This document shows positions 1-64,000 of a DNA stretch of 64,000 bases, in pieces. A program made the translations under genes and the position numbers. Each line of letters opens with the position of its first letter. The stretch's first letter is position 1. The notes below the pieces were generated by a model that saw only the letters and a program-made list of their open reading frames with translations, searched no databases and was not told where the DNA came from. This stretch comes from Flavipsychrobacter stenotrophus (lineage in GTDB: Bacteria; Bacteroidota; Bacteroidia; Chitinophagales; Chitinophagaceae): assembly GCF_002954265.1 (NCBI RefSeq), contig NZ_PPSL01000004.1, forward strand, positions 248,001-312,000. The letters run 5' to 3'.

Positions 1-304
1 CTTCCTTGGTTACCTGGTCATTTTTCAGGTTCTTTCTTAAGTAGTCGGTGACGGTATTCACCACTATTCGCCTTATCCACCCTTCAAACGCACCCTGGAA
101 GGAGTACTGGTCAAGCTTGGTGAAAATTTTATAGAACGAATCGTTGAGTATTTCTTTGGCCGCATCTTCATTGCCAAACATGTACCTTTTTATTATCCCA
201 TATGCTGCCGGAGAGTATAGGTCATATAGTTTTTTCTGCGCACTTCTCGACTGGGCAATACACTCTTTCACAAGTACATAAAGGTCGTGCTGATCTGCAG
301 CCAC
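1..304 (-). CDS. ECF-type RNA polymerase sigma factor, 3' end outside the window
   Basis: The minus-strand frame runs off the left edge, so only about 100 N-terminal residues are visible. They hold a typical sigma-70 region 2: helices around LYDLYSPAAYGIIKRY, then AAKEILNDSFYKIF and the region 2.4 stretch FEGWIRRIVVNTVTDYLRK. Region 4 lies outside the window. Family knowledge says such factors direct core polymerase to a small regulon, often with an anti-sigma partner, which is not visible here. I chose the GTG at 304, which has a weak AGG upstream. A TTG at 352 in the same frame, or an upstream non-ATG start, is also possible because there is no in-frame ATG before region 2. Confidence 0.75.
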   Translation of the reverse strand, partial: MAADQHDLYVLVKECIAQSRSAQKKLYDLYSPAAYGIIKRYMFGNEDAAKEILNDSFYKIFTKLDQYSFQGAFEGWIRRIVVNTVTDYLRKNLKNDQVTKE

Positions 305-352
305 CTTTTCTGTTGCCTGTAAAGGAATGTTTATATTTAATTGTCCGGTCAA

Positions 353-660
353 CGACTGATGTTTATTTTCTATGTTTTATTGCTAATCTATTGTACACCT
401 ACCCACTATGACGAGTGGCAGAAAGAAAATGTTAGGAAAAAGCACAAATATTATTAGCACGTGCCAGTTTTGTAAATTTTCACCTAATTATTTTTCTAAG
501 TTACTAACAATTGCGCTTATATGAACGTCATTTATACCGGAGAAAGTGTATCTGGTAATTACGGAAAAAAAGCAGGATTTTGATTTAATACTACAATACC
601 TGTTCTTTCTGCTTGCGCTAAACACCTATTTAAATACATTTGCCAATCAAATATTCACCT
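353..660. other. Intergenic region with divergent promoters
   Basis: About 310 bases separate the divergent sigma factor gene and T9SS cargo gene. The only recognisable element is the promoter of the right-hand gene near 613-642. I see no RNA gene or long repeat. Confidence 0.5.
613..642 (+). promoter_or_regulatory. Bacteroidota-type promoter of the T9SS cargo gene
   Basis: TTG at 613-615, then 19 bases, then TACATTTG at 635-642. This matches the -33 / -7 (TAnnTTTG) layout of Bacteroidota primary sigma promoters. The predicted start lies about 10 bases before the ATG at 661. Confidence 0.6.
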
Positions 661-1539
661 ATGAAGAAACTTTGCCTGCTCATCATTTCGGCTTTTTCCT
701 TGCTCTCCGCTGAGGCTCAAACAGTTACGTCGCTGGGACAAGATTTTAATGTTACCTGTGCTTCAGGTGGTACGCTTTACCCGCTCTACTGGTCTGAGTG
801 GAATGTAATTGCACCTACCGCCGCCCTCGCATGGCAGTGTACCCAATTGGGCGGACGAGCCGGCACCCCCGGTATGCAGTGTAATAGTTTTTTTAGTGGC
901 ATACATTACCTGGATACAGCATGGTTGTTTACGCCTCGTCTTGATCTTACCGGTTTTACAGATAGCGTTTACCTCCGTTTCGATTCTCGTTACAACATTA
1001 GCGGCGCCCGCATGCAGGTGCTCATCAATCACATGTACAACACGGGCAATCCTCCCGATACTACCACCTGGACGGACATGGATAGTGCAAGCCGGCTTAG
1101 CCCTGTTATTGGCCCCGATGATTCTGCAGGTTGGGTTACCCATTATGTAAATCTTACTTCCTACAAGAATATTCCTTTGTATGTTGCCTTTAGGTACGCC
1201 TCTACGGCCACTACCGGCGGTTCATGGACTATCGACAACGTTTTCCTTACGCCATGGGGCTTAAGTGTAGGTGATGAAGTCAAGAAGAACATTGCCCTTA
1301 CAATTCTGGGTAATAGCACTGCCGACAAAATCACCTTCTCAGGCACCTTTACTACCCCCGGCGACTATGATGTAGAGATCTATGACAACATGGGGAGAGT
1401 AGTGCACAAACAAACGATCTATGCCGCTACCGGTACTCAATCTCAAACCATTCGCAGTCTCAATCTTCATAGTGGTATGTACTTCATAAAAGTTGGCAAC
1501 AGCATCAGCTACCAGGTAGCAAAGACTGTAGTAGAATAA
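661..1539 (+). CDS. Secreted T9SS cargo protein
   Basis: The protein has 292 residues and a clear signal peptide (MKKLCLLIISAFSLLSAEAQ). The middle, roughly residues 30-200, is a beta-rich domain with motifs such as GIHYLDTAWLFTPRLDL and SWTIDNVFL, like the jelly-roll or MAM-like domains of other Bacteroidota secreted proteins. The last 75 residues are a type A sorting domain ending in GMYFIKVGNSISYQVAKTVV, so it is probably exported by the type IX machinery and left on the surface or released. Start: ATG at 661, which begins the signal peptide; the frame is open upstream to 640 but that extension has no signal. It is a single gene with its own promoter. Substrate or partner is unknown. Confidence 0.8.
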   Translation: MKKLCLLIISAFSLLSAEAQTVTSLGQDFNVTCASGGTLYPLYWSEWNVIAPTAALAWQCTQLGGRAGTPGMQCNSFFSGIHYLDTAWLFTPRLDLTGFTDSVYLRFDSRYNISGARMQVLINHMYNTGNPPDTTTWTDMDSASRLSPVIGPDDSAGWVTHYVNLTSYKNIPLYVAFRYASTATTGGSWTIDNVFLTPWGLSVGDEVKKNIALTILGNSTADKITFSGTFTTPGDYDVEIYDNMGRVVHKQTIYAATGTQSQTIRSLNLHSGMYFIKVGNSISYQVAKTVVE

Positions 1540-1608
1540 TCAAGCTTATACAATCAATTTCCAATGCTCAATGGCCCAACGGTTGTTGCGCATTGTTATT
1601 TGACTATG

Positions 1609-2406
1609 TCACCTCAATACCCCTGGCAACACACTTAAATACTGCCCATTATCTGTTATCCCGTTATGGCCTTGCCCGTTAAGTGTTATAAGGGTGTCTC
1701 CAGGCTTCAGCTTTTCCCTAAGCTTCACCGATGAATTATAATAGATCACTTCATCCCTATTACCATGAAAAAGAACCACCGGCATTTTGCATTGCGCCAC
1801 ATATTGGCACGTTGAGAATTTGTATTCTAACAGGAAGGTTGGTACGATGGGGTAGGTGTGCTGCATCATGTCGGTAAGGCTGTAATAAGGTCCCTGCAGT
1901 ATCAGTTTTCTCGGATGATTTATAGAAGCCACCCATGCCGCAGGGCCGGTGCCAATAGAGTAGCCGAGTACTACTATTTTATCCTCCCTGTATCTTTTCT
2001 TTAACTCATCATATACCGTCTGTAGGTCGCTATATATTTGTTCCTGTCCACTTATTGCACCCTCACTTTTGCCATAGCCTCTGTAGTCAGTGATTACAAT
2101 ATCATAACCCAATGATGTATATGTTTTAGCTACCTTGCCCCACGTTCTTGCCGAGCCACCGTTACCATGCAGGTAAAAGATCACACCCTTACTGCTATCT
2201 GCTTTAAATAGTACCGAATTGATAACTGTGCCATCCTGCGTCTTTAAATTCAGTTCTTCATATTTCTCTGCAAAGCTGAACTTAAATTTTTTATCCAGTT
2301 GCTCCGGAAAGAAGATCATTTTCTCCTGAAAGAAATATAGCAGCCCACATATTAAAATGTAGATGACGCAAATAACTTTTAGGGTGTTAAACAGGAATTT
2401 TTTCAT
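1609..2406 (-). CDS. Membrane-anchored alpha/beta hydrolase
   Basis: 265 residues. Residues 5-28 form one N-terminal transmembrane helix followed by QEKMIFFPEQLD, a pattern seen in the BEM46/ABHD13-like hydrolases. The catalytic set is visible: oxyanion strand FYLHGNGG, nucleophile elbow GYSIGTG, acid GNRDEV and histidine GQGHNGI. It is therefore likely an active serine hydrolase on the periplasmic face of the inner membrane, acting on an ester or acyl substrate that cannot be named from sequence. It converges on the T9SS gene with 69 bases between stops. No operon partner. Confidence 0.85.
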   Translation of the reverse strand: MKKFLFNTLKVICVIYILICGLLYFFQEKMIFFPEQLDKKFKFSFAEKYEELNLKTQDGTVINSVLFKADSSKGVIFYLHGNGGSARTWGKVAKTYTSLGYDIVITDYRGYGKSEGAISGQEQIYSDLQTVYDELKKRYREDKIVVLGYSIGTGPAAWVASINHPRKLILQGPYYSLTDMMQHTYPIVPTFLLEYKFSTCQYVAQCKMPVVLFHGNRDEVIYYNSSVKLREKLKPGDTLITLNGQGHNGITDNGQYLSVLPGVLR

Positions 2407-2482
2407 GACGTTCTCGGATTTAACTACAAGCTATCTAATGTAACCCACAAAACAAACTGCAAAATGTATTTGTCCTGTTTTT

Positions 2483-2540
2483 CGAATGTCATGGTGAGCC
2501 GCGCCGAAACACGACATTCGCATCGGGACGTATTCGTTTT
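2483..2540. repeat. Dispersed intergenic palindromic repeat
   Basis: Inverted arms CGAATGTC (2483-2490) and GACATTCG (2513-2520) are followed by CATCGGGACGTATTCG. The reverse complement of that last piece recurs at about 23,514 and 23,620, so it belongs to a dispersed repeat family. Confidence 0.55.
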
Positions 2541-2603
2541 CAGGTACATCGCGCATTATCTTATTGCATCCTGACCATCCTGATTCAGACTAACACGCAG
2601 CCA

Positions 2604-3830
2604 TTAAAAATAACTTGAAAACCCGGCTTGGAAACCCGCCGTCTTTATCAACGGATTATTCAGTACATCAACAGTTCCGCTATACCTGTAGTTAACCCGT
2701 ATAACAGTTTGTGGAGTAGGCCGCCAGCTAATTGCTGGAACCACAGCCGCATAGTAATCACCAATATCACTCCCGGTTGATTTGAACTTACCCAAATTCC
2801 AATCTACATACTCCAGTCTACATGCCACATTGATCACAGACCTGTCAAAACCAAACAAGGGCTTTTTATAAACCGGCTGCACTATGTCAATAAATCCACC
2901 TTGTTGCTTACTGGCATACTGTTCCGTATAAGTTGCAGGTACATCCACATGTACCCATGCCCATTCTGCAGTAACTGCTGTCTTGCTGCCGGGTATTGTT
3001 GTATTCATGTCTATTGCCACCACATCCACTCTTCTTTGTTTATCCAACTTTACACCATCGTCTTCAAATTTGTTGTACACGCCACCCATGTATGATAGCC
3101 CTATTTCTGCTATCTTATTGTTTCTTATAGCTGCTTTCGCGGTCAGCAAGGGCACACCATTAAAGCTCTCTTCAAATCGCTCCCTGTTTTGTTTGGCAGC
3201 AGGTAGATTGGTTCTGCCAATGTTGTTATCAATGATCTTATCATCAAATCCATTGGTCAGGTATAGCTCATAAGCCATCAGCCAGTTTTTACTGTACTTT
3301 TTACCGTACACGCCAAAGCCCACATTGCTCCACGTAGCCGGTAGCATCTGTGTAGCAGACACTGGCCGGTCTATAAATTCCCACTTCGGTCCATCATGGT
3401 TCTGATTAAAAGCTCCTATGGGGTTCATTATAACACCGCCTCTTAAATTGAACATGGGATGCAGTGTCATATCTACAGCTGCAAACTCCAGACTTATTTC
3501 TTTTGTGCCGTCTTCAAACTCTATTTCAGAGAGAAACTTTATATTTTTATAAAGGCTCGATGAGACGAACAGCGTCATTCTTCTCATCTGGAACTGGTGC
3601 CCCTCCGTTATGCCATTTGTGCCCAGGTGCTGCCAGTTAGCTTCTACATAACCGCCCAATGCCACGGGTATTTTAGTGAAAGACAAAAACGGACGGTTAT
3701 ACACAGCATCCATATTCATCATTGTCTTTGTTGTATCCTTCGCCGTTCTTCGCAGTAATGTGCTATCTATTTGTGCGGTTGTTGTACCTATCACAAACAT
3801 TGTTGTTACTATCAAAAATAATTTCTTCAT
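2604..3830 (-). CDS. Outer-membrane porin (OprO/P-like barrel)
   Basis: 408 residues with signal peptide MKKLFLIVTTMFVIGTTTAQ and a C-terminal aromatic residue (AGFSSYF), as expected for a beta-barrel assembled in the outer membrane. The N-terminal strand GGYVEANWQHLG and the repeated amphipathic strands with Tyr/Trp girdles resemble Bacteroidota porins related to the phosphate-selective OprO/OprP group; the substrate is not predictable. Its ATG overlaps the stop of the upstream Rieske gene by 4 bases (ATGA), so translation is probably coupled. It is the last gene of a three-gene unit with that gene and the di-haem cytochrome. Confidence 0.75.
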   Translation of the reverse strand: MKKLFLIVTTMFVIGTTTAQIDSTLLRRTAKDTTKTMMNMDAVYNRPFLSFTKIPVALGGYVEANWQHLGTNGITEGHQFQMRRMTLFVSSSLYKNIKFLSEIEFEDGTKEISLEFAAVDMTLHPMFNLRGGVIMNPIGAFNQNHDGPKWEFIDRPVSATQMLPATWSNVGFGVYGKKYSKNWLMAYELYLTNGFDDKIIDNNIGRTNLPAAKQNRERFEESFNGVPLLTAKAAIRNNKIAEIGLSYMGGVYNKFEDDGVKLDKQRRVDVVAIDMNTTIPGSKTAVTAEWAWVHVDVPATYTEQYASKQQGGFIDIVQPVYKKPLFGFDRSVINVACRLEYVDWNLGKFKSTGSDIGDYYAAVVPAISWRPTPQTVIRVNYRYSGTVDVLNNPLIKTAGFQAGFSSYF

Positions 3831-4273
3831 GATGCCTTCTTTCTTAGATCAATGAATAGCCTGTTGTTAGCAACAACAGCCACAGGAAACGAGCGCAGAT
3901 CTTCGCCTGCAGGCGCCTGCATCACTTTCCCTTTGTTGTCAAATTCACTACCGTGCGCCGGACAAGTAAGCCTGTTGCCCGATACCTGTAGCTCCACTCC
4001 CTGATGTGTACACTGCATCAGCAATGCAGTATAATTGTCGTCAGCAGTTCTGTAAACACATATCGGGAATTTCAGGTCTTCATGCCGTACTATCACATAC
4101 TCCCTGTGCCCATTCTTATTAGATTCGAATGCCAGTACATCAAGTGATATACCATTACTTTCCAGGTTGCCCGTCACATACTTCACCGATACACAACTCT
4201 GTATCAACGTCGTTAGCAACGTCACACTGGTACATGCCAGGCAGCTCGTTTTTATAAATGCCTTACGATCCAT
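3827..4273 (-). CDS. Rieske [2Fe-2S] protein, exported
   Basis: 148 residues. The two cluster-binding boxes are intact: C88-T-H90 and C104-P-A-H107, followed by GSEFDNKGKV. These coordinate a Rieske [2Fe-2S] centre. The N-terminus MDRKAFIKTSCLACTS plus a hydrophobic stretch ending in IQSC suggests an export signal, perhaps a lipoprotein or Tat-like substrate. Start: ATG at 4273; an upstream in-frame ATG at 4303 would put ten extra residues before the signal and is less likely. It lies between a di-haem cytochrome and a porin, so a role in periplasmic electron transfer is inferred. The small size argues against a ring-hydroxylating oxygenase alpha subunit. Confidence 0.85.
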   Translation of the reverse strand: MDRKAFIKTSCLACTSVTLLTTLIQSCVSVKYVTGNLESNGISLDVLAFESNKNGHREYVIVRHEDLKFPICVYRTADDNYTALLMQCTHQGVELQVSGNRLTCPAHGSEFDNKGKVMQAPAGEDLRSFPVAVVANNRLFIDLRKKAS

Positions 4274-4310
4274 TTTTATAAAGTGCTTTCTAAAAGTTAT
4301 CAACTAATAA

Positions 4311-4400
4311 GCCCTGTAAGGGCGGCATAAATAGCGAGGGGTTTTAACCCCTCGTACTAAATTATATCGAATACTAGCCCTGTAAGGGCGACATAATAAA
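4311..4400. repeat. Intergenic repeats between cytochrome and Rieske genes
   Basis: GCCCTGTAAGGGCG occurs twice (4311 and 4377), each followed by a CATAA-like tail. Between them is a hairpin with arms CGAGGGGTT (4335-4343) and AACCCCTCG (4346-4354). The hairpin could attenuate or process the operon transcript. Such GCCCTGxAAGGGC elements are common in Bacteroidota intergenic DNA. Confidence 0.6.
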
Positions 4401-4440
4401 ATAAGCTTACAGGAAAAGTAAAATGTGCATTTGCCAAGAC

Positions 4441-5631
4441 CTACAAACTCTCCAAAAACTTAATCAACAACTCCTTATCCCCACTCTGTAAAACCTTGTA
4501 ACTATCCTTGCTTTGCAGCGCCTCACCACCATGCAACAATATGGCTGCTTCTATGCTTCTTGCCCTGCCATCGTGCAACAAATAATAACTTCCTCCCTGC
4601 GATTGCTTTGACAGCCCAAGCCCCCACAATGCAGGCGTGCGCCACTCTGCTGGTTTCGCATTGCCTTCGGTATAACCATCATTCAATCCGTCCCCCATAT
4701 CATGCAGCAATAGATCGGTATAAGGATAAAAGGTAACATTGCTCAATGCTGTTATTGTAGAATATGCGGTCTTCAATATAGGTACATGGCACTTGCCGCA
4801 ATTGATCTGCATAAACAACTCCTTGCCCTTCACAACATCCTTGTCCGTAGCATTTCTTTGCACAGGCGCCTTTAATGTCTTCAGGTAAAACACCACATCC
4901 AGTAGTGTCTGGTTAGTTACCTCTGGGTCAATTTCCGCGCCGCTATAAGTATCATAAGGCTCGTAGCTCGATGTTATACCCATGTCCTGATTATACGCCC
5001 CTGCTGTTTGTTGCAGCAGATCATATGCGCCCGCCTTTTTCCCAAAGCGACCTATATGTCTTCCTCCATTTTTAATACTCCCTTCTCTTGGCGTCAGGTA
5101 AGGCTTCAGTGGTGTCCAGTTGACCACACCACTTATGCCATCACCGTCAGCATCATTGGGGTCAGCCATGGCTATTATGTCCGCATCGCTTACCGCATCA
5201 AGAAAGCCCATGCCGGTATTGGCTGGGGGAGTAAACTTTGCGAATGCAGCACCAGTAGGTACCTGCTCAGGTTCATGTCCGGGTATTGCTCTGTCTTGTA
5301 GTTGTGGCGCACCCTGTTGCAGGAAATGATTGCCGGTGCTGTCTGTTTGCCCGAACCGGGTGAGGGTAGTGAAGGGGTGCCCCTTGCCGTCACCTGCATG
5401 ACAACTACCGCAAGATGTGGCAACAAACAAGGGGCCAAGTCCTGTTTCTTTAGTAAAGATCTCGCCATTAAAAGCTGCATCACCTCTCAGGAACTGTTGC
5501 TTCTGTGCTGCCGTCAATCCCGCTACTGGCCCATCAAGCGTCTGGTCTTCACCAGGACCGGCTGGCTCCATTTTCTGGCACGACATCGCCAGCACAAACA
5601 CGCTTACACTAAATATTATTTGCCACTTCAT
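4441..5631 (-). CDS. Di-haem c-type oxidoreductase (DUF1111-like), lipoprotein
   Basis: 396 residues. Two c-type haem motifs are visible: C74-G-S-C77-H78 near the N-terminus and CGKCH around residue 277. The order and the motifs GFLDAVSDADI, GRFGKKAG and TPALWGLG fit the DUF1111 / di-haem oxidoreductase family, related to MauG and bacterial cytochrome c peroxidases. The N-terminus ends in LAMSCQK, a lipobox. It should act in the periplasm. In other bacteria this family is often found with imelysin-type iron-uptake proteins; none is present here, but a porin and a Rieske protein follow. It is the first gene of the unit and its promoter carries a perfect palindrome. Confidence 0.85.
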   Translation of the reverse strand: MKWQIIFSVSVFVLAMSCQKMEPAGPGEDQTLDGPVAGLTAAQKQQFLRGDAAFNGEIFTKETGLGPLFVATSCGSCHAGDGKGHPFTTLTRFGQTDSTGNHFLQQGAPQLQDRAIPGHEPEQVPTGAAFAKFTPPANTGMGFLDAVSDADIIAMADPNDADGDGISGVVNWTPLKPYLTPREGSIKNGGRHIGRFGKKAGAYDLLQQTAGAYNQDMGITSSYEPYDTYSGAEIDPEVTNQTLLDVVFYLKTLKAPVQRNATDKDVVKGKELFMQINCGKCHVPILKTAYSTITALSNVTFYPYTDLLLHDMGDGLNDGYTEGNAKPAEWRTPALWGLGLSKQSQGGSYYLLHDGRARSIEAAILLHGGEALQSKDSYKVLQSGDKELLIKFLESL

Positions 5632-5647
5632 ATTATTATTTGAAGGG

Positions 5648-5686
5648 CAAAGGTAAAAATAAAATTAGTCCAGACTAATTTTATTT
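5648..5686 (-). promoter_or_regulatory. Promoter with overlapping 30-bp palindromic operator
   Basis: On the minus strand TACCTTTG (5648-5655) is a perfect -7 box, about 17 bases before the cytochrome ATG. Directly upstream is a perfect inverted repeat: arms 5657-5670 and 5673-5686, 14 bases each, core TTAGTC-CA-GACTAA form. Its place between -10 and -40 suggests a repressor site. The core resembles sites of metal-dependent DtxR-type repressors, which is inference only. Confidence 0.75.
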
Positions 5687-5730
5687 AATTAGGTGGACAA
5701 AATGTAAGTGGCAATAGCGTAAAAGCAAAA

Positions 5731-5757
5731 ATCCCACCAGACATTGTCTGATGGGAT
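5731..5757 (-). terminator. Rho-independent terminator after tRNA-Glu
   Basis: On the minus strand a long stem (ATCCCATCAGACA / TGTCTGGTGGGAT, one G-T pair) is followed by TTTTT. It lies a few bases downstream of the tRNA 3' end. Confidence 0.8.
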
Positions 5758-5761
5758 CTTG

Positions 5762-5833
5762 TAGCATGTACGGGAGTCGAACCCGTCATTCCTCCGTGAA
5801 AGGGAGGCGTCTTAACCGATTGACCAACACGCC
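5762..5833 (-). tRNA. tRNA-Glu (UUC anticodon)
   Basis: The minus strand folds into a 72-nt cloverleaf: acceptor GGCGTGT with ACATGCT (two G-T pairs), D arm GTC/GAC, anticodon stem CCTCC/GGAGG with loop CTTTCAC (anticodon TTC), T arm ACGGG/CCCGT with loop TTCGACT, and discriminator A. CCA is not encoded. It lies downstream of tpiA on the same strand. Confidence 0.95.
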
Positions 5834-5900
5834 ATTTCCCGCTTTTGGGAGTGCAAAGATACGTAAGTATTTTACTCTGCCAAATTATTTCGGGAGAATC

Positions 5901-6668
5901 CTAAATATTTTTCATCGCCTCTATTATTCCCAGGAATTCATCGGCCTTAAGTGATGCTCCGCCTATCAAGCCACCATCTACATCGGGGCAGGCAAACAGC
6001 TCAGCAGCATTAGATGGCTTGCAGCTGCCACCATATAGTATAGGTACGTTGTTGGCTACATCTGCACCGTATTGTGCAGCAACTACGCTGCGTATATGTG
6101 CGTGTATCTCCTGTGCCTGTGCCGATGTGGCTGTGCGGCCTGTACCTATTGCCCATATTGGCTCGTAGGCTATAGTTATGTCCTTCATCTGCTCAGCAGA
6201 GAGGTGGAAGATGCCTTCCTTTATCTGCTGTTCAACATGCGCGTTCTGTGTGCCGGCATCGCGTACTTCAAGTGCTTCACCGCAGCAAAATAGTATGTGC
6301 AAACCATTGGCAAGAGCCTGGTTTACTTTCTTTGCCAGCATAGCATTGGTCTCATTAAAATACTCCCTGCGCTCAGAGTGGCCTATGATCACATAGCTCA
6401 CGCCAGCATCTTTCAGCATAGCAGCAGATACTTCACCGGTATACGCGCCCGATGTTTCAGTAGAGCAGTTTTGTGCACCTGTGTGTATGTTGCTCTTGCC
6501 CGCAAGCTGTGCTGCAGTCTGTGCTATGTGCACGAACGAAGACGCAATTACCACATGTTTGTGAACTTCCAATGCAGGTAAACCGGCAAGAATGCCTTCT
6601 ACAAGCTGCTTGCCTTCAGCAAGATTCAGGTTCATTTTCCAGTTGGCTGCTACTATTTTGTTACGCAT
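5901..6668 (-). CDS. tpiA: Triosephosphate isomerase
   Basis: 255 residues, the usual length. It interconverts dihydroxyacetone phosphate and glyceraldehyde 3-phosphate in glycolysis and gluconeogenesis in the cytoplasm. The signature residues are present: Lys in AANWKMN at the start, the catalytic His in YVIIGHSERREYF, the catalytic Glu in AYEPIWAIGTG with the flexible loop following, and the phosphate-binding YGGSCKPSNA and GGLIGGASL. The gene is followed by tRNA-Glu on the same strand, 68 bases away, and then a terminator, so they may share a transcript. Confidence 0.98.
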   Translation of the reverse strand: MRNKIVAANWKMNLNLAEGKQLVEGILAGLPALEVHKHVVIASSFVHIAQTAAQLAGKSNIHTGAQNCSTETSGAYTGEVSAAMLKDAGVSYVIIGHSERREYFNETNAMLAKKVNQALANGLHILFCCGEALEVRDAGTQNAHVEQQIKEGIFHLSAEQMKDITIAYEPIWAIGTGRTATSAQAQEIHAHIRSVVAAQYGADVANNVPILYGGSCKPSNAAELFACPDVDGGLIGGASLKADEFLGIIEAMKNI

Positions 6669-6790
6669 AATTGAGTGTTTTATATAGTTAGTTTAAGTTT
6701 CTTTTTATTAAGTAAGGTGACATGGCATCCATGCAACAGTTGCAAGATAATTGTGCGATCCCACACTTTTTACTTTTCAGTTTTTACTTC

Positions 6791-7960
6791 TTATTTATTT
6801 TCAAACAGGTGCTTGTACATGGTCATTTCAGCATCGCTTAATTTGGTGCTACGGCGCGCCATCATGCGGTTGGCAGTATCCATGGCCTTGGTAAAGTCAT
6901 AAATTACAATGCCCTCACTGCCGCCCCAGCTAAATGATGGTACAAACTTTTCAGGGAAATTGCCGCCATATATATTGCAAGACACGCCTACTACAGTACC
7001 CGTGTTGAACATTGTATTGATACCGCATTTAGAGTGGTCGCCCATCAGTAATCCGCAGAAGGTAAGCCCGGTTCTTATCAGCTTATTTTCCTGTTCACTC
7101 CATATCTTCACTTCATCATAATTGTTCTTCAGATTAGAGCAGTTGGTGTCTGCACCCAGGTTGCACCATTCGCCTATTACAGCATTACCTACAAACCCAT
7201 CATGCCCCTTATTGCTGTTGGCAAAGAAGATCACATTGCTTACTTCTCCACCTACCTTACATCCAGGACCTATTGTAGTGGCGCTGTATACCTTTGTGCC
7301 CATTTTCAGGGTTGCATGGTCGCACAGGGTTATTGGTCCGCGGAGCATAGAGCCTTCCATTATTTCAGCATCCTTGCCTACATATACCGGGCCACCGGTA
7401 GCATTGATAATAACCCCTGCTGCTATTTTAGCTCCTTCTTCAATAAACAGATTCTCCTTTCCTGTTACTGTTACATACTCAGGTATAGGCTCGCTGGTGC
7501 GGCCATTGGTGAGTAGTTTGTAGTCTTCACGTATAGCACGGTCATTATGAGAGAAGATATCCCATACATTTTGCAGGCCAAAGCAATGGCCATCGAATTC
7601 TATGGAGGATAGGGTAGTGAGCGTAGAATAAAGATCTGCCAACGTGTTCATTGCTGCTGTGCGGGCAGCTACTACTATGGTCCCTATCACCAGCTTCTGA
7701 CCTGATTGTAGTTTGTTGATAGCCTCGACCAATGAGCAGTTGCCTGCTATGCCACCATTTATATAGATGTTGTCATCCAAAATGGTACCGTTGTGCAATG
7801 GCTGCAGATAGGTAGCTGTAAGGGTGCCTGTTTTATCTTCCAGGTACTTTTCCCAACGCTCACGCATAGTAAGTATCCCGCAGCGGATATCTGCTACAGG
7901 GCGCGTATGTGTGAAGGGGAACAGCTTTTCTCTATCCTGATCAAAGAGTATATAATTCAT
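6791..7960 (-). CDS. GlmU-family sugar nucleotidyltransferase
   Basis: 389 residues. The N-terminus MNYILFDQDREKLFPFTHTRPVADI and the overall order (short divergent nucleotidyltransferase domain, then a left-handed beta-helix acyltransferase-like domain with hexapeptide repeats such as IAAGVIINATGGPVYVGKDA) match the Bacteroidota 'GlmU family' proteins. These are proposed to make UDP-N-acetylglucosamine for peptidoglycan and LPS; the assignment to the acetyl and uridylyl steps is from family knowledge. It lies 122 bases upstream of tpiA, same strand, and may be cotranscribed. Confidence 0.85.
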   Translation of the reverse strand: MNYILFDQDREKLFPFTHTRPVADIRCGILTMRERWEKYLEDKTGTLTATYLQPLHNGTILDDNIYINGGIAGNCSLVEAINKLQSGQKLVIGTIVVAARTAAMNTLADLYSTLTTLSSIEFDGHCFGLQNVWDIFSHNDRAIREDYKLLTNGRTSEPIPEYVTVTGKENLFIEEGAKIAAGVIINATGGPVYVGKDAEIMEGSMLRGPITLCDHATLKMGTKVYSATTIGPGCKVGGEVSNVIFFANSNKGHDGFVGNAVIGEWCNLGADTNCSNLKNNYDEVKIWSEQENKLIRTGLTFCGLLMGDHSKCGINTMFNTGTVVGVSCNIYGGNFPEKFVPSFSWGGSEGIVIYDFTKAMDTANRMMARRSTKLSDAEMTMYKHLFENK

Positions 7961-8019
7961 ATATAATTCGCTTGTTGCAATGTAGTTGGCAGTAACGATG
8001 AGCTCGCTGAGCTAACATT

Positions 8020-8049
8020 AAAAAATCCCGACAAAAGTCGGGATTTTTT
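8020..8049. terminator. Bidirectional terminator after rpmE2
   Basis: Perfect 13-bp arms (8020-8032 and 8037-8049) around a loop of four A, with A and T tracts on the two sides. It ends the rpmE2 transcript on the minus strand and also insulates the downstream GlmU-family gene. Confidence 0.85.
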
Positions 8050-8084
8050 GTGCTTTATGCAAGTAATGTATTGTATTACTATGA

Positions 8085-8336
8085 TTATGCTTTCTTTGCG
8101 TAACGCTGTTTGAACTTTTCGATACGACCTGCTGTATCGATGAACATTGACTTACCGGTGTAGAAAGGATGCGAAGTATTAGATATTTCGACCTTGATTA
8201 CAGGGTATTCGTTACCGTCTTCCCACATGATCGTTTCCTTGCTGTTAGCAGTAGAACGAGTTAAAAATGTTGTTTCGTTAGATGTATCCTTGAATACTAC
8301 TAAACGGTAACCCTGAGGATGAATGCCTTTTTTCAT
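8085..8336 (-). CDS. rpmE2: 50S ribosomal protein L31, type B
   Basis: 83 residues. The start [20 protein letters not shown] and the conserved [24 protein letters not shown] identify L31. It lacks the CxxC zinc motif of type A L31, which makes it the zinc-independent type B form. It sits in the large subunit near the central protuberance and bridges to the small subunit. The gene is monocistronic, between a strong promoter (8386-8417) and a strong terminator (8020-8049). No other L31 copy is in this window, so whether a zinc-dependent copy exists elsewhere cannot be said. Confidence 0.97.
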
Positions 8337-8352
8337 TGTTGTTGTTTTTAAA

Positions 8353-8371
8353 ACATGGGTTTTGCCATGTG
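8353..8371 (-). promoter_or_regulatory. Hairpin in the rpmE2 leader
   Basis: ACATGG and CCATGT arms enclose a short loop in the 5' leader, about 17 bases before the ATG. It could be an autoregulatory ribosomal-protein leader element; that is inference. Confidence 0.4.
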
Positions 8372-8385
8372 TTGATTAAGAGGTG

Positions 8386-8417
8386 CAAAAGTAAGGGAAA
8401 AACCTATATCAACCAAA
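8386..8417 (-). promoter_or_regulatory. rpmE2 promoter
   Basis: On the minus strand TTTG (8414-8417), 20 bases, then TACTTTTG (8386-8393): both boxes of the Bacteroidota promoter consensus at the expected spacing. Confidence 0.75.
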
Positions 8418-8504
8418 CAAAATCTGATTTAGTTGGTTGCGCTGTGCTCAAAGAGCGAATTTCCTACAAAGATAGCGAACTCAAACCGCTTCAAGATTAG
8501 CCTT

Positions 8505-8605
8505 TATCGATCAACATCCGATACCTTCGGCATCGTTCCGCAATTTGTATGTGAATTTCTATAGACATCAGATACCTTCAGCATCATTACGGGGGTATTC
8601 TAATT
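8505..8605. repeat. Dispersed repeat with CCTTCGGCATC hairpins
   Basis: CGATACCTTCGGCATCGTTCC, then TTTCTATAGACAT, then ATACCTTCAGCATCATTACG. The same order of modules recurs at about 25,775-25,850. Each module can form a small GATxCC-loop-GGxATC hairpin. No gene is seen in this stretch. Confidence 0.6.
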
Positions 8606-8607
8606 CG

Positions 8608-9987
8608 CTACTTTACACTTTCTACCGCGCTAAGCACATGAGCTCCCGCAAACTCCACACACTTATCGGGGTTGGCGGTGGCGTGTTTGTATACGAGGTT
8701 GCGGATAAAGTCATTGTCTTGCAGGGGCTCCAGGTGGCTCTTTAAAATTTCAAGTGTTTCCATCTGTTGCTTTTTGTCGGAGAGGTAGCCCATGCCCACA
8801 AAATTGCCTTCCATTATCAGTATGCAGCTATGTTCATTTTCCTCAATGCCTTTATCTATGTAGGCAAAAGTGGGCAGCAGTTTACGCATCCACTCCATGG
8901 CTTCTTCTACGCGGGCATTGTATTCATCGGCATCGGCATGCATGCTGCACTCACAATCGGGAGAGATATTGCAGAGACGGTTACAGAGGTTGAATTCGCT
9001 GATCAGTTCGCGCAGGCGCATTTGCCCCTCTACTGCCGTATTAAATGTATAGAGCGGTTTGGCGGCCTGTCGGTTCTTTTCAATGGCCAGTCGCATAAAC
9101 CCGTTGCGGTCTTCATAAGAGAAGAGTCCAAACTGCGGCAGGTAACCTCTCTGACTGCGGTTGTGTATGGGCCACAACCTGCGGATCTCGGTGCTTTCCA
9201 ATATGTGTGCCATCAACTCGGTAGCGCATTGTTTGTAGCTGATACGGGCGGTTTCGCGCAGAAAATCCTGCTTCTGGCGGTTGACCTTATTATTGGAGAA
9301 GTGGCTTTTTACCCGCTTACGCAAGTTGATGGCCTTACCCACATAGATCACTTTACCCTCGGCATTGTAGAAATAGTAAACACCCGGTGTGCCCGGTAGC
9401 TGTGCTATCTGCTCTACAGGCAGGTGGGGTGGTATATAAGATTCGGCTGTGTTGCCTTTTAGTGCTGCAGCTATTGCGCCATTGGTATCTCGGGCAACTA
9501 TCATAGCCAGCAGATCGGCAGTGGCCAGGGCATCGCCACCTGCGCGGTGGCGGGCACCATGGTGGATACCCAGTTGTTGGGTCAGTTTACCAAGGCTATA
9601 GCCGTTTAACCCCGGTATTACTTTACGCGCCAGGCGCACGGTGCAGAGCTTCTTTTCATCGATCTCATAACCTGCAGCATCGAGGTGGTATTTTACAAAA
9701 GAGTAATCGAAATTAACATTGTGGGCTACAAATATCTTGTCCTGCAGCAGTTCATACACCTGTCCGGCTATCTCTTCAAACGATGGCGCATTGGCTACCA
9801 TGTTGTTATCTATACCAGTTAGCCGCTCTATAAAGTAGGGGATAGGCACATGCGGATTGACCAGGCTTTCATAAAAATTAAGCACTTTTTCACCATCGTG
9901 TATGACAATGGCGATCTCCGTAATGCCATTGGCTGCGGCAAAACTTCCTGTTGTTTCAATATCTACTACGGCATAAAGCATCTTCAC
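8608..9987 (-). CDS. DEDDh exonuclease fused to GIY-YIG endonuclease domain
   Basis: 459 residues. Residues 1-170 are a DnaQ-like 3'-5' exonuclease: VVDIETTG (Exo I), FVAHNVNFDYSF (Exo II) and HRAGGDALAT (Exo IIIepsilon). Residues 195-280 are a UvrC/Cho-type GIY-YIG nuclease: PGVYYFYNAEGKVIYVGKA with K-x-RV-x-SHF following. The remaining C-terminus has a cysteine group (CNRLCNISPDCECSMH) but no recognised domain. This fusion is widespread in bacteria and is probably involved in DNA repair in the cytoplasm. It is a single gene. Confidence 0.9.
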   Translation of the reverse strand: MKMLYAVVDIETTGSFAAANGITEIAIVIHDGEKVLNFYESLVNPHVPIPYFIERLTGIDNNMVANAPSFEEIAGQVYELLQDKIFVAHNVNFDYSFVKYHLDAAGYEIDEKKLCTVRLARKVIPGLNGYSLGKLTQQLGIHHGARHRAGGDALATADLLAMIVARDTNGAIAAALKGNTAESYIPPHLPVEQIAQLPGTPGVYYFYNAEGKVIYVGKAINLRKRVKSHFSNNKVNRQKQDFLRETARISYKQCATELMAHILESTEIRRLWPIHNRSQRGYLPQFGLFSYEDRNGFMRLAIEKNRQAAKPLYTFNTAVEGQMRLRELISEFNLCNRLCNISPDCECSMHADADEYNARVEEAMEWMRKLLPTFAYIDKGIEENEHSCILIMEGNFVGMGYLSDKKQQMETLEILKSHLEPLQDNDFIRNLVYKHATANPDKCVEFAGAHVLSAVESVK

Positions 9988-10029
9988 TACAACTTGTGCT
10001 TAAAATTAAGGTTTATTAGTTGAATTCGG

Positions 10030-10095
10030 CAATTTGATAATTCGGTAATGTGGCAATCTGCCTACCGGCAGACAGGTTCGGCAATGAAGGGTTGT
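10030..10095. repeat. Short AATTCGGCAAT / TGCCGGCAG-type repeats
   Basis: AATTCGGCAATTTG, AATTCGGTAATG and CTGCCTACCGGCAGACAGG lie close together. Similar words recur at 11,540-11,590 (CAATTCGATAATATGGCAAT, CAATTCGGCAATGGG) and the GCCGGCAGGC palindrome recurs at 12,355 and 23,280. Confidence 0.5.
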
Positions 10096-10176
10096 TATAC
10101 ATTTCAACTCTCGTGTTGCTTTACAACATATGTCTTTGCGCTGACTATTATCACAGTTTATCTTGTTGCCGTTCCC

Positions 10177-10184
10177 TAACTTTG
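10177..10184 (+). promoter_or_regulatory. -7 box of the barrel gene at 10,209
   Basis: TAACTTTG matches TAnnTTTG exactly and lies 24 bases before the ATG. Confidence 0.5.
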
Positions 10185-10208
10185 CGCCCTGTTATACAAA
10201 GCCGGAAA

Positions 10209-11084
10209 ATGAATATTAAGACTATTGCCGCAGGACTGCTCACCGTTGGTACTTTGTTTGCCCTCAATGCAACTGCACAAACCGCCGATCAACCGGCAAA
10301 AAAGAAGAAACATAGAACAGGTTCCATCTATTTCAGCTGGGGATACAACACTGAGTGGTATACCCGCAGCACGGTACATGTTACCCAGCGCGAGTTGCAG
10401 AACGATTATGACCTGGTGCAGGTAAAAGCGCACGACCACAAGGGCTGGAACGATAAGAGCATCTTTAAGCAACCCATAACCATTCCGCAGTACAACTACC
10501 GCCTGGGTTATTACTTTAACGATAAGCAAGATCTTGCTTTTGAGATCAACTTCGACCATACCAAGTATATTATTGCCAATAACCAGCAGATACGTGTAAA
10601 GGGTATAAGGAACAATGCACCGGTAGATCAAGATATCCTTTTCTCTGAGAACAACGGCTTTTACTACTTCCTTAACAATGGCGCCAACTTCCTGCTGTTC
10701 AACATTGTAAAGCGTTATGGACTGTATCATACCCCCAACCGCAGTATAGCTATAGACCTTACCGGTAAGGCGGGCATAGGCCCTGTGATACCGCACGTAG
10801 AGAACAAGCTGTTTGGTGCTACCAACGATATGGGCTTTCAGCTGGGTGGCTGGAACACCGGCTTGGAAACGGCGCTACGCGTAATGGTGATGAAGTATGG
10901 CTTCCTCGAATTTTCTCAGAAAGTAGATTATGCACGCTACAGCCATCTGAAGGTAGCCAGCGGTACCGCAAAGCAGAACTTTGGTACTTATGAGCTGATA
11001 CTGAGTGCCGGTTTCATATTGCCGACTACAAAGCACAATCCTATGTTTGAAAAGAAGCATTTGGCGGATAACGCTGCAAAATAG
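10209..11084 (+). CDS. Outer-membrane beta-barrel protein of unknown function
   Basis: 291 residues with signal peptide MNIKTIAAGLLTVGTLFALNATAQ, then a basic linker (PAKKKKHRTG) and a series of amphipathic strands (SIYFSWGYNTEWYT, YNYRLGYYFNDKQDLAFEINF, YGFLEFSQKVDYARYSHL) ending in LILSAGFILP. This is the profile of a small outer-membrane barrel of the Bacteroidota type; I cannot name the family. The frame is open back to 10,050 but the ATG at 10,209 starts the signal peptide and follows a good promoter. A terminator at 11,112 shows it is monocistronic. Confidence 0.75.
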   Translation: MNIKTIAAGLLTVGTLFALNATAQTADQPAKKKKHRTGSIYFSWGYNTEWYTRSTVHVTQRELQNDYDLVQVKAHDHKGWNDKSIFKQPITIPQYNYRLGYYFNDKQDLAFEINFDHTKYIIANNQQIRVKGIRNNAPVDQDILFSENNGFYYFLNNGANFLLFNIVKRYGLYHTPNRSIAIDLTGKAGIGPVIPHVENKLFGATNDMGFQLGGWNTGLETALRVMVMKYGFLEFSQKVDYARYSHLKVASGTAKQNFGTYELILSAGFILPTTKHNPMFEKKHLADNAAK

Positions 11085-11111
11085 TCAACAACGATATTTG
11101 TTTTATTTAAG

Positions 11112-11137
11112 GCACCCGGATCTTCGGGTGCTTTTTT
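11112..11137 (+). terminator. Rho-independent terminator
   Basis: Arms GCACCCG and CGGGTGC with a GATCTT loop, followed by TTTTTT, 27 bases after the stop of the barrel gene. Confidence 0.85.
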
Positions 11138-11739
11138 ATTGCGGGTAGTGGCTGAAAAAAAAGAGTGGCTTACGAGAGACGTAAGCCATTTGTTTTGATG
11201 GTGGTAAGACAAATAAGGGACGGATCATCTTACTATCAGCATGTGAAACTGATAAACCTATCTGAAAGCCAGATAAATTCGATACAATATTAGCGAAACG
11301 GAAGTGCATAAAGAACAGGTGATATAGCGGTTACGGTGGTAGGTGGCAGATGGTGAGCCGGTGACACCATCGGTTAATTATCTATATTTTTATTTGTTGT
11401 TGTTAAAGTGATGTGTAATCAACGGGTTATAAAAGTATAGTGCGTTGTAAGGTGCGTGCCTCACATGGGTTTGTATATGGTTTATATTTTTACTGGGTGG
11501 TTTTATTTAGATAACATTAACAATAACATAATGATGCAGTGGGCAATTCGATAATATGGCAATTTTGACAATTCGGCAATGGGATATTGAGGTTTTTTTG
11601 CTGATACCCGATTGAGAATTTAATTTTAATCGGGCATGGTTTGGTTGTAGTTGTTTGGTTTTCATGGTGTTGTGTTTTTGGGTGATGCCCGATTATGCCC
11701 GATATTCATTATAATCGGATGAGTTAGGGTTGCATATCC

Positions 11740-11880
11740 TACCTCTTGTTTACTTTCTTTACAACAGTCCCGCAATAAGCGGGATAAACTACAAGAAAGT
11801 AACAAAGAAAGCGCCGCCGCAAAAAATCGCCCTATCGCCACAAGGCTATGCGAGCTGCCGTTTTTTCGGTTAGCCAGGCT
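11740..11880. repeat. Longer intergenic repeat, divergent copy
   Basis: It contains TTTACTTTCTTTACAACAG, the mini-palindrome TCCCGCAATAAGCGGGA, then AAGAAAGTAACAAAGAAAG and CGCCGC. It is a divergent relative of the copies at 12,020 and 23,213. Confidence 0.5.
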
Positions 11881-12019
11881 TCTTCTCATGTTGTTGTTGA
11901 AATGCCCGATGGTTTTGAGATTCTAATCGGGCATGGGGCGGTTGTAGTTGTTTGATTTTCATTGTGTTGTGGTTTTGGGTGATGCCCGATTGTGCCCGAC
12001 CAGCGTGGCGGTTTCTTTG

Positions 12020-12170
12020 TCCAGTCGCATATTTTCTTTCTTTGTGCTGCCGCAAAGAAAGAAACAAAGAAAACGGCACTTTTGCGAATCGCTCCGCGCG
12101 CAAAAGGAGCTATGCTGCGTGTTGTTGTGGTTGGCCACACCGCTCTTCGCAAGCTCAGCCAACGCTGCCT
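12020..12170. repeat. Longer intergenic repeat, copy without insertions
   Basis: TTTTCTTTCTTTGTGCTGCCG ... ACGGCACTTTTGCGAA ... CTCTTCGCAAGCTCAGCCAACGC. Nearly the same sequence recurs at 23,213-23,396, where two short palindromes interrupt it. Confidence 0.65.
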
Positions 12171-12561
12171 GACCTTTGATTATTTTGTTGTAATTGTAGG
12201 TAATACCCGATGAAAATAAAATTGTAATCGGGCATGGTTTGATTGTAGTTGTTTGGTTTTCATGGTTTTGTGTTTTTGGGTGATGCCCGATTGTGCCCGA
12301 TGTTTGTGTTGTGTCGGGTGGGTCTTTGCGAGCTTTTCGCGAAGCCCGCCTTAACGGCCGGCAGGCAATCTAGTATCGGGAAATGTTCGTTGTTTGATTC
12401 AGGAAAATACGGAAATTCAGGATTCCCAGCCGGTTGAGCTAAATCAGGAGTCTAGCTCAGTAGCTTAAAATGGTGGTTTTTTCGTGTTTCCGGCAGTTTT
12501 TTTTGGTGCGTTTCCATTGTATGTATTTGTGGGTAAGGTTTTTGGCGTTTCTTGAAAACCA

Positions 12562-12630
12562 CCAGTTTCCGCAGTTTTCCGCAGTTTTTCTGCAGTTTTC
12601 CGCAGTTTTTTCCGCCAATTTCCGCCATTT
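12562..12630. repeat. Degenerate short tandem repeat (CAGTTTTCCG)
   Basis: Five to six units of 9-12 bases, each CAG + T-run + CCG, with T-run length varying from 3 to 6. Confidence 0.7.
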
Positions 12631-12652
12631 TTTTAGGAGCCTCACCCCGACT

Positions 12653-12667
12653 CTCTCCAAAGGAGAG
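12653..12667. repeat. CTCTCC-AAA-GGAGAG hairpin
   Basis: Six-base inverted arms around AAA within CCCCGACTCTCTCCAAAGG. Similar hairpins are a common dispersed element in Bacteroidota; a related CTCCTCTTT...AAAGAGGAG hairpin is at about 23,473. Confidence 0.5.
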
Positions 12668-12827
12668 GGAGGTATTACCGTGGTAAACGAGTTACACATT
12701 TATACGATAATACCGGGTGTTGTTTGCAGTTTTCATGTTGATGGAGGTTTATGGTATGGGGTTATAAATCTCACAAAGGTGGGGCCGCTTTTTGATGTGC
12801 GCAAATTGAATTTACATGGTGGGACGG

Positions 12828-12864
12828 AAAGTGTACCATGATGGTACGAAAAGTGTACCATCAT
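12828..12864. repeat. AAAGTGTACCAT direct repeat with internal palindrome
   Basis: AAAGTGTACCAT occurs twice (12,828 and 12,850), and the first copy extends into the palindrome GTACCAT-G-ATGGTAC. It is operator-like but has no gene to serve on the right, because the transposon begins 26 bases later. Confidence 0.5.
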
Positions 12865-12881
12865 AAAAAAAAGTTGTGTGG

Positions 12882-12889
12882 ATAACCCG
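12882..12889. repeat. Target-site duplication, left copy
   Basis: ATAACCCG, directly outside the left inverted repeat. The same 8 bases follow the right inverted repeat at 18,333-18,340. Confidence 0.9.
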
Positions 12890-12916
12890 GGCGCTAACAT
12901 ACCTCTTTACACCAAA
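12890..12916. repeat. Left terminal inverted repeat of the IS1595-type element
   Basis: Begins GGCGCTAACATACC and ends TTTACACCAAA. It matches the reverse complement of 18,306-18,332 at 25 of 27 positions. Confidence 0.9.
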
Positions 12917-12963
12917 TAAATGAATCTATTTAGTATTTATATATTATATTTATACTCGTAAGA

Positions 12964-13194
12964 TTAAAAGTTTAAAAGTTCCGATAAACTTATTCCTAAC
13001 TCACTGCTTATCTTCCTTAGCAATAACACCGAAGGGTTTGTATTGCCCGCTTCAATCCTATTCATATTTGATTTATCTAAATCGCAGATATACCCTAAAT
13101 CAACTTGCTTTATACCTTTCTCCTTACGTATTGTTTTAATACGCTGACCCAGTTGTTTTAAATAAATCTCATCTTCTTTTACCCGCTTATTCAT
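12964..13194 (-). CDS. XRE-type HTH regulator in the transposon
   Basis: 76 residues, almost entirely a lambda-repressor-like HTH: LGQRIKTIRKEKGIKQVDLGYICDLDKSNMNRIEAGNTNPSVLLLRKISSELGISLSELL. The recognition helix region is LDKSNMNRIE. It is the leftmost gene of the element, divergent from the LamG gene, with about 80 bases between them, so it may control that promoter and its own. Start: ATG at 13,194; the frame opens further to a TTG at 13,224. It is likely a cytoplasmic DNA-binding regulator of element genes; targets are unknown. Confidence 0.8.
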   Translation of the reverse strand: MNKRVKEDEIYLKQLGQRIKTIRKEKGIKQVDLGYICDLDKSNMNRIEAGNTNPSVLLLRKISSELGISLSELLNF

Positions 13195-13276
13195 TCCGAG
13201 CAAATTCAAAAAAATTACACTCAATAAGTTATCAATATTGACAACGTTTTTTTACATTAGCCGCAAATCATACAAC

Positions 13277-14318
13277 ATGAAAAAAATTGTTTGTCTTGCT
13301 GCTTTATTACTCCCTTTCCTCCTTTTCAAACGCTCAAATAGGTAGTACTTATCATAGCACATATTTTGACGGAACAACAGGCATACGGTTAGTTACTAAC
13401 TACATGACTTTTACAAGCAATGCTATACCGCAACTAACTATTGAAGTGTGGCTAAAACGAGATACCGCTATTAGTAGTTACGGTGGTGGCCGTACGGAAA
13501 CAATTGCTCAATTTCCTAAGTTCGGTGGCCCTGCACAAGATGTACTAAACATATCATTAATAGACGATAGTGTGGTTGCTACATACGGTCAAAACGTTAA
13601 GGTATCATGCTTATATCCTGCTGATACGGAATGGCATCACATAGCATTTGTAAGCGATACGGTTACACACATATTATCTTTCGTTCCGACAATATTTGAT
13701 ACGGCATTTCTTTATTTAGACGGTGTAAAAATGTCACATGGTGTAGGCAATAGAGCTCCTTTAATGGGTGCTGGAGCGGGCAGTACGATTAATATAGGGT
13801 ATTCTCATTTTTCAAGTGGCTCTGACGGAAATTATTATAGCGGCAACCTAACAATGTTAGCGGTTTATGATACTGCTTTGTATGCTAATAATTTCACGCC
13901 TTCATGTGTATTTGATACGGTTAGATTTTTCAGGAATGACAGTTTATTAATGCCGTGTGACTATATGGCTCCGTTAAATGGTAATGATACGGGGTATTAC
14001 AGTTTGAATCAGGTAAAGGTTAATAATGCGGTTGTTAGTGAATTAAGTTCTCCCTGTGATACGGTTGTAACAACTACGTCAATAGGTACTATTCAAAAGG
14101 ACTTGATAAGCATATACCCTAATCCTGGTCACGGTACAATGTCTATTAGTAGTGATTTGCTGCTTGAAAAGATTGAGGTAATAAACTTGTTAGGGCAAAC
14201 GGTATTGAGCGAGAAAACAACGGGAAATACTATGCAAATAGATTTATCAGCATTGCAAAATGGAATTTATTTGTTGCGAGTTAATGAGGGTATTATTTAT
14301 AAAATCATAAAGGATTAA
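13277..14318 (+). CDS. LamG-fold T9SS-secreted protein with a frameshift in the start region
   Basis: The long frame starts at a TTG (13,287) and encodes about 343 residues: a concanavalin/LamG-like domain (LTIEVWLKRD, WHHIAFVSD, FLYLDGVKM, INIGYSHFSSG, YYSGNLTMLAVYDTALY) and a type A sorting domain (SIYPNPGHG ... NGIYLLRVNEGIIYKIIKD). The natural start appears to be ATG at 13,277, followed by seven A. As written, that ATG runs out of frame and stops at a TAG after about 22 codons. With six A it would give a perfect signal peptide, MKKLFVLLLYYSLSSFSNAQ, joined to the long frame. So the gene is either phase-variable, slippage-dependent, recently inactivated, or carries a one-base sequencing error. 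A secreted adhesin or glycan-binding role is inferred. Confidence 0.75.
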
Positions 14319-14351
14319 GGCATTTTCAAATCACAATATAAAATCAACAAA

Positions 14352-14483
14352 ATGGCTACGTATCAATGTCAAAAATGCGGCACGAAATCAAGCAACATTT
14401 CAACAAGTATTAATTGCCCTAAAGGTGGCTCACACATTTGGAGCAACCTCGGAAGATTTATTAAACAAGTGTTTAACTGGTAA
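14352..14483 (+). CDS. Small zinc-ribbon-like protein
   Basis: 43 residues. CQKC near the start and C...H later (C6, C9, C22, H28 approximately) could bind one zinc ion, as in small zinc ribbons. The rest is basic and aromatic (GRFIKQVFNW). No family name can be given. It lies 33 bases after the LamG gene on the same strand and before a strong terminator, so it is probably the second gene of that unit. The ATG follows an A-rich leader (AAATCAACAAA). Confidence 0.65.
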   Translation: MATYQCQKCGTKSSNISTSINCPKGGSHIWSNLGRFIKQVFNW

Positions 14484-14487
14484 GGCA

Positions 14488-14517
14488 AAAGAAGTAGCGA
14501 TTAATCGCTACTTCTTT
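14488..14517 (+). terminator. Terminator after the LamG / zinc-ribbon unit
   Basis: A perfect palindrome of 30 bases (AAAGAAGTAGCGATT and its complement) followed by ATTTAT. Confidence 0.75.
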
Positions 14518-14577
14518 ATTTATAGTAAATACTTTGTGCTATAAAAAACAAAATGGATATATGATGTTATAATAGGC

Positions 14578-14958
14578 ATGAAAAAGATTAAATGTTGGAT
14601 ACAGAAATTATTACTTTATTTGCTTAAAAAATTAAATATGCCGAAACCTTTTGCCGAATTTAAAAGGCGCAATATGCTTGACGTTTATCTTTTCATAGAA
14701 AAATCCTTGGTTTTTGGAGAGTTGGGATTTGAATTATACAACATACCTCATTTGTATGGTGAAAATATGACGTTCGTAACTGATAAAACAAACGATTATG
14801 GAACATTACAATACACAAATACAAAAACGGACGCTAAAGCATCAATTAACATAGACAAGGATTACAATGTATTTATTGAAGGTGTTGATAACGACACTAA
14901 AAATCGTATGGAACAATTCGTAACACAGTATTTACAGCAGGCAAAATTCCTACCTTAA
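14578..14958 (+). CDS. Transposon passenger protein, unknown (126 aa)
   Basis: 126 residues, unrecognised. The first 20 residues are basic and hydrophobic (MKKIKCWIQKLLLYLLKK), possibly an amphipathic or membrane-associated helix. The remainder is a mixed alpha/beta globular sequence with YGTLQYTNTKTDAKASINIDKD in the middle. The leader TTATAATAGGCATG closely resembles that of the passenger gene at 16,864. The ATG is clear and codon use is as AT-rich as the rest of the element. Function unknown. Confidence 0.65.
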   Translation: MKKIKCWIQKLLLYLLKKLNMPKPFAEFKRRNMLDVYLFIEKSLVFGELGFELYNIPHLYGENMTFVTDKTNDYGTLQYTNTKTDAKASINIDKDYNVFIEGVDNDTKNRMEQFVTQYLQQAKFLP

Positions 14959-15010
14959 TAATTGCGGATAAGTATTTTTAATATTCTTTGTTTTGGTGTA
15001 AAATTCTCCT

Positions 15011-15018
15011 TATCTTTG
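15011..15018 (+). promoter_or_regulatory. -7-like box before the transposase gene
   Basis: TATCTTTG fits TAnnTTTG, with TTTG at 14,987-14,990 exactly 20 bases upstream. It lies only 4 bases before the ATG, so a transcript from it would be leaderless or start inside the gene. Between the two boxes TTTGGTGTAAA (14,992-15,002) repeats the inner part of the terminal repeats. Confidence 0.4.
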
Positions 15019-15022
15019 GTTC

Positions 15023-16024
15023 ATGTTTGAACTGAAACCTTTTAAGAGCATTTTAGACCTTCTCAAAGCATTTCCGACTGAACAAGTTTGTATTGCTCAC
15101 CTTGAAACATTGCGCTGGAACGGCAATGTTATATCCCCGTTTGACCCTAATTCTAAAGTCTATAAGTGCGCTGGCATTAAATACAAATGCAAGAATACTG
15201 GCAAATATTTCAACGTCCTTACAGGTACTATATTTGAAAATACTAAAATCCCTTTGCAGACTTGGTTTCTCGCAATCTATCTTTTTACTACACACAAAAA
15301 AGGTATCAGTAGCTACATTATGGCTACTGAATTAAATATTACTCAAAAATCAAGTTGGTTCCTCTTATCCCGCATACGCTATGCAATGGAACACGAAAAC
15401 TTTTTAAACAACTTTGACGGCACTATTGAAGTTGATGAAACCTATGTAGGTGGCAAAAATAAGAATAGGCATGACGATAAGAAGAAAGAATATTCACAAG
15501 GTGGAAAGCAAATGCAGCCTGTATTTGGTATGTTTAAAGAGGAAGTTTCAGAAGTAATTTACAGACCGAATAAAAAGAATAACGAATTAGCAGTTAGAGA
15601 GAAAGTTATTCATCAACATGCAGTAGTAAGGACGGAAGTGGTAGATAATGTTCAGAGTAAAACACTATTGCCTATGATCGCGGAGAAAGTAGAATTTGGT
15701 TCTACTATTGTTTCAGATGAGTATCATGTGTATAAGAATTTAAAGAACGCATACTATCACGAGGTTGTACAGCATAGATTGAAGAACTACGTAAATTGGG
15801 ATGGATATACAACTAACAGGTTAGAGGGCTATTGGAATATCTTAAAGAAGACGTGGGGTACTACTTACATGGGTCGTGTAACAGTAAAGCATTTACATAG
15901 GTATTGCAGGGAAACGGAGTACAGATTTAATACAAGGCATTTAAACACTTCGGACACATTTAATCTGTTGTTGACAGGTTGCGAAAAGCGTTTAAGATAC
16001 GTAGATTTGAAAAACAACAAATAA
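15023..16024 (+). CDS. IS1595-family (ISXO2-like) DDE transposase
   Basis: 333 residues, normal length. N-terminal: a reduced zinc-ribbon-like part (KVYKCAGIKYKCKNTGKYFNV) and the family pattern TGTIFENTKIPLQTWFLAIY. Catalytic domain: first D138 in EVDETYVGGK, second D232 in SDEYHVYK and E268 in TNRLEGYWNILKK. It catalyses movement of the element by cutting at the GG-starting inverted repeats. The product looks intact. It lies in the middle of the element rather than at one end, with passenger genes on both sides. Confidence 0.95.
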   Translation: MFELKPFKSILDLLKAFPTEQVCIAHLETLRWNGNVISPFDPNSKVYKCAGIKYKCKNTGKYFNVLTGTIFENTKIPLQTWFLAIYLFTTHKKGISSYIMATELNITQKSSWFLLSRIRYAMEHENFLNNFDGTIEVDETYVGGKNKNRHDDKKKEYSQGGKQMQPVFGMFKEEVSEVIYRPNKKNNELAVREKVIHQHAVVRTEVVDNVQSKTLLPMIAEKVEFGSTIVSDEYHVYKNLKNAYYHEVVQHRLKNYVNWDGYTTNRLEGYWNILKKTWGTTYMGRVTVKHLHRYCRETEYRFNTRHLNTSDTFNLLLTGCEKRLRYVDLKNNK

Positions 16025-16051
16025 CTCATAAACTTTTATTGCTTTCACGAT

Positions 16052-16369
16052 ATGAATAGAGGTCGCTTTCAAGCACAAGCAAAAAATATGCCTGTAAAAT
16101 CTTCGGTTTGGACAACGGTAGATACAATATATAAACAGACAGGGCATAATCACATTGATAATGTTGTAGGGTCATTAACAAGAGGGGAATATGAGGAACG
16201 AAATTTAGCGATTCAGCAAGCAAGAGAGTTTGTTGATAATGCACCTGCAGAAGGCGTATTTTCTTTTATAAAGAAATCGTTTAGAAATTCTCCGCAACAT
16301 CGCTCGGTACGCTTTGATGTAGATATTCTTGAAGGAGCTGCATTTGTAACATTAATAGAAGAGGAATAA
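16052..16369 (+). CDS. Transposon passenger protein, unknown (105 aa)
   Basis: 105 residues with no export signal. It begins MNRGRFQAQAKN and ends RFDVDILEGAAFV; I have an impression of small Bacteroidota proteins with the same beginning and end, but no named family. The middle is helical and charged (LTRGEYEERNLAIQQAREFVDNAP). It starts 27 bases after the transposase stop and is followed by the next gene after 4 bases, so 16,052-16,811 reads as an operon with the transposase. Confidence 0.65.
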   Translation: MNRGRFQAQAKNMPVKSSVWTTVDTIYKQTGHNHIDNVVGSLTRGEYEERNLAIQQAREFVDNAPAEGVFSFIKKSFRNSPQHRSVRFDVDILEGAAFVTLIEEE

Positions 16370-16373
16370 GAAC

Positions 16374-16811
16374 ATGGACGATCGTAAAATATTATATAAA
16401 GACTTTTTAAACAACAAGGATGTCTATAACCTGAATGTAGGTTATTGGAGAAGGAAACTTGAAAAGTCTTTGGAGGAGAAAATCTCTTTTGATAATAAAA
16501 ATCAAATAATTACTAACAAGAATAAACACGGCAAAAATTTCTATGATGGTAATCCTATTTTCAGTTATATAAATATTACTAAAGGAAAGGCAATCCGAAT
16601 CATTCAAGAAAATCCTGATGATATACAACACTATTCAGACATTAAATTAATTGAAGGATGGTTTGATAATATACTCTTAGACATTGAAGTTTTAGAGTTG
16701 GTTATCTCTCTCTATATGACACAAGATACGGTTCAAAAGTGTATAAATATGGTGGGTGCGTGGTTAGCAGGAGACCTGAATGATAATAACATTGACAGGT
16801 ATATTGAATAG
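16374..16811 (+). CDS. Transposon passenger protein, unknown (145 aa)
   Basis: 145 residues, cytoplasmic, highly charged and helical, with no recognised motif. It includes KLEKSLEEKISFDNKNQI and later helices around DNILLDIEVLELVISLYMTQDTVQ. The ATG follows the preceding stop by a few bases, implying cotranscription. Codon use is strongly AT-rich. I cannot propose a function. Confidence 0.6.
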   Translation: MDDRKILYKDFLNNKDVYNLNVGYWRRKLEKSLEEKISFDNKNQIITNKNKHGKNFYDGNPIFSYINITKGKAIRIIQENPDDIQHYSDIKLIEGWFDNILLDIEVLELVISLYMTQDTVQKCINMVGAWLAGDLNDNNIDRYIE

Positions 16812-16863
16812 AAATTAGAGTATAACTAAACAACTTGTAAGCAGCTTCATGCTATAATAAGGC

Positions 16864-17211
16864 ATGAGGAGATTATTATTTAGAGTTCTTTTATTTTTTA
16901 AACTTATAAAGGTGAGATACAGTTTATTTAGAAATAATAATGGTGAGTGGACATACTTTACTTACACAGAAATTAACAGAAATATTGGTATCGGTGATGC
17001 TGTAAACGTAATATTTGAAGGTGAGGAACGACAGTATATTGTGGCATTTAGATTGCGGTTATCTAATAATGATAGTCCGCTACTTCTTGTGGAAGAAAAT
17101 ATAAATGTTGCACCCCGAATAGTTGAAGATAATGCAGTGGATGTGGGTAAAATTAGTTTTGCAGTAAAAGTTAGAAATTGGTTTAATAATCTATCGTCAA
17201 AAAAGAAATAA
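16864..17211 (+). CDS. Transposon passenger protein, unknown (115 aa)
   Basis: 115 residues. The N-terminus MRRLLFRVLLFFKLIKVRYSL is hydrophobic and basic. The middle is beta-rich (DAVNVIFEGEERQYIVAFRLRLSN) and the C-terminus is basic (VRNWFNNLSSKKK). The leader CTATAATAAGGCATG is similar to the one at 14,578, suggesting related expression signals. The stop TAA overlaps the next ATG by one base (TAATG), so the two are translationally coupled. Confidence 0.6.
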   Translation: MRRLLFRVLLFFKLIKVRYSLFRNNNGEWTYFTYTEINRNIGIGDAVNVIFEGEERQYIVAFRLRLSNNDSPLLLVEENINVAPRIVEDNAVDVGKISFAVKVRNWFNNLSSKKK

Positions 17212-17567
17212 TGCACAACATAAAGCGAAATAAAAAGGTATTTGATTATCTGGTACAACAAGTAAAAAGATTGAACTGGAATATGGACATAACAGACATA
17301 TTCAGTCAATTTATTTTTTCAAATTTATCTGTTACTGATAGTAAGGAAGTTTTAAATTTAGTCGGAGACGGTATTAATTCAACTGTATTAGATAATGATA
17401 CTTTACTTATAGAGGTTGTAAAAATGATTGGTCTAATGGAAGTATGTGCAACGGAAGATGAATTAAGGCTGCTATTGAAAAGACGTAATGAGATAAAGTA
17501 CGGCAGTGATTTAACGGACTTTGATAAAATATTAAAGGCTATAATGACAGTGCCGAATAAGGAATGA
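17211..17567 (+). CDS. Transposon passenger protein, unknown (118 aa)
   Basis: 118 residues, predicted all-helical and soluble (VFDYLVQQVKRLNWNMDITDIF, LIEVVKMIGLMEVCATEDELRLLLKRRNEI). It overlaps the preceding gene by one base, so the pair probably forms one unit and the two proteins may act together. No family recognised. Confidence 0.6.
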   Translation: MHNIKRNKKVFDYLVQQVKRLNWNMDITDIFSQFIFSNLSVTDSKEVLNLVGDGINSTVLDNDTLLIEVVKMIGLMEVCATEDELRLLLKRRNEIKYGSDLTDFDKILKAIMTVPNKE

Positions 17568-17664
17568 TAGGTAAATCTGAGAAGTTATGCACTTTTTACG
17601 CACATTTTATTATTATTGGAATAAAATATGTTATGGATGCGTAATTTTGAGAAAATAATATATT

Positions 17665-18018
17665 ATGTCATTATCATTTAGAGGAGGTGTACTCATTCAA
17701 CACGATGCAGATAACTATCTGGCAGTAGGTTACGATTACTTAGAAGAATACAATCATTTTGTAATAGAATATTCGTTGCATAATAAGAAGTTTTTTCAGC
17801 AGGAAGTAGAATATAACTATTTATGCATAAAGAAACAAGCAAACGGTGAATGGAAAATCGGTTCTGTAATTAATGATTGTTTCTACAAAACAAATGTAGA
17901 AAGTCTAAAGGAATTAGAAAAGTATATTGTTTTAGAACATTGTCGTTTTGGACGAGTTAATGCTGGTAATAAAGCAATGTTTCACAACTATATGAAAGAT
18001 TTCAGGAAAATAGCATAA
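17665..18018 (+). CDS. Transposon passenger protein, unknown (117 aa)
   Basis: 117 residues, predicted soluble and beta-rich (GGVLIQHDADNYLAVGYDYLEEY, FVIEYSLHNKKFFQQEVEYNY), ending in a helix (AMFHNYMKDFRKIA). An approximately 97-base AT-rich gap separates it from the previous gene, so it may have its own promoter. No family recognised. Confidence 0.6.
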   Translation: MSLSFRGGVLIQHDADNYLAVGYDYLEEYNHFVIEYSLHNKKFFQQEVEYNYLCIKKQANGEWKIGSVINDCFYKTNVESLKELEKYIVLEHCRFGRVNAGNKAMFHNYMKDFRKIA

Positions 18019-18095
18019 TAGCTTTCTGAAAAGGTATTTTTGAAATAATACAACTTTCTATTTATCGTATATATAATAATTAAAATATTTTATAT

Positions 18096-18272
18096 ATGGT
18101 AAATGACATCTGCTTTATTGCAACAATTAATGCCTTAATTCAACAAGGGTTTGAATTATCAAATGATAATGTACTGAATAAGTACAATGAAATAAAAGAG
18201 GCTTATAACACACTTCTTAAGAAAAAAAGTGGTGGTCGCCCGAACACTAAAAAGGTTCAGAAAGGGATTTAA
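18096..18272 (+). CDS. Small basic-tailed protein at the transposon right end (58 aa)
   Basis: 58 residues. An N-terminal helical part (DICFIATINALIQQGFELSNDNVLNKYNEIKEAYNTL, interrupted here only for description) is followed by a basic tail KKKSGGRPNTKKVQKG that contains an AT-hook-like GRP core. It could bind nucleic acid. The stop lies inside the start of the terminator palindrome at 18,271-18,308, directly before the right inverted repeat, so this is the last gene of the element. Confidence 0.55.
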   Translation: MVNDICFIATINALIQQGFELSNDNVLNKYNEIKEAYNTLLKKKSGGRPNTKKVQKGI

Positions 18273-18308
18273 AAAAATGCACCATTGATATCAATGGTGC
18301 ATTTTTTT
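18271..18308. terminator. Perfect bidirectional terminator at the transposon right end
   Basis: A 38-base perfect palindrome: A tract, TGCACCATTGATATCAATGG, GCA and T tract. It probably isolates the element genes from host transcription on the right, and its last bases overlap the inner end of the right inverted repeat. Confidence 0.85.
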
Positions 18309-18332
18309 GGTGTAAAGTGGTATGTTAGTGCC
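18306..18332. repeat. Right terminal inverted repeat of the IS1595-type element
   Basis: Reverse complement begins GGCACTAACATACC and ends TTTACACCAAA; 25 of 27 bases match the left end. Confidence 0.9.
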
Positions 18333-18340
18333 ATAACCCG
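18333..18340. repeat. Target-site duplication, right copy
   Basis: ATAACCCG, identical to 12,882-12,889. With the following GGTTAT it completes the palindrome ATAACCCGGGTTAT, which was the uninterrupted target. Confidence 0.9.
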
Positions 18341-18502
18341 GGTTATGTGGTTAGTTTTGTGACGGGTATGTATGGTGTTTTTAGTGTTTTGAAAAAATGT
18401 GTGGGAGGGGATGAAAATGGGGTGTCATGCAAGGGTTTATATGGCAATCTGAAGATGGGAGACTTCTACAGTATAGCAGGGAAGACAGCGAAAAACAAAG
18501 AA

Positions 18503-19123
18503 CTAAATAAACTTGAATGCTAGGGATGATGTTACAAGGTTATTGCATTTTTCTGTAATTGTATAATCACATTTTGCTGTTGTGGTTACCCAAAGATGGT
18601 CTAATAAATACCCTATGAACCTATTTGGATTGTATATGTGACAACAGATTTTACTGCCATTCTCTAGCTCAATTACCGCGCCTTTTGTTCCTGTAGAGGG
18701 TGTATTCCATGATTCAATGGTTGAAAGGTTGTAGATAAGGCAAGATAACAAGTGCCTGATCTTGTATTCATACATAGGGTGGCCATATGAAAGATCATAT
18801 CTCAATGGATTGGTAGTTGTCAAAATATTTAGTGCATCTAGAAGACGCAATTCATTATTGGCATCATGCACACAGAGTAGAAGTGCTGATAAGATCTGTG
18901 GCAAATAGGTGTCTATAATGCTTAAGTTTATTTGACTGGCTTCTGATTCGATTTTCAAAAATGAAAAGTCCGCAATGCTATCCACATGTTTTTCAAAAAT
19001 GAAGTTTGTTGGTGGTAATATAAAACCATTAATAAAGTTGATGTATTCTGATGGTATTGTTGAAGATGATACTTCATGGATTCCTCTATCGTCAAAGAGC
19101 AAATGTTCGGTGTTAGTGCTCAT
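18503..19123 (-). CDS. HpaII-type endonuclease C-terminal-half-like protein
   Basis: 206 residues. The order of motifs NPLRYD (105-110), YEYKIRHLL (118-126), W139 and CCHIYNPNRFIGYLL (160-174) and the closing beta strand SSLAFKFI resemble, from memory, the C-terminal half of HpaII-family type II restriction endonucleases, where the equivalents read NPLNYD, YEYKIK and CYHIYNRNxFExYL. The N-terminal half of that family, including its KGNKGEWSE start, is missing, since HpaII itself is about 350 residues. It may be a DNA-binding remnant, a repurposed partner of the 100-aa protein just upstream (overlap 11 bases) or a decayed gene. No cytosine methyltransferase is nearby. Confidence 0.55.
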   Translation of the reverse strand: MSTNTEHLLFDDRGIHEVSSSTIPSEYINFINGFILPPTNFIFEKHVDSIADFSFLKIESEASQINLSIIDTYLPQILSALLLCVHDANNELRLLDALNILTTTNPLRYDLSYGHPMYEYKIRHLLSCLIYNLSTIESWNTPSTGTKGAVIELENGSKICCHIYNPNRFIGYLLDHLWVTTTAKCDYTITEKCNNLVTSSLAFKFI

Positions 19124-19415
19124 TACTAATTTGCTTTAGAAAGTCGCTAATGTCACCTTGTGTTGGTTGCTCTTCAGTTTCTTCAATGCCAGAATACTCG
19201 TGGTAATCATGGTCAATCTCGTTGTCCCATTTATCAAAATGGAGATCAGGAAGATTCCATTTTTTAGCATAAAACCATTCGCCTTCGATTAGCGAGGCGA
19301 TAATAGCTGTCCCGATTTTATGCAGCGGTAATAGAGAAGTATTTTCAAAAACGACCTTTCCGTAGCGTTTGTAGTTAGCACCGTCACGGTAGAGGTAGCA
19401 TAGCTTGATGTTCAT
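19113..19415 (-). CDS. Small conserved protein paired with the HpaII-like gene (100 aa)
   Basis: 100 residues, acidic, cytoplasmic. The pattern LCYLYRDGANYKRYGKVVF, then W/Y-rich GEWFYAKKWNLPDLHFDKWD and an acidic DHDYHEYSGIEETEEQPT, followed by a short helix, resembles a family of small bacterial proteins I have seen in accessory regions, without a named function. Its last codons overlap the start of the HpaII-like gene, so the two are coupled. The first codon lies about 140 bases from the divergent C-protein-like gene, sharing one intergenic control region. Confidence 0.6.
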   Translation of the reverse strand: MNIKLCYLYRDGANYKRYGKVVFENTSLLPLHKIGTAIIASLIEGEWFYAKKWNLPDLHFDKWDNEIDHDYHEYSGIEETEEQPTQGDISDFLKQISNEH

Positions 19416-19505
19416 ATAGTAAATGTACCAAGTGATGATTGTGGCACATTTGCTTATAAGTCACGTTACGACGATTTGTAAACCTTAACATTTCAGAGGA
19501 GTAAT

Positions 19506-19545
19506 GACACTCATAGTCCGTTGACTTAAATGCCACATAGGACTA
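19506..19545 (+). promoter_or_regulatory. C-box-like operator before the HTH / helicase operon
   Basis: ACTCATAGTC-CGTT-GACTTA (19,509-19,528) shows the ACT-N3-AGTC-N4-GACT layout of C-boxes bound by restriction-modification controller proteins. A second inverted pair TAGTCC (19,514-19,519) / GGACTA (19,540-19,545) overlaps it. It lies 13-50 bases before the regulator ATG. Confidence 0.65.
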
Positions 19546-19557
19546 CCTTGTCTGCCC

Positions 19558-19779
19558 ATGGACATCAAACTTAAGGTCGGTCAAAGAATTAAAGAATTGC
19601 GGCTTCAGCTTGGCTTATCGCAAGAAGCCTTAGCTAATAAAGCCGATGTTGACAGGACTTATATGACAGATGTCGAGAATGGTCGGAGGAATATTTCTGT
19701 AGAAGTTTTGGAAAGGATAATAATGGCTCTTGAAATTTCATATGCTGATTTCTTTAACGCTAAAGAATTTATGAAATGA
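19558..19779 (+). CDS. Controller (C)-protein-like HTH regulator
   Basis: 73 residues, a single HTH domain: KVGQRIKELRLQLGLSQEALANKADVDRTYMTDVENGRRNISVEVLERIIMALEISYADFF. The length and the pattern SQEALANKADVDRTYMTDVENGRRN match the C proteins of type II restriction-modification systems (e.g. C.Esp1396I, C.AhdI), which bind C-boxes, activate their own operon and delay the endonuclease. A C-box-like site lies directly upstream. Its stop overlaps the ATG of the nuclease-helicase gene (ATGA), so it is translationally coupled to it. The divergent HpaII-like pair may be under the same control. Confidence 0.8.
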   Translation: MDIKLKVGQRIKELRLQLGLSQEALANKADVDRTYMTDVENGRRNISVEVLERIIMALEISYADFFNAKEFMK

Positions 19780-21818
19780 GTCAAGCATACTATGGCGACA
19801 ACATTAAGAATTTGTTGTTGACTGAAACAAATTCTATAAAAGGTTTATTGCATACAGGTGCTACCGAACACCCTCAAATGTGGACAATCCAGTCAACTTC
19901 TTGGGAGAGTTCTATAGATATTCTTAAAAAACAGCTTTCAGTTGTTTGTTCGCAGAATAGAGAAGCAGAAAATTGGGCTATATTTTTAGAATATGAAGTA
20001 CCTCGTCTTTTGTCGCGAATTGATGCTGTGATTATAGCTCGGGATTTGATTTTTGTTATTGAATTTAAATATGATAGAAAGACGTATGAACTAGCTGATG
20101 TTAGACAAGTCGAGGATTATTCGCTCGATCTAAAAGATTTTCATCTTCAAAGTAGAAATAGAATAATTGTTCCAATCTTATTATGTCCATTAGCAAAAGG
20201 CGTTAGTCAAAAGTTGAAGAAAGACGTTGATAATCTTGTACAGCCCGTAGTTAAGGCCAACGCACAAAATTTAGCTGAGTTAATTATTTCATCCTTTAAT
20301 GCAAATATTGATTCTGGTACTGTCGCTATAAACGCAAATGAATGGGGAAATAGTGTTTATAGCCCAACACCTACAATTATTCAGGCAGCACAGGCTTTAT
20401 TTGCAGGACAAAAAGTTGAGGCAATTACCAACAGGGGGGCTGAGAATTTGTCCTACACGACTGACTACATAGTTGAAGTAATTAAGGCTGCGCAAATTAA
20501 TAAAAACAAGATTGTATGTTTTGTAACTGGCGTGCCAGGAGCAGGAAAGACTCTTGTCGGATTAAATGTAATTCACAAAGAAGAATTCATTGAAAGCAAC
20601 AAGGCAAATGCCGCATATTTTTCTGGTAACGGTCCTCTAGTGAGTGTATTGAGAGAAGCTCTGACGAGAGATGAACTTGAAAGAGAATCTGTGAAATTTA
20701 AGAACAAATTAATTGCCGCTAAACCATCTAAATCCGTAACAGAAACGAAAGTTGGATCAAAGATTCAAAATTTGCACCAATTTATTAAAGCCTGTTCAAA
20801 AAATGCATTACCTCCTGATGAGCACATAGTAGTATTTGACGAAGCACAACGTTGTTGGAATGCTGAAAATGTCTTTAGACAAGCCAGAAGAAGTAGAGTA
20901 GATGAAGATAGGAAAAATGCTGTACAAATATCAGAGGCTGAAACTATTTTTGAAATAATGGATCGCCATAGCGACTGGTCTGTTATAATTGCTTTGGTCG
21001 GGAATGGGCAGGAAATTAATACTGGAGAAGCTGGAATTGGCGAGTGGGGGGACGTATTGAAAAATAAATATACTCATTGGCATGTCCATATTTCTCCCGA
21101 ATTGCTTTCTGGAAAGTCTCTAAATGCTATCAATAAATTATTTGATACAGCTCCCGATAATTTGAAAATTATAGAAAGTAACTGTTTGCACCTTTCTGTT
21201 AGCCAAAGATCATTTAAGGCAAATAATTTGAATGATTGGGTGAATGCAGTTTTAGATAATAATCCTGTTTATGCAAAAGAACTATATTCGTCTATAAATG
21301 AAAATTATCCAATCGCCATCACTCGGGATTTGGATAAAGCAAAGGCATGGTTGAAAGGCAAAAAACAAGGAAATAAGAGAACTGGGCTAGTTGCAAGTTC
21401 TGGTGCCATGCGATTACGTTCTTACGGTATTAATACGAGAGAGGAAATCGATGTGCCTTATTGGTTTCTAAATGACGAAGGTGACGTGAGATCGTCTTAT
21501 TATCTCGAAGTTATTGCCACCGAATACAAAATCCAAGGTTTAGAGATTGACTGGATTGGCGTTTGTTGGGATGGCGACTTAAGACGAGATGGAGATAGGT
21601 GGGATTATAGAAAATTCAAAGGTACAAATTGGGAAAATGTACATGAGCAGAGTGATCGACAGTTTTTGTTGAATAAGTATCGTGTTTTGCTGACCAGAGC
21701 GCGAGAGGGGATGGTGATATGGATACCTCTTGGCGTTGATGATGATGTTACAAGATTGCCCACGATTTACAACCCGATTTTTGCATATTTTAAGAGTTGC
21801 GGTGTGGAAGAAATCTAA
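19776..21818 (+). CDS. PD-(D/E)XK nuclease / Schlafen-type (DUF2075) helicase fusion
   Basis: 680 residues. N-terminal part: D83 in SRIDAVI, E96-F-K98 in VIEFKYD and Q111-x3-Y115 in RQVEDY, the PD-(D/E)XK signature with the RecB-type QxxxY motif. From about residue 245: DUF2075 ('Schlafen group 3 helicase') domain with Walker A GVPGAGKT (252-259), Walker B VVFDEAQR near 354, EIxxGEAG-like motif and a C-terminal RecA-like motif set ending LLTRAREGMVIWIP. It is therefore likely an ATP-dependent helicase or translocase with nuclease activity in the cytoplasm. Coupled to a C-protein-like regulator, it looks like a defence effector that needs tight expression control. Confidence 0.85.
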   Translation: MSQAYYGDNIKNLLLTETNSIKGLLHTGATEHPQMWTIQSTSWESSIDILKKQLSVVCSQNREAENWAIFLEYEVPRLLSRIDAVIIARDLIFVIEFKYDRKTYELADVRQVEDYSLDLKDFHLQSRNRIIVPILLCPLAKGVSQKLKKDVDNLVQPVVKANAQNLAELIISSFNANIDSGTVAINANEWGNSVYSPTPTIIQAAQALFAGQKVEAITNRGAENLSYTTDYIVEVIKAAQINKNKIVCFVTGVPGAGKTLVGLNVIHKEEFIESNKANAAYFSGNGPLVSVLREALTRDELERESVKFKNKLIAAKPSKSVTETKVGSKIQNLHQFIKACSKNALPPDEHIVVFDEAQRCWNAENVFRQARRSRVDEDRKNAVQISEAETIFEIMDRHSDWSVIIALVGNGQEINTGEAGIGEWGDVLKNKYTHWHVHISPELLSGKSLNAINKLFDTAPDNLKIIESNCLHLSVSQRSFKANNLNDWVNAVLDNNPVYAKELYSSINENYPIAITRDLDKAKAWLKGKKQGNKRTGLVASSGAMRLRSYGINTREEIDVPYWFLNDEGDVRSSYYLEVIATEYKIQGLEIDWIGVCWDGDLRRDGDRWDYRKFKGTNWENVHEQSDRQFLLNKYRVLLTRAREGMVIWIPLGVDDDVTRLPTIYNPIFAYFKSCGVEEI

Positions 21819-21940
21819 TCTTCCATTGCTATAAACATAAAGCCACATTTTTGATTGTTGCAAGTATTTATCTGGTATTCTCCGTGCTCATCATTAAAGT
21901 CATCCCATTCTGTTCGCCAGCTACACATAGGGCACATCAT
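21815..21940 (-). CDS. Zinc-ribbon microprotein convergent with the helicase gene
   Basis: 41 residues (MMCPMCSWRTEWDDFND...). Two cysteine pairs, CPMC at 3-6 and CNNQKC near 27-32, form a plausible zinc ribbon. The gene ends inside the last four bases of the nuclease-helicase gene on the other strand. The start has two consecutive ATG codons; no strong ribosome site is visible. It may be a real small gene or the end of a decayed one. No family recognised. Confidence 0.45.
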   Translation of the reverse strand: MMCPMCSWRTEWDDFNDEHGEYQINTCNNQKCGFMFIAMED

Positions 21941-22458
21941 TGGTTGATCGTGGAAAAGGTATATTGGGAGGTCTGGCATTGAGCAAAGGTATTGGGTTGT
22001 TATGCTTTTGCATTGGCTTATTAGTCACGTTGTGGTTGGGCATTTCAAAGCGAGTACGTCCGGATGTGAGATTGCTTCGTTCCTCGCAAAGACCGACCTG
22101 GCGTAGATTTTTGCAATCAATAATGTGCATGGAGATAACGACGCACAAGCATTTCGGGCTTAGTGTCCTTACTCTTTATTCGGCTCATGTTGTAGCTAAG
22201 TGTTGCTTTGCTGTGTACGTCGGCCATTGTTTAAGTTGGCAGTTGGTATTTGCAAGGTAGAGAGAAAAACGATGCCAGGTGGGGTTCGCGGGTTCGCGTG
22301 AGGGATAGTAGCGAATACCCCGCAGCGTAGCGAGGAGTAGCAGCGCCCTTCGACCGTGCTCAGGATGACAATAAACCAGACCCGTAGGGGTACGCTCAAA
22401 TTTTCGATCATATTAACCTCGGCAAACTTTTTGTGGTAGTTTTATCAAAACCATTCAG
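21941..22458. other. Intergenic region with dispersed repeat fragments
   Basis: No convincing gene. It contains the repeat words CGAGTACGTCCGGATG and ATTGCTTCGTTCCTCGCAAAGAC (22,050-22,096), also found near 23,620-23,665, and a CCCTTCGACCGTGCTCAGGATG-type repeat near 22,347. It marks the right boundary of the defence-like cluster. Confidence 0.55.
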
Positions 22459-23109
22459 ATGAAAAAATTGATTTGCTCTTTGTTGTGCCTGTGTGCTGTT
22501 GCTTATGCTCATGCCCAACTGTCTTTTGGCCCCGAGGCGGGCTTGCAGTACACCAATTATACGGGTAATACCAATGGTTATAACGATGATGGTAAGGGTA
22601 GGATGGGTTTCAGGATAGGTGGGGTGGTGGAACAGCCGCTGAGCCAGCATTTTTATTTTCAGCCGGGGCTGCTGTATGTAAGGAATGGCTATAAGCTCGA
22701 CTATGGAGCGACCACTTTTATTGGTAAGATAAGTACCCTGCAACTACCCGTAAATATTATGTTTAAGGCCGGGAAGCCCGGCGGGGAGCGGTTTTTTGCA
22801 GGGGTAGGTCCGTATGTGGCGTTCAACCTGGCCGGCACCATCAAGCGCACTTTATATGGTAACAGTGAGACTCAAAAGTTCAGGATAGGTGATGATACTT
22901 ATAACGATGATATAAAGAGAACGGATATAGGCATAGGGGTAAATGTGGGCTACCAGCTTGTCAATGGCCTTTTTATCCGCGGCCACTATCAGCGGGGTTT
23001 TGTCAATCTTATTCCCGGTGGCAATGAAGCTAATTCCATGTTCAGTACTAATGCAGGTGTGTCGGTAGGGTATTTGTTTGAGGGGAAGGGAAAGGTAGGG
23101 AAGAAGTAG
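22459..23109 (+). CDS. PorT-family outer-membrane beta-barrel protein
   Basis: 216 residues with signal peptide MKKLICSLLCLCAVAYAHAQ and the typical opening LSFGPEAGLQYTNYTGNTNG of PorT-family eight-stranded barrels. The motifs FYFQPGLLYVRNGYKL, ISTLQLPVNIMFKAG and FFAGVGPYVAFNL are standard for the family. It probably sits in the outer membrane; many members have no known role. It ends in a basic tail (EGKGKVGKK), which is unusual for a barrel that normally ends in an aromatic residue. Single gene. Confidence 0.85.
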   Translation: MKKLICSLLCLCAVAYAHAQLSFGPEAGLQYTNYTGNTNGYNDDGKGRMGFRIGGVVEQPLSQHFYFQPGLLYVRNGYKLDYGATTFIGKISTLQLPVNIMFKAGKPGGERFFAGVGPYVAFNLAGTIKRTLYGNSETQKFRIGDDTYNDDIKRTDIGIGVNVGYQLVNGLFIRGHYQRGFVNLIPGGNEANSMFSTNAGVSVGYLFEGKGKVGKK

Positions 23110-23713
23110 GTGGTGGAGACGCTGTCGTCGTGAGTCCTTATCGAATGGGGCGTCTACATAATAGCCTGTGTTTACCATGCTGAAGGCTGTCAAACTGCAT
23201 AATTATCCATTTGCTTATTTTCTTTCTTTGTGCTGCCGTCCCGCAATAAGCGGGATAAACTCCGAAAGAAACAAACCTGCCTGCCGGCAGGCAGGGAAAA
23301 CGGCACTTTTGCGAACTGCTCCGCACGCAAAAGTAGCTCAGCTGCGTGCTATTGTGGTTGGCTATGCCGCTCTTCGCAAGCTCAGCCAACGCTTCTCATT
23401 GAGTATTTCAAAGAGCTACACAACGAATACGTCCGCTTGAGGTTAATCACCTCCCCGCCGAAGAGGTGGGTACTCCTCTTTCAAAAAGAGGAGCGTGTGT
23501 TATGTGCACTACAAAACGAATACGTCCCGATGAGCCGGTCAGAAACCGGCAACCGCGCGAGCGTAGAAAGATTCTACACGGAGCATAGAGGAGGCGTCTC
23601 CACAATGGGTGAGGTATAAAACGAATACGTCCCGATACTAAATTGCTTCGTTCCTCGCAATGACCTTCCGCTTTTTTTGTTATCTGAATATCTGGAATTG
23701 AGCTATTGAGCCA
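23110..23713. other. Intergenic region built from dispersed repeats
   Basis: No gene is supported. It holds the long repeat copy at 23,213-23,396, a CTCCTCTTT/AAAGAGGAG hairpin near 23,473-23,493, and AACGAATACGTCC words at 23,421, 23,514 and 23,620, the last followed by ATTGCTTCGTTCCTCGCAATG. Confidence 0.6.
23213..23396. repeat. Longer intergenic repeat with two nested mini-palindromes
   Basis: It aligns with 12,020-12,170 but is interrupted by TCCCGCAATAAGCGGGATAA (about 23,239) and by the perfect palindrome CCTGCCTGCCGGCAGGCAGG (about 23,277-23,296). The two mini-palindromes look like small mobile palindromes inserted in the larger repeat. Confidence 0.6.
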
Positions 23714-24568
23714 TTATTTTGGCAGTACATCATAATCTCTGAGGATGTCTTTCATGATGTCTTTGCGGGTTTGCATCCAATCTTTAGAGGTGTCGGAAGA
23801 AGGCATGTCGAAGTTCTGGGCGAAGAAGTAAGGGTAGTTGCGGAAGTCACTTTTGTTCATTGAGCCTTCAAGTTCCTTTACCTTCACTATCTTTTCTACA
23901 AAGCCTACTATCCAGTAGGTGGTCTTGCCATTCACTTCGCCGGTGCCGGTTTTGTAGTAGAGGTTGTAGGCAGGGGTAGCTTCCTGCAGCATCATTGTCT
24001 TTACAATACGTTGTGTACGTTCAGACATAGGCAGCTCAGCAAAGTACATTCTTTTCAGCAGTCCCATTTCTTCGTCGGCAGAGATCTTCAAGGTATTGTT
24101 GAGCCAGAAGTTGTCGATTTGGCCACCCATCTGCATGTTGCCATACTTCATGGTGTCGAGGAAGTGCTGCATACGCTTAGGGCCTACGCGGCGGGCTATT
24201 TCCTGGTAGTAGGGTACACAGCTTACCTTAAAGGCTTCGCGCATGTTCATATCCTTATCCCACTCGGGGCGGCGCACCACGCTATCCCACTTGATGACCA
24301 GCTGGTCATCTGCAGCTACAGCGGTCTCCAGGGCTACCATAGAGTTGAAAATCTTGAAGGTAGAAGCAGGTAGGAAACGCTCCAGGCATCGTGCCCTGTT
24401 GTAATAATGAACGCTCTCGTGGTTGTTATCGCGGAGTATAAAGCAGGCATTTTTAATACCCTTATTTTCAAAATATTTGCCCCAGTCTTTATGTTCTGTA
24501 ATACGAACATCTTTGCAGGAAGAAATGAAAATGGCTATAAGACAAAATGATAAAACACTGATACGCAT
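23714..24568 (-). CDS. Class D (OXA-type) beta-lactamase, lipoprotein
   Basis: 284 residues. All class D motifs are present at near-canonical positions: S69-T-F-K72 (nucleophile Ser and carboxylatable Lys), S116-C-V118, Y142-G-N144, W155 in FWL, and K206-T-G208 followed by WIVGFVE. It should hydrolyse beta-lactams by acyl-enzyme formation in the periplasm. The signal MRISVLSFCLIAIFISSC ends in a lipobox, so it is probably a lipoprotein. Start: ATG at 24,568; the frame is open upstream to 24,658 without a signal. Between two repeat-rich regions, with no mobile gene next to it. Substrate range cannot be predicted. Confidence 0.9.
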   Translation of the reverse strand: MRISVLSFCLIAIFISSCKDVRITEHKDWGKYFENKGIKNACFILRDNNHESVHYYNRARCLERFLPASTFKIFNSMVALETAVAADDQLVIKWDSVVRRPEWDKDMNMREAFKVSCVPYYQEIARRVGPKRMQHFLDTMKYGNMQMGGQIDNFWLNNTLKISADEEMGLLKRMYFAELPMSERTQRIVKTMMLQEATPAYNLYYKTGTGEVNGKTTYWIVGFVEKIVKVKELEGSMNKSDFRNYPYFFAQNFDMPSSDTSKDWMQTRKDIMKDILRDYDVLPK

Positions 24569-24721
24569 GTAAATACTGATTGAGCCGCAAAGGTAAAGAA
24601 AGAAGGCGGGTGTTTTTATTTTTTTCAATGCAGGTATATAGGTTTCAGCAATAGCCATGGTTTGACTGTGTGTAAATTGGTTTATATTTAATTGTTTAAA
24701 TCTCCTTTAGTTACTCTGGTT

Positions 24722-25738
24722 ATGGTGCGTTTGATTCTTATAATTACATTTTTTCTCTTTTTGCCTCGTATATACGCACAGCACTATACCAACCTTGCGC
24801 TGAAGGGAGGTGGTATAAGGGGTATTGCTTATATAGGTGCAGTAAAAGTTCTGGAAGAGAAAGGTATGCTTAAGGATATAGAAAAGATAGGTGGAACATC
24901 TATTGGCGCAGTGGTAGGGGTGATGATGTGCACGGGTATGACTACGGCACAGATGGAACAAAAAATGCTGGATATTGATATCTCATCGTTCAATGACGGG
25001 GAGTGGTTTTTTATAGGCGGGCAAAGGCGGTTACGTAAGCACTTTGGCTGGTATAAGGGGAAAGAGTTTGAGCGATGGGTGGGCGATATCATAAAGCAAC
25101 AGACAGGGAATGAGGCAATAACATTTATGCAGCTGCATGTGCTTGCCCAGAACAACAGGAAGTACAAGGATCCATATATCACCGCAACCAATCTTACTTT
25201 ACAACGGCTGGAAATATTTAGCTGGGAAACAAGCCCTAATATGCCTGTGCAGCTGGCGGTGAGGGCTAGCGTGTCTATACCTCTTTATTATGGTGCTGTT
25301 TGCATAGATAGTGCGGGGAGGTTAGTTGATGAAACTTCAGATGGTGGGCACTATAATGTTTATGTGGACGGTGGGCTGCTGGCCAATTATCCCGTAAGCA
25401 TATTTAATACCGAGCAGGAAAATGCTGCAGGTATCATTAATGAACATACGCTAGGCCTTAAACTGGAACGGCCTGAACAGATAGTTTACCAGGAAAGCAA
25501 TAAGGGAATTGCACCATATAATATCTATACATTCAGTAACTACATGGCGGCATTGTATAATGTTACTATGGAGCAATTGAACAAAAGGTTGTCATATGCT
25601 GAAGAACGAAAGCATACTGTTTACATAAGTACAGGGAACATCAGCCCGAGGGTGAGACATATAACTGACCTGCAAAAGAAAATACTCTTTGATAATGGAT
25701 TGAATGCTGCCAAAGAGTTTTTAGTAAATACCCATTAG
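24722..25738 (+). CDS. Patatin-like phospholipase, exported
   Basis: 338 residues. Signal peptide MVRLILIITFFLFLPRIYAQ, then the patatin signature: oxyanion hole GGGIRG (29-34), nucleophile elbow G-T-S60-I-G and the catalytic Asp in VDGGLLANYP. It is a Ser-Asp dyad lipid acyl hydrolase, probably in the periplasm or outer membrane. The C-terminus has no extra barrel domain, unlike the PlpD type. I use ATG at 24,722; a TTG at 24,692 would add ten residues before the signal. Divergent from the beta-lactamase gene with 153 bases between starts. Confidence 0.88.
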   Translation: MVRLILIITFFLFLPRIYAQHYTNLALKGGGIRGIAYIGAVKVLEEKGMLKDIEKIGGTSIGAVVGVMMCTGMTTAQMEQKMLDIDISSFNDGEWFFIGGQRRLRKHFGWYKGKEFERWVGDIIKQQTGNEAITFMQLHVLAQNNRKYKDPYITATNLTLQRLEIFSWETSPNMPVQLAVRASVSIPLYYGAVCIDSAGRLVDETSDGGHYNVYVDGGLLANYPVSIFNTEQENAAGIINEHTLGLKLERPEQIVYQESNKGIAPYNIYTFSNYMAALYNVTMEQLNKRLSYAEERKHTVYISTGNISPRVRHITDLQKKILFDNGLNAAKEFLVNTH

Positions 25739-25769
25739 CGAAATATTTCTTAAACCCAGCTGCATAAAC

Positions 25770-25855
25770 AGACATGCGATACCTTCGGCATCGTTCCACT
25801 AATTGCTAATTGATTTCTATAGACATGTTGCCTGCAGCATCATGACGTGTGGTCT
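25770..25855. repeat. Second copy of the CCTTCGGCATC repeat
   Basis: GACATGCGATACCTTCGGCATCGTTCC (module 1) and TTTCTATAGACATGTTGCCTGCAGCATCATGACG (module 2), split here as two modules, correspond to 8,505-8,605. Confidence 0.6.
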
Positions 25856-25882
25856 CAATCCCAAAGAGTCAATAACATATTC

Positions 25883-27238
25883 CTAATCCGTTAAGCTGTT
25901 TTTATAAGTTTCGGGAACTGAGGTTGCGTTGACTATGATGGCAATGATGACCAAAGCCAGCGGGTAAATGAGCCCTACAAGTGGTGCGAACATAGCACCA
26001 ACTATCAATGTCTTTTTCAATAGTTCGGTAATGAATGCTGTGGATCCGCCAATAACGCCATTGCCTATGTTGTAAGCAAAGCCCATGCTGGTGTAACGGA
26101 TGCGGGTAGGGAATAGCTCAAGCATAAAAGCACCGATAGGGCCGTATACCATTGCTGTGGCCACATTGATAAGGAGTGCCAGGCCAATGAGTTGAATGGT
26201 GGCGGTGGTGCTGATCTCGTGTACTTCTTTTAGTTCGGCGGGGTTGCCGATCTTCAGGAAGAGGTAGAAAACAATGGGTACGAGTATGGCGCTGAGGATA
26301 AGACCGGATAGCATCAGCTTTTTACGACCAAGCTTATCGCTAAGTCCGCCAAAGAACTGGAATGACGGGCCTGCAAGGAGGATGGCTGCCGCCAATACGA
26401 GGATCGCTGTATTGGGTGATAGCATTGCCGAGCGTTGCAGGAAGAAAAGGGTAACGAACTGCGAGGTCTGCATCAAAGTAGCCTGTGCGGCACAACCACC
26501 AAAGATGGCACGGAGCATGAGGGCACCATTGCCGGGTGTTTGAAATGCCTCGCTGATGGGGGCTTGCGTGGTTTTGCCTGCTGCTTTTAGTTGGGCGTAT
26601 ACGGGGCTTTCGCCTAGTTGCTTACGAGCAATGTAGCTCACCACTACCAGCACTGCGCTGAACAGAAAAGGTATACGCCAGCCATATGCGGCAAAGTCGG
26701 GGGTAGACATGAGGGCGCGGGTAGCGAAGACGGTGCAGAGGCAGACAAACAGGCCCAATGGGGCGGTGCTCTGAATAAATCCTGTATAGTAGCCGCGTTT
26801 GTTGGGTGGAGCGTGTTCGGCTACATAGATGGTAGCGCCGGTGTACTCACCACTTATGGCCAGGCCCTGCGCCAGCCGGAATACCAATAGCATAATTGGT
26901 GCCAGCCAGCCCACAGCGGCATAGCCGGGAATACAGCCAACAAGAAAGGTAGCGCCACCCATTAATAAGAGTGATACAAGGAATGATTTTTTGCGACCGG
27001 TCTTATCGCCGATAGCGCCGAAGATGAGTGAGCCAAGGGGTCTGATAAGGTATGATGATAGCACTACAGCCAGGGTTTCGAGAAACTTGGTTTCACTCTT
27101 TGGGAATAGGTTTTCGGAGAGGACAGGGGCGAGGATGATCGCCAGGAAGAGATCATACCATTCTATGAGCGTGCCTGCAGCGGCGGCTACTATTACGGTG
27201 AAGAGTTGTTTGTTGGAGGTAGTGGGGGTAGTATTCAT
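25883..27238 (-). CDS. MHS-type MFS transporter
   Basis: 451 residues with twelve predicted membrane spans. The start AAAAGTLIEWYDLFLAIILAPVL and the loop motif FGAIGDKTGRKKSF (MFS motif A) are characteristic of the metabolite:H+ symporter branch (proline/betaine, citrate, alpha-ketoglutarate carriers). A second, weaker motif A follows in GGLSDKLGRKKLML. It probably imports a small organic acid or zwitterion with protons across the inner membrane; the substrate cannot be named. Start: ATG at 27,238, which begins the soluble MNTTPTTSNKQ tail; a TTG at 27,259 is less likely. Confidence 0.9.
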   Translation of the reverse strand: MNTTPTTSNKQLFTVIVAAAAGTLIEWYDLFLAIILAPVLSENLFPKSETKFLETLAVVLSSYLIRPLGSLIFGAIGDKTGRKKSFLVSLLLMGGATFLVGCIPGYAAVGWLAPIMLLVFRLAQGLAISGEYTGATIYVAEHAPPNKRGYYTGFIQSTAPLGLFVCLCTVFATRALMSTPDFAAYGWRIPFLFSAVLVVVSYIARKQLGESPVYAQLKAAGKTTQAPISEAFQTPGNGALMLRAIFGGCAAQATLMQTSQFVTLFFLQRSAMLSPNTAILVLAAAILLAGPSFQFFGGLSDKLGRKKLMLSGLILSAILVPIVFYLFLKIGNPAELKEVHEISTTATIQLIGLALLINVATAMVYGPIGAFMLELFPTRIRYTSMGFAYNIGNGVIGGSTAFITELLKKTLIVGAMFAPLVGLIYPLALVIIAIIVNATSVPETYKNSLTD

Positions 27239-27326
27239 GAACTGGAATTGTGCAGGCAACAGCCGTGAATGAAAAATACAATAAATTTATGAGTCAACAG
27301 TTCAGATTGGCCACAGAGACAGCTAA

Positions 27327-28373
27327 TTACAGCTGCTTAGGCTTCCAGGGTAGGTCAGTGAATACTTTCTTTTTGCCGAAGAAATAGTCCATAACAATGC
27401 TGCGTTTGTAGATGCCTTCTTCATTGCGAACGGTGATCATGCGCTTACATTCACGGCGGCGGGCAAACCATTTACCTATTTGTCCGTATACGTGGAAGTG
27501 GGCTTTGAGGATGGTGAAGACCTGCTTGAATTCGCCCTTTGTTAGCAGGCGACCTGCTGCTGCACCATCCAGTATAAGACGCAGTGGGAAGAGCCAGAGC
27601 AGCTTGCTGCCTTTCTCGTTCTTTATAAGCAGTATAAGGTTGTTGCGGAAGTTGTAGTAGAGTTTTTGCGGACTACCATAGCTGATAACACTGCCGCCTA
27701 CATGGAACACAGTTGATGAACCTACATAGCCGATGCGATGCCCTGCATTCTTTAAGCGCCAGCAGAGGTCTATCTCTTCCATGTGTGCATAGAAATCGGG
27801 GTCGAGACCGCCAATGGTGTGGTACAAATCGGCACGCACTACCAGGCAACCGCCTGACGCCCAGAATACCTCGATGTTATCGTTGTACTGGCCGTGGTCT
27901 TTTTCCATATCGAAGAAGATGCGGCCGCGGCAAAACATGTAGCCATATTTGTCCATGAATGCGCCACCGGCACCAGCATATTCAAACTGCTCCCGTTCGC
28001 GCCAGTAGCGTATCTTGGGTTGACATGCTGCCATGTCGGGGTGGGCTTCCATAGCTGTGTGCAGCGGGGGAAACCAACCATCGGTAACTTCAAAATCGGA
28101 ACTAAGGAGGATGTAATATTTCGCCTTTATCTGTTTCAGCGCTTCGTAATAACCATGTGCAAAGCCGCGGTTGATAGCGATACTGACTGTCTGAACAGTT
28201 GGGAAATTGGTGTTGACGTATTGGAGGGTGTCGTCGGTAGATGCATTGTCTACGACAATTACTTCATAGCCACTTTCGGCCTGCTCTACAATTTTGGGCA
28301 AAAACAGTTCATGCCACTTAGTGCCATTGTAGCTTAGTATTACAACAGCAGTGTCCTTATGGCAAACTATCAT
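27327..28373 (-). CDS. Family 2 glycosyltransferase
   Basis: 348 residues. GT-A fold: AVVILSYNG, VIVVDNASTDDT, a DxD-like site at LLSSDFEVTDG and the acceptor-side EEIDLCWRLKNAGHRIGYV motif, all typical of GT2 enzymes such as rhamnosyl- or N-acetylglucosaminyltransferases. It is cytoplasmic or membrane-associated and transfers a sugar from an NDP-sugar to a surface polysaccharide or lipid precursor; donor and acceptor are unknown. No other glycan genes flank it. It runs towards the transporter gene with about 90 bases between them. Confidence 0.9.
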   Translation of the reverse strand: MIVCHKDTAVVILSYNGTKWHELFLPKIVEQAESGYEVIVVDNASTDDTLQYVNTNFPTVQTVSIAINRGFAHGYYEALKQIKAKYYILLSSDFEVTDGWFPPLHTAMEAHPDMAACQPKIRYWREREQFEYAGAGGAFMDKYGYMFCRGRIFFDMEKDHGQYNDNIEVFWASGGCLVVRADLYHTIGGLDPDFYAHMEEIDLCWRLKNAGHRIGYVGSSTVFHVGGSVISYGSPQKLYYNFRNNLILLIKNEKGSKLLWLFPLRLILDGAAAGRLLTKGEFKQVFTILKAHFHVYGQIGKWFARRRECKRMITVRNEEGIYKRSIVMDYFFGKKKVFTDLPWKPKQL

Positions 28374-28486
28374 AAGTCAAAATTCAACAGGGAACAGAAA
28401 ATAGAGGGCATATGACTATGAGGTCTCCTTGATGCAAAGAAAAACAGGAGGTACATGAGGCGTTGATCCTCATGTACCTGGCTTAA

Positions 28487-28705
28487 TTATTTATACTTTG
28501 GCTCGTAGAGCGTATTGTCCGGAACGGTGATGTTATCGTTCTTCTTATAGCCATGTTCGTGGAGGTTGTAACAACCTGCCCAAGCGAAAATGAAGAAACC
28601 AAAGAAGCCCAAAAGGAACAAAAAGCGCGATTTTGATGGCTTATTAAGTTCAATGTCAACCGGGTTATCCAGTTCGGTACCGTGTATGTTGTGATCAGTA
28701 GTCAT
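28487..28705 (-). CDS. Small single-span membrane protein
   Basis: 72 residues. An acidic N-terminus (MTTDHNIHGTELDNPVDIEL) is followed by one transmembrane helix (RFLFLLGFFGFFIFAWAGCY) and a short hydrophilic tail. The topology is probably N-in, C-out, but no family is recognised. It lies between the glycosyltransferase (same strand) and the divergent sensor kinase. The clear ATG and normal codon use support a real gene. Confidence 0.65.
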   Translation of the reverse strand: MTTDHNIHGTELDNPVDIELNKPSKSRFLFLLGFFGFFIFAWAGCYNLHEHGYKKNDNITVPDNTLYEPKYK

Positions 28706-28798
28706 GAATAATTGAAAATTTCCATCGCAAAAATAATAGTAATTACTTCAAAATCATAATAATTTTATCTTGCAGAGCGTTTACTTTTGAGAAATACC

Positions 28799-29938
28799 AT
28801 GCGGAAATATCTAAACAGGAAATCTATACTCGCTTTTGTAGCACTTTTCATAGTCAGCGCATCGCTTTTTTATACGAGTACGCTGGCAGAAAAACTGGCA
28901 CAAGAGGAGAAAAAGAAGGTGCAAAACCTGGCAGATGCTATAAAAACGCTCAATAAACCTACCAGCAATCAGGAAGAGACAGTATTAGCCAGCTTTATTC
29001 TTACTTCTAATAACTCCATTCCGCTGATCATTACTACTGACAAGGTACAGATAGTAGATTTTAAAAATATAGATACCACGCAAACTAAAAACACACCCAG
29101 ACTTATAAGGGATAAGCTAGGCGAGTTTAAGGAGATGCACGAACCCATAATAGCAGACTGGGGGACGGGCAGGAATTATGTTTATTATGGAGAGACGTTT
29201 TTATTGACCCAGTTGCGGTATTACCCATATGTGCAGATAGTGATCATCTTCCTTTTTCTTATAGTGGTGATCTTTGCACTGTCGGCATCTTACCGGTCTT
29301 TGCAGAACCAGGTGTGGGTGGGATTGTCTAAAGAGACTGCTCATCAGTTGGGAACGCCGCTGAGCTCTATGGAGGGGTGGCTGGAGCTGATGCGGGAAAG
29401 TGACCCGGATAGTGAGGCTGCCAAGGAAATGCAGAAAGACCTGGACAGGCTAAAGTTGGTTGCGGACAGGTTCAGCAAGGTGGGTAGTGAACCTAAGCTG
29501 CAGGAAGAGAATCTTGCAGAGCGCCTGAGCGAAATAGTGGCGTATATGCAGAAGCGTTCTCCGCTAAAGGTGGCCATATCGCTACACATAAAGGAGCGTG
29601 AGATACCGGTGAATATAAGTGGGCCATTGTTTGACTGGGTAATGGAAAACCTGATACGTAATGCGCTGGATTCTATGGAAGGCAAAGGTGCGATAGATAT
29701 TACTGTAACCAACCAGCCGCAGCAGGTAATTATAGATGTGCAGGACACGGGTAAGGGCATACCGAAGTACCAGGTAAAGAAGATCTTTAATCCCGGGTTT
29801 ACTACAAAGAAAAGAGGGTGGGGACTGGGATTGTCATTGTCAAGAAGGATCATAGAAAAGTACCATCATAGTTCCATATTTGTGAAGCAGAGCGAGGTAG
29901 GAAAGGGGACGACGTTCAGGATAGTGTTGAGGAGGTAA
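28799..29938 (+). CDS. Membrane sensor histidine kinase
   Basis: 379 residues. Transmembrane segments lie around 10-28 and 148-168, enclosing an extracytoplasmic sensor of about 120 residues. Then a HisKA-like dimerisation helix with the phospho-His in SKETAHQLGTPLSSMEGW (near residue 181) and an HATPase domain: N box ENLIRNALDSME, G1 DVQDTGKGIP, F box FNPGFTTKK and G2 RGWGLGLSLSRRI. It autophosphorylates and passes the phosphate to a response regulator, none of which is adjacent. Start: ATG at 28,799; a TTG at 28,787 is also in frame. It may be an orphan kinase. The nearest receiver protein is at 34,747. Confidence 0.9.
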   Translation: MRKYLNRKSILAFVALFIVSASLFYTSTLAEKLAQEEKKKVQNLADAIKTLNKPTSNQEETVLASFILTSNNSIPLIITTDKVQIVDFKNIDTTQTKNTPRLIRDKLGEFKEMHEPIIADWGTGRNYVYYGETFLLTQLRYYPYVQIVIIFLFLIVVIFALSASYRSLQNQVWVGLSKETAHQLGTPLSSMEGWLELMRESDPDSEAAKEMQKDLDRLKLVADRFSKVGSEPKLQEENLAERLSEIVAYMQKRSPLKVAISLHIKEREIPVNISGPLFDWVMENLIRNALDSMEGKGAIDITVTNQPQQVIIDVQDTGKGIPKYQVKKIFNPGFTTKKRGWGLGLSLSRRIIEKYHHSSIFVKQSEVGKGTTFRIVLRR

Positions 29939-29995
29939 AATAAATATTGGAGCCTATTTACGCTGGCGTATGTTTGTAATCAAAACTATGTGTGA

Positions 29996-30739
29996 ATGCG
30001 ATACTATATGTTCATAGATGAAAGCGGAGAAGCTAACATTACTAACCCAGATCCTCGTTTTAATGTATTCGTTTTATGTGGAGTAGTATTTAGTGAGGAC
30101 GGCTACAAGCATTTTGACGCAGAGGTCAAGAAGTTAAAAAATAAGTTCTTTGGAAATGAGGATATAATTTTTCATTCGTTTGAAATGAGGGGCAAAAAAG
30201 ATGCATTTAAAATTTTCCAAGACCCTACAATAATGAAAGATTTTTATAATGATATTGGAAGCATTTTCAAAACCTGCGAATATTGGGTAATTTCTTGTGT
30301 AGTCAATAAGCAAAAATATAAAGAAATATACCCATACAAAAATCATGCTTACGAAGATGCGCTCACTTTTTTATGCGAGCGAGGGATTTCGCTTCTTGGA
30401 AAGAAAAACAAACAGCATGTCCTACATCTTTGCCTTGAGAAAAGAGGGAAATGTAAAGATTCTCAGTTAAAGAAATATTACACCAATTTTATTAAATATG
30501 GTACTGAGTATATTAGTACAGACGAATTTAAAATGTGCTATCCGCGTTTGCATTTTAGAGGGAAAGACGAGAATACTAACGGATTACAGTTTGCAGATTT
30601 AATAGCTTATCCAATTGCTAGAAAGCAATTATCACCTAATTTACCTCAGCCAACATTTGATATTTTTGACGAAAAATTTTATTCAAGAGGTGGTCGAGGT
30701 AATGAATATTATGGCTTAGGGTTGAAGCATTTTCCATAA
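29996..30739 (+). CDS. DUF3800 protein, predicted nuclease
   Basis: 247 residues. It starts MRYYMFIDESGE, the first acidic motif of DUF3800, and ends with GLQFADLIAYPIARKQ, the second. The domain is thought to have an RNase H-like fold with acidic catalytic residues and is frequent in phage and defence loci; activity is not proven. The gene is clearly more AT-rich than its left neighbour and starts a three-gene insert with the beta-family and sce7726-like genes. A hairpin follows at 30,745-30,771. It could be a defence effector, inferred from family and context. Confidence 0.85.
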   Translation: MRYYMFIDESGEANITNPDPRFNVFVLCGVVFSEDGYKHFDAEVKKLKNKFFGNEDIIFHSFEMRGKKDAFKIFQDPTIMKDFYNDIGSIFKTCEYWVISCVVNKQKYKEIYPYKNHAYEDALTFLCERGISLLGKKNKQHVLHLCLEKRGKCKDSQLKKYYTNFIKYGTEYISTDEFKMCYPRLHFRGKDENTNGLQFADLIAYPIARKQLSPNLPQPTFDIFDEKFYSRGGRGNEYYGLGLKHFP

Positions 30740-30744
30740 AAGGT

Positions 30745-30771
30745 GAAGCCTCAAAAATAATTTGAGGCTTC
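30745..30771 (+). terminator. Hairpin after the DUF3800 gene
   Basis: GAAGCCTCAAA and TTTGAGGCTTC arms around AATAA, perfect over 11 bases. There is no T tract, so it may stabilise the mRNA end or terminate weakly. Confidence 0.5.
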
Positions 30772-30897
30772 CCACGGCGAGGCATACGCCAAACACGTTT
30801 TATTTCACAAAGATAATGTGTTTTGGTAAATAAAAAGATAGACTTAAACTGATCTATATTTCATAAAATTATGTGTATGTTTATGTAAACAAATCAT

Positions 30898-32040
30898 ATG
30901 AAAAAGTACTTTCCAATATTAATATCGAAGGAGGGAGAGTTAAAGGCTCTAACACATCTTTCGCAAGATGTAAAAGAAAATATATGTCCAATTATAGAGG
31001 TATTACCTGATATGTTTGCAGAAGGGCATATTGCAAAAAAGGAGAGGGAGAATGAAATTGCAAGAGGAGCCAATAAGCCTGAAAAAAAAGGACGAAAATT
31101 TGAAGACAAGTTAGTTAAAACATTAACTACACATTGGAAATTTCATGACAATCAAATATTATTGGACTTTGCTCACTGCTCAAATGTAGATGAGAAAAAA
31201 ATTGAGTCGAACAATATATTGGCTATGTTGAATGCTTTAGCTGATAAAGAATTTAATGTAATCCCTGTTATATCGTATAGGAGCAGTGAGGATTATTTAG
31301 AAGTGGCAAAAAAAATCTCAGGGGGCAATGGCAAAAAAATATGTATACGATTATCGAATGCTCTAGGAAATTTTGATGGCAATATCTCTGTTGATTCGAT
31401 GGCACAACGATTAAACAAACAAAAAGCGGATATAATACTATTATTTGACGTTGGTTTTATTGAACAGGTAACCTATGATACATACGCTACTAAAACTAAA
31501 ACACTATTAAATAGCCTTGAAGATATTAGCCAATGGTTTACGGTAATAATTGCATCTGGATCTTTTCCCGTAGATCTATCAACAATTTCGGTGAGAGAAG
31601 AACCCCATTTTCTGACTCGATACGAATGGATGCTTTGGAATGACATCCAAAACTTAGGCTTGAATTCTGATAAGATAAAATATGGGGATTATGGTATTAA
31701 GTACCCAGTTTATTCTGACGTTGCATATTCGGGAAGTATAAGCATAAAATACACTAATGTTGATAATTTTGTAATCTACAGAGGCGGGGTGACACAGGAA
31801 CATGAATTAGGACACTCTCAGTATATTATGCACGCCATAAAATTAGTTAAGAATGTAGATTGTTATTCGGGTGAAAAATTTTGTTGGGGTGATTCTCAAA
31901 TTGAAGAGTATTCTAAGAAAAACCCCAAAATAGATTTAACACAACCAAAATCTAAACAAAAACCAAAACCAGGAGGGCCGGGAACGTGGGTAGCAATTGG
32001 GCAAAATCATCACATTACTTTACTTCTTAGTTTAGTATGA
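30898..32040 (+). CDS. 'Beta family' (sce7725-like) protein
   Basis: 380 residues. The start MKKYFPILISKEGELKALTHL, the barrel-like alternation (IPVISYRSSEDYLEVAKKI, ILLFDVGFIEQ, WFTVIIASGSFPVDL) and the end GPGTWVAIGQNHHITLLL match the bacterial 'beta family' of uncharacterised proteins, known as sce7725 partners of sce7726. No catalytic motif is known with certainty. It is predicted to be cytoplasmic. Its stop abuts the stop of the sce7726-like gene on the opposite strand with no spacer. AT-rich, with DUF3800 upstream, so it probably belongs to a transferred defence-type locus. Confidence 0.8.
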   Translation: MKKYFPILISKEGELKALTHLSQDVKENICPIIEVLPDMFAEGHIAKKERENEIARGANKPEKKGRKFEDKLVKTLTTHWKFHDNQILLDFAHCSNVDEKKIESNNILAMLNALADKEFNVIPVISYRSSEDYLEVAKKISGGNGKKICIRLSNALGNFDGNISVDSMAQRLNKQKADIILLFDVGFIEQVTYDTYATKTKTLLNSLEDISQWFTVIIASGSFPVDLSTISVREEPHFLTRYEWMLWNDIQNLGLNSDKIKYGDYGIKYPVYSDVAYSGSISIKYTNVDNFVIYRGGVTQEHELGHSQYIMHAIKLVKNVDCYSGEKFCWGDSQIEEYSKKNPKIDLTQPKSKQKPKPGGPGTWVAIGQNHHITLLLSLV

Positions 32041-32601
32041 TTAGTTCTTCCAGTGTTGTCTTTCCTTCAGTGTCTTTCTAACAACATCGGATAAAGTTGC
32101 AATGTCCAATCCACTTGCCAAAGACTCGCAAAGAAGCCAATTTCTATCTCTTTTACCGAAAGGTATATTTTGCTCTGTTAATATTTTAATTAGTTCATCA
32201 TTCCATAAGAGTTTCGCAAGGTAGAATGCCTTTTTATTTTTATTTAATAAAGGCGATTTTATTTCCTTAAATTCTTCTTCACCAACGGTGTCAGAGCAAA
32301 CTGCGACACCGACCCAATCAGGTACAAGGGCAATTATTTTTTCTATATATTTTTCTTCCGTAACAACAGTTAAGTAATCAAAAACCAAAGAGTAAGCCGC
32401 TATTTGGTTAGGCAATCTCTGTAGGGAATCAGATGCGCTTTTAATTTCATATGCGTGTAAAGAACCGTTAATTACAGCCATGTCAATTCGCGCGCTTGCC
32501 ACAGGTAATTTCATTTCATGAACTACTTTTGAATGCGGATCATTTATGTACTTTGAAAGTTCCGTGCGCTGAAGAATTTGCCGAATATGTGGATCTTTCA
32601 T
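32041..32601 (-). CDS. sce7726-like PD-(D/E)XK family protein
   Basis: 186 residues. D40 in ARIDMAVING, E52-I-K54 in AYEIKS and Q66-x3-Y70 in NQIAAY give a PD-(D/E)XK nuclease-type core. The start MKDPHIRQIL and the motif LVPDWVGVAV match the sce7726 family, which regularly occurs next to sce7725/beta-family proteins. It may be a nuclease acting on foreign DNA together with its convergent neighbour. The pair is tail-to-tail here, so the two genes must have separate promoters. Confidence 0.85.
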   Translation of the reverse strand: MKDPHIRQILQRTELSKYINDPHSKVVHEMKLPVASARIDMAVINGSLHAYEIKSASDSLQRLPNQIAAYSLVFDYLTVVTEEKYIEKIIALVPDWVGVAVCSDTVGEEEFKEIKSPLLNKNKKAFYLAKLLWNDELIKILTEQNIPFGKRDRNWLLCESLASGLDIATLSDVVRKTLKERQHWKN

Positions 32602-32863
32602 TGCTTTTTCTTTTGTTTTATTGACATAAATAATTGCCTTTGAAGAAACCCAAAGAAAAAAGCATAAACACTTGTTTCTGTTAATTTACAGTAGTGTAAA
32701 ACAAATACAGATATCTCGGCAAAGATAGAAACATTTGCCCAATAACAAAGCTGCTTACAAATGGCTTTGTATTGATCACCTTACACTGCTAGTGCTGGAA
32801 AATTATCTACTACTCAATGGAATAGTTTTTATAGCTGAGTATTGAATACATACAATCAATGCT

Positions 32864-33790
32864 ATGCGTAAGGGCTATATTATTCTCGTTTTCTGTTTGG
32901 TTTTCGCTGTTCTACTAAGTTGCAAAACGCATTACCAGCTGGCCAATAAGGCGTATGCCAGAATAGAGATACCCACATCGCTGGAGCGGGGTAAAAACCT
33001 GGCCTACAATATTTGTGCAGATTGCTACTATGATAAGACTGTAAAGAAATTTATTGGAATGAGGTACCTGGCATTGCCGCGAATAGCCGGTAAGGTATAT
33101 TCTGCTAATCTGACCAATTCAAAAACGAATGGTGTTATAACCGGCTATTCGGATGGAGAGCTGGCATATTTATTGAAAACTGGTATCACCCGCGATGGTA
33201 GGTTTATTCCTTACATGTTGCGCCCCAAAATGGCTGATGATGATATTAATGACCTGATCATTTACCTGAGATCGGGAGATGAAGCTGTGCAGGCCGGTGA
33301 TACCAGTGTCGGGCATTCGCACTTAAATTTTATTGGTCGTATAGCGATACGTAAAATAGCCAAGCCGCAGCCATATATAACAAGTATCAAGCGCCCAGGA
33401 AAGGATGATGCGATAGCCAATGGCCGCTACCTGGTAGATAATATTGGTTGTTTTCATTGCCACTCTAAGAGCATAGCAAAGCTCAATTATCTGGATGCCG
33501 AGCAAAGCAGAGGGTATCTGCAGGGCGGAATGAAATTTAAAGATGAAAGCGGCAATAAGATACATGCGGCCAACCTTACGCCCGATAGCAGTACCGGGAT
33601 TGGCGGGTTCACGAGAGCGCAATTTCAGAAGGCTATTATGGAGGGAGTGGCGCCCGGCGGAAGGAAATTACATCCGCCAATGCCGCATTTTACGCACCTT
33701 ACAGATAAGCAGGTGAGCGATATTTATGCTTACTTAATGTCGATACCGGCGGTGCATAAGAGGGGTGGGATGATAAGTGATACGTACTAA
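32864..33790 (+). CDS. Cytochrome c lipoprotein with one degenerate haem site
   Basis: 308 residues with lipobox signal (FAVLLSC). Two cytochrome c domains are expected. The second has an intact C-F-H-C-H haem motif near residue 200. The first reads C-A-D-C-Y (near 49-53), with Tyr in place of the His ligand, so haem attachment or ligation in domain 1 is doubtful. The rest of each domain, including PRIAGKVYSANLT and HAANLTPDSSTGIGGFT, is like di-haem dehydrogenase-associated cytochromes. It is probably a periplasmic electron carrier attached to a membrane. Single gene. Confidence 0.85.
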   Translation: MRKGYIILVFCLVFAVLLSCKTHYQLANKAYARIEIPTSLERGKNLAYNICADCYYDKTVKKFIGMRYLALPRIAGKVYSANLTNSKTNGVITGYSDGELAYLLKTGITRDGRFIPYMLRPKMADDDINDLIIYLRSGDEAVQAGDTSVGHSHLNFIGRIAIRKIAKPQPYITSIKRPGKDDAIANGRYLVDNIGCFHCHSKSIAKLNYLDAEQSRGYLQGGMKFKDESGNKIHAANLTPDSSTGIGGFTRAQFQKAIMEGVAPGGRKLHPPMPHFTHLTDKQVSDIYAYLMSIPAVHKRGGMISDTY

Positions 33791-33942
33791 TTAACTCAAA
33801 TGCAAAACTAAAAAGTGTGCGGATAGTGAATAAATGTTTAAATGATATAGCTCTCGATCAGCCTTCCGGACCATAAAAGGTAAGGCGGCTCTTTTAACGC
33901 AAAATTGATACCAGATGTTGAAAATGGCATGACCAGCACATT

Positions 33943-33977
33943 AAAGGAAAAGGCCCACAGTGCGGGCCTTTTCCTTT
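33943..33977 (-). terminator. Terminator after the bacilliredoxin gene
   Basis: Perfect 14-bp arms (33,943-33,956 and 33,964-33,977) around ACAGTGC, with A/T ends on both sides; probably bidirectional. Confidence 0.85.
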
Positions 33978-33997
33978 TTATTATGTTCGGTTGACTA

Positions 33998-34411
33998 CTA
34001 GCAATAAGTTTCGAAAGCCTGAATAAGGTTGGCTGCGATCATTTGTGCTGGGCGACCTTCGATCATGTGTCTTTCGATCATGTGCACCACTTTGCCGTCT
34101 TTCAACAGGGCAATAGCCGGTGAAGATGGAGGATAAGGTAACAAGTACTGACGTGCCTGCTTAACCGCATCTACATCAAAACCTGCGAAGCTTGTGGTAA
34201 GACGGGTTGGTTTCTTTTCTGCATTCTGCACAGCCATCAGCACACCCGGGCGCGCTGTTCCTGCTGAACAACCGCATACACTATTTATCATGAGTAATGT
34301 AGTGCCTTCCATTTTCAGGATACTGTCTACATCGCTTGGGGAAAGTAATTCTTGAAATCCGTGATTGGTCAATTCGGCCTTCATCAGTGCAACTATTTGT
34401 TCAGGATACAT
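33998..34411 (-). CDS. BrxA/BrxB-family bacilliredoxin
   Basis: 137 residues, the usual length. The active site C46-G-C48 in NSVCGCSAG and the thioredoxin-like motifs RLTTSFAGFDVDAVKQAR and PYPPSSPAIALLKDG identify the family. In Bacillus these proteins remove bacillithiol from S-thiolated proteins; in Bacteroidota, whose low-molecular-weight thiol may differ, the partner is uncertain. It is cytoplasmic. The gene is monocistronic, with a terminator downstream. Confidence 0.92.
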   Translation of the reverse strand: MYPEQIVALMKAELTNHGFQELLSPSDVDSILKMEGTTLLMINSVCGCSAGTARPGVLMAVQNAEKKPTRLTTSFAGFDVDAVKQARQYLLPYPPSSPAIALLKDGKVVHMIERHMIEGRPAQMIAANLIQAFETYC

Positions 34412-34746
34412 CTTGATTTATTATTTATTTACACAAAGGTACGAGTAAGTAAATTAATGGAAATCATATGAGCAATTGGAAAATCTAATAGAGGTATATT
34501 TTGTTTATTTTGTCTGGCAGTCTTTAGCTGTTTAAATAAGCTTATCAAAGTATCATACCGGCGCATAGGATTGCGGATTGACGCTTGTCTTACTGATTTA
34601 ACCGGTCTCAAAGAGAAACGTCTTGATGGTTGTCGGTCAGACGACCGACAACGGCGAAATGCTATCATAAAGTGCGTTTATCCGTTAGTTTTAAAGGGAA
34701 ATAGCTATTTTTAATTTCAGTTTAAACCATTGAATAAATTATTTCT
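34412..34746. other. Intergenic region with one strong hairpin
   Basis: No gene is supported; the open frame on the minus strand has no family or codon pattern. GTTGTCGGTC (34,629-34,638) and GACCGACAAC (34,643-34,652) form a perfect 10-bp stem with loop AGAC. Confidence 0.55.
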
Positions 34747-35121
34747 ATGCCTTCTGTACTACTAGTTGAAGATAATGAATTGATATTAAAATCGTTAGAG
34801 CACGTTTTGGCGAAAGACGGATTTGATGTAGTAGCCGTGAAAGATGGCGAAGAGGCGATGCGGGCAGTTGCTATGTTCAACTACGATGTTGTGATAACTG
34901 ACATAAATATGCCCAATATAAACGGGCTAGATCTCATTCAAAGACTAAAGGCAAGCGAGGCTACAAGTAATGTTGGTATTATTGTGGTCTCTTCGTTAGT
35001 CAATGAATCCTCGGTACTTGAAGCACTACGTCTTGGTGCCGATCTATTCCTCCCCAAGCCCATTAAACCATATGATCTGGTATTGCGCGTAAAAAAACTG
35101 GTAGCTGAGAAGATGGACTAA
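34747..35121 (+). CDS. Stand-alone response-regulator receiver protein
   Basis: 124 residues, a CheY-like receiver without output domain. The acidic pocket E8-D9, phosphorylation site D52 (VVITDINMP), the Ser/Thr switch at VVSS and the Lys in FLPKPIKP are present. It probably relays phosphate from a kinase, or controls a partner protein by binding. No kinase is adjacent; the orphan sensor kinase at 28,799 is the nearest candidate, which is speculative. Confidence 0.92.
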   Translation: MPSVLLVEDNELILKSLEHVLAKDGFDVVAVKDGEEAMRAVAMFNYDVVITDINMPNINGLDLIQRLKASEATSNVGIIVVSSLVNESSVLEALRLGADLFLPKPIKPYDLVLRVKKLVAEKMD

Positions 35122-35129
35122 TTGCGTGG

Positions 35130-36107
35130 TTAATGCACTATAACCATCTTTTCTCGTTTTAAATCCTGTTTGTCATCTTGGACAACTACTATATATAATC
35201 CGTCTGGCCAACTGCCTGAATTTATATTGAGTATATCAATTAACTGGTCCAGTTTTTCAAGATAAATGGCCCTGCCCATCAAGTCAAAAACCGATACGGT
35301 TACTGGTGCATTGCTATGGCCTTTAAGGGTCAATTGGATATTTTCATTGGCGGGGTTAGGGGCAATTGCAACCGAAGTGCCTGTGAGGCCTATATCATCG
35401 ATGCCAAGTTTTATGCAGCTGATGACAGTACTGAAACTGTCGGTGCTGATATAGCTGCAATAGCCATAGGTATGGGTTGTGATAGGAATAATTGTAGTGT
35501 CCTGAAAAAAGCACTGTAGGAATTCACTTCCTTCGAAACAAAAATTATGTGGACGCATGGCCCCATTAAGCGTTCCTATGCCTTCAATGATAGTATATAG
35601 CGATGTGTAGAACGGCCAGGTGGTTGAGGTGTCGGTATTGACGGTCATTACGAGTACATTGTGGTATACTCCATTCATCATAATTGAGTCTTTCCGCACA
35701 ACACTGTCAATTCTTGTTCCCGATGCATCCTGAAATCGGATCGTATCGCCCAGGTTTAGTTTGAAATTATATAGCACATGGTCCATGGTGTCAGTCCAAC
35801 CGTGATAATATACTATTCCTGCGGCTGTATCTTCTCGTATATAATAAGCATAGCTGTTGAATACGTAGCCTACACAACCCATCCATGGGTCGTTTACATA
35901 AACTGTTGATGTAAGGATAGGCTCGTAGATATGTCCATGCATAAAGGTATCTGCACCAAAAGAATGATACCGCGTAAATGCACAGCCTTCCATACTAGGC
36001 GTCAAACCCTTAGTGATCCAATTATTGCGCTTGTCTGAAAAGCGTACTTTCTGAGAAAATGATGTGATAGAAAGCACTACAAAAAGCATAGTAAAAAGTA
36101 GTTTCAT
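35130..36107 (-). CDS. T9SS cargo protein, first of a tandem pair
   Basis: 325 residues with signal peptide MKLLFTMLFVVLSITSFSQ and a C-terminal type A sorting domain (SVAIAPNPANENIQL ... GLYIVVVQDDKQDLKREKMVIVH). The middle (RFSDKRNNWITKGLTP, YYIREDTAAGIVYYHG, LNLGDTIRFQDASG, VVRKDSIMMNGVYHNVLVM, TIIEGIGTL) is a repeated Bacteroidota secreted domain with no known function. It is clearly paralogous to the next gene upstream. Predicted to be exported to the cell surface. Confidence 0.8.
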   Translation of the reverse strand: MKLLFTMLFVVLSITSFSQKVRFSDKRNNWITKGLTPSMEGCAFTRYHSFGADTFMHGHIYEPILTSTVYVNDPWMGCVGYVFNSYAYYIREDTAAGIVYYHGWTDTMDHVLYNFKLNLGDTIRFQDASGTRIDSVVRKDSIMMNGVYHNVLVMTVNTDTSTTWPFYTSLYTIIEGIGTLNGAMRPHNFCFEGSEFLQCFFQDTTIIPITTHTYGYCSYISTDSFSTVISCIKLGIDDIGLTGTSVAIAPNPANENIQLTLKGHSNAPVTVSVFDLMGRAIYLEKLDQLIDILNINSGSWPDGLYIVVVQDDKQDLKREKMVIVH

Positions 36108-36134
36108 AAATCTTTGATTGAGGGTTTACAGATA

Positions 36135-37130
36135 TTAGTTAGCGATGACTATCTTATCTCTCTTTAAAACACCTGTGTTATTTTTTATCAGGATCAGATA
36201 TATGCCATTGGACCAATCTGTAGTATTAATTGATTCTCCATTAAGGTTTAATTCCTTTTGGTAATAGACTGTTCTGCCGGTAAGATCTGATATATGTATC
36301 GTCACTTTTTCAGTATTTTTTTTACTGCCGAAGTTTAAACTTTCTGTTACCGGATTAGGGAAGATGGTAATTTGCTGAGCGTTGGAATATTCATCGTCTA
36401 TTGTTAAACGTCTACAGTCTCCGGTTGTAATTAAAATGGAATCACTTGGAAGAAATACCTCCACCGAACCGTTTCCACTAGCTATGAAATGCGAAGAAAT
36501 TGGCACAGCAATACCTTTATGGTAGAAGCATTGAAGCCAATCTGGTTCTCCGCCGGAGAGATAACAAAAAGGTTGCCAATAATTTAAAACACTTCCTACC
36601 CCTTCTACAACAGTATAATGTTCCGGTCCGAAAGTTAACGTAGATGAAGTGCCGGAATAATCGCGTACAATTCTAATACCCCAAACTTTATGGTACACAC
36701 CGTTTATTTTAGTTGAATCGAATAATACAACGCTATCAGCTCGTGCTGCAAGAGGATTACTATAGTGTATCGTATCTCCCAATGAAAGATTGTAGTTGTA
36801 TAAGATGTTCTCAGAAGTATCGACCGTTGGGTTACTTATACAATAGACAATGCCAGTAGTAGTATCTTCTCTGATATAATACGACGGTGCGGCGTAAGGG
36901 GAATATGTGCATCCATAGGTTGTCCCTACAATGGTATTTTTTATTGGCTGATAAGTTTTGCCATTTATTATCGTGTCTGTGCCGTAATAAGTATGTCGGT
37001 AGAAATTACATGAATCGACGGGTCTGATGAACATTGTCACCCAGTAATTTGTTCTATCTGTATAATGTATCTTTTGAGAAAATGATGTGATATAAAGTAC
37101 GACGAGGAGCAGCGTAAAAATAAGTTTCAT
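36135..37130 (-). CDS. T9SS cargo protein, second of a tandem pair
   Basis: 331 residues with signal peptide MKLIFTLLLVVLYITSFSQ and a sorting domain ending in GVLKRDKIVIAN. It shares the order of motifs with the gene at 35,130 (HYTDRTNYWVT, YYIREDTTTGIVY, LSLGDTIHYSN, VVLFDSTKINGVYHKVWG, TVVEGVGSV), so the two arose by tandem duplication; 27 bases separate them and they are probably cotranscribed. Start: ATG at 37,130; the longer frame to 37,181 adds a non-signal sequence. Confidence 0.8.
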   Translation of the reverse strand: MKLIFTLLLVVLYITSFSQKIHYTDRTNYWVTMFIRPVDSCNFYRHTYYGTDTIINGKTYQPIKNTIVGTTYGCTYSPYAAPSYYIREDTTTGIVYCISNPTVDTSENILYNYNLSLGDTIHYSNPLAARADSVVLFDSTKINGVYHKVWGIRIVRDYSGTSSTLTFGPEHYTVVEGVGSVLNYWQPFCYLSGGEPDWLQCFYHKGIAVPISSHFIASGNGSVEVFLPSDSILITTGDCRRLTIDDEYSNAQQITIFPNPVTESLNFGSKKNTEKVTIHISDLTGRTVYYQKELNLNGESINTTDWSNGIYLILIKNNTGVLKRDKIVIAN

Positions 37131-37262
37131 AACATAGGGTTTAACATAAAGATAGAATATATATACGAAATAGTAAAACATATGTGGTTGAGTTATAGTT
37201 TCCCCCTAAGCAGGTGACAGATATCTGCTGAAAAATGCCGTTATTTACTGCAAATATTATTC

Positions 37263-39041
37263 ATGAAGAAAGTAATACTGGCTTTTGCAATGGCCGGGAT
37301 GTTTGCTGCCTGTAAAAATGGGGAGCACAAACATACCGGTGAGGGTAAGGGGAAAGAACTGGCATCGCTGCTGGATAAATACTGGCAGGAGCATTTGCAG
37401 ATGTTTCCTACTGAGGCGACATCTAATGGCGATAATCGCTACAATGACCGGCTGACCATAACCATTGCTGAAAGTTTCAGAGATAGCCTGGGCAGGTTTT
37501 ACAAAAGATACCTTAATGAGATAGGCAATATAGATAGTACACAGCTGCAGGGGCAGGACCTGATGAGCTATCGCTTGTTCAAGTACGAGATGGCTATGGG
37601 TATTGAAGGATTGAAATATCCTACGCACCTGATGCCCATTACACAGTTCTGGGCGTTTACGTTGGAGCTGCCACAACTAGGGTCGGGTACTGGCAATCAG
37701 CCATTTAAGACGGTGAAGGATTATGACGACTGGATCAAGCGCTTGTCGGCATTCCCGGCATGGACGGACACGGCTATTTATAATATGCGTAAGGGTATAG
37801 CAACAGGCTGGGTGCTGCCAAAATCGCTGGTAGTAAAAATACTGCCGCAGTTGAAAGCGGTGGTAGTAAAGAATGATACCGCAAGTATATTCTATGGTCC
37901 ACTGAAGAACTTTCCTGAAGGGTTTAGTGTAGCTGATAAGGAAAGATTGACCAAAGCGTATGTGCAGGCTATTGATAGTATTGTGAATCCATCATACACC
38001 AAGCTGGCAGTGTTCTTTGAAAAGGAATACTTGCCGAAGAGCCGCACCACAAGTGGCTTGGGTAGCCTGCAGGGTGGCAATGAATATTACAACTACTGCA
38101 TTAAGAACTGGACGACAACAAACCTGACTGCCGATAGCATTTATAAGATAGGGGAGAGTGAGGTAGCGAGGCTGGAAGGCGAGATGAATAAGGTAAAAGA
38201 TGCGGTGGGCTTTAAGGGCGATATGCAAGCGTTCTTTAAGTATATAGATAAGGACAGCAAATTCTGTCCGTTCACAACTCCGCAGCAGGTGCTTGATAGT
38301 TTCTGGGCTATAAAGAAGATAGAAGATCCACAGCTGAAAAAGCTGTTTAATAACACGCCTAAAACCCAGTTCACCATCCGCCAGACAGAGGCTTTCCGTG
38401 CGGCATCTGCCAGTGCGGAATATAACCAAGGATCTGAAGACGGTGCAAGGCCGGGTATATTTTATGTGCCGATACTTGATGCGAAGAAATTTAATGCTAC
38501 CGGTATGGCTACGTTGTTTTTGCATGAGGCAATTCCCGGGCATCATTACCAGGTATCGCTGCAGCAGGAGAGTAAGGGCTTGCCGGCGTTCCGCCGTTTT
38601 ATATGGTATGGTGCTTATGGCGAAGGCTGGGCCCACTATTGCGAAACATTGGGCAAGGGATTGGGACTATACGATGACCCCTACCAATACATGGGGCATC
38701 TGGGCGATGCCATGCACCGTGCTATACGCCTGATAGTGGACGTGGGTATACACTACAAGGGTATGAGCAGGGAAGATGCTATAAAGTATATGATGGCACA
38801 TGAGCTGATATCTGAACACGACGCTACAGCCGAGATAGAACGTTATATGGCTATACCGGGACAGGCTTTGTCATACAAGATAGGCCAGATGGCTATCTCT
38901 GGTGAGCGCAAGCATTATGAAGAAACGCTGGGTGCGAAATTCAATATTGCGTCATTCCATGACGAGGTGTTGAAAGACGGTGGCGTACCTCTGAACATAC
39001 TCCATGAGAAACTGGAAGCGTGGGCTAAGGGAATAAAATAA
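37263..39041 (+). CDS. DUF885-family metallopeptidase-like lipoprotein
   Basis: 592 residues. The N-terminus MKKVILAFAMAGMFAAC is a lipoprotein signal. The metal site H-E-A-I-P-G-H-H lies near residues 421-428, and the following motifs (YGEGWAHYCETLG, RAIRLIVDVGIHYKGMSREDA) are typical of DUF885, related to M3/M32-type zinc peptidases. It is probably a peptidase or carboxypeptidase in the periplasm or at the outer membrane. It may be cotranscribed with the small membrane protein after it, 12 bases downstream. Confidence 0.85.
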   Translation: MKKVILAFAMAGMFAACKNGEHKHTGEGKGKELASLLDKYWQEHLQMFPTEATSNGDNRYNDRLTITIAESFRDSLGRFYKRYLNEIGNIDSTQLQGQDLMSYRLFKYEMAMGIEGLKYPTHLMPITQFWAFTLELPQLGSGTGNQPFKTVKDYDDWIKRLSAFPAWTDTAIYNMRKGIATGWVLPKSLVVKILPQLKAVVVKNDTASIFYGPLKNFPEGFSVADKERLTKAYVQAIDSIVNPSYTKLAVFFEKEYLPKSRTTSGLGSLQGGNEYYNYCIKNWTTTNLTADSIYKIGESEVARLEGEMNKVKDAVGFKGDMQAFFKYIDKDSKFCPFTTPQQVLDSFWAIKKIEDPQLKKLFNNTPKTQFTIRQTEAFRAASASAEYNQGSEDGARPGIFYVPILDAKKFNATGMATLFLHEAIPGHHYQVSLQQESKGLPAFRRFIWYGAYGEGWAHYCETLGKGLGLYDDPYQYMGHLGDAMHRAIRLIVDVGIHYKGMSREDAIKYMMAHELISEHDATAEIERYMAIPGQALSYKIGQMAISGERKHYEETLGAKFNIASFHDEVLKDGGVPLNILHEKLEAWAKGIK

Positions 39042-39053
39042 CTTATATCGACA

Positions 39054-39536
39054 TTGCCAATAACTGACTACATCCCCTACAGAAAATTCCGCATGACAAC
39101 ATCGCTGTCTGTAGGGGATGTATATCAAAAAATGACTGAAAATGTCGAACAAATCAATTACCTGAATATGTTCCTGGCGAGTTACTATACCCAATCGTTT
39201 GCCGGAAGAATTACCCCCTTGGGGTTCAAGATTAATAGCGTCTATCGAAAGGGAATGGGCAGTGCGTTCATTGGTAAGGTAAGCGCCGGAAAGGGCGGAA
39301 CAACAATTGATATCACTGTTCGCCCAAATCATTTGATGACGGTACTTTGGTTGTCGCCTGTAATTCTGGCATTGCGGTTCTTTCCCGAGGGGCTAGGAGT
39401 GTTAGTAATCCTTAGTCTGCCTCTGTTGGCTATTCACATAGGAGTGATAACGCTTTTTGATAAAAGTGTGGCGGAGTCAATAAATACCATTGAAAATATT
39501 GTAGGAGCAGATCATTCAGCCACTACTCAACTTTGA
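39054..39536 (+). CDS. Small membrane protein, unknown
   Basis: 160 residues from a TTG, or 147 from the ATG at 39,093. An N-terminal soluble part (IPYRKFRMTTSLSVGDVYQKM) precedes two membrane helices (LMTVLWLSPVILALRFF and GVLVILSLPLLAIHIGVITLF). The residues before the ATG (IPYRKFR) look like part of the domain, which favours the TTG start 12 bases after the DUF885 stop. Unrecognised. It overlaps the DUF2252 gene tail-to-tail by 14 bases. Confidence 0.6.
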   Translation: MPITDYIPYRKFRMTTSLSVGDVYQKMTENVEQINYLNMFLASYYTQSFAGRITPLGFKINSVYRKGMGSAFIGKVSAGKGGTTIDITVRPNHLMTVLWLSPVILALRFFPEGLGVLVILSLPLLAIHIGVITLFDKSVAESINTIENIVGADHSATTQL

Positions 39537-40731
39537 AGAAACCATTATCGAACTCAGCCATATAGGTTGCGTAATAAGTCTTCACTTTCTCGGCATATTT
39601 GATAGCATAATTGATCGCATGGTCCCGCCATTCGCAGTTTTGTCCGAATGCTATCAGATCATCTGCAATGGCAGATCCTTGTCTGCCTGAGCAACGGAGC
39701 TGTGCAGAAGCTGTAAGCATGGCCATATCATCAATGACCTTGTACATATCGCGATATCTGTCGCGGATGAGGTTGAAGTTGATGCTGTCTTTAACAGGCT
39801 GCATTTCCTGTATGAGAAAGGGTTCGTTGTCGAACATAGTGTGACTAAGCAGGGCGGGTGGTATATTTTGCATGCGTTGTTGAATAGAGACGATCCTTTC
39901 CGCTTCAGACATCCATTCCGGTTGTGGCACTTTTACATAGGGCGCAAGTGACGATGGCCGTGCCTGCTTCATTTCTACCAAAAGGAATTTATTGGGATCG
40001 CGCTTGCCCTTTAGCAGAAAAGCATACCGCTTCAGTCCAACGCTGCCTGTGCCAGCCAGCCTGAAAGCCACATCGCAGACATGATAATTGTAAGGGCCAT
40101 CGCTGCTGTTGCTGATCCATTCTGTTATGTGATCCGTAAGCCGTTGCTTCAGCCCGAAGTCGATCTCAAAATGACGGGGATCTTCCATCATTATGGTCAG
40201 TTGATTTTGTCTGATATTGGTTCGCTTGTCGAGAAGCGCCCGCTTCTTTTTCTTACCTGCCTTTTTTAAGAATGTGGCAACTATTCCTTTAGCAGTCTTG
40301 GTTTCGATATAATAGGCCTTTCCTTTACTAAGGGTGGCGGCATATGTTTTGAGAAACAACTGTGCCATTTTATGCGCTTTTATCTTATCAATCTCGAGAT
40401 GGTCGAAAGCAATAAGAATGCTGGTAACTAATCTCAGGATCTCCCACGATGCAGGTGCCAGGATGGCCTCATCAAAATCATTGAGATCGAAGTGTACTAA
40501 CCTGTTGTCTGCTTTAAAGCTGCCAAAATTTTCGAGGTGCAGATCGCCACATATCCATGATAAAGGCGCCTGAGAGAAATTTTTGTGCTTACTCAGGTCT
40601 TCATAAAAAAGGTGGCAGGTGCCGCGGTAAAACCGGAAGATATTTTCGGCCATGAATTTGTACTTCAGGTCTACCATTTCGGGCAATAGACCAGTGTTGT
40701 ATTTTTTTATTCTTTGTGATACGGATGACAT
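39523..40731 (-). CDS. DUF2252 family protein (kinase-like fold)
   Basis: 402 residues. The motif WICGDLHLENFGSF and the later HFDLNDFDEA resemble the catalytic HxDxxxxN and metal-binding D of aminoglycoside/choline-kinase-like phosphotransferases, to which DUF2252 is related. The end FGQNCEWRDHAINYAIKYAEKVKTYYATYM is characteristic of the family. It is likely a cytoplasmic small-molecule kinase with unknown substrate. The start is an ATG at 40,731; the upstream space carries the giant gene's terminator. Confidence 0.85.
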   Translation of the reverse strand: MSSVSQRIKKYNTGLLPEMVDLKYKFMAENIFRFYRGTCHLFYEDLSKHKNFSQAPLSWICGDLHLENFGSFKADNRLVHFDLNDFDEAILAPASWEILRLVTSILIAFDHLEIDKIKAHKMAQLFLKTYAATLSKGKAYYIETKTAKGIVATFLKKAGKKKKRALLDKRTNIRQNQLTIMMEDPRHFEIDFGLKQRLTDHITEWISNSSDGPYNYHVCDVAFRLAGTGSVGLKRYAFLLKGKRDPNKFLLVEMKQARPSSLAPYVKVPQPEWMSEAERIVSIQQRMQNIPPALLSHTMFDNEPFLIQEMQPVKDSINFNLIRDRYRDMYKVIDDMAMLTASAQLRCSGRQGSAIADDLIAFGQNCEWRDHAINYAIKYAEKVKTYYATYMAEFDNGFFKVE

Positions 40732-40800
40732 GTGGCTGTTGTTTAGAGTGTGGTTTTTAACAACTAACTACCTGACTTTTAAAATCATGCCAATGAGGGT

Positions 40801-40842
40801 GAAACGACAATGCCCCCGGAAAACCAGGGGCATTGTCGTTTC
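40801..40842 (-). terminator. Terminator of the giant repeat gene
   Basis: Perfect 16-bp arms (40,801-40,816 and 40,827-40,842) with a CGGAAAACCA loop, 18 bases downstream of the giant gene's stop on the minus strand. Confidence 0.8.
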
Positions 40843-40859
40843 ATAAATTGCATTGCTAT

Positions 40860-43800
40860 TTATTCTTTTATCAGGCGGCGGGTTACCTTGTTGTTGCCCG
40901 ATGATACTTCTATCAAGTATATGCCCGATGCAAAGTTGCTGAGCGATACATTGATGGTTCCTGACCTCTGTTGTACTTTTTCTGAATAGACAACGGTGCC
41001 CGTCATATTCATCACCTTTAAATTTACCGCATCCTTCTTATTCATTGAGAAGTTGACCTTTACCTGATCTGTAGCCGGGTTTGGCAGCAGGTCTACTCTC
41101 AGGAAGTCATCCTGCGTAATTGCCTGCGGTGCATCTGTGGTCAGCTCCAGCCTTTTATTGCCCTGTGTATTGGCATCCTTAGTGATGGTGAATTTGTATT
41201 CCATACCCGGAGTTATCTCGGTGTATGTTTCCAACAACCTGTCGTGAAGGAATAACTTATTGCCAGAAGGCAAAGCAACATTGTCGGCTCTTACAATGAA
41301 ATTCTGCATATACGGACTGCTAATACCCAATGGTATAGTACTACCCATTTTGTAAGGTCGTCCGTCTATTGCCATTTTCTTGTTGTCAGCAGAAAGACTA
41401 TAGAAGTTAAATTCAGCACCAGACGGTTTTACTGCATCGAAAGAGTTGTCATCGCCGTCAGTAGCATCATCGCAGAAGTTGAGCGAAAGGGCATCCCACA
41501 TGTGATACTTTTCATCATACACATTTAATGTTGTGTAGCGAGTTCCTGTTTTGAACAGGTATGTAGTCATGTCTGCACCCTTATTGCTTTCATTGAATAC
41601 AAGGCTATCGCCATTGTGCGCTGCTCTTACCTGGAAGGCGGCATTGGCCTGCAGGTAATAAGGGTCGGGTGTAACGGTGTTGATCGTGATCGGCTGGAAT
41701 GCACCTGCGGCTCCCAGAGATTGGTTCCAAACGAAGAACGCTGTTCCTGTTATGTTGCCAGAAGTAGCCGCATTAGACAATACCGTACCAATGTCTACCG
41801 GTGAGGCGTATGGGTTACCGATCATGTTGTAATCCTGATTGGCGCTACTGCCTTTTTGCAATGTTACTTTTTGTCTTCCTTCATTAAGCGTACCTGTAGT
41901 GACTATGGTGACATCATTAGGTGTGTATGTGCCAAAGCCAAGGCCTTGTCCTTTGGAGCCTCTTACAAAGATACGTATACCCTGATACCTTTTCAATGTA
42001 TTGCTATCTGCAGCTGTTATTCTTATATCGGTATAAGGTTTCCATCCCGGATCGTAGCCGAGCGCAGAGTTACTGGTATAAGGATCTAATCTGAAGCAAG
42101 ATGGCGCATTTGACGAGGTAGAAGTAAATCCGTTTGCTGATCCCCCCTGGCCTGTAATGTCAATATACTTTTCTACCTGACTGAGCGACATAGACGCATT
42201 GAATGGATGGCTCCAGAATCTGTATCTTCTGTAGCCGCCCTGTATATATTGCTGTACGTTTACTTTTCCGACAATATGTGTACCCGCTGCCATTTCAGCA
42301 ATTCTTGCAGAATAGAGGTAATCTGAATACAAGGTAAGGCTATCGTGCGTTGTCAGTGATCCTGCTGTTAATTTCAGTGCCGTTCTGACAACAATCTGTG
42401 AGCCGGTATCGATAGTTGCCCCATTGCTATTATTGATCTCTAAAGTATTGATCATGCCGGTACCACTTACATGTTGCGCAATAGTACTGTCCAGAACTAT
42501 CTTTCCTTCTCCATCTATAGTACCGTTAAGAGATAAGGTTCCCTTTACATCTAACCAGGCTCCCGGATTGACGGTTATTAATGCACCCGGCTCAACGATA
42601 AGGTTACGCACCTTATCAGATGTGGAATCCAATACAATAGGGAAGTAGGTAGCTGATGCAGGTATGGTCAAGTCGTGCGTAGCATCCGGCATAACACTAC
42701 CTAACCAGTTAGTAGGTTCTGTCCAGTCTGTTTCCTGACCGGTAGCGCCACCTATCCATTGCCTTACAGCTACTGTTACTGTAATAAATGTATTAGCAGT
42801 TCCGCAGCTATTGGTAACTGTATAGTAAATGTTAGCACTGCCGGTTGTTTTTGTATGCACATTTCCTGATACATCAACGGTCATAACAGAAGTATCGCTG
42901 CTGGTCCATACACCTGCCGGAGTTGCGTCTGTAAAGGCATAAGTAACATCGAGTGGTAAAGTTGTTGCTCCGGTTATTGCTGCAACAGATGCTATAGAAC
43001 TTACTATTGCTGTTGTAGACGCATCGGCCAAACCGGTGCAACCAAAGCTATTGCTATAGTTAACAGTAACCGTTTTGCTACCATTAGTCAACCAGCGCAT
43101 AGTTACAGTATTATCTGTACTGCCTATACCCCCTGATATGATAGTGTAGTCAATACCTGCGGTGCCGGGCACAGACCATATGTAGGATGACTGGCCTGCC
43201 TGAGTGGTGTAGGTAACGTTTGTACCCGTACAGATAGCAGGGCCGGGATCTACCGAATAAGTAGGAACCGGGAGAGGATGAATAGTAACTGTCTGCGTTG
43301 CCGTGTTTATACAACCGTTAATATCTATACCTGTTGCTGTATAAGTTGTTGTTACCGTAGAAGAACTAATAACATTTGCTCCTGTACTTTCATCAAGGTC
43401 AGCAGAAGGCAACCAGCTATATGTATCTGCTCCGGCTGAAGTAAGCGAGGTGCTTGCGCCAATGCAGAGTGATGAGCTACCCGGGGTTAGAGTTACAGCC
43501 GGAAGCGGATTGATTGTGATCAACTGTGTAGCGATACTACTGCATCCTGCCACACTTAATCCGGTAACAGTATAAGTGGTTGTTGTTGTAGGAGAGGCAG
43601 TAACAGTAGTTCCTGTTGTTGCACTCAACCCGGTTGCCGGAATCCAGCTGTATGTATTTCCGCCGGTTGCATCTATTGTTGTTGACTCACCTGAGCACAT
43701 AGTGCCAATTCCCGGTGTTGCAGTAATAGTAGGGATAGGATTTACTATGATGGTCCGGATGGCGATATCGCTACATCCTGATCCGTTAGTTCCTGTTACT

Positions 43801-46800
43801 GTATAAGTGGTAGTAGCGGAAGCAGTGCATGTTACCAATGAACCTGTACTTGCGCTGAGGCCAGTTGCCGGACTCCAAACATAAGTACTACCACCGCCTG
43901 CACTAAGGGTTGTTGCAAAGCCGTTACAGATAGTTGTAGTTCCACCGCCCGCTGTAATAGTTGGCAGGTTGTTTACTGTTATAGTACGAGTTGAAGTACT
44001 GCTACATCCTGCGGCACTTGTTCCGGTAACAGTATATGTTGTGGTAATGGATGGTGAGCAGGTAACAGGTGTGCCCGTAGATGCACTTAAGCCCGTAACC
44101 GGCAGCCAGCTGTATGTTGACCCGCCTGTAGCAGAAAGGGTAGTAGAGAATCCGTTGCAAATACTTGTGCTGCCGGCAGATGCACTGATGGTAGGTATTG
44201 GGTTGACTGTTATCAGCTGTGTGATATTACTTACGCAGCTACCGCCACTAATACCCGTGATGGTGTATGTAGTTGTAGTAGTAGGAGATGCTATTACCGT
44301 GGCTCCTGTCGTAGTGTTTAGTCCTGATGATGGTGCCCAAGTATACGAGCTTCCGCCGCTTGCATTAATAGCGGTTCCTGATCCTGTACAAAGATTTGGG
44401 TTGGCAGCTAAAACAGCTATGTTACTTACGGTAATAGTTCTTGTGGTTGTGCCAGTACAACCACCCGTACCGGTACCGGTTATAGTGTAAGTTGTGGTTA
44501 CAGTGGCACTGCAAGTTACATTAGCACCTGTAGTTGCGCTTAAGCCTGCCGCCGGTGACCATGTATATGCCGTGCCACCCGGCACTGATGCCGACATAGT
44601 AGTGGTGGAACCATTACAGATATTGGCACTACCCACTGTTGTTGTTACAACGGGAGCCGGGTTTACGGTGAATGTTGCTATCGCATTGGCCGAGCAACCG
44701 GTTACGGTGTTTGTACCTGTAACGGTAACTGTGTTGGTAACTGCCAGACTGGTAATGTTAGTAGGAGTGGCTATAACAACCGATCCTGTTGATGCGGATA
44801 GATTTGTTGCCGGAGTCCATACGTAGGTGTTAGCACCACCGCCGGTAAGGGTAGTATTGCTGCCGCTACATACAGAAGTAGGACTGGCTGACGCGGTTAC
44901 AGTAGGTAGGTTATTGACTGTAACGGTGACGGTAGCCGTTGTGACGCAAGGTCCCGCGGATGTACCTGTTACCGTATATGTTCTGGTAACTGTACCGGTA
45001 AATAACGGTGTGGCACTTGTGCTTGAAGACAGATTTGTTGCGGGATTCCAGCTATAGGTAGTGGCTCCAGATGCATTCAGCGTAGTTGTAGCGCCAACAC
45101 AGATACTTGGAGAAGATGCACTTACCGCCACATTATTAACAGTTACAGTTACCGTGCCTGTATTGGCGCAGGTAGTTACCGTTGAGGTACCTGTTACTGT
45201 GTATGTTCTTGTTGTATTGCTATTGCAGCTAACTGAAGCCGATGTGCTATTTGCCAGCCCTGTTGCCGGAGACCATACATATGTATTGGCTCCAGATACA
45301 GCCAGTGTTGTTGAACTACCGTTACAAATAGTAGCAGTGGTTGGTGTCATGGTCAAAACAGGAAGTGCATTTACAGTAACTGTCTTTGTTGTGATTGCGC
45401 TACAGCCCGCCGCACTTGTACCGGTGATCGAGTAAGTAGTAGTGGCGGTGGCAGATGTAACAACAGAAGCACCTGTAGTAGCACTAAGGCCAGTGGCTGG
45501 TGTCCATACATAGGTGTTAGCTCCCGAAACACCCAGGGTAGTTGATGCCCCCCGGCAGATTGTTGCAGTGGTAGGTGTTACGGTCATTACCGGTAATGGG
45601 TTTACCGTTACCAGTCTCGATGCTGTATTGGCACATCCTGTTACTGTATTAGTACCTGTTACAGTATAGGTAACAGTTGTTGTTGGTGATGCGGTGACTG
45701 TTGCTCCTGTTGTTGCTGTTAGAGAAGTTGCAGGAGTCCACGAATAGGTATTGCCACCGCTAGCTGAAAGGGTAGAAGATGCACCACTACATAATGTAAC
45801 TGTTGCAGGCGCTATGGCAATGGTAGGTTTAGGATTTACTGTTATCACCTTTGTAGCGGTATTCGTACATCCTGTTACTGTGTTTGTTCCTGTTACTGTA
45901 TAGGTTGTAGTTGTTGTAGGTGATGCGGTCACGGTAGCACCTGTAGTTGCACTCAAGCCTGTTGCCGGAGTCCATACGTAAGTATTAGCACCTGCTGCCG
46001 TCATTGTAGATGATGAGCCGTTGCAAATAGCAATGGTTGTTGGGGTAACGGTTAGCACCGGCCGTGGATTGACGGTAATAGTACGGGTGGCATTATTAAG
46101 ACAACCCGAACTACTTGACCCCGTGACAGTGTAGGTAGTGGAAACTGTAGGGGTGGATATGACAGTACCACCTGTTGTGACGTTAAGGAAAGTAGACGGT
46201 GTCCAGCTGTATGAAACGCCACCTCCTGCGTTGATCGTTACTGAAGAGCTTGCACAAACAGTTGGTGTGCCGACTACCGTGGTAGTTATTGTAGGCAGCG
46301 GATTTACCGTGTATTGTACTGTAGCAGATGTAGTACAGCTACCTACCGCGCTAATACCGGTTACAGTATATGTTCTGGTGACGGTGCTGGTTGTTACTAC
46401 CACAGCACCTGTTGTAGCACTTAACTGTGTAGTCGGTGCCCACTTGTAAGTAGCTGCGCCCGATCCGGTCAAGGTGGTGCTGGTGCCAATACAAACAGCA
46501 GCTGTTGAAGGGCTTACCAGAGTTACCGGTACAGTCACCGCTCTCGTTGCAGTACCTACGCAGCCAGTTACGGTGTTGGTTCCGGCAATTGTGTAAGTAG
46601 TAGTAACTGTAGGGGTGCATGTTACCGGCGTGCCGGTAGTTGTTGTAAGGAACGTTGTGGGTGTCCATACATATGTATTGGCACCTGATGCGGTAAGGGT
46701 TGCCGATGAACCATTACAAATATTAGCAGCACCGCCCGCGGTGATGGTTGGTGTGCCGTTTACTGTTATAACCTTGGTTGCAGTATTGGTGCAAGTAAGG

Positions 46801-49800
46801 GTGTTAACTCCCGTTACAGTATACGTAGTAGTTACGGTTGTGCTTGTGGTTACAGTTGCGCCTGTAGTTGCGCTCAATCCGGTAGCCGGTGTCCAGGTAT
46901 AGGTTGATCCGCCGGCGGCGGTTATCGTTGTAGATAAGCCGCGGCATAATGTGGTAGCACCAGATGTTGTTATCGTTGGTTTAGGATTGATGGTGATCAG
47001 TCTTGTTGCTGTGGCCGAGCATCCTGCGGCATTTCTACCTGTAACTGTATATGTAGTGGTAACTGTAGCCGAGCAAGTAACCGGTGTTCCCGTGGAGGCA
47101 CTCAGCCCGGTTGTTGGTAACCAGGAATAAGTAGTACCGCCTGTTGCGCTCAACGTTGTGGATACACCATTACACATTGTAGATACACCAGATGTGGCGG
47201 TAACAGTAGGCACGCCATTAATTGTGATCGTTTGGGTTCTTGTACCCACACAGCCATTAGCATTTGTTCCTGTTACTGTGTAAGTGGTAGTAGTTGTAGG
47301 TGTAGCTGTTATAGTTGCTCCGGTACTGGAGCTTAACCCTGCCGTGGGCAGCCAGGTATAGGTGACAGCCCCTGTGGCAGTCATTGTTGTGGAACTTCCC
47401 GGACATACACTAGCAGAGCCTACAGTAACCGTAGGCGTAGGTAATGCGTTTACGGTTATTGCTTGTGTTGCAGTAGTGGTACACGTACCACTTACCCCTG
47501 TTACGGTATATGTTCTTGTTACTGTTGTAGTGGTTACAACTGCAGCCCCGGTGGTGGCACTCAAGCTGGTGGCAGGCGACCATCTATAGGTGGCACTGGT
47601 GCCTGTGTTAGTAGCAGTAATAGTGGTAGATGAACCGATGCAAATTGCTGCTGATGCGGCACTTACTGAAGTACGTGGTACTGTTATTAGACGGGTGCCT
47701 GTTGAAGAACAACCTGTTACAGTGTTTGTACCTGTGGCTGTGTATGTAGTGTTAACAGTTGGCGTTGCTCTTATTACAGCACCGGTAGTGGCACTCAATG
47801 CCGTATTGGGCAACCATGTATAAGTATTACCTCCGCTGGCAGTTAGCGTTGTAGTTACACCCGAGCAGGCCAGAGTAGCAGTAGTACCTACTGCTATGGT
47901 AGGGAGTGGATTTACCGTAATAGCGCGGGTAGCAGTGCTGCTGCAGCCCAGGCTAGTTCCTGTTACTGTATATGTAGTAGTGGTTGTACCACTGAAAGTT
48001 ATTGGTGTACCTGTTGTTGCGCTGAGGCCGGTTCCGGGTGTCCAGCTATACGTTGTTCCGCCCGATGCTGATAAAGTAGTTGTATTACCTATACACACCG
48101 CTGCCGATCCTGATGTTGCAGTAACGGTTGGAATAGGATTTACTGTAACTGTAGCTGTAGTTGTAGCGCTACAACCTGTGTTAGTTCCTGTTACTGAGTA
48201 GGTAGTTGTATTTGTTCCTGTAAAGGTAACCGTTGCGGCAGTGCTGGAGCTAATGCCTGTGGTGGGTGTCCATACATAAGTAGTTGCACCAGTTGCGGCA
48301 ATGGTTGTAGATGTACCGCTACATATTGCGGCTGATCCCGGTGTTGCTGTTAGCGTAGGAATTGCATTGACAGTTATTGTTTGGGTTGCATTGCTGCTGC
48401 ATCCACTTGTTGTACCTGTTACAGAATAAGTAGTGGTAGTGGTTCCGTTAAATGTAACCGTAGCTCCGGTTGTTGCGGTAAGACCTGTTGATGGTGTCCA
48501 GCTGTAAGTTGTACCACCAGCCGCAGTTATAGTTGTGGCTGTGCCGCGGCAAACGGTAGAAGAACCGGCAGTTGCTGTTACTGTTGGTACGGCATTAACA
48601 GTGATTGTAGTAGAAGCTGTTGAAGTACAACCGGTAACTGTATTGGTGCCGGTAACTGTATAAGTAGCAGTATTCGTTCCGGTAAAAGTAACCGGAGTGC
48701 CGGTGGTTGCACTAAGATTAGTTGCCGGATTCCATGAATAAGTGTTGGCTCCCGCAGCTGATAATGTAGTGCTAGTTCCCCTGCATATGCTTGCTGAGCC
48801 CGGTGTTGCTGTAACAGTAGGTAATGCATTTACAGTAACGGTCACAGATGCAGTTGACGTACATCCTGTTACTGTGTTGGTGCCAGTTGCCGTATATGTC
48901 GCTGTAGCAGTTCCGCTGAATGTTACCGGTGAACCGGTTGCCGAGCTTAAACTTGTAGCGGGGTTCCATGAATAGGTATTGCCTCCCGTTGCCGATAATG
49001 TAGTGGTTGCGCCACGGCATATTGCCGCGGATCCTGAAGAAGCTGCAATTGTTGGCAGTGCATTGACCGTTACTGTTACTGATGCTGTGGAACTACATCC
49101 CAAAGATGTTCCTGTTACCGTATAAGTAGCAGTGTTAGTTCCGCTGAATATTGGGTTAGCTATAGCAGCATTACTGAGGTCAGTTGCCGGGTTCCAGCTA
49201 TAAGTAGTAGCTCCTGCTGCAGTTATTGTTGTTGTTGCTCCACGGCAAATACTAGCTGCCGATGGAGTAGCTGTAACTGTAGGTATTGGATTTACTGTTA
49301 TAGTGACTGAAGCAGTAGATGTACAACCTGTTACAGTGTTAGTGCCCGTTGCGGTGTATGTTGCAGTAGCAGTTCCGGTAAATGTTACCGGTGTACCTGT
49401 TGCCGCGCTTATGTTAGTTGCCGGATTCCATGAATAAGTATTACCGCCTGTGGCTGATAAAGTTGTTGAAGTTCCGCGGCATATAGTTGCGGAGCCGGGA
49501 GTGGCAGTAATAGTTGGCAATGCATTTACTGTTAATGTTACCGTTGCGGTAGAACTACATCCCAGGGATGTACCGGTTACTGTATAAGTAGCAGTGTTTG
49601 TTCCGCTGAATATTGGGTTGGCTATTGCGGCATTGCTGAGGTTAGTTGCCGGATTCCAGCTATAAGTAGTCGCTCCTGCAGCTGTTATTGTAGTTGTTGC
49701 TCCGCGGCAAATACTAGCTGCAGATGGAGTAGCGGTAACTGTAGGTATTGGATTTACCGTTACGGTTACTGAAGCAGTAGACGCACAACCTGTTACAGTG

Positions 49801-51353
49801 TTAGTGCCAGTTACGGTATATGTAGCCGTTGCAGTTCCGGTAAATGTTACCGGAGTACCAGTTGCAGCACTCAGATTTGATGCAGGGTTCCATGAATATG
49901 TATTTCCGCCTGTTGCCGATAATGTTGTATTTGAGCCGTTACATATAGATGCTGAACCTGCTGTAGCCGTAACCGTTGGCAGTGCATTGACCGTTACTGT
50001 TACAGATGCAGTGGAACTACATCCCAACGATGTTTCTGTTACTGTATAAGTAGCGGTGTTTGTACCGCTGAATATTGGATTGGCTATTGCGGCATTGCTG
50101 AGGTTAGTTGCCGGATTCCAGCTGTAAGTAGTGGCTCCAGCTGCTGTTATTGTAGTTGTTGCTCCACGGCAAATACTAGCTGCCGATGGAGTAGCTGTAA
50201 CTGTAGGTATTGGATTTACCGTTACGGTTACTGAAGCAGTAGACGCACAACCTGTTACAGTGTTAGTGCCCGTTACTGTGTATGTTGCAGTAGCAGTTCC
50301 GGTAAATGTTACCGGTGTTCCTGTTGCTGCACTTATGTTAGATGCCGGATTCCATGAATATGTGTTTCCACCTGTAGCTGATAAGGTGGTGTTTGATCCT
50401 ATGCATATAGATGCTGAACCGGCCGTAGCTGTAATTGTTGGTAATGGATTGACCGTTACTGTTACCGATGCAGTAGAACTACATCCCAGTGATGTGCCGG
50501 TTACAGTATAAGTTGCAGTGTTTGTTCCGCTGAATATTGGATTGGCAATTGCGGCATTGCTCAGGTCTGTTGCCGGGTTCCAGCTATAGGTAGTAGCACC
50601 TGCACCGGTTAAGGTTGTAGTTGATCCACGGCAAATGCTTGCTGCTGATGGGGTAGCGGTAACGGTAGGAATTGGATTAACAGTTACAGTGACTGACGCT
50701 GTGGATGCGCAGCCTGTCACGGTGTTAGTCCCCGTTACGGTGTATGTTGCCGTAGCAGTACCTGTAAATGTTACCGGTGTTCCTGTTGATGCGCTAATAT
50801 TAGTTGCAGGATTCCATGAATAAGTATTACCACCCGCAGCCGATAAAGTTGTTGAGGTTCCCCGGCATATTGCTGCAGAACCAGGAGTAGCAGTTATAGT
50901 TGGTAGGGCATTGACGATTATTCGTACTGCCGTAGGGCTGGTAAGGCTACCTGAAGTATTACAGCTACCTGAACCTGTCCATGTTAACTTACAATAATAA
51001 TAGAAAGTATCGGCTGATGCGACCGGCGCAGTAGTTGGAGGCGTAAATGAAAAAGTACCTGTAGCCGGAAATGCTGACGTTGCAGCCGTCGTAGTTACTG
51101 AAGTTCCCCCTACAATACTATTTGTAGTGTTTTTGAACCAGGATACCGTTAGTGAGACGCCAGATTGCGCTCCTGATGCTCCTTGCACACATGTGTTATA
51201 GGTAAAAACAATTGGGCTTGCAGTTGCTCCTGCACAATACACTGAGGATGTAGTAGTAGTGGAGCTTCCAGTTGCAAGTGGTGAGTAAACTCTGACAGCA
51301 AAAGCACTGGAAAATGACAATACAGATAAAAGCGAAAGTAAAAAAGTCCTCAT
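40860..51353 (-). CDS. Giant T9SS surface protein with 33 Ig-like repeats
   Basis: 3,497 residues. Signal peptide MRTFLLSLLSVLSFSSAFA, a divergent N-terminal domain to about residue 150, then 33 tandem repeats of about 76-80 residues. Each repeat has an ICxG cysteine, a YxWxP motif, TYTVTG and a second Cys before the final strand, a pattern of small Ig/PKD-like domains with one disulfide. Two divergent Ig/PKD-like domains follow, then a region with QWIGGATGQETDWTEPTNWL, a large C-terminal domain and a type A sorting domain (LLPNPATDQVKVNFSM ... SGIYLIEVSSGNNKVTRRLIKE). It probably forms a long fibre or adhesin on the cell surface. Start: ATG at 51,353; the open frame to 51,464 lacks a signal. 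Extremely Thr-rich. Confidence 0.92.
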   Translation of the reverse strand: MRTFLLSLLSVLSFSSAFAVRVYSPLATGSSTTTTSSVYCAGATASPIVFTYNTCVQGASGAQSGVSLTVSWFKNTTNSIVGGTSVTTTAATSAFPATGTFSFTPPTTAPVASADTFYYYCKLTWTGSGSCNTSGSLTSPTAVRIIVNALPTITATPGSAAICRGTSTTLSAAGGNTYSWNPATNISASTGTPVTFTGTATATYTVTGTNTVTGCASTASVTVTVNPIPTVTATPSAASICRGSTTTLTGAGATTYSWNPATDLSNAAIANPIFSGTNTATYTVTGTSLGCSSTASVTVTVNPLPTITATAGSASICIGSNTTLSATGGNTYSWNPASNISAATGTPVTFTGTATATYTVTGTNTVTGCASTASVTVTVNPIPTVTATPSAASICRGATTTITAAGATTYSWNPATNLSNAAIANPIFSGTNTATYTVTETSLGCSSTASVTVTVNALPTVTATAGSASICNGSNTTLSATGGNTYSWNPASNLSAATGTPVTFTGTATATYTVTGTNTVTGCASTASVTVTVNPIPTVTATPSAASICRGATTTITAAGATTYSWNPATNLSNAAIANPIFSGTNTATYTVTGTSLGCSSTATVTLTVNALPTITATPGSATICRGTSTTLSATGGNTYSWNPATNISAATGTPVTFTGTATATYTATGTNTVTGCTSTASVTITVNPIPTVTATPSAASICRGATTTITAAGATTYSWNPATDLSNAAIANPIFSGTNTATYTVTGTSLGCSSTASVTVTVNALPTIAASSGSAAICRGATTTLSATGGNTYSWNPATSLSSATGSPVTFSGTATATYTATGTNTVTGCTSTASVTVTVNALPTVTATPGSASICRGTSTTLSAAGANTYSWNPATNLSATTGTPVTFTGTNTATYTVTGTNTVTGCTSTASTTITVNAVPTVTATAGSSTVCRGTATTITAAGGTTYSWTPSTGLTATTGATVTFNGTTTTTYSVTGTTSGCSSNATQTITVNAIPTLTATPGSAAICSGTSTTIAATGATTYVWTPTTGISSSTAATVTFTGTNTTTYSVTGTNTGCSATTTATVTVNPIPTVTATSGSAAVCIGNTTTLSASGGTTYSWTPGTGLSATTGTPITFSGTTTTTYTVTGTSLGCSSTATRAITVNPLPTIAVGTTATLACSGVTTTLTASGGNTYTWLPNTALSATTGAVIRATPTVNTTYTATGTNTVTGCSSTGTRLITVPRTSVSAASAAICIGSSTTITATNTGTSATYRWSPATSLSATTGAAVVTTTTVTRTYTVTGVSGTCTTTATQAITVNALPTPTVTVGSASVCPGSSTTMTATGAVTYTWLPTAGLSSSTGATITATPTTTTTYTVTGTNANGCVGTRTQTITINGVPTVTATSGVSTMCNGVSTTLSATGGTTYSWLPTTGLSASTGTPVTCSATVTTTYTVTGRNAAGCSATATRLITINPKPTITTSGATTLCRGLSTTITAAGGSTYTWTPATGLSATTGATVTTSTTVTTTYTVTGVNTLTCTNTATKVITVNGTPTITAGGAANICNGSSATLTASGANTYVWTPTTFLTTTTGTPVTCTPTVTTTYTIAGTNTVTGCVGTATRAVTVPVTLVSPSTAAVCIGTSTTLTGSGAATYKWAPTTQLSATTGAVVVTTSTVTRTYTVTGISAVGSCTTSATVQYTVNPLPTITTTVVGTPTVCASSSVTINAGGGVSYSWTPSTFLNVTTGGTVISTPTVSTTYTVTGSSSSGCLNNATRTITVNPRPVLTVTPTTIAICNGSSSTMTAAGANTYVWTPATGLSATTGATVTASPTTTTTYTVTGTNTVTGCTNTATKVITVNPKPTIAIAPATVTLCSGASSTLSASGGNTYSWTPATSLTATTGATVTASPTTTVTYTVTGTNTVTGCANTASRLVTVNPLPVMTVTPTTATICRGASTTLGVSGANTYVWTPATGLSATTGASVVTSATATTTYSITGTSAAGCSAITTKTVTVNALPVLTMTPTTATICNGSSTTLAVSGANTYVWSPATGLANSTSASVSCNSNTTRTYTVTGTSTVTTCANTGTVTVTVNNVAVSASSPSICVGATTTLNASGATTYSWNPATNLSSSTSATPLFTGTVTRTYTVTGTSAGPCVTTATVTVTVNNLPTVTASASPTSVCSGSNTTLTGGGANTYVWTPATNLSASTGSVVIATPTNITSLAVTNTVTVTGTNTVTGCSANAIATFTVNPAPVVTTTVGSANICNGSTTTMSASVPGGTAYTWSPAAGLSATTGANVTCSATVTTTYTITGTGTGGCTGTTTRTITVSNIAVLAANPNLCTGSGTAINASGGSSYTWAPSSGLNTTTGATVIASPTTTTTYTITGISGGSCVSNITQLITVNPIPTISASAGSTSICNGFSTTLSATGGSTYSWLPVTGLSASTGTPVTCSPSITTTYTVTGTSAAGCSSTSTRTITVNNLPTITAGGGTTTICNGFATTLSAGGGSTYVWSPATGLSASTGSLVTCTASATTTYTVTGTNGSGCSDIAIRTIIVNPIPTITATPGIGTMCSGESTTIDATGGNTYSWIPATGLSATTGTTVTASPTTTTTYTVTGLSVAGCSSIATQLITINPLPAVTLTPGSSSLCIGASTSLTSAGADTYSWLPSADLDESTGANVISSSTVTTTYTATGIDINGCINTATQTVTIHPLPVPTYSVDPGPAICTGTNVTYTTQAGQSSYIWSVPGTAGIDYTIISGGIGSTDNTVTMRWLTNGSKTVTVNYSNSFGCTGLADASTTAIVSSIASVAAITGATTLPLDVTYAFTDATPAGVWTSSDTSVMTVDVSGNVHTKTTGSANIYYTVTNSCGTANTFITVTVAVRQWIGGATGQETDWTEPTNWLGSVMPDATHDLTIPASATYFPIVLDSTSDKVRNLIVEPGALITVNPGAWLDVKGTLSLNGTIDGEGKIVLDSTIAQHVSGTGMINTLEINNSNGATIDTGSQIVVRTALKLTAGSLTTHDSLTLYSDYLYSARIAEMAAGTHIVGKVNVQQYIQGGYRRYRFWSHPFNASMSLSQVEKYIDITGQGGSANGFTSTSSNAPSCFRLDPYTSNSALGYDPGWKPYTDIRITAADSNTLKRYQGIRIFVRGSKGQGLGFGTYTPNDVTIVTTGTLNEGRQKVTLQKGSSANQDYNMIGNPYASPVDIGTVLSNAATSGNITGTAFFVWNQSLGAAGAFQPITINTVTPDPYYLQANAAFQVRAAHNGDSLVFNESNKGADMTTYLFKTGTRYTTLNVYDEKYHMWDALSLNFCDDATDGDDNSFDAVKPSGAEFNFYSLSADNKKMAIDGRPYKMGSTIPLGISSPYMQNFIVRADNVALPSGNKLFLHDRLLETYTEITPGMEYKFTITKDANTQGNKRLELTTDAPQAITQDDFLRVDLLPNPATDQVKVNFSMNKKDAVNLKVMNMTGTVVYSEKVQQRSGTINVSLSNFASGIYLIEVSSGNNKVTRRLIKE
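48950..50950 (-). repeat. 462-bp higher-order tandem repeat inside the giant gene
   Basis: The word CCGCTGAATATTGG starts at 49,141, 49,603, 50,065 and 50,527, exactly 462 bases (154 codons, two Ig-like repeats) apart. Odd and even repeats in this N-terminal part belong to two alternating types, one with TGTPVTFTGTATATYT and one with SNAAIANPIFSGTNT. Later repeats are more diverged. Confidence 0.85.
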
Positions 51354-51998
51354 TAACTTAATTTTTGGGTTACTAAGCAAAAGTATATGCAAATTACAAT
51401 TTGTGTATATTATTAAATTGTAAATAAACGCATCTGTAAATGCATGAATTTTTTGGGATAACACCCTTTTTCGTGCGTTTTAGCTGCGCTGTTTTTGCGT
51501 ATTTTACAGTCGTTTAGTAGTTGTGAAGTAGTTTGCTCAAATTTTTTATTGGGCGCGGCAAAGATACAGTGTATGTACATTGATAGTAATAGCTTCCTTG
51601 CACACACTTGTTAATGATAGATTAACGGTCTTATTCGCATGTTCAGTTTGTAAATTTGTTTTCCAAAATTTGCATTTATAATTAATATTTTAGTAGTCGA
51701 TTAGTAGTGTATTAATTTATAAGTAGCTTTTTTTTTAAAGTAATTATATTTTAAATATGTATATTTTGGTAAAACATGTAAATAAAAACAGAATTGATAA
51801 AATATAATAAGTTAGTTTTGGCGGAACTAATGTTTAATATTATGATGGTTTTGTTAGACGTAATAAAGCTGTAAAAAACAGCGCTTGGTCCATGCAGATA
51901 TCTAATGCCATTTAATTTAAAAGGTAGTCTGCAAGGTGAAATGAGCAGCCATTTTGTAATTTCCACCCACTTCACACATTTATCCTAATTTCGGCCCC
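51354..51998. other. AT-rich intergenic region upstream of the giant gene
   Basis: 645 bases, very AT-rich, no supported gene. On the minus strand TACTTTTG (51,378-51,385) is a perfect -7 box 25 bases before the giant gene's ATG. I see no repeat or RNA gene. Confidence 0.6.
51378..51385 (-). promoter_or_regulatory. -7 box of the giant repeat gene
   Basis: TACTTTTG fits TAnnTTTG. No clear TTTG is seen at -33. Confidence 0.5.
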
Positions 51999-53117
51999 AT
52001 GCATTATATATGGCAGCACATTCGCACTATAATTGATACTTATGACGGCAGCCTGCCACTGGCTCACTTTCTTAAAAATTATTGCAAAGGTTTTCCGCAA
52101 CTAGGTAGTCGCGATAGGCGTATCCTTAGCGAAATGGCGTATTGCTGGTATAGGTGTGAAAAAGGAATTGAGGGATACGAAGTATCGGATTTTGAGGGGA
52201 AGATGCAAGGGTGTTTGAGGAGGTGTGGTAATATGTCGATAGTAGGCAGGTTACTCAGCAGCGAAGGGGCCGTTGACCATGTAGTGCTTGAAAATAGCAG
52301 ACTGTTTCCATTCGAAATACCTTTTTCTGAAGGAATTAGCAAAGATGCGTGGCTGTCATCACTATTGGTACAACCATCGTTATTTATAAGAATACGCAAG
52401 CAAAAGACACAGATCGTGAAATTGCTGGAGGCGCAAAATATCCCATATCAGTTTATAGCGGAAGACATTATGTCTTTGCCCAACGGAGCTAAGATAGATG
52501 CCCTGCTACCACCCATAGCTTATGTGGTACAGGATGCCTCATCTCAGCAAACTGCGAAATGGTTTCAGCCAGAAAAACATGAGCGTTGGTACGATTGCTG
52601 CTCCGGGGCAGGTGGAAAATCACTGTTGCTGAAAGACCTGGAGCCTACGGTTCAACTTACGGTTACCGACATCAGGCAGTCAATATTGCATAATCTACAG
52701 GAGCGTATTCGTAATTATGGGCACACAGCCCCTTCGGCCTATGTTACAGATGTAACCGATAAAGAAAAACTGGAAAAAACACTAAAGGGTAAATTGTTTG
52801 ACAATATTATCTGTGATGCCCCATGCAGCGGATCCGGTACATGGGCAAGAACACCTGAGCAGGCTTATTTCTTTGATCCTTTATCCTTAAAGAGGTTTAC
52901 GGACCTACAGGAGGGAATTGCTACAAATGTTGCTCAATACCTAAAGCCAGGTGGAAGACTTTTATATATAACCTGCTCGGTATTTGAAGCGGAAAACGAA
53001 AATGTGGTTGGTCGTGTGACAACTAATACCGGATTACAATTGATAGAATCAAAGTTGATAAACGGGGTTGAAAGTAAGGCCGATAGCATGTTTGTGGCTG
53101 TATTGCAGAAAGTATAA
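51999..53117 (+). CDS. RsmB/Fmu-type RNA m5C methyltransferase
   Basis: 372 residues. An N-terminal NusB-like helical part (about 1-100) precedes a SAM-dependent Rossmann domain. Motif I is CCSGAGGKSLLLK, the catalytic motif IV is CDAPCSGSGTWARTPE and the TCS motif VI is YITCSVFEAENENVV, giving the two Cys residues used by m5C RNA methyltransferases. The expected substrate is 16S rRNA (C967 in E. coli) or another RNA. Cytoplasmic. The cupin gene follows on the same strand after about 30 bases. Confidence 0.88.
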   Translation: MHYIWQHIRTIIDTYDGSLPLAHFLKNYCKGFPQLGSRDRRILSEMAYCWYRCEKGIEGYEVSDFEGKMQGCLRRCGNMSIVGRLLSSEGAVDHVVLENSRLFPFEIPFSEGISKDAWLSSLLVQPSLFIRIRKQKTQIVKLLEAQNIPYQFIAEDIMSLPNGAKIDALLPPIAYVVQDASSQQTAKWFQPEKHERWYDCCSGAGGKSLLLKDLEPTVQLTVTDIRQSILHNLQERIRNYGHTAPSAYVTDVTDKEKLEKTLKGKLFDNIICDAPCSGSGTWARTPEQAYFFDPLSLKRFTDLQEGIATNVAQYLKPGGRLLYITCSVFEAENENVVGRVTTNTGLQLIESKLINGVESKADSMFVAVLQKV

Positions 53118-53148
53118 TGTTCTAAGCAATGCTATAAAGTATCAGTAT

Positions 53149-53508
53149 ATGGATAAGATAAGCATCGATGAAAAGCTAGCCCTTTTTTCAGATCACTGGA
53201 ATCCCAGGATAATTGGTGAGTTGAATGGCCAGCATGTAAAGCTGGTGAAACTGAAAGGTGAATTTGTGTGGCATAAGCACGATGAAGAAGATGAGCTGTT
53301 CCTGGTAATTGCCGGCGTTTTACAGATGGAGTTCAGAGATAAGACCGTAATCATTAATGAGGGTGAATTGATAATTGTGCCCAGAGGGGTAGAGCATAAG
53401 CCTGTGGCTAAAAATGAAGTAAGTGTTATGCTGTTTGAACCTGCATCGACAATAAATACCGGAGATGTAAGGGGCGAATTGACCAGAGATACACTGAACC
53501 GGATCTGA
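53149..53508 (+). CDS. Small cupin protein
   Basis: 119 residues. One cupin barrel: metal-binding motif 1 at EFVWHKHDEEDELFLV (H-x-H-x4-E) and motif 2 at ELIIVPRGVEHKPVA (P-x-G-x-x-H). It probably binds a divalent metal. The substrate is unknown; many such single-cupins act on small sugars or serve as sensors. Start: ATG at 53,149, after the methyltransferase stop; the frame is open upstream but overlaps that gene. Confidence 0.85.
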   Translation: MDKISIDEKLALFSDHWNPRIIGELNGQHVKLVKLKGEFVWHKHDEEDELFLVIAGVLQMEFRDKTVIINEGELIIVPRGVEHKPVAKNEVSVMLFEPASTINTGDVRGELTRDTLNRI

Positions 53509-53578
53509 GCTGATTTTTCTGGGAAAGCATTCCTGCTCTCCCGCCAACTGGGTGATATAATATCTTTAATATTCCTGC

Positions 53579-53586
53579 TACATTTG
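53579..53586 (+). promoter_or_regulatory. -7 box of the M1 peptidase gene
   Basis: TACATTTG, a perfect TAnnTTTG, 29 bases before the ATG at 53,616. Confidence 0.5.
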
Positions 53587-53615
53587 CTGCGGGTTAATAG
53601 ATCCCTTAAAGTTCG

Positions 53616-56243
53616 ATGAAATACTGTTTTTTAATATTGTCATTTTTACTGTGTGCAGACCTGTCGCACGCGCAACGCAGGCATCGTAGATCTGCGAATG
53701 CCGATACCGTTCAAAGAGTGATGCTGGATACACTGGAGATCACAGCCAAAGCTGGTAAGCCGCCTTATCAACCCTCAGCTCCAAAGCTGTGGGAGATAAA
53801 CAATACACGGGTGGCTCTTTCCTTTAACTGGAAGGAGAAGACGGCTGATGTAAAAGAGTGGATAAGTCTGCACCCCTATTTTTATGCGTCAGACAGTATA
53901 GTGCTGGATGCAAAGGGCATGCAGATAGATAGCGTAGAGTTGGTGACCAAGACAGGCAACAAGCGCTTGCAGTATAGCTATAATGATGATAGGCTATCCG
54001 TGCACTTCGATAGATTTTATATCTCTGCTGATAGTGTGACTTTGTACCTGAAGTATAAGGCTATGCCCTATGCCAAACAATCGGGCGGTAGCGCAGCTAT
54101 AGTTGATGATAAAGGCTTGTACTTTATCAATACAGACGGAAAGATCCCGCATAAGCCATCGCAAATATGGACGCAGGGAGAAACAGAGTCCAATTCTCAT
54201 TGGATGATCACCCTTGATAAACCTAATACGAAATTCACGTCGCAGATAGAACTGACAGTGCCCGATACAATGACCACCCTTAGTAACGGTGCACTCATTA
54301 AACAGGTAAAGGGCACTAACGGCATGCGCACCGATATCTGGAAACAGGATATGCGCATACAGGCATATGCTGTAATGTTTGCCATTGGTAAGTTTAGCAT
54401 AATAAAGGACAAGTGGAAAGACAAAGAAGTTAACTATTATGTGGAACCTGAGTTTGCCCCTTATGCCCGTCAGATGTTCAATAACACAGGCGAGATGATG
54501 GACTATTATTCACAAATAACAGGTGTGTCCTACCCATGGAATAAATATAGCCAGGTGGTGGTACGTGATTATGTTTCCGGTGCGATGGAGAATACTACGG
54601 CATCTTTGTTTGGCGATTTTATGAACCAGACCACACGTGAAATAGCTGATAAGAATTCTGAAGACGTTGTATCTCATGAGCTCTTCCACCAATGGTTTGG
54701 CGACTATGTAACAGCCGAATCATGGACTAACGTGACAGTTAATGAATCTTTCGCCAACTATGGCGAGCAGTTATGGCGCAGGCACAAGTATGGTAAGGAT
54801 GCCGGTGATGAACTGGCCTGGAATGACCTGATGGGATATGTTTATTCCTCGTCGTTAAAGGATCCTCAGTTGGTGAGGTTCAATTATGATAGTCGTGAAG
54901 AAGTGTTTGATGCTATCTCCTACAACAAGGGTGGGGCAATACTCCATTACCTTAATACGTTAATAGGTGATGATGCATTTAATAGGTCGATGAAAATATA
55001 CCTTACCAAAAATGCATTAGGTACAGGTGAAGCACATAGCTGGCGTATGGCAGTAGAGGAAGCGACAGGACAGGACTGGAACTGGTTCTTCAACCAGTTT
55101 TATTTTCATGCCGGTCACCCTCTGTTGAAGGTGAACTATAATTATGATGATTCTGCTAATAAGCTAACCGTGATCGTTAACCAGGCACAGTCGGATAGTA
55201 TGATGGACTATACACTGCCATTGAAGACGGCGGTTATCTATGGTGATCAGAAGACGGTTATAGACTGGAACATTAATAAGCGCAAAGACACGTTTATTTT
55301 CGCCTATAAGAATGGTGTTAAACCTGTTATCATCCCCGATTGTCAGCACGTACTGCCCGGTGAGATAAAGGAGAATAAGAGATCAGCGCCGTGGCTTATT
55401 CAGTACAGAACTGCAGATGATTATGTGAGCCGCCGCCTGGCCATAGGCGGGGCCGGTAAGTCAATGTCTGACAGTAGCGCGCAGGAGCTGCTGACGTTTG
55501 CATTAAGTGATGCCAACGGAACGCTTCGCCGATTTACGTTATCGCAAATGGAAAAGGCACAGAGTGATAAATACCGCCGCAGATGGACACCTAAGATAGT
55601 AGAGATGGCTAAGAGCGATAACGACAAATTAGTTCGTTCTGACGCCATTGACGTGCTGGGTAGCTGGAAGGTTACTACCGCGAAAGGCATCATGATGGAT
55701 GCTCTTTACGACAGTTCATACGCAGTGGCAGGTAGCGCATTGGAAGCCCTTGCGGAAATTGATGCTGATACAGCATACATGATGGCTAAAAAGCTTTCAC
55801 TTACACAACCCCGCGCTTCTTTGCAAAGTGTTATATGGAATATAGTCGGCAAGAACGGAAAGGAAGAAGATGCTGCCTATTTTGAAGCACAAGCGCCTTA
55901 CGTACAGGGCACAAAGAAGTTTGCATTGGCAAGGGGTATGAGCAGTTATCTGAAACATGTAAAATCTGATGAATCTTTCATTCGCATCACTAATTCTTTT
56001 ACTGATGTGATCGTATTGGAAAGTATGAAGAGCTATCGTGGTTCATTGGGTGGTTTCTTCTTCCAGGTAGCTGCAGAACAAAAAGAAAATATTAAGTCAG
56101 ACAAGCCGGAAGAAGCAGCTAGCGCTACTAAAAGATTGGCTATTGTAAAAGCAGCAATAGAAAAAGTTATAGCTGCCGAAGATGATGCCGAGCAACTTGA
56201 TGACTACAAGAAAATGATGAAGGAAACCTTTGAAAAGGAATAG
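53616..56243 (+). CDS. M1-family aminopeptidase, exported
   Basis: 875 residues with a signal peptide (MKYCFLILSFLLCADLSHAQ). The exopeptidase motif GAMENTTAS (near 322) and the zinc site H-E-L-F-H with downstream Glu in NVTVNESFANYGEQLW (near 354 and 373) are intact. The C-terminal third is helical with HEAT-like repeats. It should remove N-terminal residues from peptides in the periplasm or outside. It has its own promoter and a shared convergent terminator at 56,259. Confidence 0.92.
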   Translation: MKYCFLILSFLLCADLSHAQRRHRRSANADTVQRVMLDTLEITAKAGKPPYQPSAPKLWEINNTRVALSFNWKEKTADVKEWISLHPYFYASDSIVLDAKGMQIDSVELVTKTGNKRLQYSYNDDRLSVHFDRFYISADSVTLYLKYKAMPYAKQSGGSAAIVDDKGLYFINTDGKIPHKPSQIWTQGETESNSHWMITLDKPNTKFTSQIELTVPDTMTTLSNGALIKQVKGTNGMRTDIWKQDMRIQAYAVMFAIGKFSIIKDKWKDKEVNYYVEPEFAPYARQMFNNTGEMMDYYSQITGVSYPWNKYSQVVVRDYVSGAMENTTASLFGDFMNQTTREIADKNSEDVVSHELFHQWFGDYVTAESWTNVTVNESFANYGEQLWRRHKYGKDAGDELAWNDLMGYVYSSSLKDPQLVRFNYDSREEVFDAISYNKGGAILHYLNTLIGDDAFNRSMKIYLTKNALGTGEAHSWRMAVEEATGQDWNWFFNQFYFHAGHPLLKVNYNYDDSANKLTVIVNQAQSDSMMDYTLPLKTAVIYGDQKTVIDWNINKRKDTFIFAYKNGVKPVIIPDCQHVLPGEIKENKRSAPWLIQYRTADDYVSRRLAIGGAGKSMSDSSAQELLTFALSDANGTLRRFTLSQMEKAQSDKYRRRWTPKIVEMAKSDNDKLVRSDAIDVLGSWKVTTAKGIMMDALYDSSYAVAGSALEALAEIDADTAYMMAKKLSLTQPRASLQSVIWNIVGKNGKEEDAAYFEAQAPYVQGTKKFALARGMSSYLKHVKSDESFIRITNSFTDVIVLESMKSYRGSLGGFFFQVAAEQKENIKSDKPEEAASATKRLAIVKAAIEKVIAAEDDAEQLDDYKKMMKETFEKE

Positions 56244-56258
56244 ACTAAAGTGATAGTC

Positions 56259-56296
56259 AAACAATAAACCCTCCGACTGTGGAGGGTTTATTGTTT
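56259..56296. terminator. Convergent bidirectional terminator
   Basis: Perfect 16-bp arms (56,259-56,274 and 56,281-56,296) around GACTGT with A and T tracts on either side, between the M1 gene and the efflux operon. Confidence 0.88.
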
Positions 56297-56314
56297 GTGG
56301 TAACTACTTTTAAA

Positions 56315-57442
56315 TTATTCTTCAGACTTATTCTTTAGAGACATGAGCAACGCATAGGCATTGGTGGTCACAAATACTTTGCCGGCAAAACGTTCAGCAT
56401 TCAGTATTTCCACAAACCCTTTTTCTGAGTTTCCCGTGGTCACTTCGGTTATCTCAAACTGGTGTTCATTTTTTTGAATGAAAGCATATTGTTTGTTCTC
56501 AAATCTTACAATTGCTGCTTCCGGCAATGCCCACGCGGCGGCATTTGATACCGGTATCTCTGCATTCATATACATGCCGGGCAGCAACTTTTTGTCGTAC
56601 TCTTCAAAATGGCAATGTATATCTGCAGTACGGTCGGCCGACAGATCTCGTGAAATGAGGATGATCTCGCAATCGTATTTTTTGCCCGTTTCGTTATTGG
56701 TGAATGCAACTACCTTTTGGCCAACAAACAACTTATCCAGGTCTTTTTCAAACACTTTCAGTGCCAGGTGAATATCGGTAGGGTTGATCAGCTCAAACAG
56801 TACTTCGGTAGGCGATACATACTTGCCTATGTTCACATTTACTTTCGATACATAGCCACTGATAGGGGAGTAGATATTTACAGTCCGCGATATATTGTTT
56901 TCGTTTAGTCTGTCGGGGTTGATACCCACAAGTTTTAGTCTTTCAGAAAGTGCCGATATCATGACCTTCTGGGTCTTAAGGTCTGCTTCAGCCTGCTGAT
57001 ATACTTTGTCACTGCTTGCTTTACTCAGGTTCAGTTCTTTCTGGCGGCGGTACTCGTTTTCTATAAATACCAGTCGGGCTTTTGCAGTAAGATAGTCTTG
57101 CTGTAATTGGATGTACTGCTGGTCTTCTACTATGGCAATTGTCTCTCCTTTATTGATGTGCATACCCGGAAGCAGGTGCGTACTTTTAAGGTAGCCACCA
57201 AGGGGTACACTCACTGATAGTATGTTCTGCGGAGGCACATCTATCTTTCCATTCAGCTGCAATGTAGCAGAGACGGTGCGGCGCTCCATGTTGCCTGTAA
57301 CAATGCCCGCATTCTTTTTCTGTGCATCGGTAAATGAGGCAATGTTTCCGGCTACTTCTTCAACTTTCTTTGCTTCTTTTTTCTTGTCGGTACCGCACGA
57401 TGCTATCATCAGTGCAGTAATTAGTATGATTATGTTTTTCAT
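56315..57442 (-). CDS. RND efflux periplasmic adaptor (CusB/CzcB-like), lipoprotein
   Basis: 375 residues with lipoprotein signal MKNIIILITALMIASC. Adaptor features: lipoyl/barrel motifs (GYLKSTHLLPGMHINKGETIAIVED, YSPISGYVSKVNVNIGKYVSPTEVLFELI), a coiled hairpin (LQQDYLTAKARLVFIENEYRRQKEL) and a membrane-proximal domain. It connects the inner-membrane pump to the outer-membrane channel for heavy metals such as Cu, Zn, Co or Cd. It follows the pump gene by 10 bases on the same strand. Start: ATG at 57,442; an upstream in-frame ATG at 57,481 would overlap the pump gene. Confidence 0.9.
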   Translation of the reverse strand: MKNIIILITALMIASCGTDKKKEAKKVEEVAGNIASFTDAQKKNAGIVTGNMERRTVSATLQLNGKIDVPPQNILSVSVPLGGYLKSTHLLPGMHINKGETIAIVEDQQYIQLQQDYLTAKARLVFIENEYRRQKELNLSKASSDKVYQQAEADLKTQKVMISALSERLKLVGINPDRLNENNISRTVNIYSPISGYVSKVNVNIGKYVSPTEVLFELINPTDIHLALKVFEKDLDKLFVGQKVVAFTNNETGKKYDCEIILISRDLSADRTADIHCHFEEYDKKLLPGMYMNAEIPVSNAAAWALPEAAIVRFENKQYAFIQKNEHQFEITEVTTGNSEKGFVEILNAERFAGKVFVTTNAYALLMSLKNKSEE

Positions 57443-57452
57443 TGTCCGGATG

Positions 57453-60400
57453 TTAGTTGTTAGTGAAATACTGCAATTCAATTATGGCATCATCGAGTTT
57501 GATTACCGCTTCAATATGGTCGCTTTTTACAGTGGTCGCATAGTTGACGAGCTGCACCCATTCCAGGTAGTTGATACTACCTGCAGCCAGCTGTTGGTTG
57601 GCAGTGCGAGTTATCTTGTCTGCATTAGGTAGCGCCTGTGTTTCATAGTACTGTACAGTAGCCTGGTATTGCTTGTACCTTGCCAGTGCGGCTGTTTGTT
57701 CTTCATGCAGTTGTTGCGCCCCGGCCTTGTAGCTGTTGGTTGCTATAGTTTTTTGTAACCGCGCGCTTCTTATTTTTGCCAGTTGTGCTGTTGGGAACAG
57801 GGGTATACCCAAGCCAACCTGGAAGGATGAAAAACGAGTAAGTCCATCATACATTCTTTCATCGGCACCAACACCTTTTATAGTTGTGTTGTTATAGGTA
57901 AAAGACAGGTCGGGCAGTATGCGTGCTTTTTCTGCGGCTATAGCTGATCCTGCAATTTTGGTGTCCTGTTCCAGTAGTCGCATGGCGGGGTGTTGGTCAA
58001 TACTCGTTGTCTCAGAAACCACAAATGATGTTCTGTTTGCTGGTTCGGGCGTAAGATCCCTGGCGGTGTTCAGTAATAGCCTGAATCTCAGCAATTGTAT
58101 CTTCAGGTCATTCTCTACCTGCTGCAGTTGCATAGCTATTTGTCCTCTCTGCGTCTCTGCAGTTACCTGCTCCAGTATATTCGTTTCACCTGTATTCAGT
58201 CTCAGTGTAGCCTTGCGTAGAAACTCTGCATACAGCGTGTCGGTTTGTTGTAGCAATGCTTCTTTCTTTTGTAAGTACAGTATGCCGTAGTACGATTGAG
58301 ACACCAGCTTTTTCAATAGTAACTCTTGCATTGTTGCAGCCAGTTGTCCACGAGCCCATTCGTCCTTTAGAAATCTACGCTGTGTGGTGTATACCGATGG
58401 AAAATTGATGGACTGTGTGATACCGAATTTATTGTCGCGGTAGGCGCTGTTTATCTGGCCGGTTTCTCCAAACAAAGTTGCCTGTGGGATATTTATACCA
58501 CTGCCCGTAAGTGCATGCAGGTATTCGGCCTTGAGGTGTTCATTTTTGAGTTTTAGATTATTATGAATGGCAGTATCTATAGCAGCTTGTAGAGAGATAC
58601 TTGTCTGCGCGTTGCCGGTATTGGAGCAAGTAAATAGCAGCAGCACAATTGCTGCGCCTGTCAATTTACTATTCACATGCATTGATCTTTTTTCGACAAG
58701 AATATATAGTATAGGCAATACAAAAAGAGTAAGGAATGTGGCTATCATGAGCCCACCTATTACTACCGTAGCTAAAGGACGCTGCACTTCTGCGCCGGCG
58801 CCATTGCTCAATGCCATAGGCAGGAAGCCAAGTGAGGCTACGAATGCTGTCATCAGCACAGGCCTCAATCTTACTTTTGTTCCTTTGAGCACTATTTGTT
58901 TCAGATCGGTCATGCCTTCTTCTTTTAATTGATTAAATTCTGCTATCAGCACTATACCATTAAGCACGGCTACACCAAAGAGTGCTATAAAACCAACGCC
59001 TGCACTTATGCTGAATGGCATACCTCTTAGCGCCAGGAATAAGATACCGCCAATAGCTGATAAGGGAATAGCAGCGTAGATAAGCAATCCTTGTCTTATG
59101 GATTTGAACGCGAAGAACAATAGAAGGAATATGAGTATCAGCGATACAGGGACAGCCACCAATAATCTTTGCTTTGCTGCATTCAGATTCTCAAAAGCGC
59201 CACCATAAGTGAGGTAGTAGCCTGTAGGTAGGTGTAGTTGTTTGTTTACTTTTTGTTGCAGCTCGGTAACTATGCTTTGCACATCACGGCCCTTTACGTT
59301 GAATCCGGCTACTATTCTGCGTTTGGCATCCTCCCTCTGTATCTGGTTTGGGCCATCTTTTATGGCTACATCTGCCAATTGGTACAATGGTATCTGTGTG
59401 CCGTTGGGGGTAGGGATGAGCAGATTCTGCACATCTGTCAACTCTTTTGTAGTAGCCCCTGCCAGCCGCACAACAAGATCAAATCGCCTCTCACCTTCAA
59501 ATACCATTCCTGCTTTTTGTCCTGCAAATGCGGTGTTGACCACACGGTTAATGTCAGATATGTTCAACCCGTATTGAGCAATTGCATTTCGTTTATAGGT
59601 AATGATGATCTGTGGCATACCTGCCACGGCTTCCACATAAAGGTTCTTGCTACCCTCAACCGTATTTATTATGCCTCCCAGTCGTTGAGCATATAGCGCG
59701 AGGGTGTCCATATTTTCGCCAAAGATCTTGCATACCACATCCTGCCTGGCACCCGTCATTAGTTCATTAAAACGCATCTGCACCGGAAACTGAAAGCCAG
59801 TAGTGATACCCGGAACTTCTGCCATAGCTGCACCCATTTTTTCAGATAGTTCATTAAATGTTTTTGCCGAAGTCCATTGTTTTTTGTCTTTCAGTACAAT
59901 GATCATGTCACTTGCGTCCATAGGCATAGGGTCGGTGGGGACCTCACCGCTACCTATTTTGGTCACTACCTTTTCTACCTCCGGAAACCGGGTCAATAGT
60001 ATATGAGCGGCTTGCTGTGTGCTGGCCATAGTAGTGTTAATGCCGCTGCCCGTAAGCACTCTTGTTTCTACGGCAAAGTCGCCCTCTTCCAGTGCCGGTA
60101 TGAATTCACCCCCAAGAGTAGTAAGTACAAATATCGCAGTTGCAAAAAGTACCAGTACAGAAGCCAGAATTGCTTTAGGGAAGTCAACTACTTTTCTTAA
60201 AGCTGCCTGGTAGTAGTGTTCCAGTTTGCTCATCAATTTATCTGAGAAATTGGGTTTGTGCTTTGCTTTTTTACTCAGGAACAACGCGCTCATCATAGGT
60301 ACGTAGGTGAGTGATAGCAGAAAAGCACCCACCAAAGCAAAAGCTACCGTCTGCGCCATTGGTTTGAACATCTTCCCTTCTATCCCTTGCAATGTAAATA

Positions 60401-61796
60401 TGGGTAGGTATACTATAAGAATGATGATCTGGCCAAATACCGCACTATTCATCATCTTCCCGGCCGATCTACCTACTGCCAGGTCCATTTCTTGTTGCGA
60501 TATGTTTGCAGCACCTTTATGGCCTCTGTTATGGGTCAGTTGATGCATGACTGCCTCCACAATGATCACAGCGCCATCCACAATCAGCCCGAAATCAAGT
60601 GCACCGAGACTCATCAGGTTACCGCTTACGCCAAACAGGTTCATCATTATGACCGCAAACAACATAGCCAGAGGAATTACTGACGCAACTAATAACCCTG
60701 CCCTGAAATTGCCAAGGAAGAGTACCAGCACAAATACTACTATCAAGGCTCCTTCCTCCAGGTTCTTCTCTACGGTGCCTATAGCGTTGTTCACCATTTT
60801 GCTTCGGTCCAGAAATGGCTCTACTACCACGCCTTCGGGTAGTGTCTTCTGTATCTGGGCCATGCGGTCTTTCACGGTTTTAATTACCTCGCTGCTATTA
60901 CCGCCTTTTACCATCATCACCACTGCACCGGCTACTTCGCCTTTGTCATTATAGCACATAGCTCCGTAGCGTGTAGCTGCTCCTATTTTTACATCGGCTA
61001 CATCTCTAATGAACAGGGGAGTGCCGTCGGCCAGGCTCTTCACTACAATGTTATTAATATCCTCAATGCTGCCCACAAGTCCTTCGCTGCGTATATATAG
61101 AACTGAGGGGCCTTTTTCAATATATGCGCCGCCTGTATTCTGATTGTTACTTTCCAGTGCTTTGAACACCTCGTTTACCGTGATGCTGTGCGACAGTAAT
61201 TTCCCCGGATTCACCTCAATTGAATATTGCTTGAGATTGCCACCAAAACTGCTTACCTCTGCTACTCCCTTTACACCCAGTAGTTGTCTGCGCACTATCC
61301 AGTCTTGTATGGTGCGTAGTTCTGTTGCCGTGTATTTGTTTTCGTAGCCGGCTTTGGGGCGCACTACGTATTGGTATATTTCTCCCAGTCCTGTCGTCAC
61401 AGGCCCTAGTTCCGGTTTGCCAATGTCAGCTGGAATATCAGATTGAACTTCTTGTAGCCGCTCGGCTACTTGCTGGCGTGCCCAGTATATATCGGTTTCG
61501 TCGTCAAATACTATAGTTACCAGCGATAATCCGAACCTCGAGAAACTTCGTATTTCTTTCAGCCCTGCTATATTGTTGTTCACCTGCTCTATAGGAAAGG
61601 TAACCAGCCGCTCTATATCAGTTGCGCCGAAAGATGGGGCGATGGTAATTACCTGCACCTGGTTATTGGTAATGTCCGGCACTGCATCTATGGGCAGCCG
61701 GGTAAGTTCATATGTGCCATATCCTATAAGGGCTACGATAAATAGTCCTATTATAAGTTTGTTTTTTATGGCAAACCCTATTATTGCGTTAAGCAT
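57453..61796 (-). CDS. CzcA/CusA-type RND pump fused to a TolC-like channel
   Basis: 1,447 residues. Residues 1-1,035 form a complete heavy-metal RND pump: first helix at 11-30, TRLPIDAVPDITNNQVQVIT, GALDFGLIVDGAVIIVEA with the proton-relay acidic residues in TM4, and two large periplasmic loops. From about 1,039 (MHVNSK...) comes a hydrophobic stretch with a signal-peptidase-like site (NTGNAQ-T), then a TolC-type outer-membrane factor (ISLQAAIDTAIHNNLKLKNE, coiled-coil segments, IPLFPTAQLAKI). One polypeptide thus spells pump and channel. The second hydrophobic stretch may be a 13th helix or an internal signal. Operon with adaptor, small His/Asp-rich protein and TonB-dependent receptor. Confidence 0.93.
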   Translation of the reverse strand: MLNAIIGFAIKNKLIIGLFIVALIGYGTYELTRLPIDAVPDITNNQVQVITIAPSFGATDIERLVTFPIEQVNNNIAGLKEIRSFSRFGLSLVTIVFDDETDIYWARQQVAERLQEVQSDIPADIGKPELGPVTTGLGEIYQYVVRPKAGYENKYTATELRTIQDWIVRRQLLGVKGVAEVSSFGGNLKQYSIEVNPGKLLSHSITVNEVFKALESNNQNTGGAYIEKGPSVLYIRSEGLVGSIEDINNIVVKSLADGTPLFIRDVADVKIGAATRYGAMCYNDKGEVAGAVVMMVKGGNSSEVIKTVKDRMAQIQKTLPEGVVVEPFLDRSKMVNNAIGTVEKNLEEGALIVVFVLVLFLGNFRAGLLVASVIPLAMLFAVIMMNLFGVSGNLMSLGALDFGLIVDGAVIIVEAVMHQLTHNRGHKGAANISQQEMDLAVGRSAGKMMNSAVFGQIIILIVYLPIFTLQGIEGKMFKPMAQTVAFALVGAFLLSLTYVPMMSALFLSKKAKHKPNFSDKLMSKLEHYYQAALRKVVDFPKAILASVLVLFATAIFVLTTLGGEFIPALEEGDFAVETRVLTGSGINTTMASTQQAAHILLTRFPEVEKVVTKIGSGEVPTDPMPMDASDMIIVLKDKKQWTSAKTFNELSEKMGAAMAEVPGITTGFQFPVQMRFNELMTGARQDVVCKIFGENMDTLALYAQRLGGIINTVEGSKNLYVEAVAGMPQIIITYKRNAIAQYGLNISDINRVVNTAFAGQKAGMVFEGERRFDLVVRLAGATTKELTDVQNLLIPTPNGTQIPLYQLADVAIKDGPNQIQREDAKRRIVAGFNVKGRDVQSIVTELQQKVNKQLHLPTGYYLTYGGAFENLNAAKQRLLVAVPVSLILIFLLLFFAFKSIRQGLLIYAAIPLSAIGGILFLALRGMPFSISAGVGFIALFGVAVLNGIVLIAEFNQLKEEGMTDLKQIVLKGTKVRLRPVLMTAFVASLGFLPMALSNGAGAEVQRPLATVVIGGLMIATFLTLFVLPILYILVEKRSMHVNSKLTGAAIVLLLFTCSNTGNAQTSISLQAAIDTAIHNNLKLKNEHLKAEYLHALTGSGINIPQATLFGETGQINSAYRDNKFGITQSINFPSVYTTQRRFLKDEWARGQLAATMQELLLKKLVSQSYYGILYLQKKEALLQQTDTLYAEFLRKATLRLNTGETNILEQVTAETQRGQIAMQLQQVENDLKIQLLRFRLLLNTARDLTPEPANRTSFVVSETTSIDQHPAMRLLEQDTKIAGSAIAAEKARILPDLSFTYNNTTIKGVGADERMYDGLTRFSSFQVGLGIPLFPTAQLAKIRSARLQKTIATNSYKAGAQQLHEEQTAALARYKQYQATVQYYETQALPNADKITRTANQQLAAGSINYLEWVQLVNYATTVKSDHIEAVIKLDDAIIELQYFTNN

Positions 61797-62102
61797 AATA
61801 TTCTATTGTTAGGTATATTGAATTGATTGTGTTGCGGGATTATGAGCCCCGGCCATCGTTAACGAAAATACATTCAAACCAGACATGATGCCTAAGATTT
61901 AGGGACACCCGGAAGTGAGGGTAAGATAGCCGTTAAGTTTAATGGGATAAATTTCTGACACTAAAATAGATGCAGTCTCCCTTAGATCATTTTAAAAGAA
62001 TGTACCTAATGATTGTCTGCAAAAGGTAGTTACCTCTCACCTCAACTCATGCAAAACATGCATAGGTTTGTGTGGGTACCACCAACTTTAGTGTCAGCTT
62101 GA
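61797..62102. other. Intergenic region upstream of the pump gene
   Basis: About 306 bases with no supported gene. It should hold a promoter for the pump gene if this is not cotranscribed with the gene at 62,103. No clear promoter box or metal-responsive palindrome is seen. Confidence 0.45.
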
Positions 62103-62504
62103 TCAGCAACTGCGGGGAGGTTGCCAAATACTGGCAAGGAAGGATGATTGCAGGCATTCCTGCTTGTGAAAATGTTCTTTCTTTTCTGAAAAATAAATCG
62201 CTTTAATAGTTTCTTCGGGTATCGAAGCAACTACAGGGGCTACATAAATGGCCGTAATAAAAGACATACAGCCATCGTCTGTTTTGAATGGCAGCTTCAT
62301 ATCCTGGTCATGATCTGCATCATGGTCATCGGGCTGTGAGTAGTGCATGCTCATAAACTGCCAGAAGGTGATATCGCTATCTATTTGTTTATGTTCCTGA
62401 TAGTGATGTAACAGCACAGGTAGTTTTAACAACTGGTGCAGTTCAGTTGTTGTGAATAGATAAACTATCAGGCACGATATGGCAATGATGCGATGCAACA
62501 CCAC
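62103..62504 (-). CDS. Small membrane-anchored His/Asp-rich protein
   Basis: 133 residues. One N-terminal membrane helix (RIIAISCLIVYLFTTTELHQLL), then HHYQEHKQ and an acidic His-rich run HYSQPDDHDADHDQDM that could bind metal. Proteins of this type and size recur in Bacteroidota heavy-metal efflux operons; function unproven, perhaps a periplasmic metal-binding helper. It lies between the TonB-dependent receptor and the pump on the same strand. Confidence 0.7.
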   Translation of the reverse strand: MVLHRIIAISCLIVYLFTTTELHQLLKLPVLLHHYQEHKQIDSDITFWQFMSMHYSQPDDHDADHDQDMKLPFKTDDGCMSFITAIYVAPVVASIPEETIKAIYFSEKKEHFHKQECLQSSFLASIWQPPRSC

Positions 62505-62533
62505 AAAAGTAAATCAATTAATGACAAACAAAA

Positions 62534-64000
62534 TTAAAACTCTATTATAAATCCTAATGTGGGTATAACTACAGCACTGGCGTTATCCAGTAGCAGTGGT
62601 ATGCCATTGCTGCCGTCTGCCTTCAGTGGTTTGCCATCGGTGGTAAGGAAGTCTTTATTGTCTTCTGTACGTTTGAATGTGAAGGTTGGCGACGCAGGTT
62701 GTTTGCTTGCATATGCATTGGTTATGTCCATATACAGGTCGAAACTCCATTTCTTGCGGTTCCATTTTTTGTCCAACCTTATATCCATAGAGTTAAATGC
62801 CTTTAGCCTTAGTGTATTAAATTGACCATAGTCTATTACTCCCGTTCCTAGGGTGCTGTAGTTGGCCTGCGATGCAGCGATGTCAAAAGGGGAGTAGGGT
62901 GCACCACCCTGGTAGCGGAATTTCACACCCAGTTCTATGTTGTGTTTGAACTTGTAGCCGCCAATAAATGAAAGCAGGTTGCCGTTATCCCACGATGCAG
63001 CTATATATTTATTATCGCTGTTGGTGAACTCACTCTTATATAAAGTATAAGATAGAATCACAAAAAAGTTCTTTGTCAACTTCTGTTGAAACTGAAACTC
63101 CAATCCATAGCTGCGTCCTTTGCCGGTAGAGCTTATCGGTTCGTTGCCCAGTACGTTAAAGTCTCCGCCCTTATTGGCAAGCGATATTCCGTCGAGTCTT
63201 GAAATAGGGTAGTTGCCATATTGTTTGTAAAATCCTTCAAGTGTAAGTCTTGCGCCCTGCCACTTTGGTAACAGCTCCAGTCCTGCCACGTAATGGTTAC
63301 TGCTTATGTAGTCTGCTGTTTTATTTATGTACTTACCGGTGCTGTCGGTATAGCCAAGTATGGTGTAGGTTGGTATTTTGTAGTATCGGCCAACAGATGC
63401 ATTGAATTTCAGTTGATCGGTGATGGTGTATGATGCGGATAGCCTTGGCGACATTTGTTTGGTAATGTTGTTGCCGTCTGTCATAAAGGTATTTCCATCA
63501 GTGCGCAGACCAAGAGATATGTTCAGTTTTGACTTGAAAAAGTTCGCCGCAATCTGCCCGAACAGGCCGTACTTAAAGAAATTAACGCTGGTGTTGCCGC
63601 GGATAATGACAGCTGGCTGCACTAAGTTGCCAACACTGTCTGTAACAGCATTTCTGTATTTCAGGTAAAGCTCATTTTTATAATCGTCATTCTGTACCAT
63701 TGCGCCATAGCTATAACTCCACCTGCTATAGAATTTATTTACTTCAAATCTTAGCTTGGTCTCCCCTTCTGTAGAGTGTATTCTCAGTGTGCGGTCTGCT
63801 TCAACAGGGTTTTGGTTGTCCAGGTATTTGTCGAGCTGGTTGTTCAGCATATTGCGGCTAAAGGTGAGGTTAAAGTAGCCCTTGTCTATTAGTTTCTTCA
63901 AGCCATAACCATTTGTATAGCTCCATTGTTTGATCAAAGGGTTTGAATGGAGAATGTATACATTCTCCGGGGTCAGGTTGTTGGGAGTCAGAAAGCTGAA
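62534..64000 (-). CDS. TonB-dependent receptor, N-terminal part outside the window
   Basis: At least 489 C-terminal residues are visible; the frame continues open to the right edge, so the first ATG is not in the window. The end LDNASAVVIPTLGFIIEF and strands such as KLTKNFFVILSYTLYKSEF, RYYKIPTYTILGYTD and GYKFKHNIELGVKFRYQGGAPYSPF are typical of Bacteroidota TonB-dependent outer-membrane barrels. The plug and any carboxypeptidase-like repeat lie outside. Position upstream of the efflux genes suggests a metal or metal-chelate substrate or a sensory role. Confidence 0.85.
   Translation of the reverse strand, partial: FSFLTPNNLTPENVYILHSNPLIKQWSYTNGYGLKKLIDKGYFNLTFSRNMLNNQLDKYLDNQNPVEADRTLRIHSTEGETKLRFEVNKFYSRWSYSYGAMVQNDDYKNELYLKYRNAVTDSVGNLVQPAVIIRGNTSVNFFKYGLFGQIAANFFKSKLNISLGLRTDGNTFMTDGNNITKQMSPRLSASYTITDQLKFNASVGRYYKIPTYTILGYTDSTGKYINKTADYISSNHYVAGLELLPKWQGARLTLEGFYKQYGNYPISRLDGISLANKGGDFNVLGNEPISSTGKGRSYGLEFQFQQKLTKNFFVILSYTLYKSEFTNSDNKYIAASWDNGNLLSFIGGYKFKHNIELGVKFRYQGGAPYSPFDIAASQANYSTLGTGVIDYGQFNTLRLKAFNSMDIRLDKKWNRKKWSFDLYMDITNAYASKQPASPTFTFKRTEDNKDFLTTDGKPLKADGSNGIPLLLDNASAVVIPTLGFIIEF

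Follow-up and report, generated by a model that had tools for sequence, protein, structure and literature searches.

For the IS1595 family we follow Siguier, Gagnevin and Chandler (2009), with family features as given in PMC12561309. Insertion sequences (IS) are usually viewed as one-gene machines with optional passengers, and IS1595 elements with passenger genes are already known (PMC3129680, PMC5704250). Circular intermediates have been reported for related elements (PMC5704250, PMC12561309). Exchangeable target selectors are a property of Tn7-like elements.

The window element, its genes and its relatives

The window (the whole 64,000-nucleotide stretch of DNA that was analysed) contains an IS1595-type element of 5,443 bp at positions 12890–18332, with ten ORFs besides the transposase gene between its two ends. 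The features are listed below; L009 and L201 are related elements described further on.

12882–12889, no strand: left 8-bp target duplication, ATAACCCG, read directly; the pair was also recovered by a blind scan
12890–12922, + strand: left inverted repeat, a 27-nt core (12890–12916) within a 33-nt arm
12964–13224, − strand: XRE/Cro-type regulator, 86 aa (PF01381, E=3.8e-9), conserved in L009 (62–64%) and L201
13287–14318, + strand: TTG-started cargo ORF with LamG (PF13385) and T9SS sorting (PF18962) domains
14352–14483, + strand: zinc-ribbon-like protein, 43 aa, clade-conserved (44% in L009 and L201), with weak Pfam matches below the cut-offs
14578–14958, + strand: 126-aa protein with an amphipathic start, its N-terminus conserved within the clade
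14991–15003, − strand: further copy of the inner end motif, TTTTACACCAAAA, inside the element and immediately upstream of the transposase gene, conserved in L009
15023–16024, + strand: IS1595-family DDE transposase, 333 aa (PF12762, NF033547)
16052–16369, + strand: cargo ORF, 105 aa, with no family match and no related protein in the comparison of elements
16374–16811, + strand: cargo ORF, 145 aa, function unknown
16864–17211, + strand: ORF, 115 aa, very weakly like an 81-aa ORF preceding the L201 tail gene
17211–17567, + strand: tail accessory gene, 118 aa, a short P63C-like module followed by a conserved C-terminal tail (tail codons 17511–17564)
17665–18018, + strand: cargo ORF, 117 aa, function unknown
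18096–18272, + strand: cargo ORF, 58 aa, function unknown
18271–18308, no strand: perfect 38-nt palindrome with A/T runs, overlapping the right end of the element
18300–18332, − strand: right inverted repeat, 33-nt arm
18333–18340, no strand: right 8-bp target duplication, ATAACCCG, read directly; the pair was also recovered by a blind scan

Comparison of positions 12890–12916 with the reverse complement of 18306–18332 gave 25/27 matched bases, and the inverted arms extend to 33 nt with a 91% match. The blind scan, which sought inverted pairs with identical 8-mers at their borders in the region of the transposase, recovered no pair but this one. A chance pair of ends was ruled out, as dozens of relatives have ends of this type together with a perfect 8-bp duplication. 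The transposase matched NF033547 (IS1595, NCBI; E=2.1e-46, 158.5 bits against a cut-off of 75) and PF12762 (E=5.8e-27, 95 bits against a cut-off of 27), and its residues D138, D232 and E268, assigned as the catalytic triad from the IS1016 signature in PMC12561309, are invariant in the 24 relatives compared. The N-terminal zinc ribbon PF12760 scored 14.4 bits, under the cut-off of 25.4. An AlphaFold2 model of the transposase was fairly confident (pLDDT 84), and a structure search with it gave weak matches only, to the transposases of Mos1 and Sleeping Beauty. In sum, 12890–18332 is a complete IS1595-family cargo-carrying transposon (transporter IS) in a host that probably belongs to the Chitinophagaceae, and movement by its own transposase is presumed. 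The first-pass annotation had proposed a complete IS1595-family transposon at these coordinates, with 27-bp ends matched at 25/27 positions and 8-bp duplications, and had named a transposase falling outside IS1595 as grounds for rejecting it; the proposal held on the transposase models, the ends and the duplication, and the transposase falls within the family.

When the flanks were joined with a single ATAACCCG, they matched uninterrupted sequences of 157–214 nt that cross the junction, at two sites of the same genome (81–82%) and in two congeners (78–87%). The element therefore sits in a dispersed, genus-specific repeat, and the insertion point within this repeat is the palindrome ATAACCCGGGTTAT. 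The uninterrupted copies are paralogous and differ from ATAACCCG inside the eight bases. They support an insertion, as paralogous copies rather than as the orthologous site. The earlier suggestion to look in related genomes for an empty site was thus answered by related repeat copies uninterrupted at the insertion point; none of the matches in the same genome and the two congeners was the exact orthologous empty site. The case that would have refuted the insertion, namely internal genes kept without it in related genomes, was not found either. Since the target duplications of complete elements are 91% A/T on average (68 sites), the ATAACCCG of the window is unusual.

Two further sequence features are functionally inferred. 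The 38-nt palindrome at 18271–18308 is likely a bidirectional terminator, and the end-motif copy at 14991–15003 could be a transposase binding site, for which there are no binding data. A GTGTAAA/TTTACAC-like motif was observed upstream of the transposase gene in many elements with upstream cargo; no chance estimate was made.

Transposase loci were collected from one genome scan (80 loci), a family search and viral contigs, and the limits of complete elements were set from related ends and perfect 8-bp duplications. About 68 such elements, 2.0–5.9 kb long, share the plan of the window element. They come from Bacteroidota and, nested among these on the tree, from Bacillota (Streptococcus, Defluviitaleaceae); some lie on viral contigs. 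The two nearest elements are L009 (3,308 bp, target duplication TAATTTAA), with a transposase 79% identical to that of the window, and L201 (4,763 bp, target duplication TTAATTTA, in an 83-kb IMG/VR contig), with one 75% identical. The window element, L009 and L201 have in common a left-end XRE gene, a 43–45-aa zinc-ribbon protein, a 126–136-aa protein, the transposase and a 118–122-aa tail protein; genes beyond this set are mostly different. Relatives carry as cargo restriction-modification genes (an Eco47II-type enzyme, C5 and N6 methylases, type I and IIG models), SocA-like proteins (SocA-type antitoxins), NYN, RadC and many small unknowns. None of the restriction-modification, SocA-like, NYN or RadC types was recognised in the proteins of the window element.

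The ORF content given by the first-pass annotation (XRE regulator, LamG protein with T9SS domain, zinc-ribbon-like protein, small unknowns) held, with seven small unknowns and the zinc ribbon below Pfam cut-offs. Its view that the cargo is unlike ordinary resistance genes also held: neither a resistance gene nor a relaxase was recognised by Pfam in the ten element proteins scanned. Its description of the LamG gene required correction. The ORF has no in-frame ATG, and the gene may be broken because the ATG at 13277, which opens a signal-like start, lies in a different frame; a frame break at the signal peptide is likely. The count of about ten passenger genes held in part, as the gene at 17211–17567 appears to be a conserved transposon function rather than cargo. 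The passenger status of the XRE, zinc-ribbon and 126-aa genes partly failed, since they recur in the three closest elements. The comparison of cargo across relatives, which had been recommended, showed these three genes and the tail gene to be conserved in the nearest elements and most others to differ. Judged by this recurrence, free cargo makes up only about half of the content. The other window genes, variable or clade-specific, are likely cargo or clade helpers of mostly unknown function.

A C-terminal tail linked to IS1595 transposases

Clustering of 281 element ORFs revealed a second gene directly after the transposase gene in most elements. Its product ends in a tail of about 17–18 residues, LSDFNKKLKKGLNYNPKE, with the window version LTDFDKILKAIMTVPNKE; per-position counts gave [LK]-[ST]-[DE]-F-[DN]-K-x-L-K-x-[GAL]-L-x-[YFWV]-[NP]-P-K. 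The tail is encoded at at least 80 of 89 transposase loci, a count made up of 76 in the analysed set plus L022, L066, L086 and L193. Two of the non-counted loci are truncated by contig ends, and the tail is weak or absent in L051, L053, L071, L082, L083 and L199. It was also present in viral-contig elements that had been left out of the tail profile. The tail gene overlaps the transposase stop by 8 nt in 32/55 cases and by 4 nt in 7/55.

The N-terminal modules that precede the tail belong to unrelated classes, namely P63C, KilA-N and RhuM (by Pfam), with a short P63C-like form in the clade of the window element and BRO-N-like minis (assigned by eye) as further N-termini. In several elements, proteins of 46–59 aa with little beyond the tail adjoin the transposase. 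Separately, basic mini-proteins of 41–54 aa with an F-x-x-[LM]-K-like motif occur in 7/19 more distant IS1595 elements.

The window element is an exception in its gene order: its tail gene lies 1,186 nt (about 1.2 kb) behind the transposase gene, and its start overlaps the end of the 115-aa ORF (TAATG). Coupling by gene overlap has thus been lost here, as the gene spacing shows. The clade mates of this tail gene are L009, L201, L191, L192, L010, L013, L030, L031 and L042. In its structural model (pLDDT 82) the window tail protein is entirely helical, and residues 103–112 of the tail form a helix apart from the rest; the protein had no match in the PDB by Foldseek and none in Pfam, including P63C (PF10546). 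Clade mates L191 and L192 matched a tail-less P63C profile (E=4e-7 and 2e-6), and profile-profile comparison of the window protein with P63C by hhalign gave a modest probability of 29–51%. The gene is likely a shortened P63C, with only this modest profile-profile support and no Pfam match. The window tail alone scores weakly (E=0.02), and its assignment was secured through intermediates. We infer from comparison that 17211–17567 is likely a conserved accessory gene and not cargo.

As controls we took Bacteroidota proteins (30 RhuM, 24 KilA-N, 1 P63C) with no IS1595 transposase within 1.5 kb on either side. The survey of Bacteroidota genomes having yielded that single P63C match, nine phage and plasmid P63C proteins with no annotated IS1595 neighbour were added. 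The tail was found in none of these approximately 64 unlinked relatives (30 RhuM, 24 KilA-N, 1+9 P63C), and a Fisher test of 80/89 against 0/63 gave p=2e-33, a guide only, as related sequences are counted. The tail is linked to IS1595 transposases. The possibility that it is a general feature of RhuM, KilA-N or P63C proteins was ruled out by these tail-less relatives. Free RhuM proteins do contain SDFDK close to the C-terminus, as a segment of their own, but lack the full tail.

Tail distance correlated with transposase distance between elements of different modules (rho 0.70; 0/2000 permutations), against a mean of 0.007 (sd 0.087) for within-module shuffles, and at equal transposase distance tail divergence was similar for same and different modules. 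Host relatedness contributes somewhat to tail similarity. Inside one genus, in Chryseobacterium as in Flavobacterium, the tails split mostly along transposase clades, and the Bacillota elements have the tail type of their transposase clade. The tail co-diverges with the transposase. A pure host signal was rejected on the within-genus split.

A referee may prefer an ordinary transporter IS, in which everything but the transposase is a passenger. The tail gene would then serve itself or the host, for instance in regulating defence or immunity, and the tail would bind a host factor, not the transposase. This is possible but unlikely. In its favour are the restriction-modification genes and SocA-type antitoxins among the cargo of relatives, the occurrence of P63C, KilA-N and RhuM proteins in phages, plasmids and chromosomes, and the part of tail similarity that follows host. 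Against it stand the unlinked relatives of the same modules without a tail, the tail-only proteins beside the transposase, and tails that mostly split by transposase clade within the two genera and match it in Bacillota.

Module exchange and a possible two-component core

Mapped on the transposase tree, KilA-N occupied 14 rows with 14 changes, RhuM 15 with 13 and P63C 24 with 18, while the short form of the window formed one clade (99/96). In the sisters L076 (RhuM) and L069 (KilA-N), the transposase (83%), 61 nt of the tail (84%) and 68 nt of the right end (85%) could be aligned, with nothing between. The same was true of sister elements generally, in which the transposase, tail (56–79 nt) and right end are alignable and the module is not, and the transposases of L025 (RhuM) and L032 (KilA-N) are only 0.05 apart on the tree. 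Modules have been exchanged repeatedly between sister elements.

These homology blocks flank the module exactly, as would be expected if the tail DNA were merely a recombination landmark, with modules swapped by homologous recombination in transposase and tail and no role for the tail as protein. We regard this as very unlikely, given that the tail is conserved as protein despite little DNA similarity between elements, and is always in frame, at or near the C-terminus, with fixed F/L/L/P spacing.

The explanation towards which we lean, with reservations, is a two-component core in which transposase and tail accessory protein, not one gene, form the heart of the element. The element's own DDE transposase would act on the two 27–33-bp ends, making the 8-bp target duplication; the short helical tail would dock on its cognate transposase; and the exchangeable N-terminal module (P63C, KilA-N, RhuM or short P63C-like) would supply DNA binding or signal sensing and so regulate or direct transposition. 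Docking and the regulatory or targeting role are inferred, in the absence of binding or transposition data. Regulation is favoured over targeting because the duplications share one AT-rich preference, although module-specific targeting was judged without statistics.

A target-selection adaptor, in which the module binds particular DNA (e.g. of phage or plasmid) and the tail recruits the transposase, as Tn7-like selectors do, is unlikely. It would fit with modules drawn from DNA-virus regulator families and frequently exchanged, and with complete elements, including the close relative L201, on viral contigs. It is opposed by the single AT-rich duplication preference, as reported in an accessory-less IS1016-group IS1595 element (PMC12561309), by the existence of tail-only elements and by the lack of an AAA+ regulator: neither such a regulator (TnsC-like) nor a TniQ/TnsD-type selector was present in the ten element proteins scanned. 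We observed no sign of module-specific target choice in the duplications, without statistical assessment; this counts against target selection, not against regulation.

A bolder version of the two-component reading, which we put forward with rather more doubt than conviction, is an undescribed plug-in system, in which phage-regulator domains are swapped onto a transposase-cognate tail to sense or aim at incoming phage or plasmid DNA, the 41–54-aa mini-proteins being the ancestral tail-only form. If the tail is indeed a transposase-docking motif, the core of a large and widespread IS1595 group consists of two components, one of them exchangeable. The tail would then be a marker by which to find such transposons, the phage-regulator domains beside transposases would be explained, and the control of a compact DDE transposase would become open to testing. 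In the window, it allows conserved transposon functions to be separated from real cargo.

Comparison with known systems

IS1595 elements with passengers are already known; what may be new is the tail linkage and the module exchange. No report of either with IS1595 was found in the open-access literature searched, which is not proof of novelty.

In function, Tn7-like elements may be analogous, with a conserved transposase and a variable adaptor that serves it; the adaptor role in the window group is inferred. The window element differs from them in having no TnsC-like ATPase, no TniQ and a single DDE transposase. Free P63C, KilA-N and RhuM proteins of phages, plasmids and chromosomes are homologous to the exchangeable modules, but are without the C-terminal tail and not beside an IS1595 transposase. 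MTnSag1 (tISSag10) and tISCpe8 (PMC5704250) resemble the window element in their IS1595 transposase, inverted repeats of about 25 bp, target duplications and passengers; they carry lincomycin resistance or mobilisation functions, whereas the window element showed neither a recognisable resistance gene nor a relaxase. The window group shares with the IS1595 family at large the transposase family, the DDE residues, the terminal repeats and the AT-preferring 8-bp duplications. A simple member such as ISApl4 has a single gene in about 0.7 kb, in contrast to the 2–6 kb and the second, putatively core, gene of the window group.

Further IS1595 elements and tail-like mini-proteins

The genome carrying the window element holds five more complete, cargo-bearing IS1595 elements (L186, L187, L188, L189 and L190, on contigs C11, C14, C15 and C21), which measure 2.6–5.0 kb, have perfect 8-bp duplications and differ from the window element in end type. 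Four of the five encode a basic protein of 52–54 aa with an F-[EM]-x-x-M-K-like motif, which has the look of a free tail, the tail being the conserved C-terminus of the accessory protein that most elements encode beside the transposase. Comparable basic mini-proteins (41–53 aa) were observed in the distant IS1595 elements L227, L229 and L234; their homology to the tail is possible, the evidence being suggestive only.

Insertion site and LamG start

Window 12815–12889 and 18341–18440: dispersed genus-specific repeat around the insertion site, with tandem GTACCAT units
Window 13277–13340: signal-peptide-like start, in a different frame from the LamG cargo ORF

Many copies of the repeat are present in the genome. 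The out-of-frame start would fit an indel or an assembly error.

Accessory and other proteins in relatives

L023 (IS1595 locus) 8912–9706: 265-aa protein, with the transposase on one side and a 66-aa tail ORF on the other
L201 (transposon within a viral contig) 5214–5591: 125-aa protein

Judged by eye, the former resembles a proteasome-type hydrolase and the latter appears retropepsin-like; a Pfam scan of the 265-aa protein returned no match.

Among accessory proteins with a P63C domain N-terminal to the tail, 14 of 24 contain a Q-x-x-[LIMF]-(x)-F motif between domain and tail (0.9 expected from shuffling), and the motif is also seen in some free phage P63C proteins, which lack the tail. The motif resembles sliding-clamp ligands.
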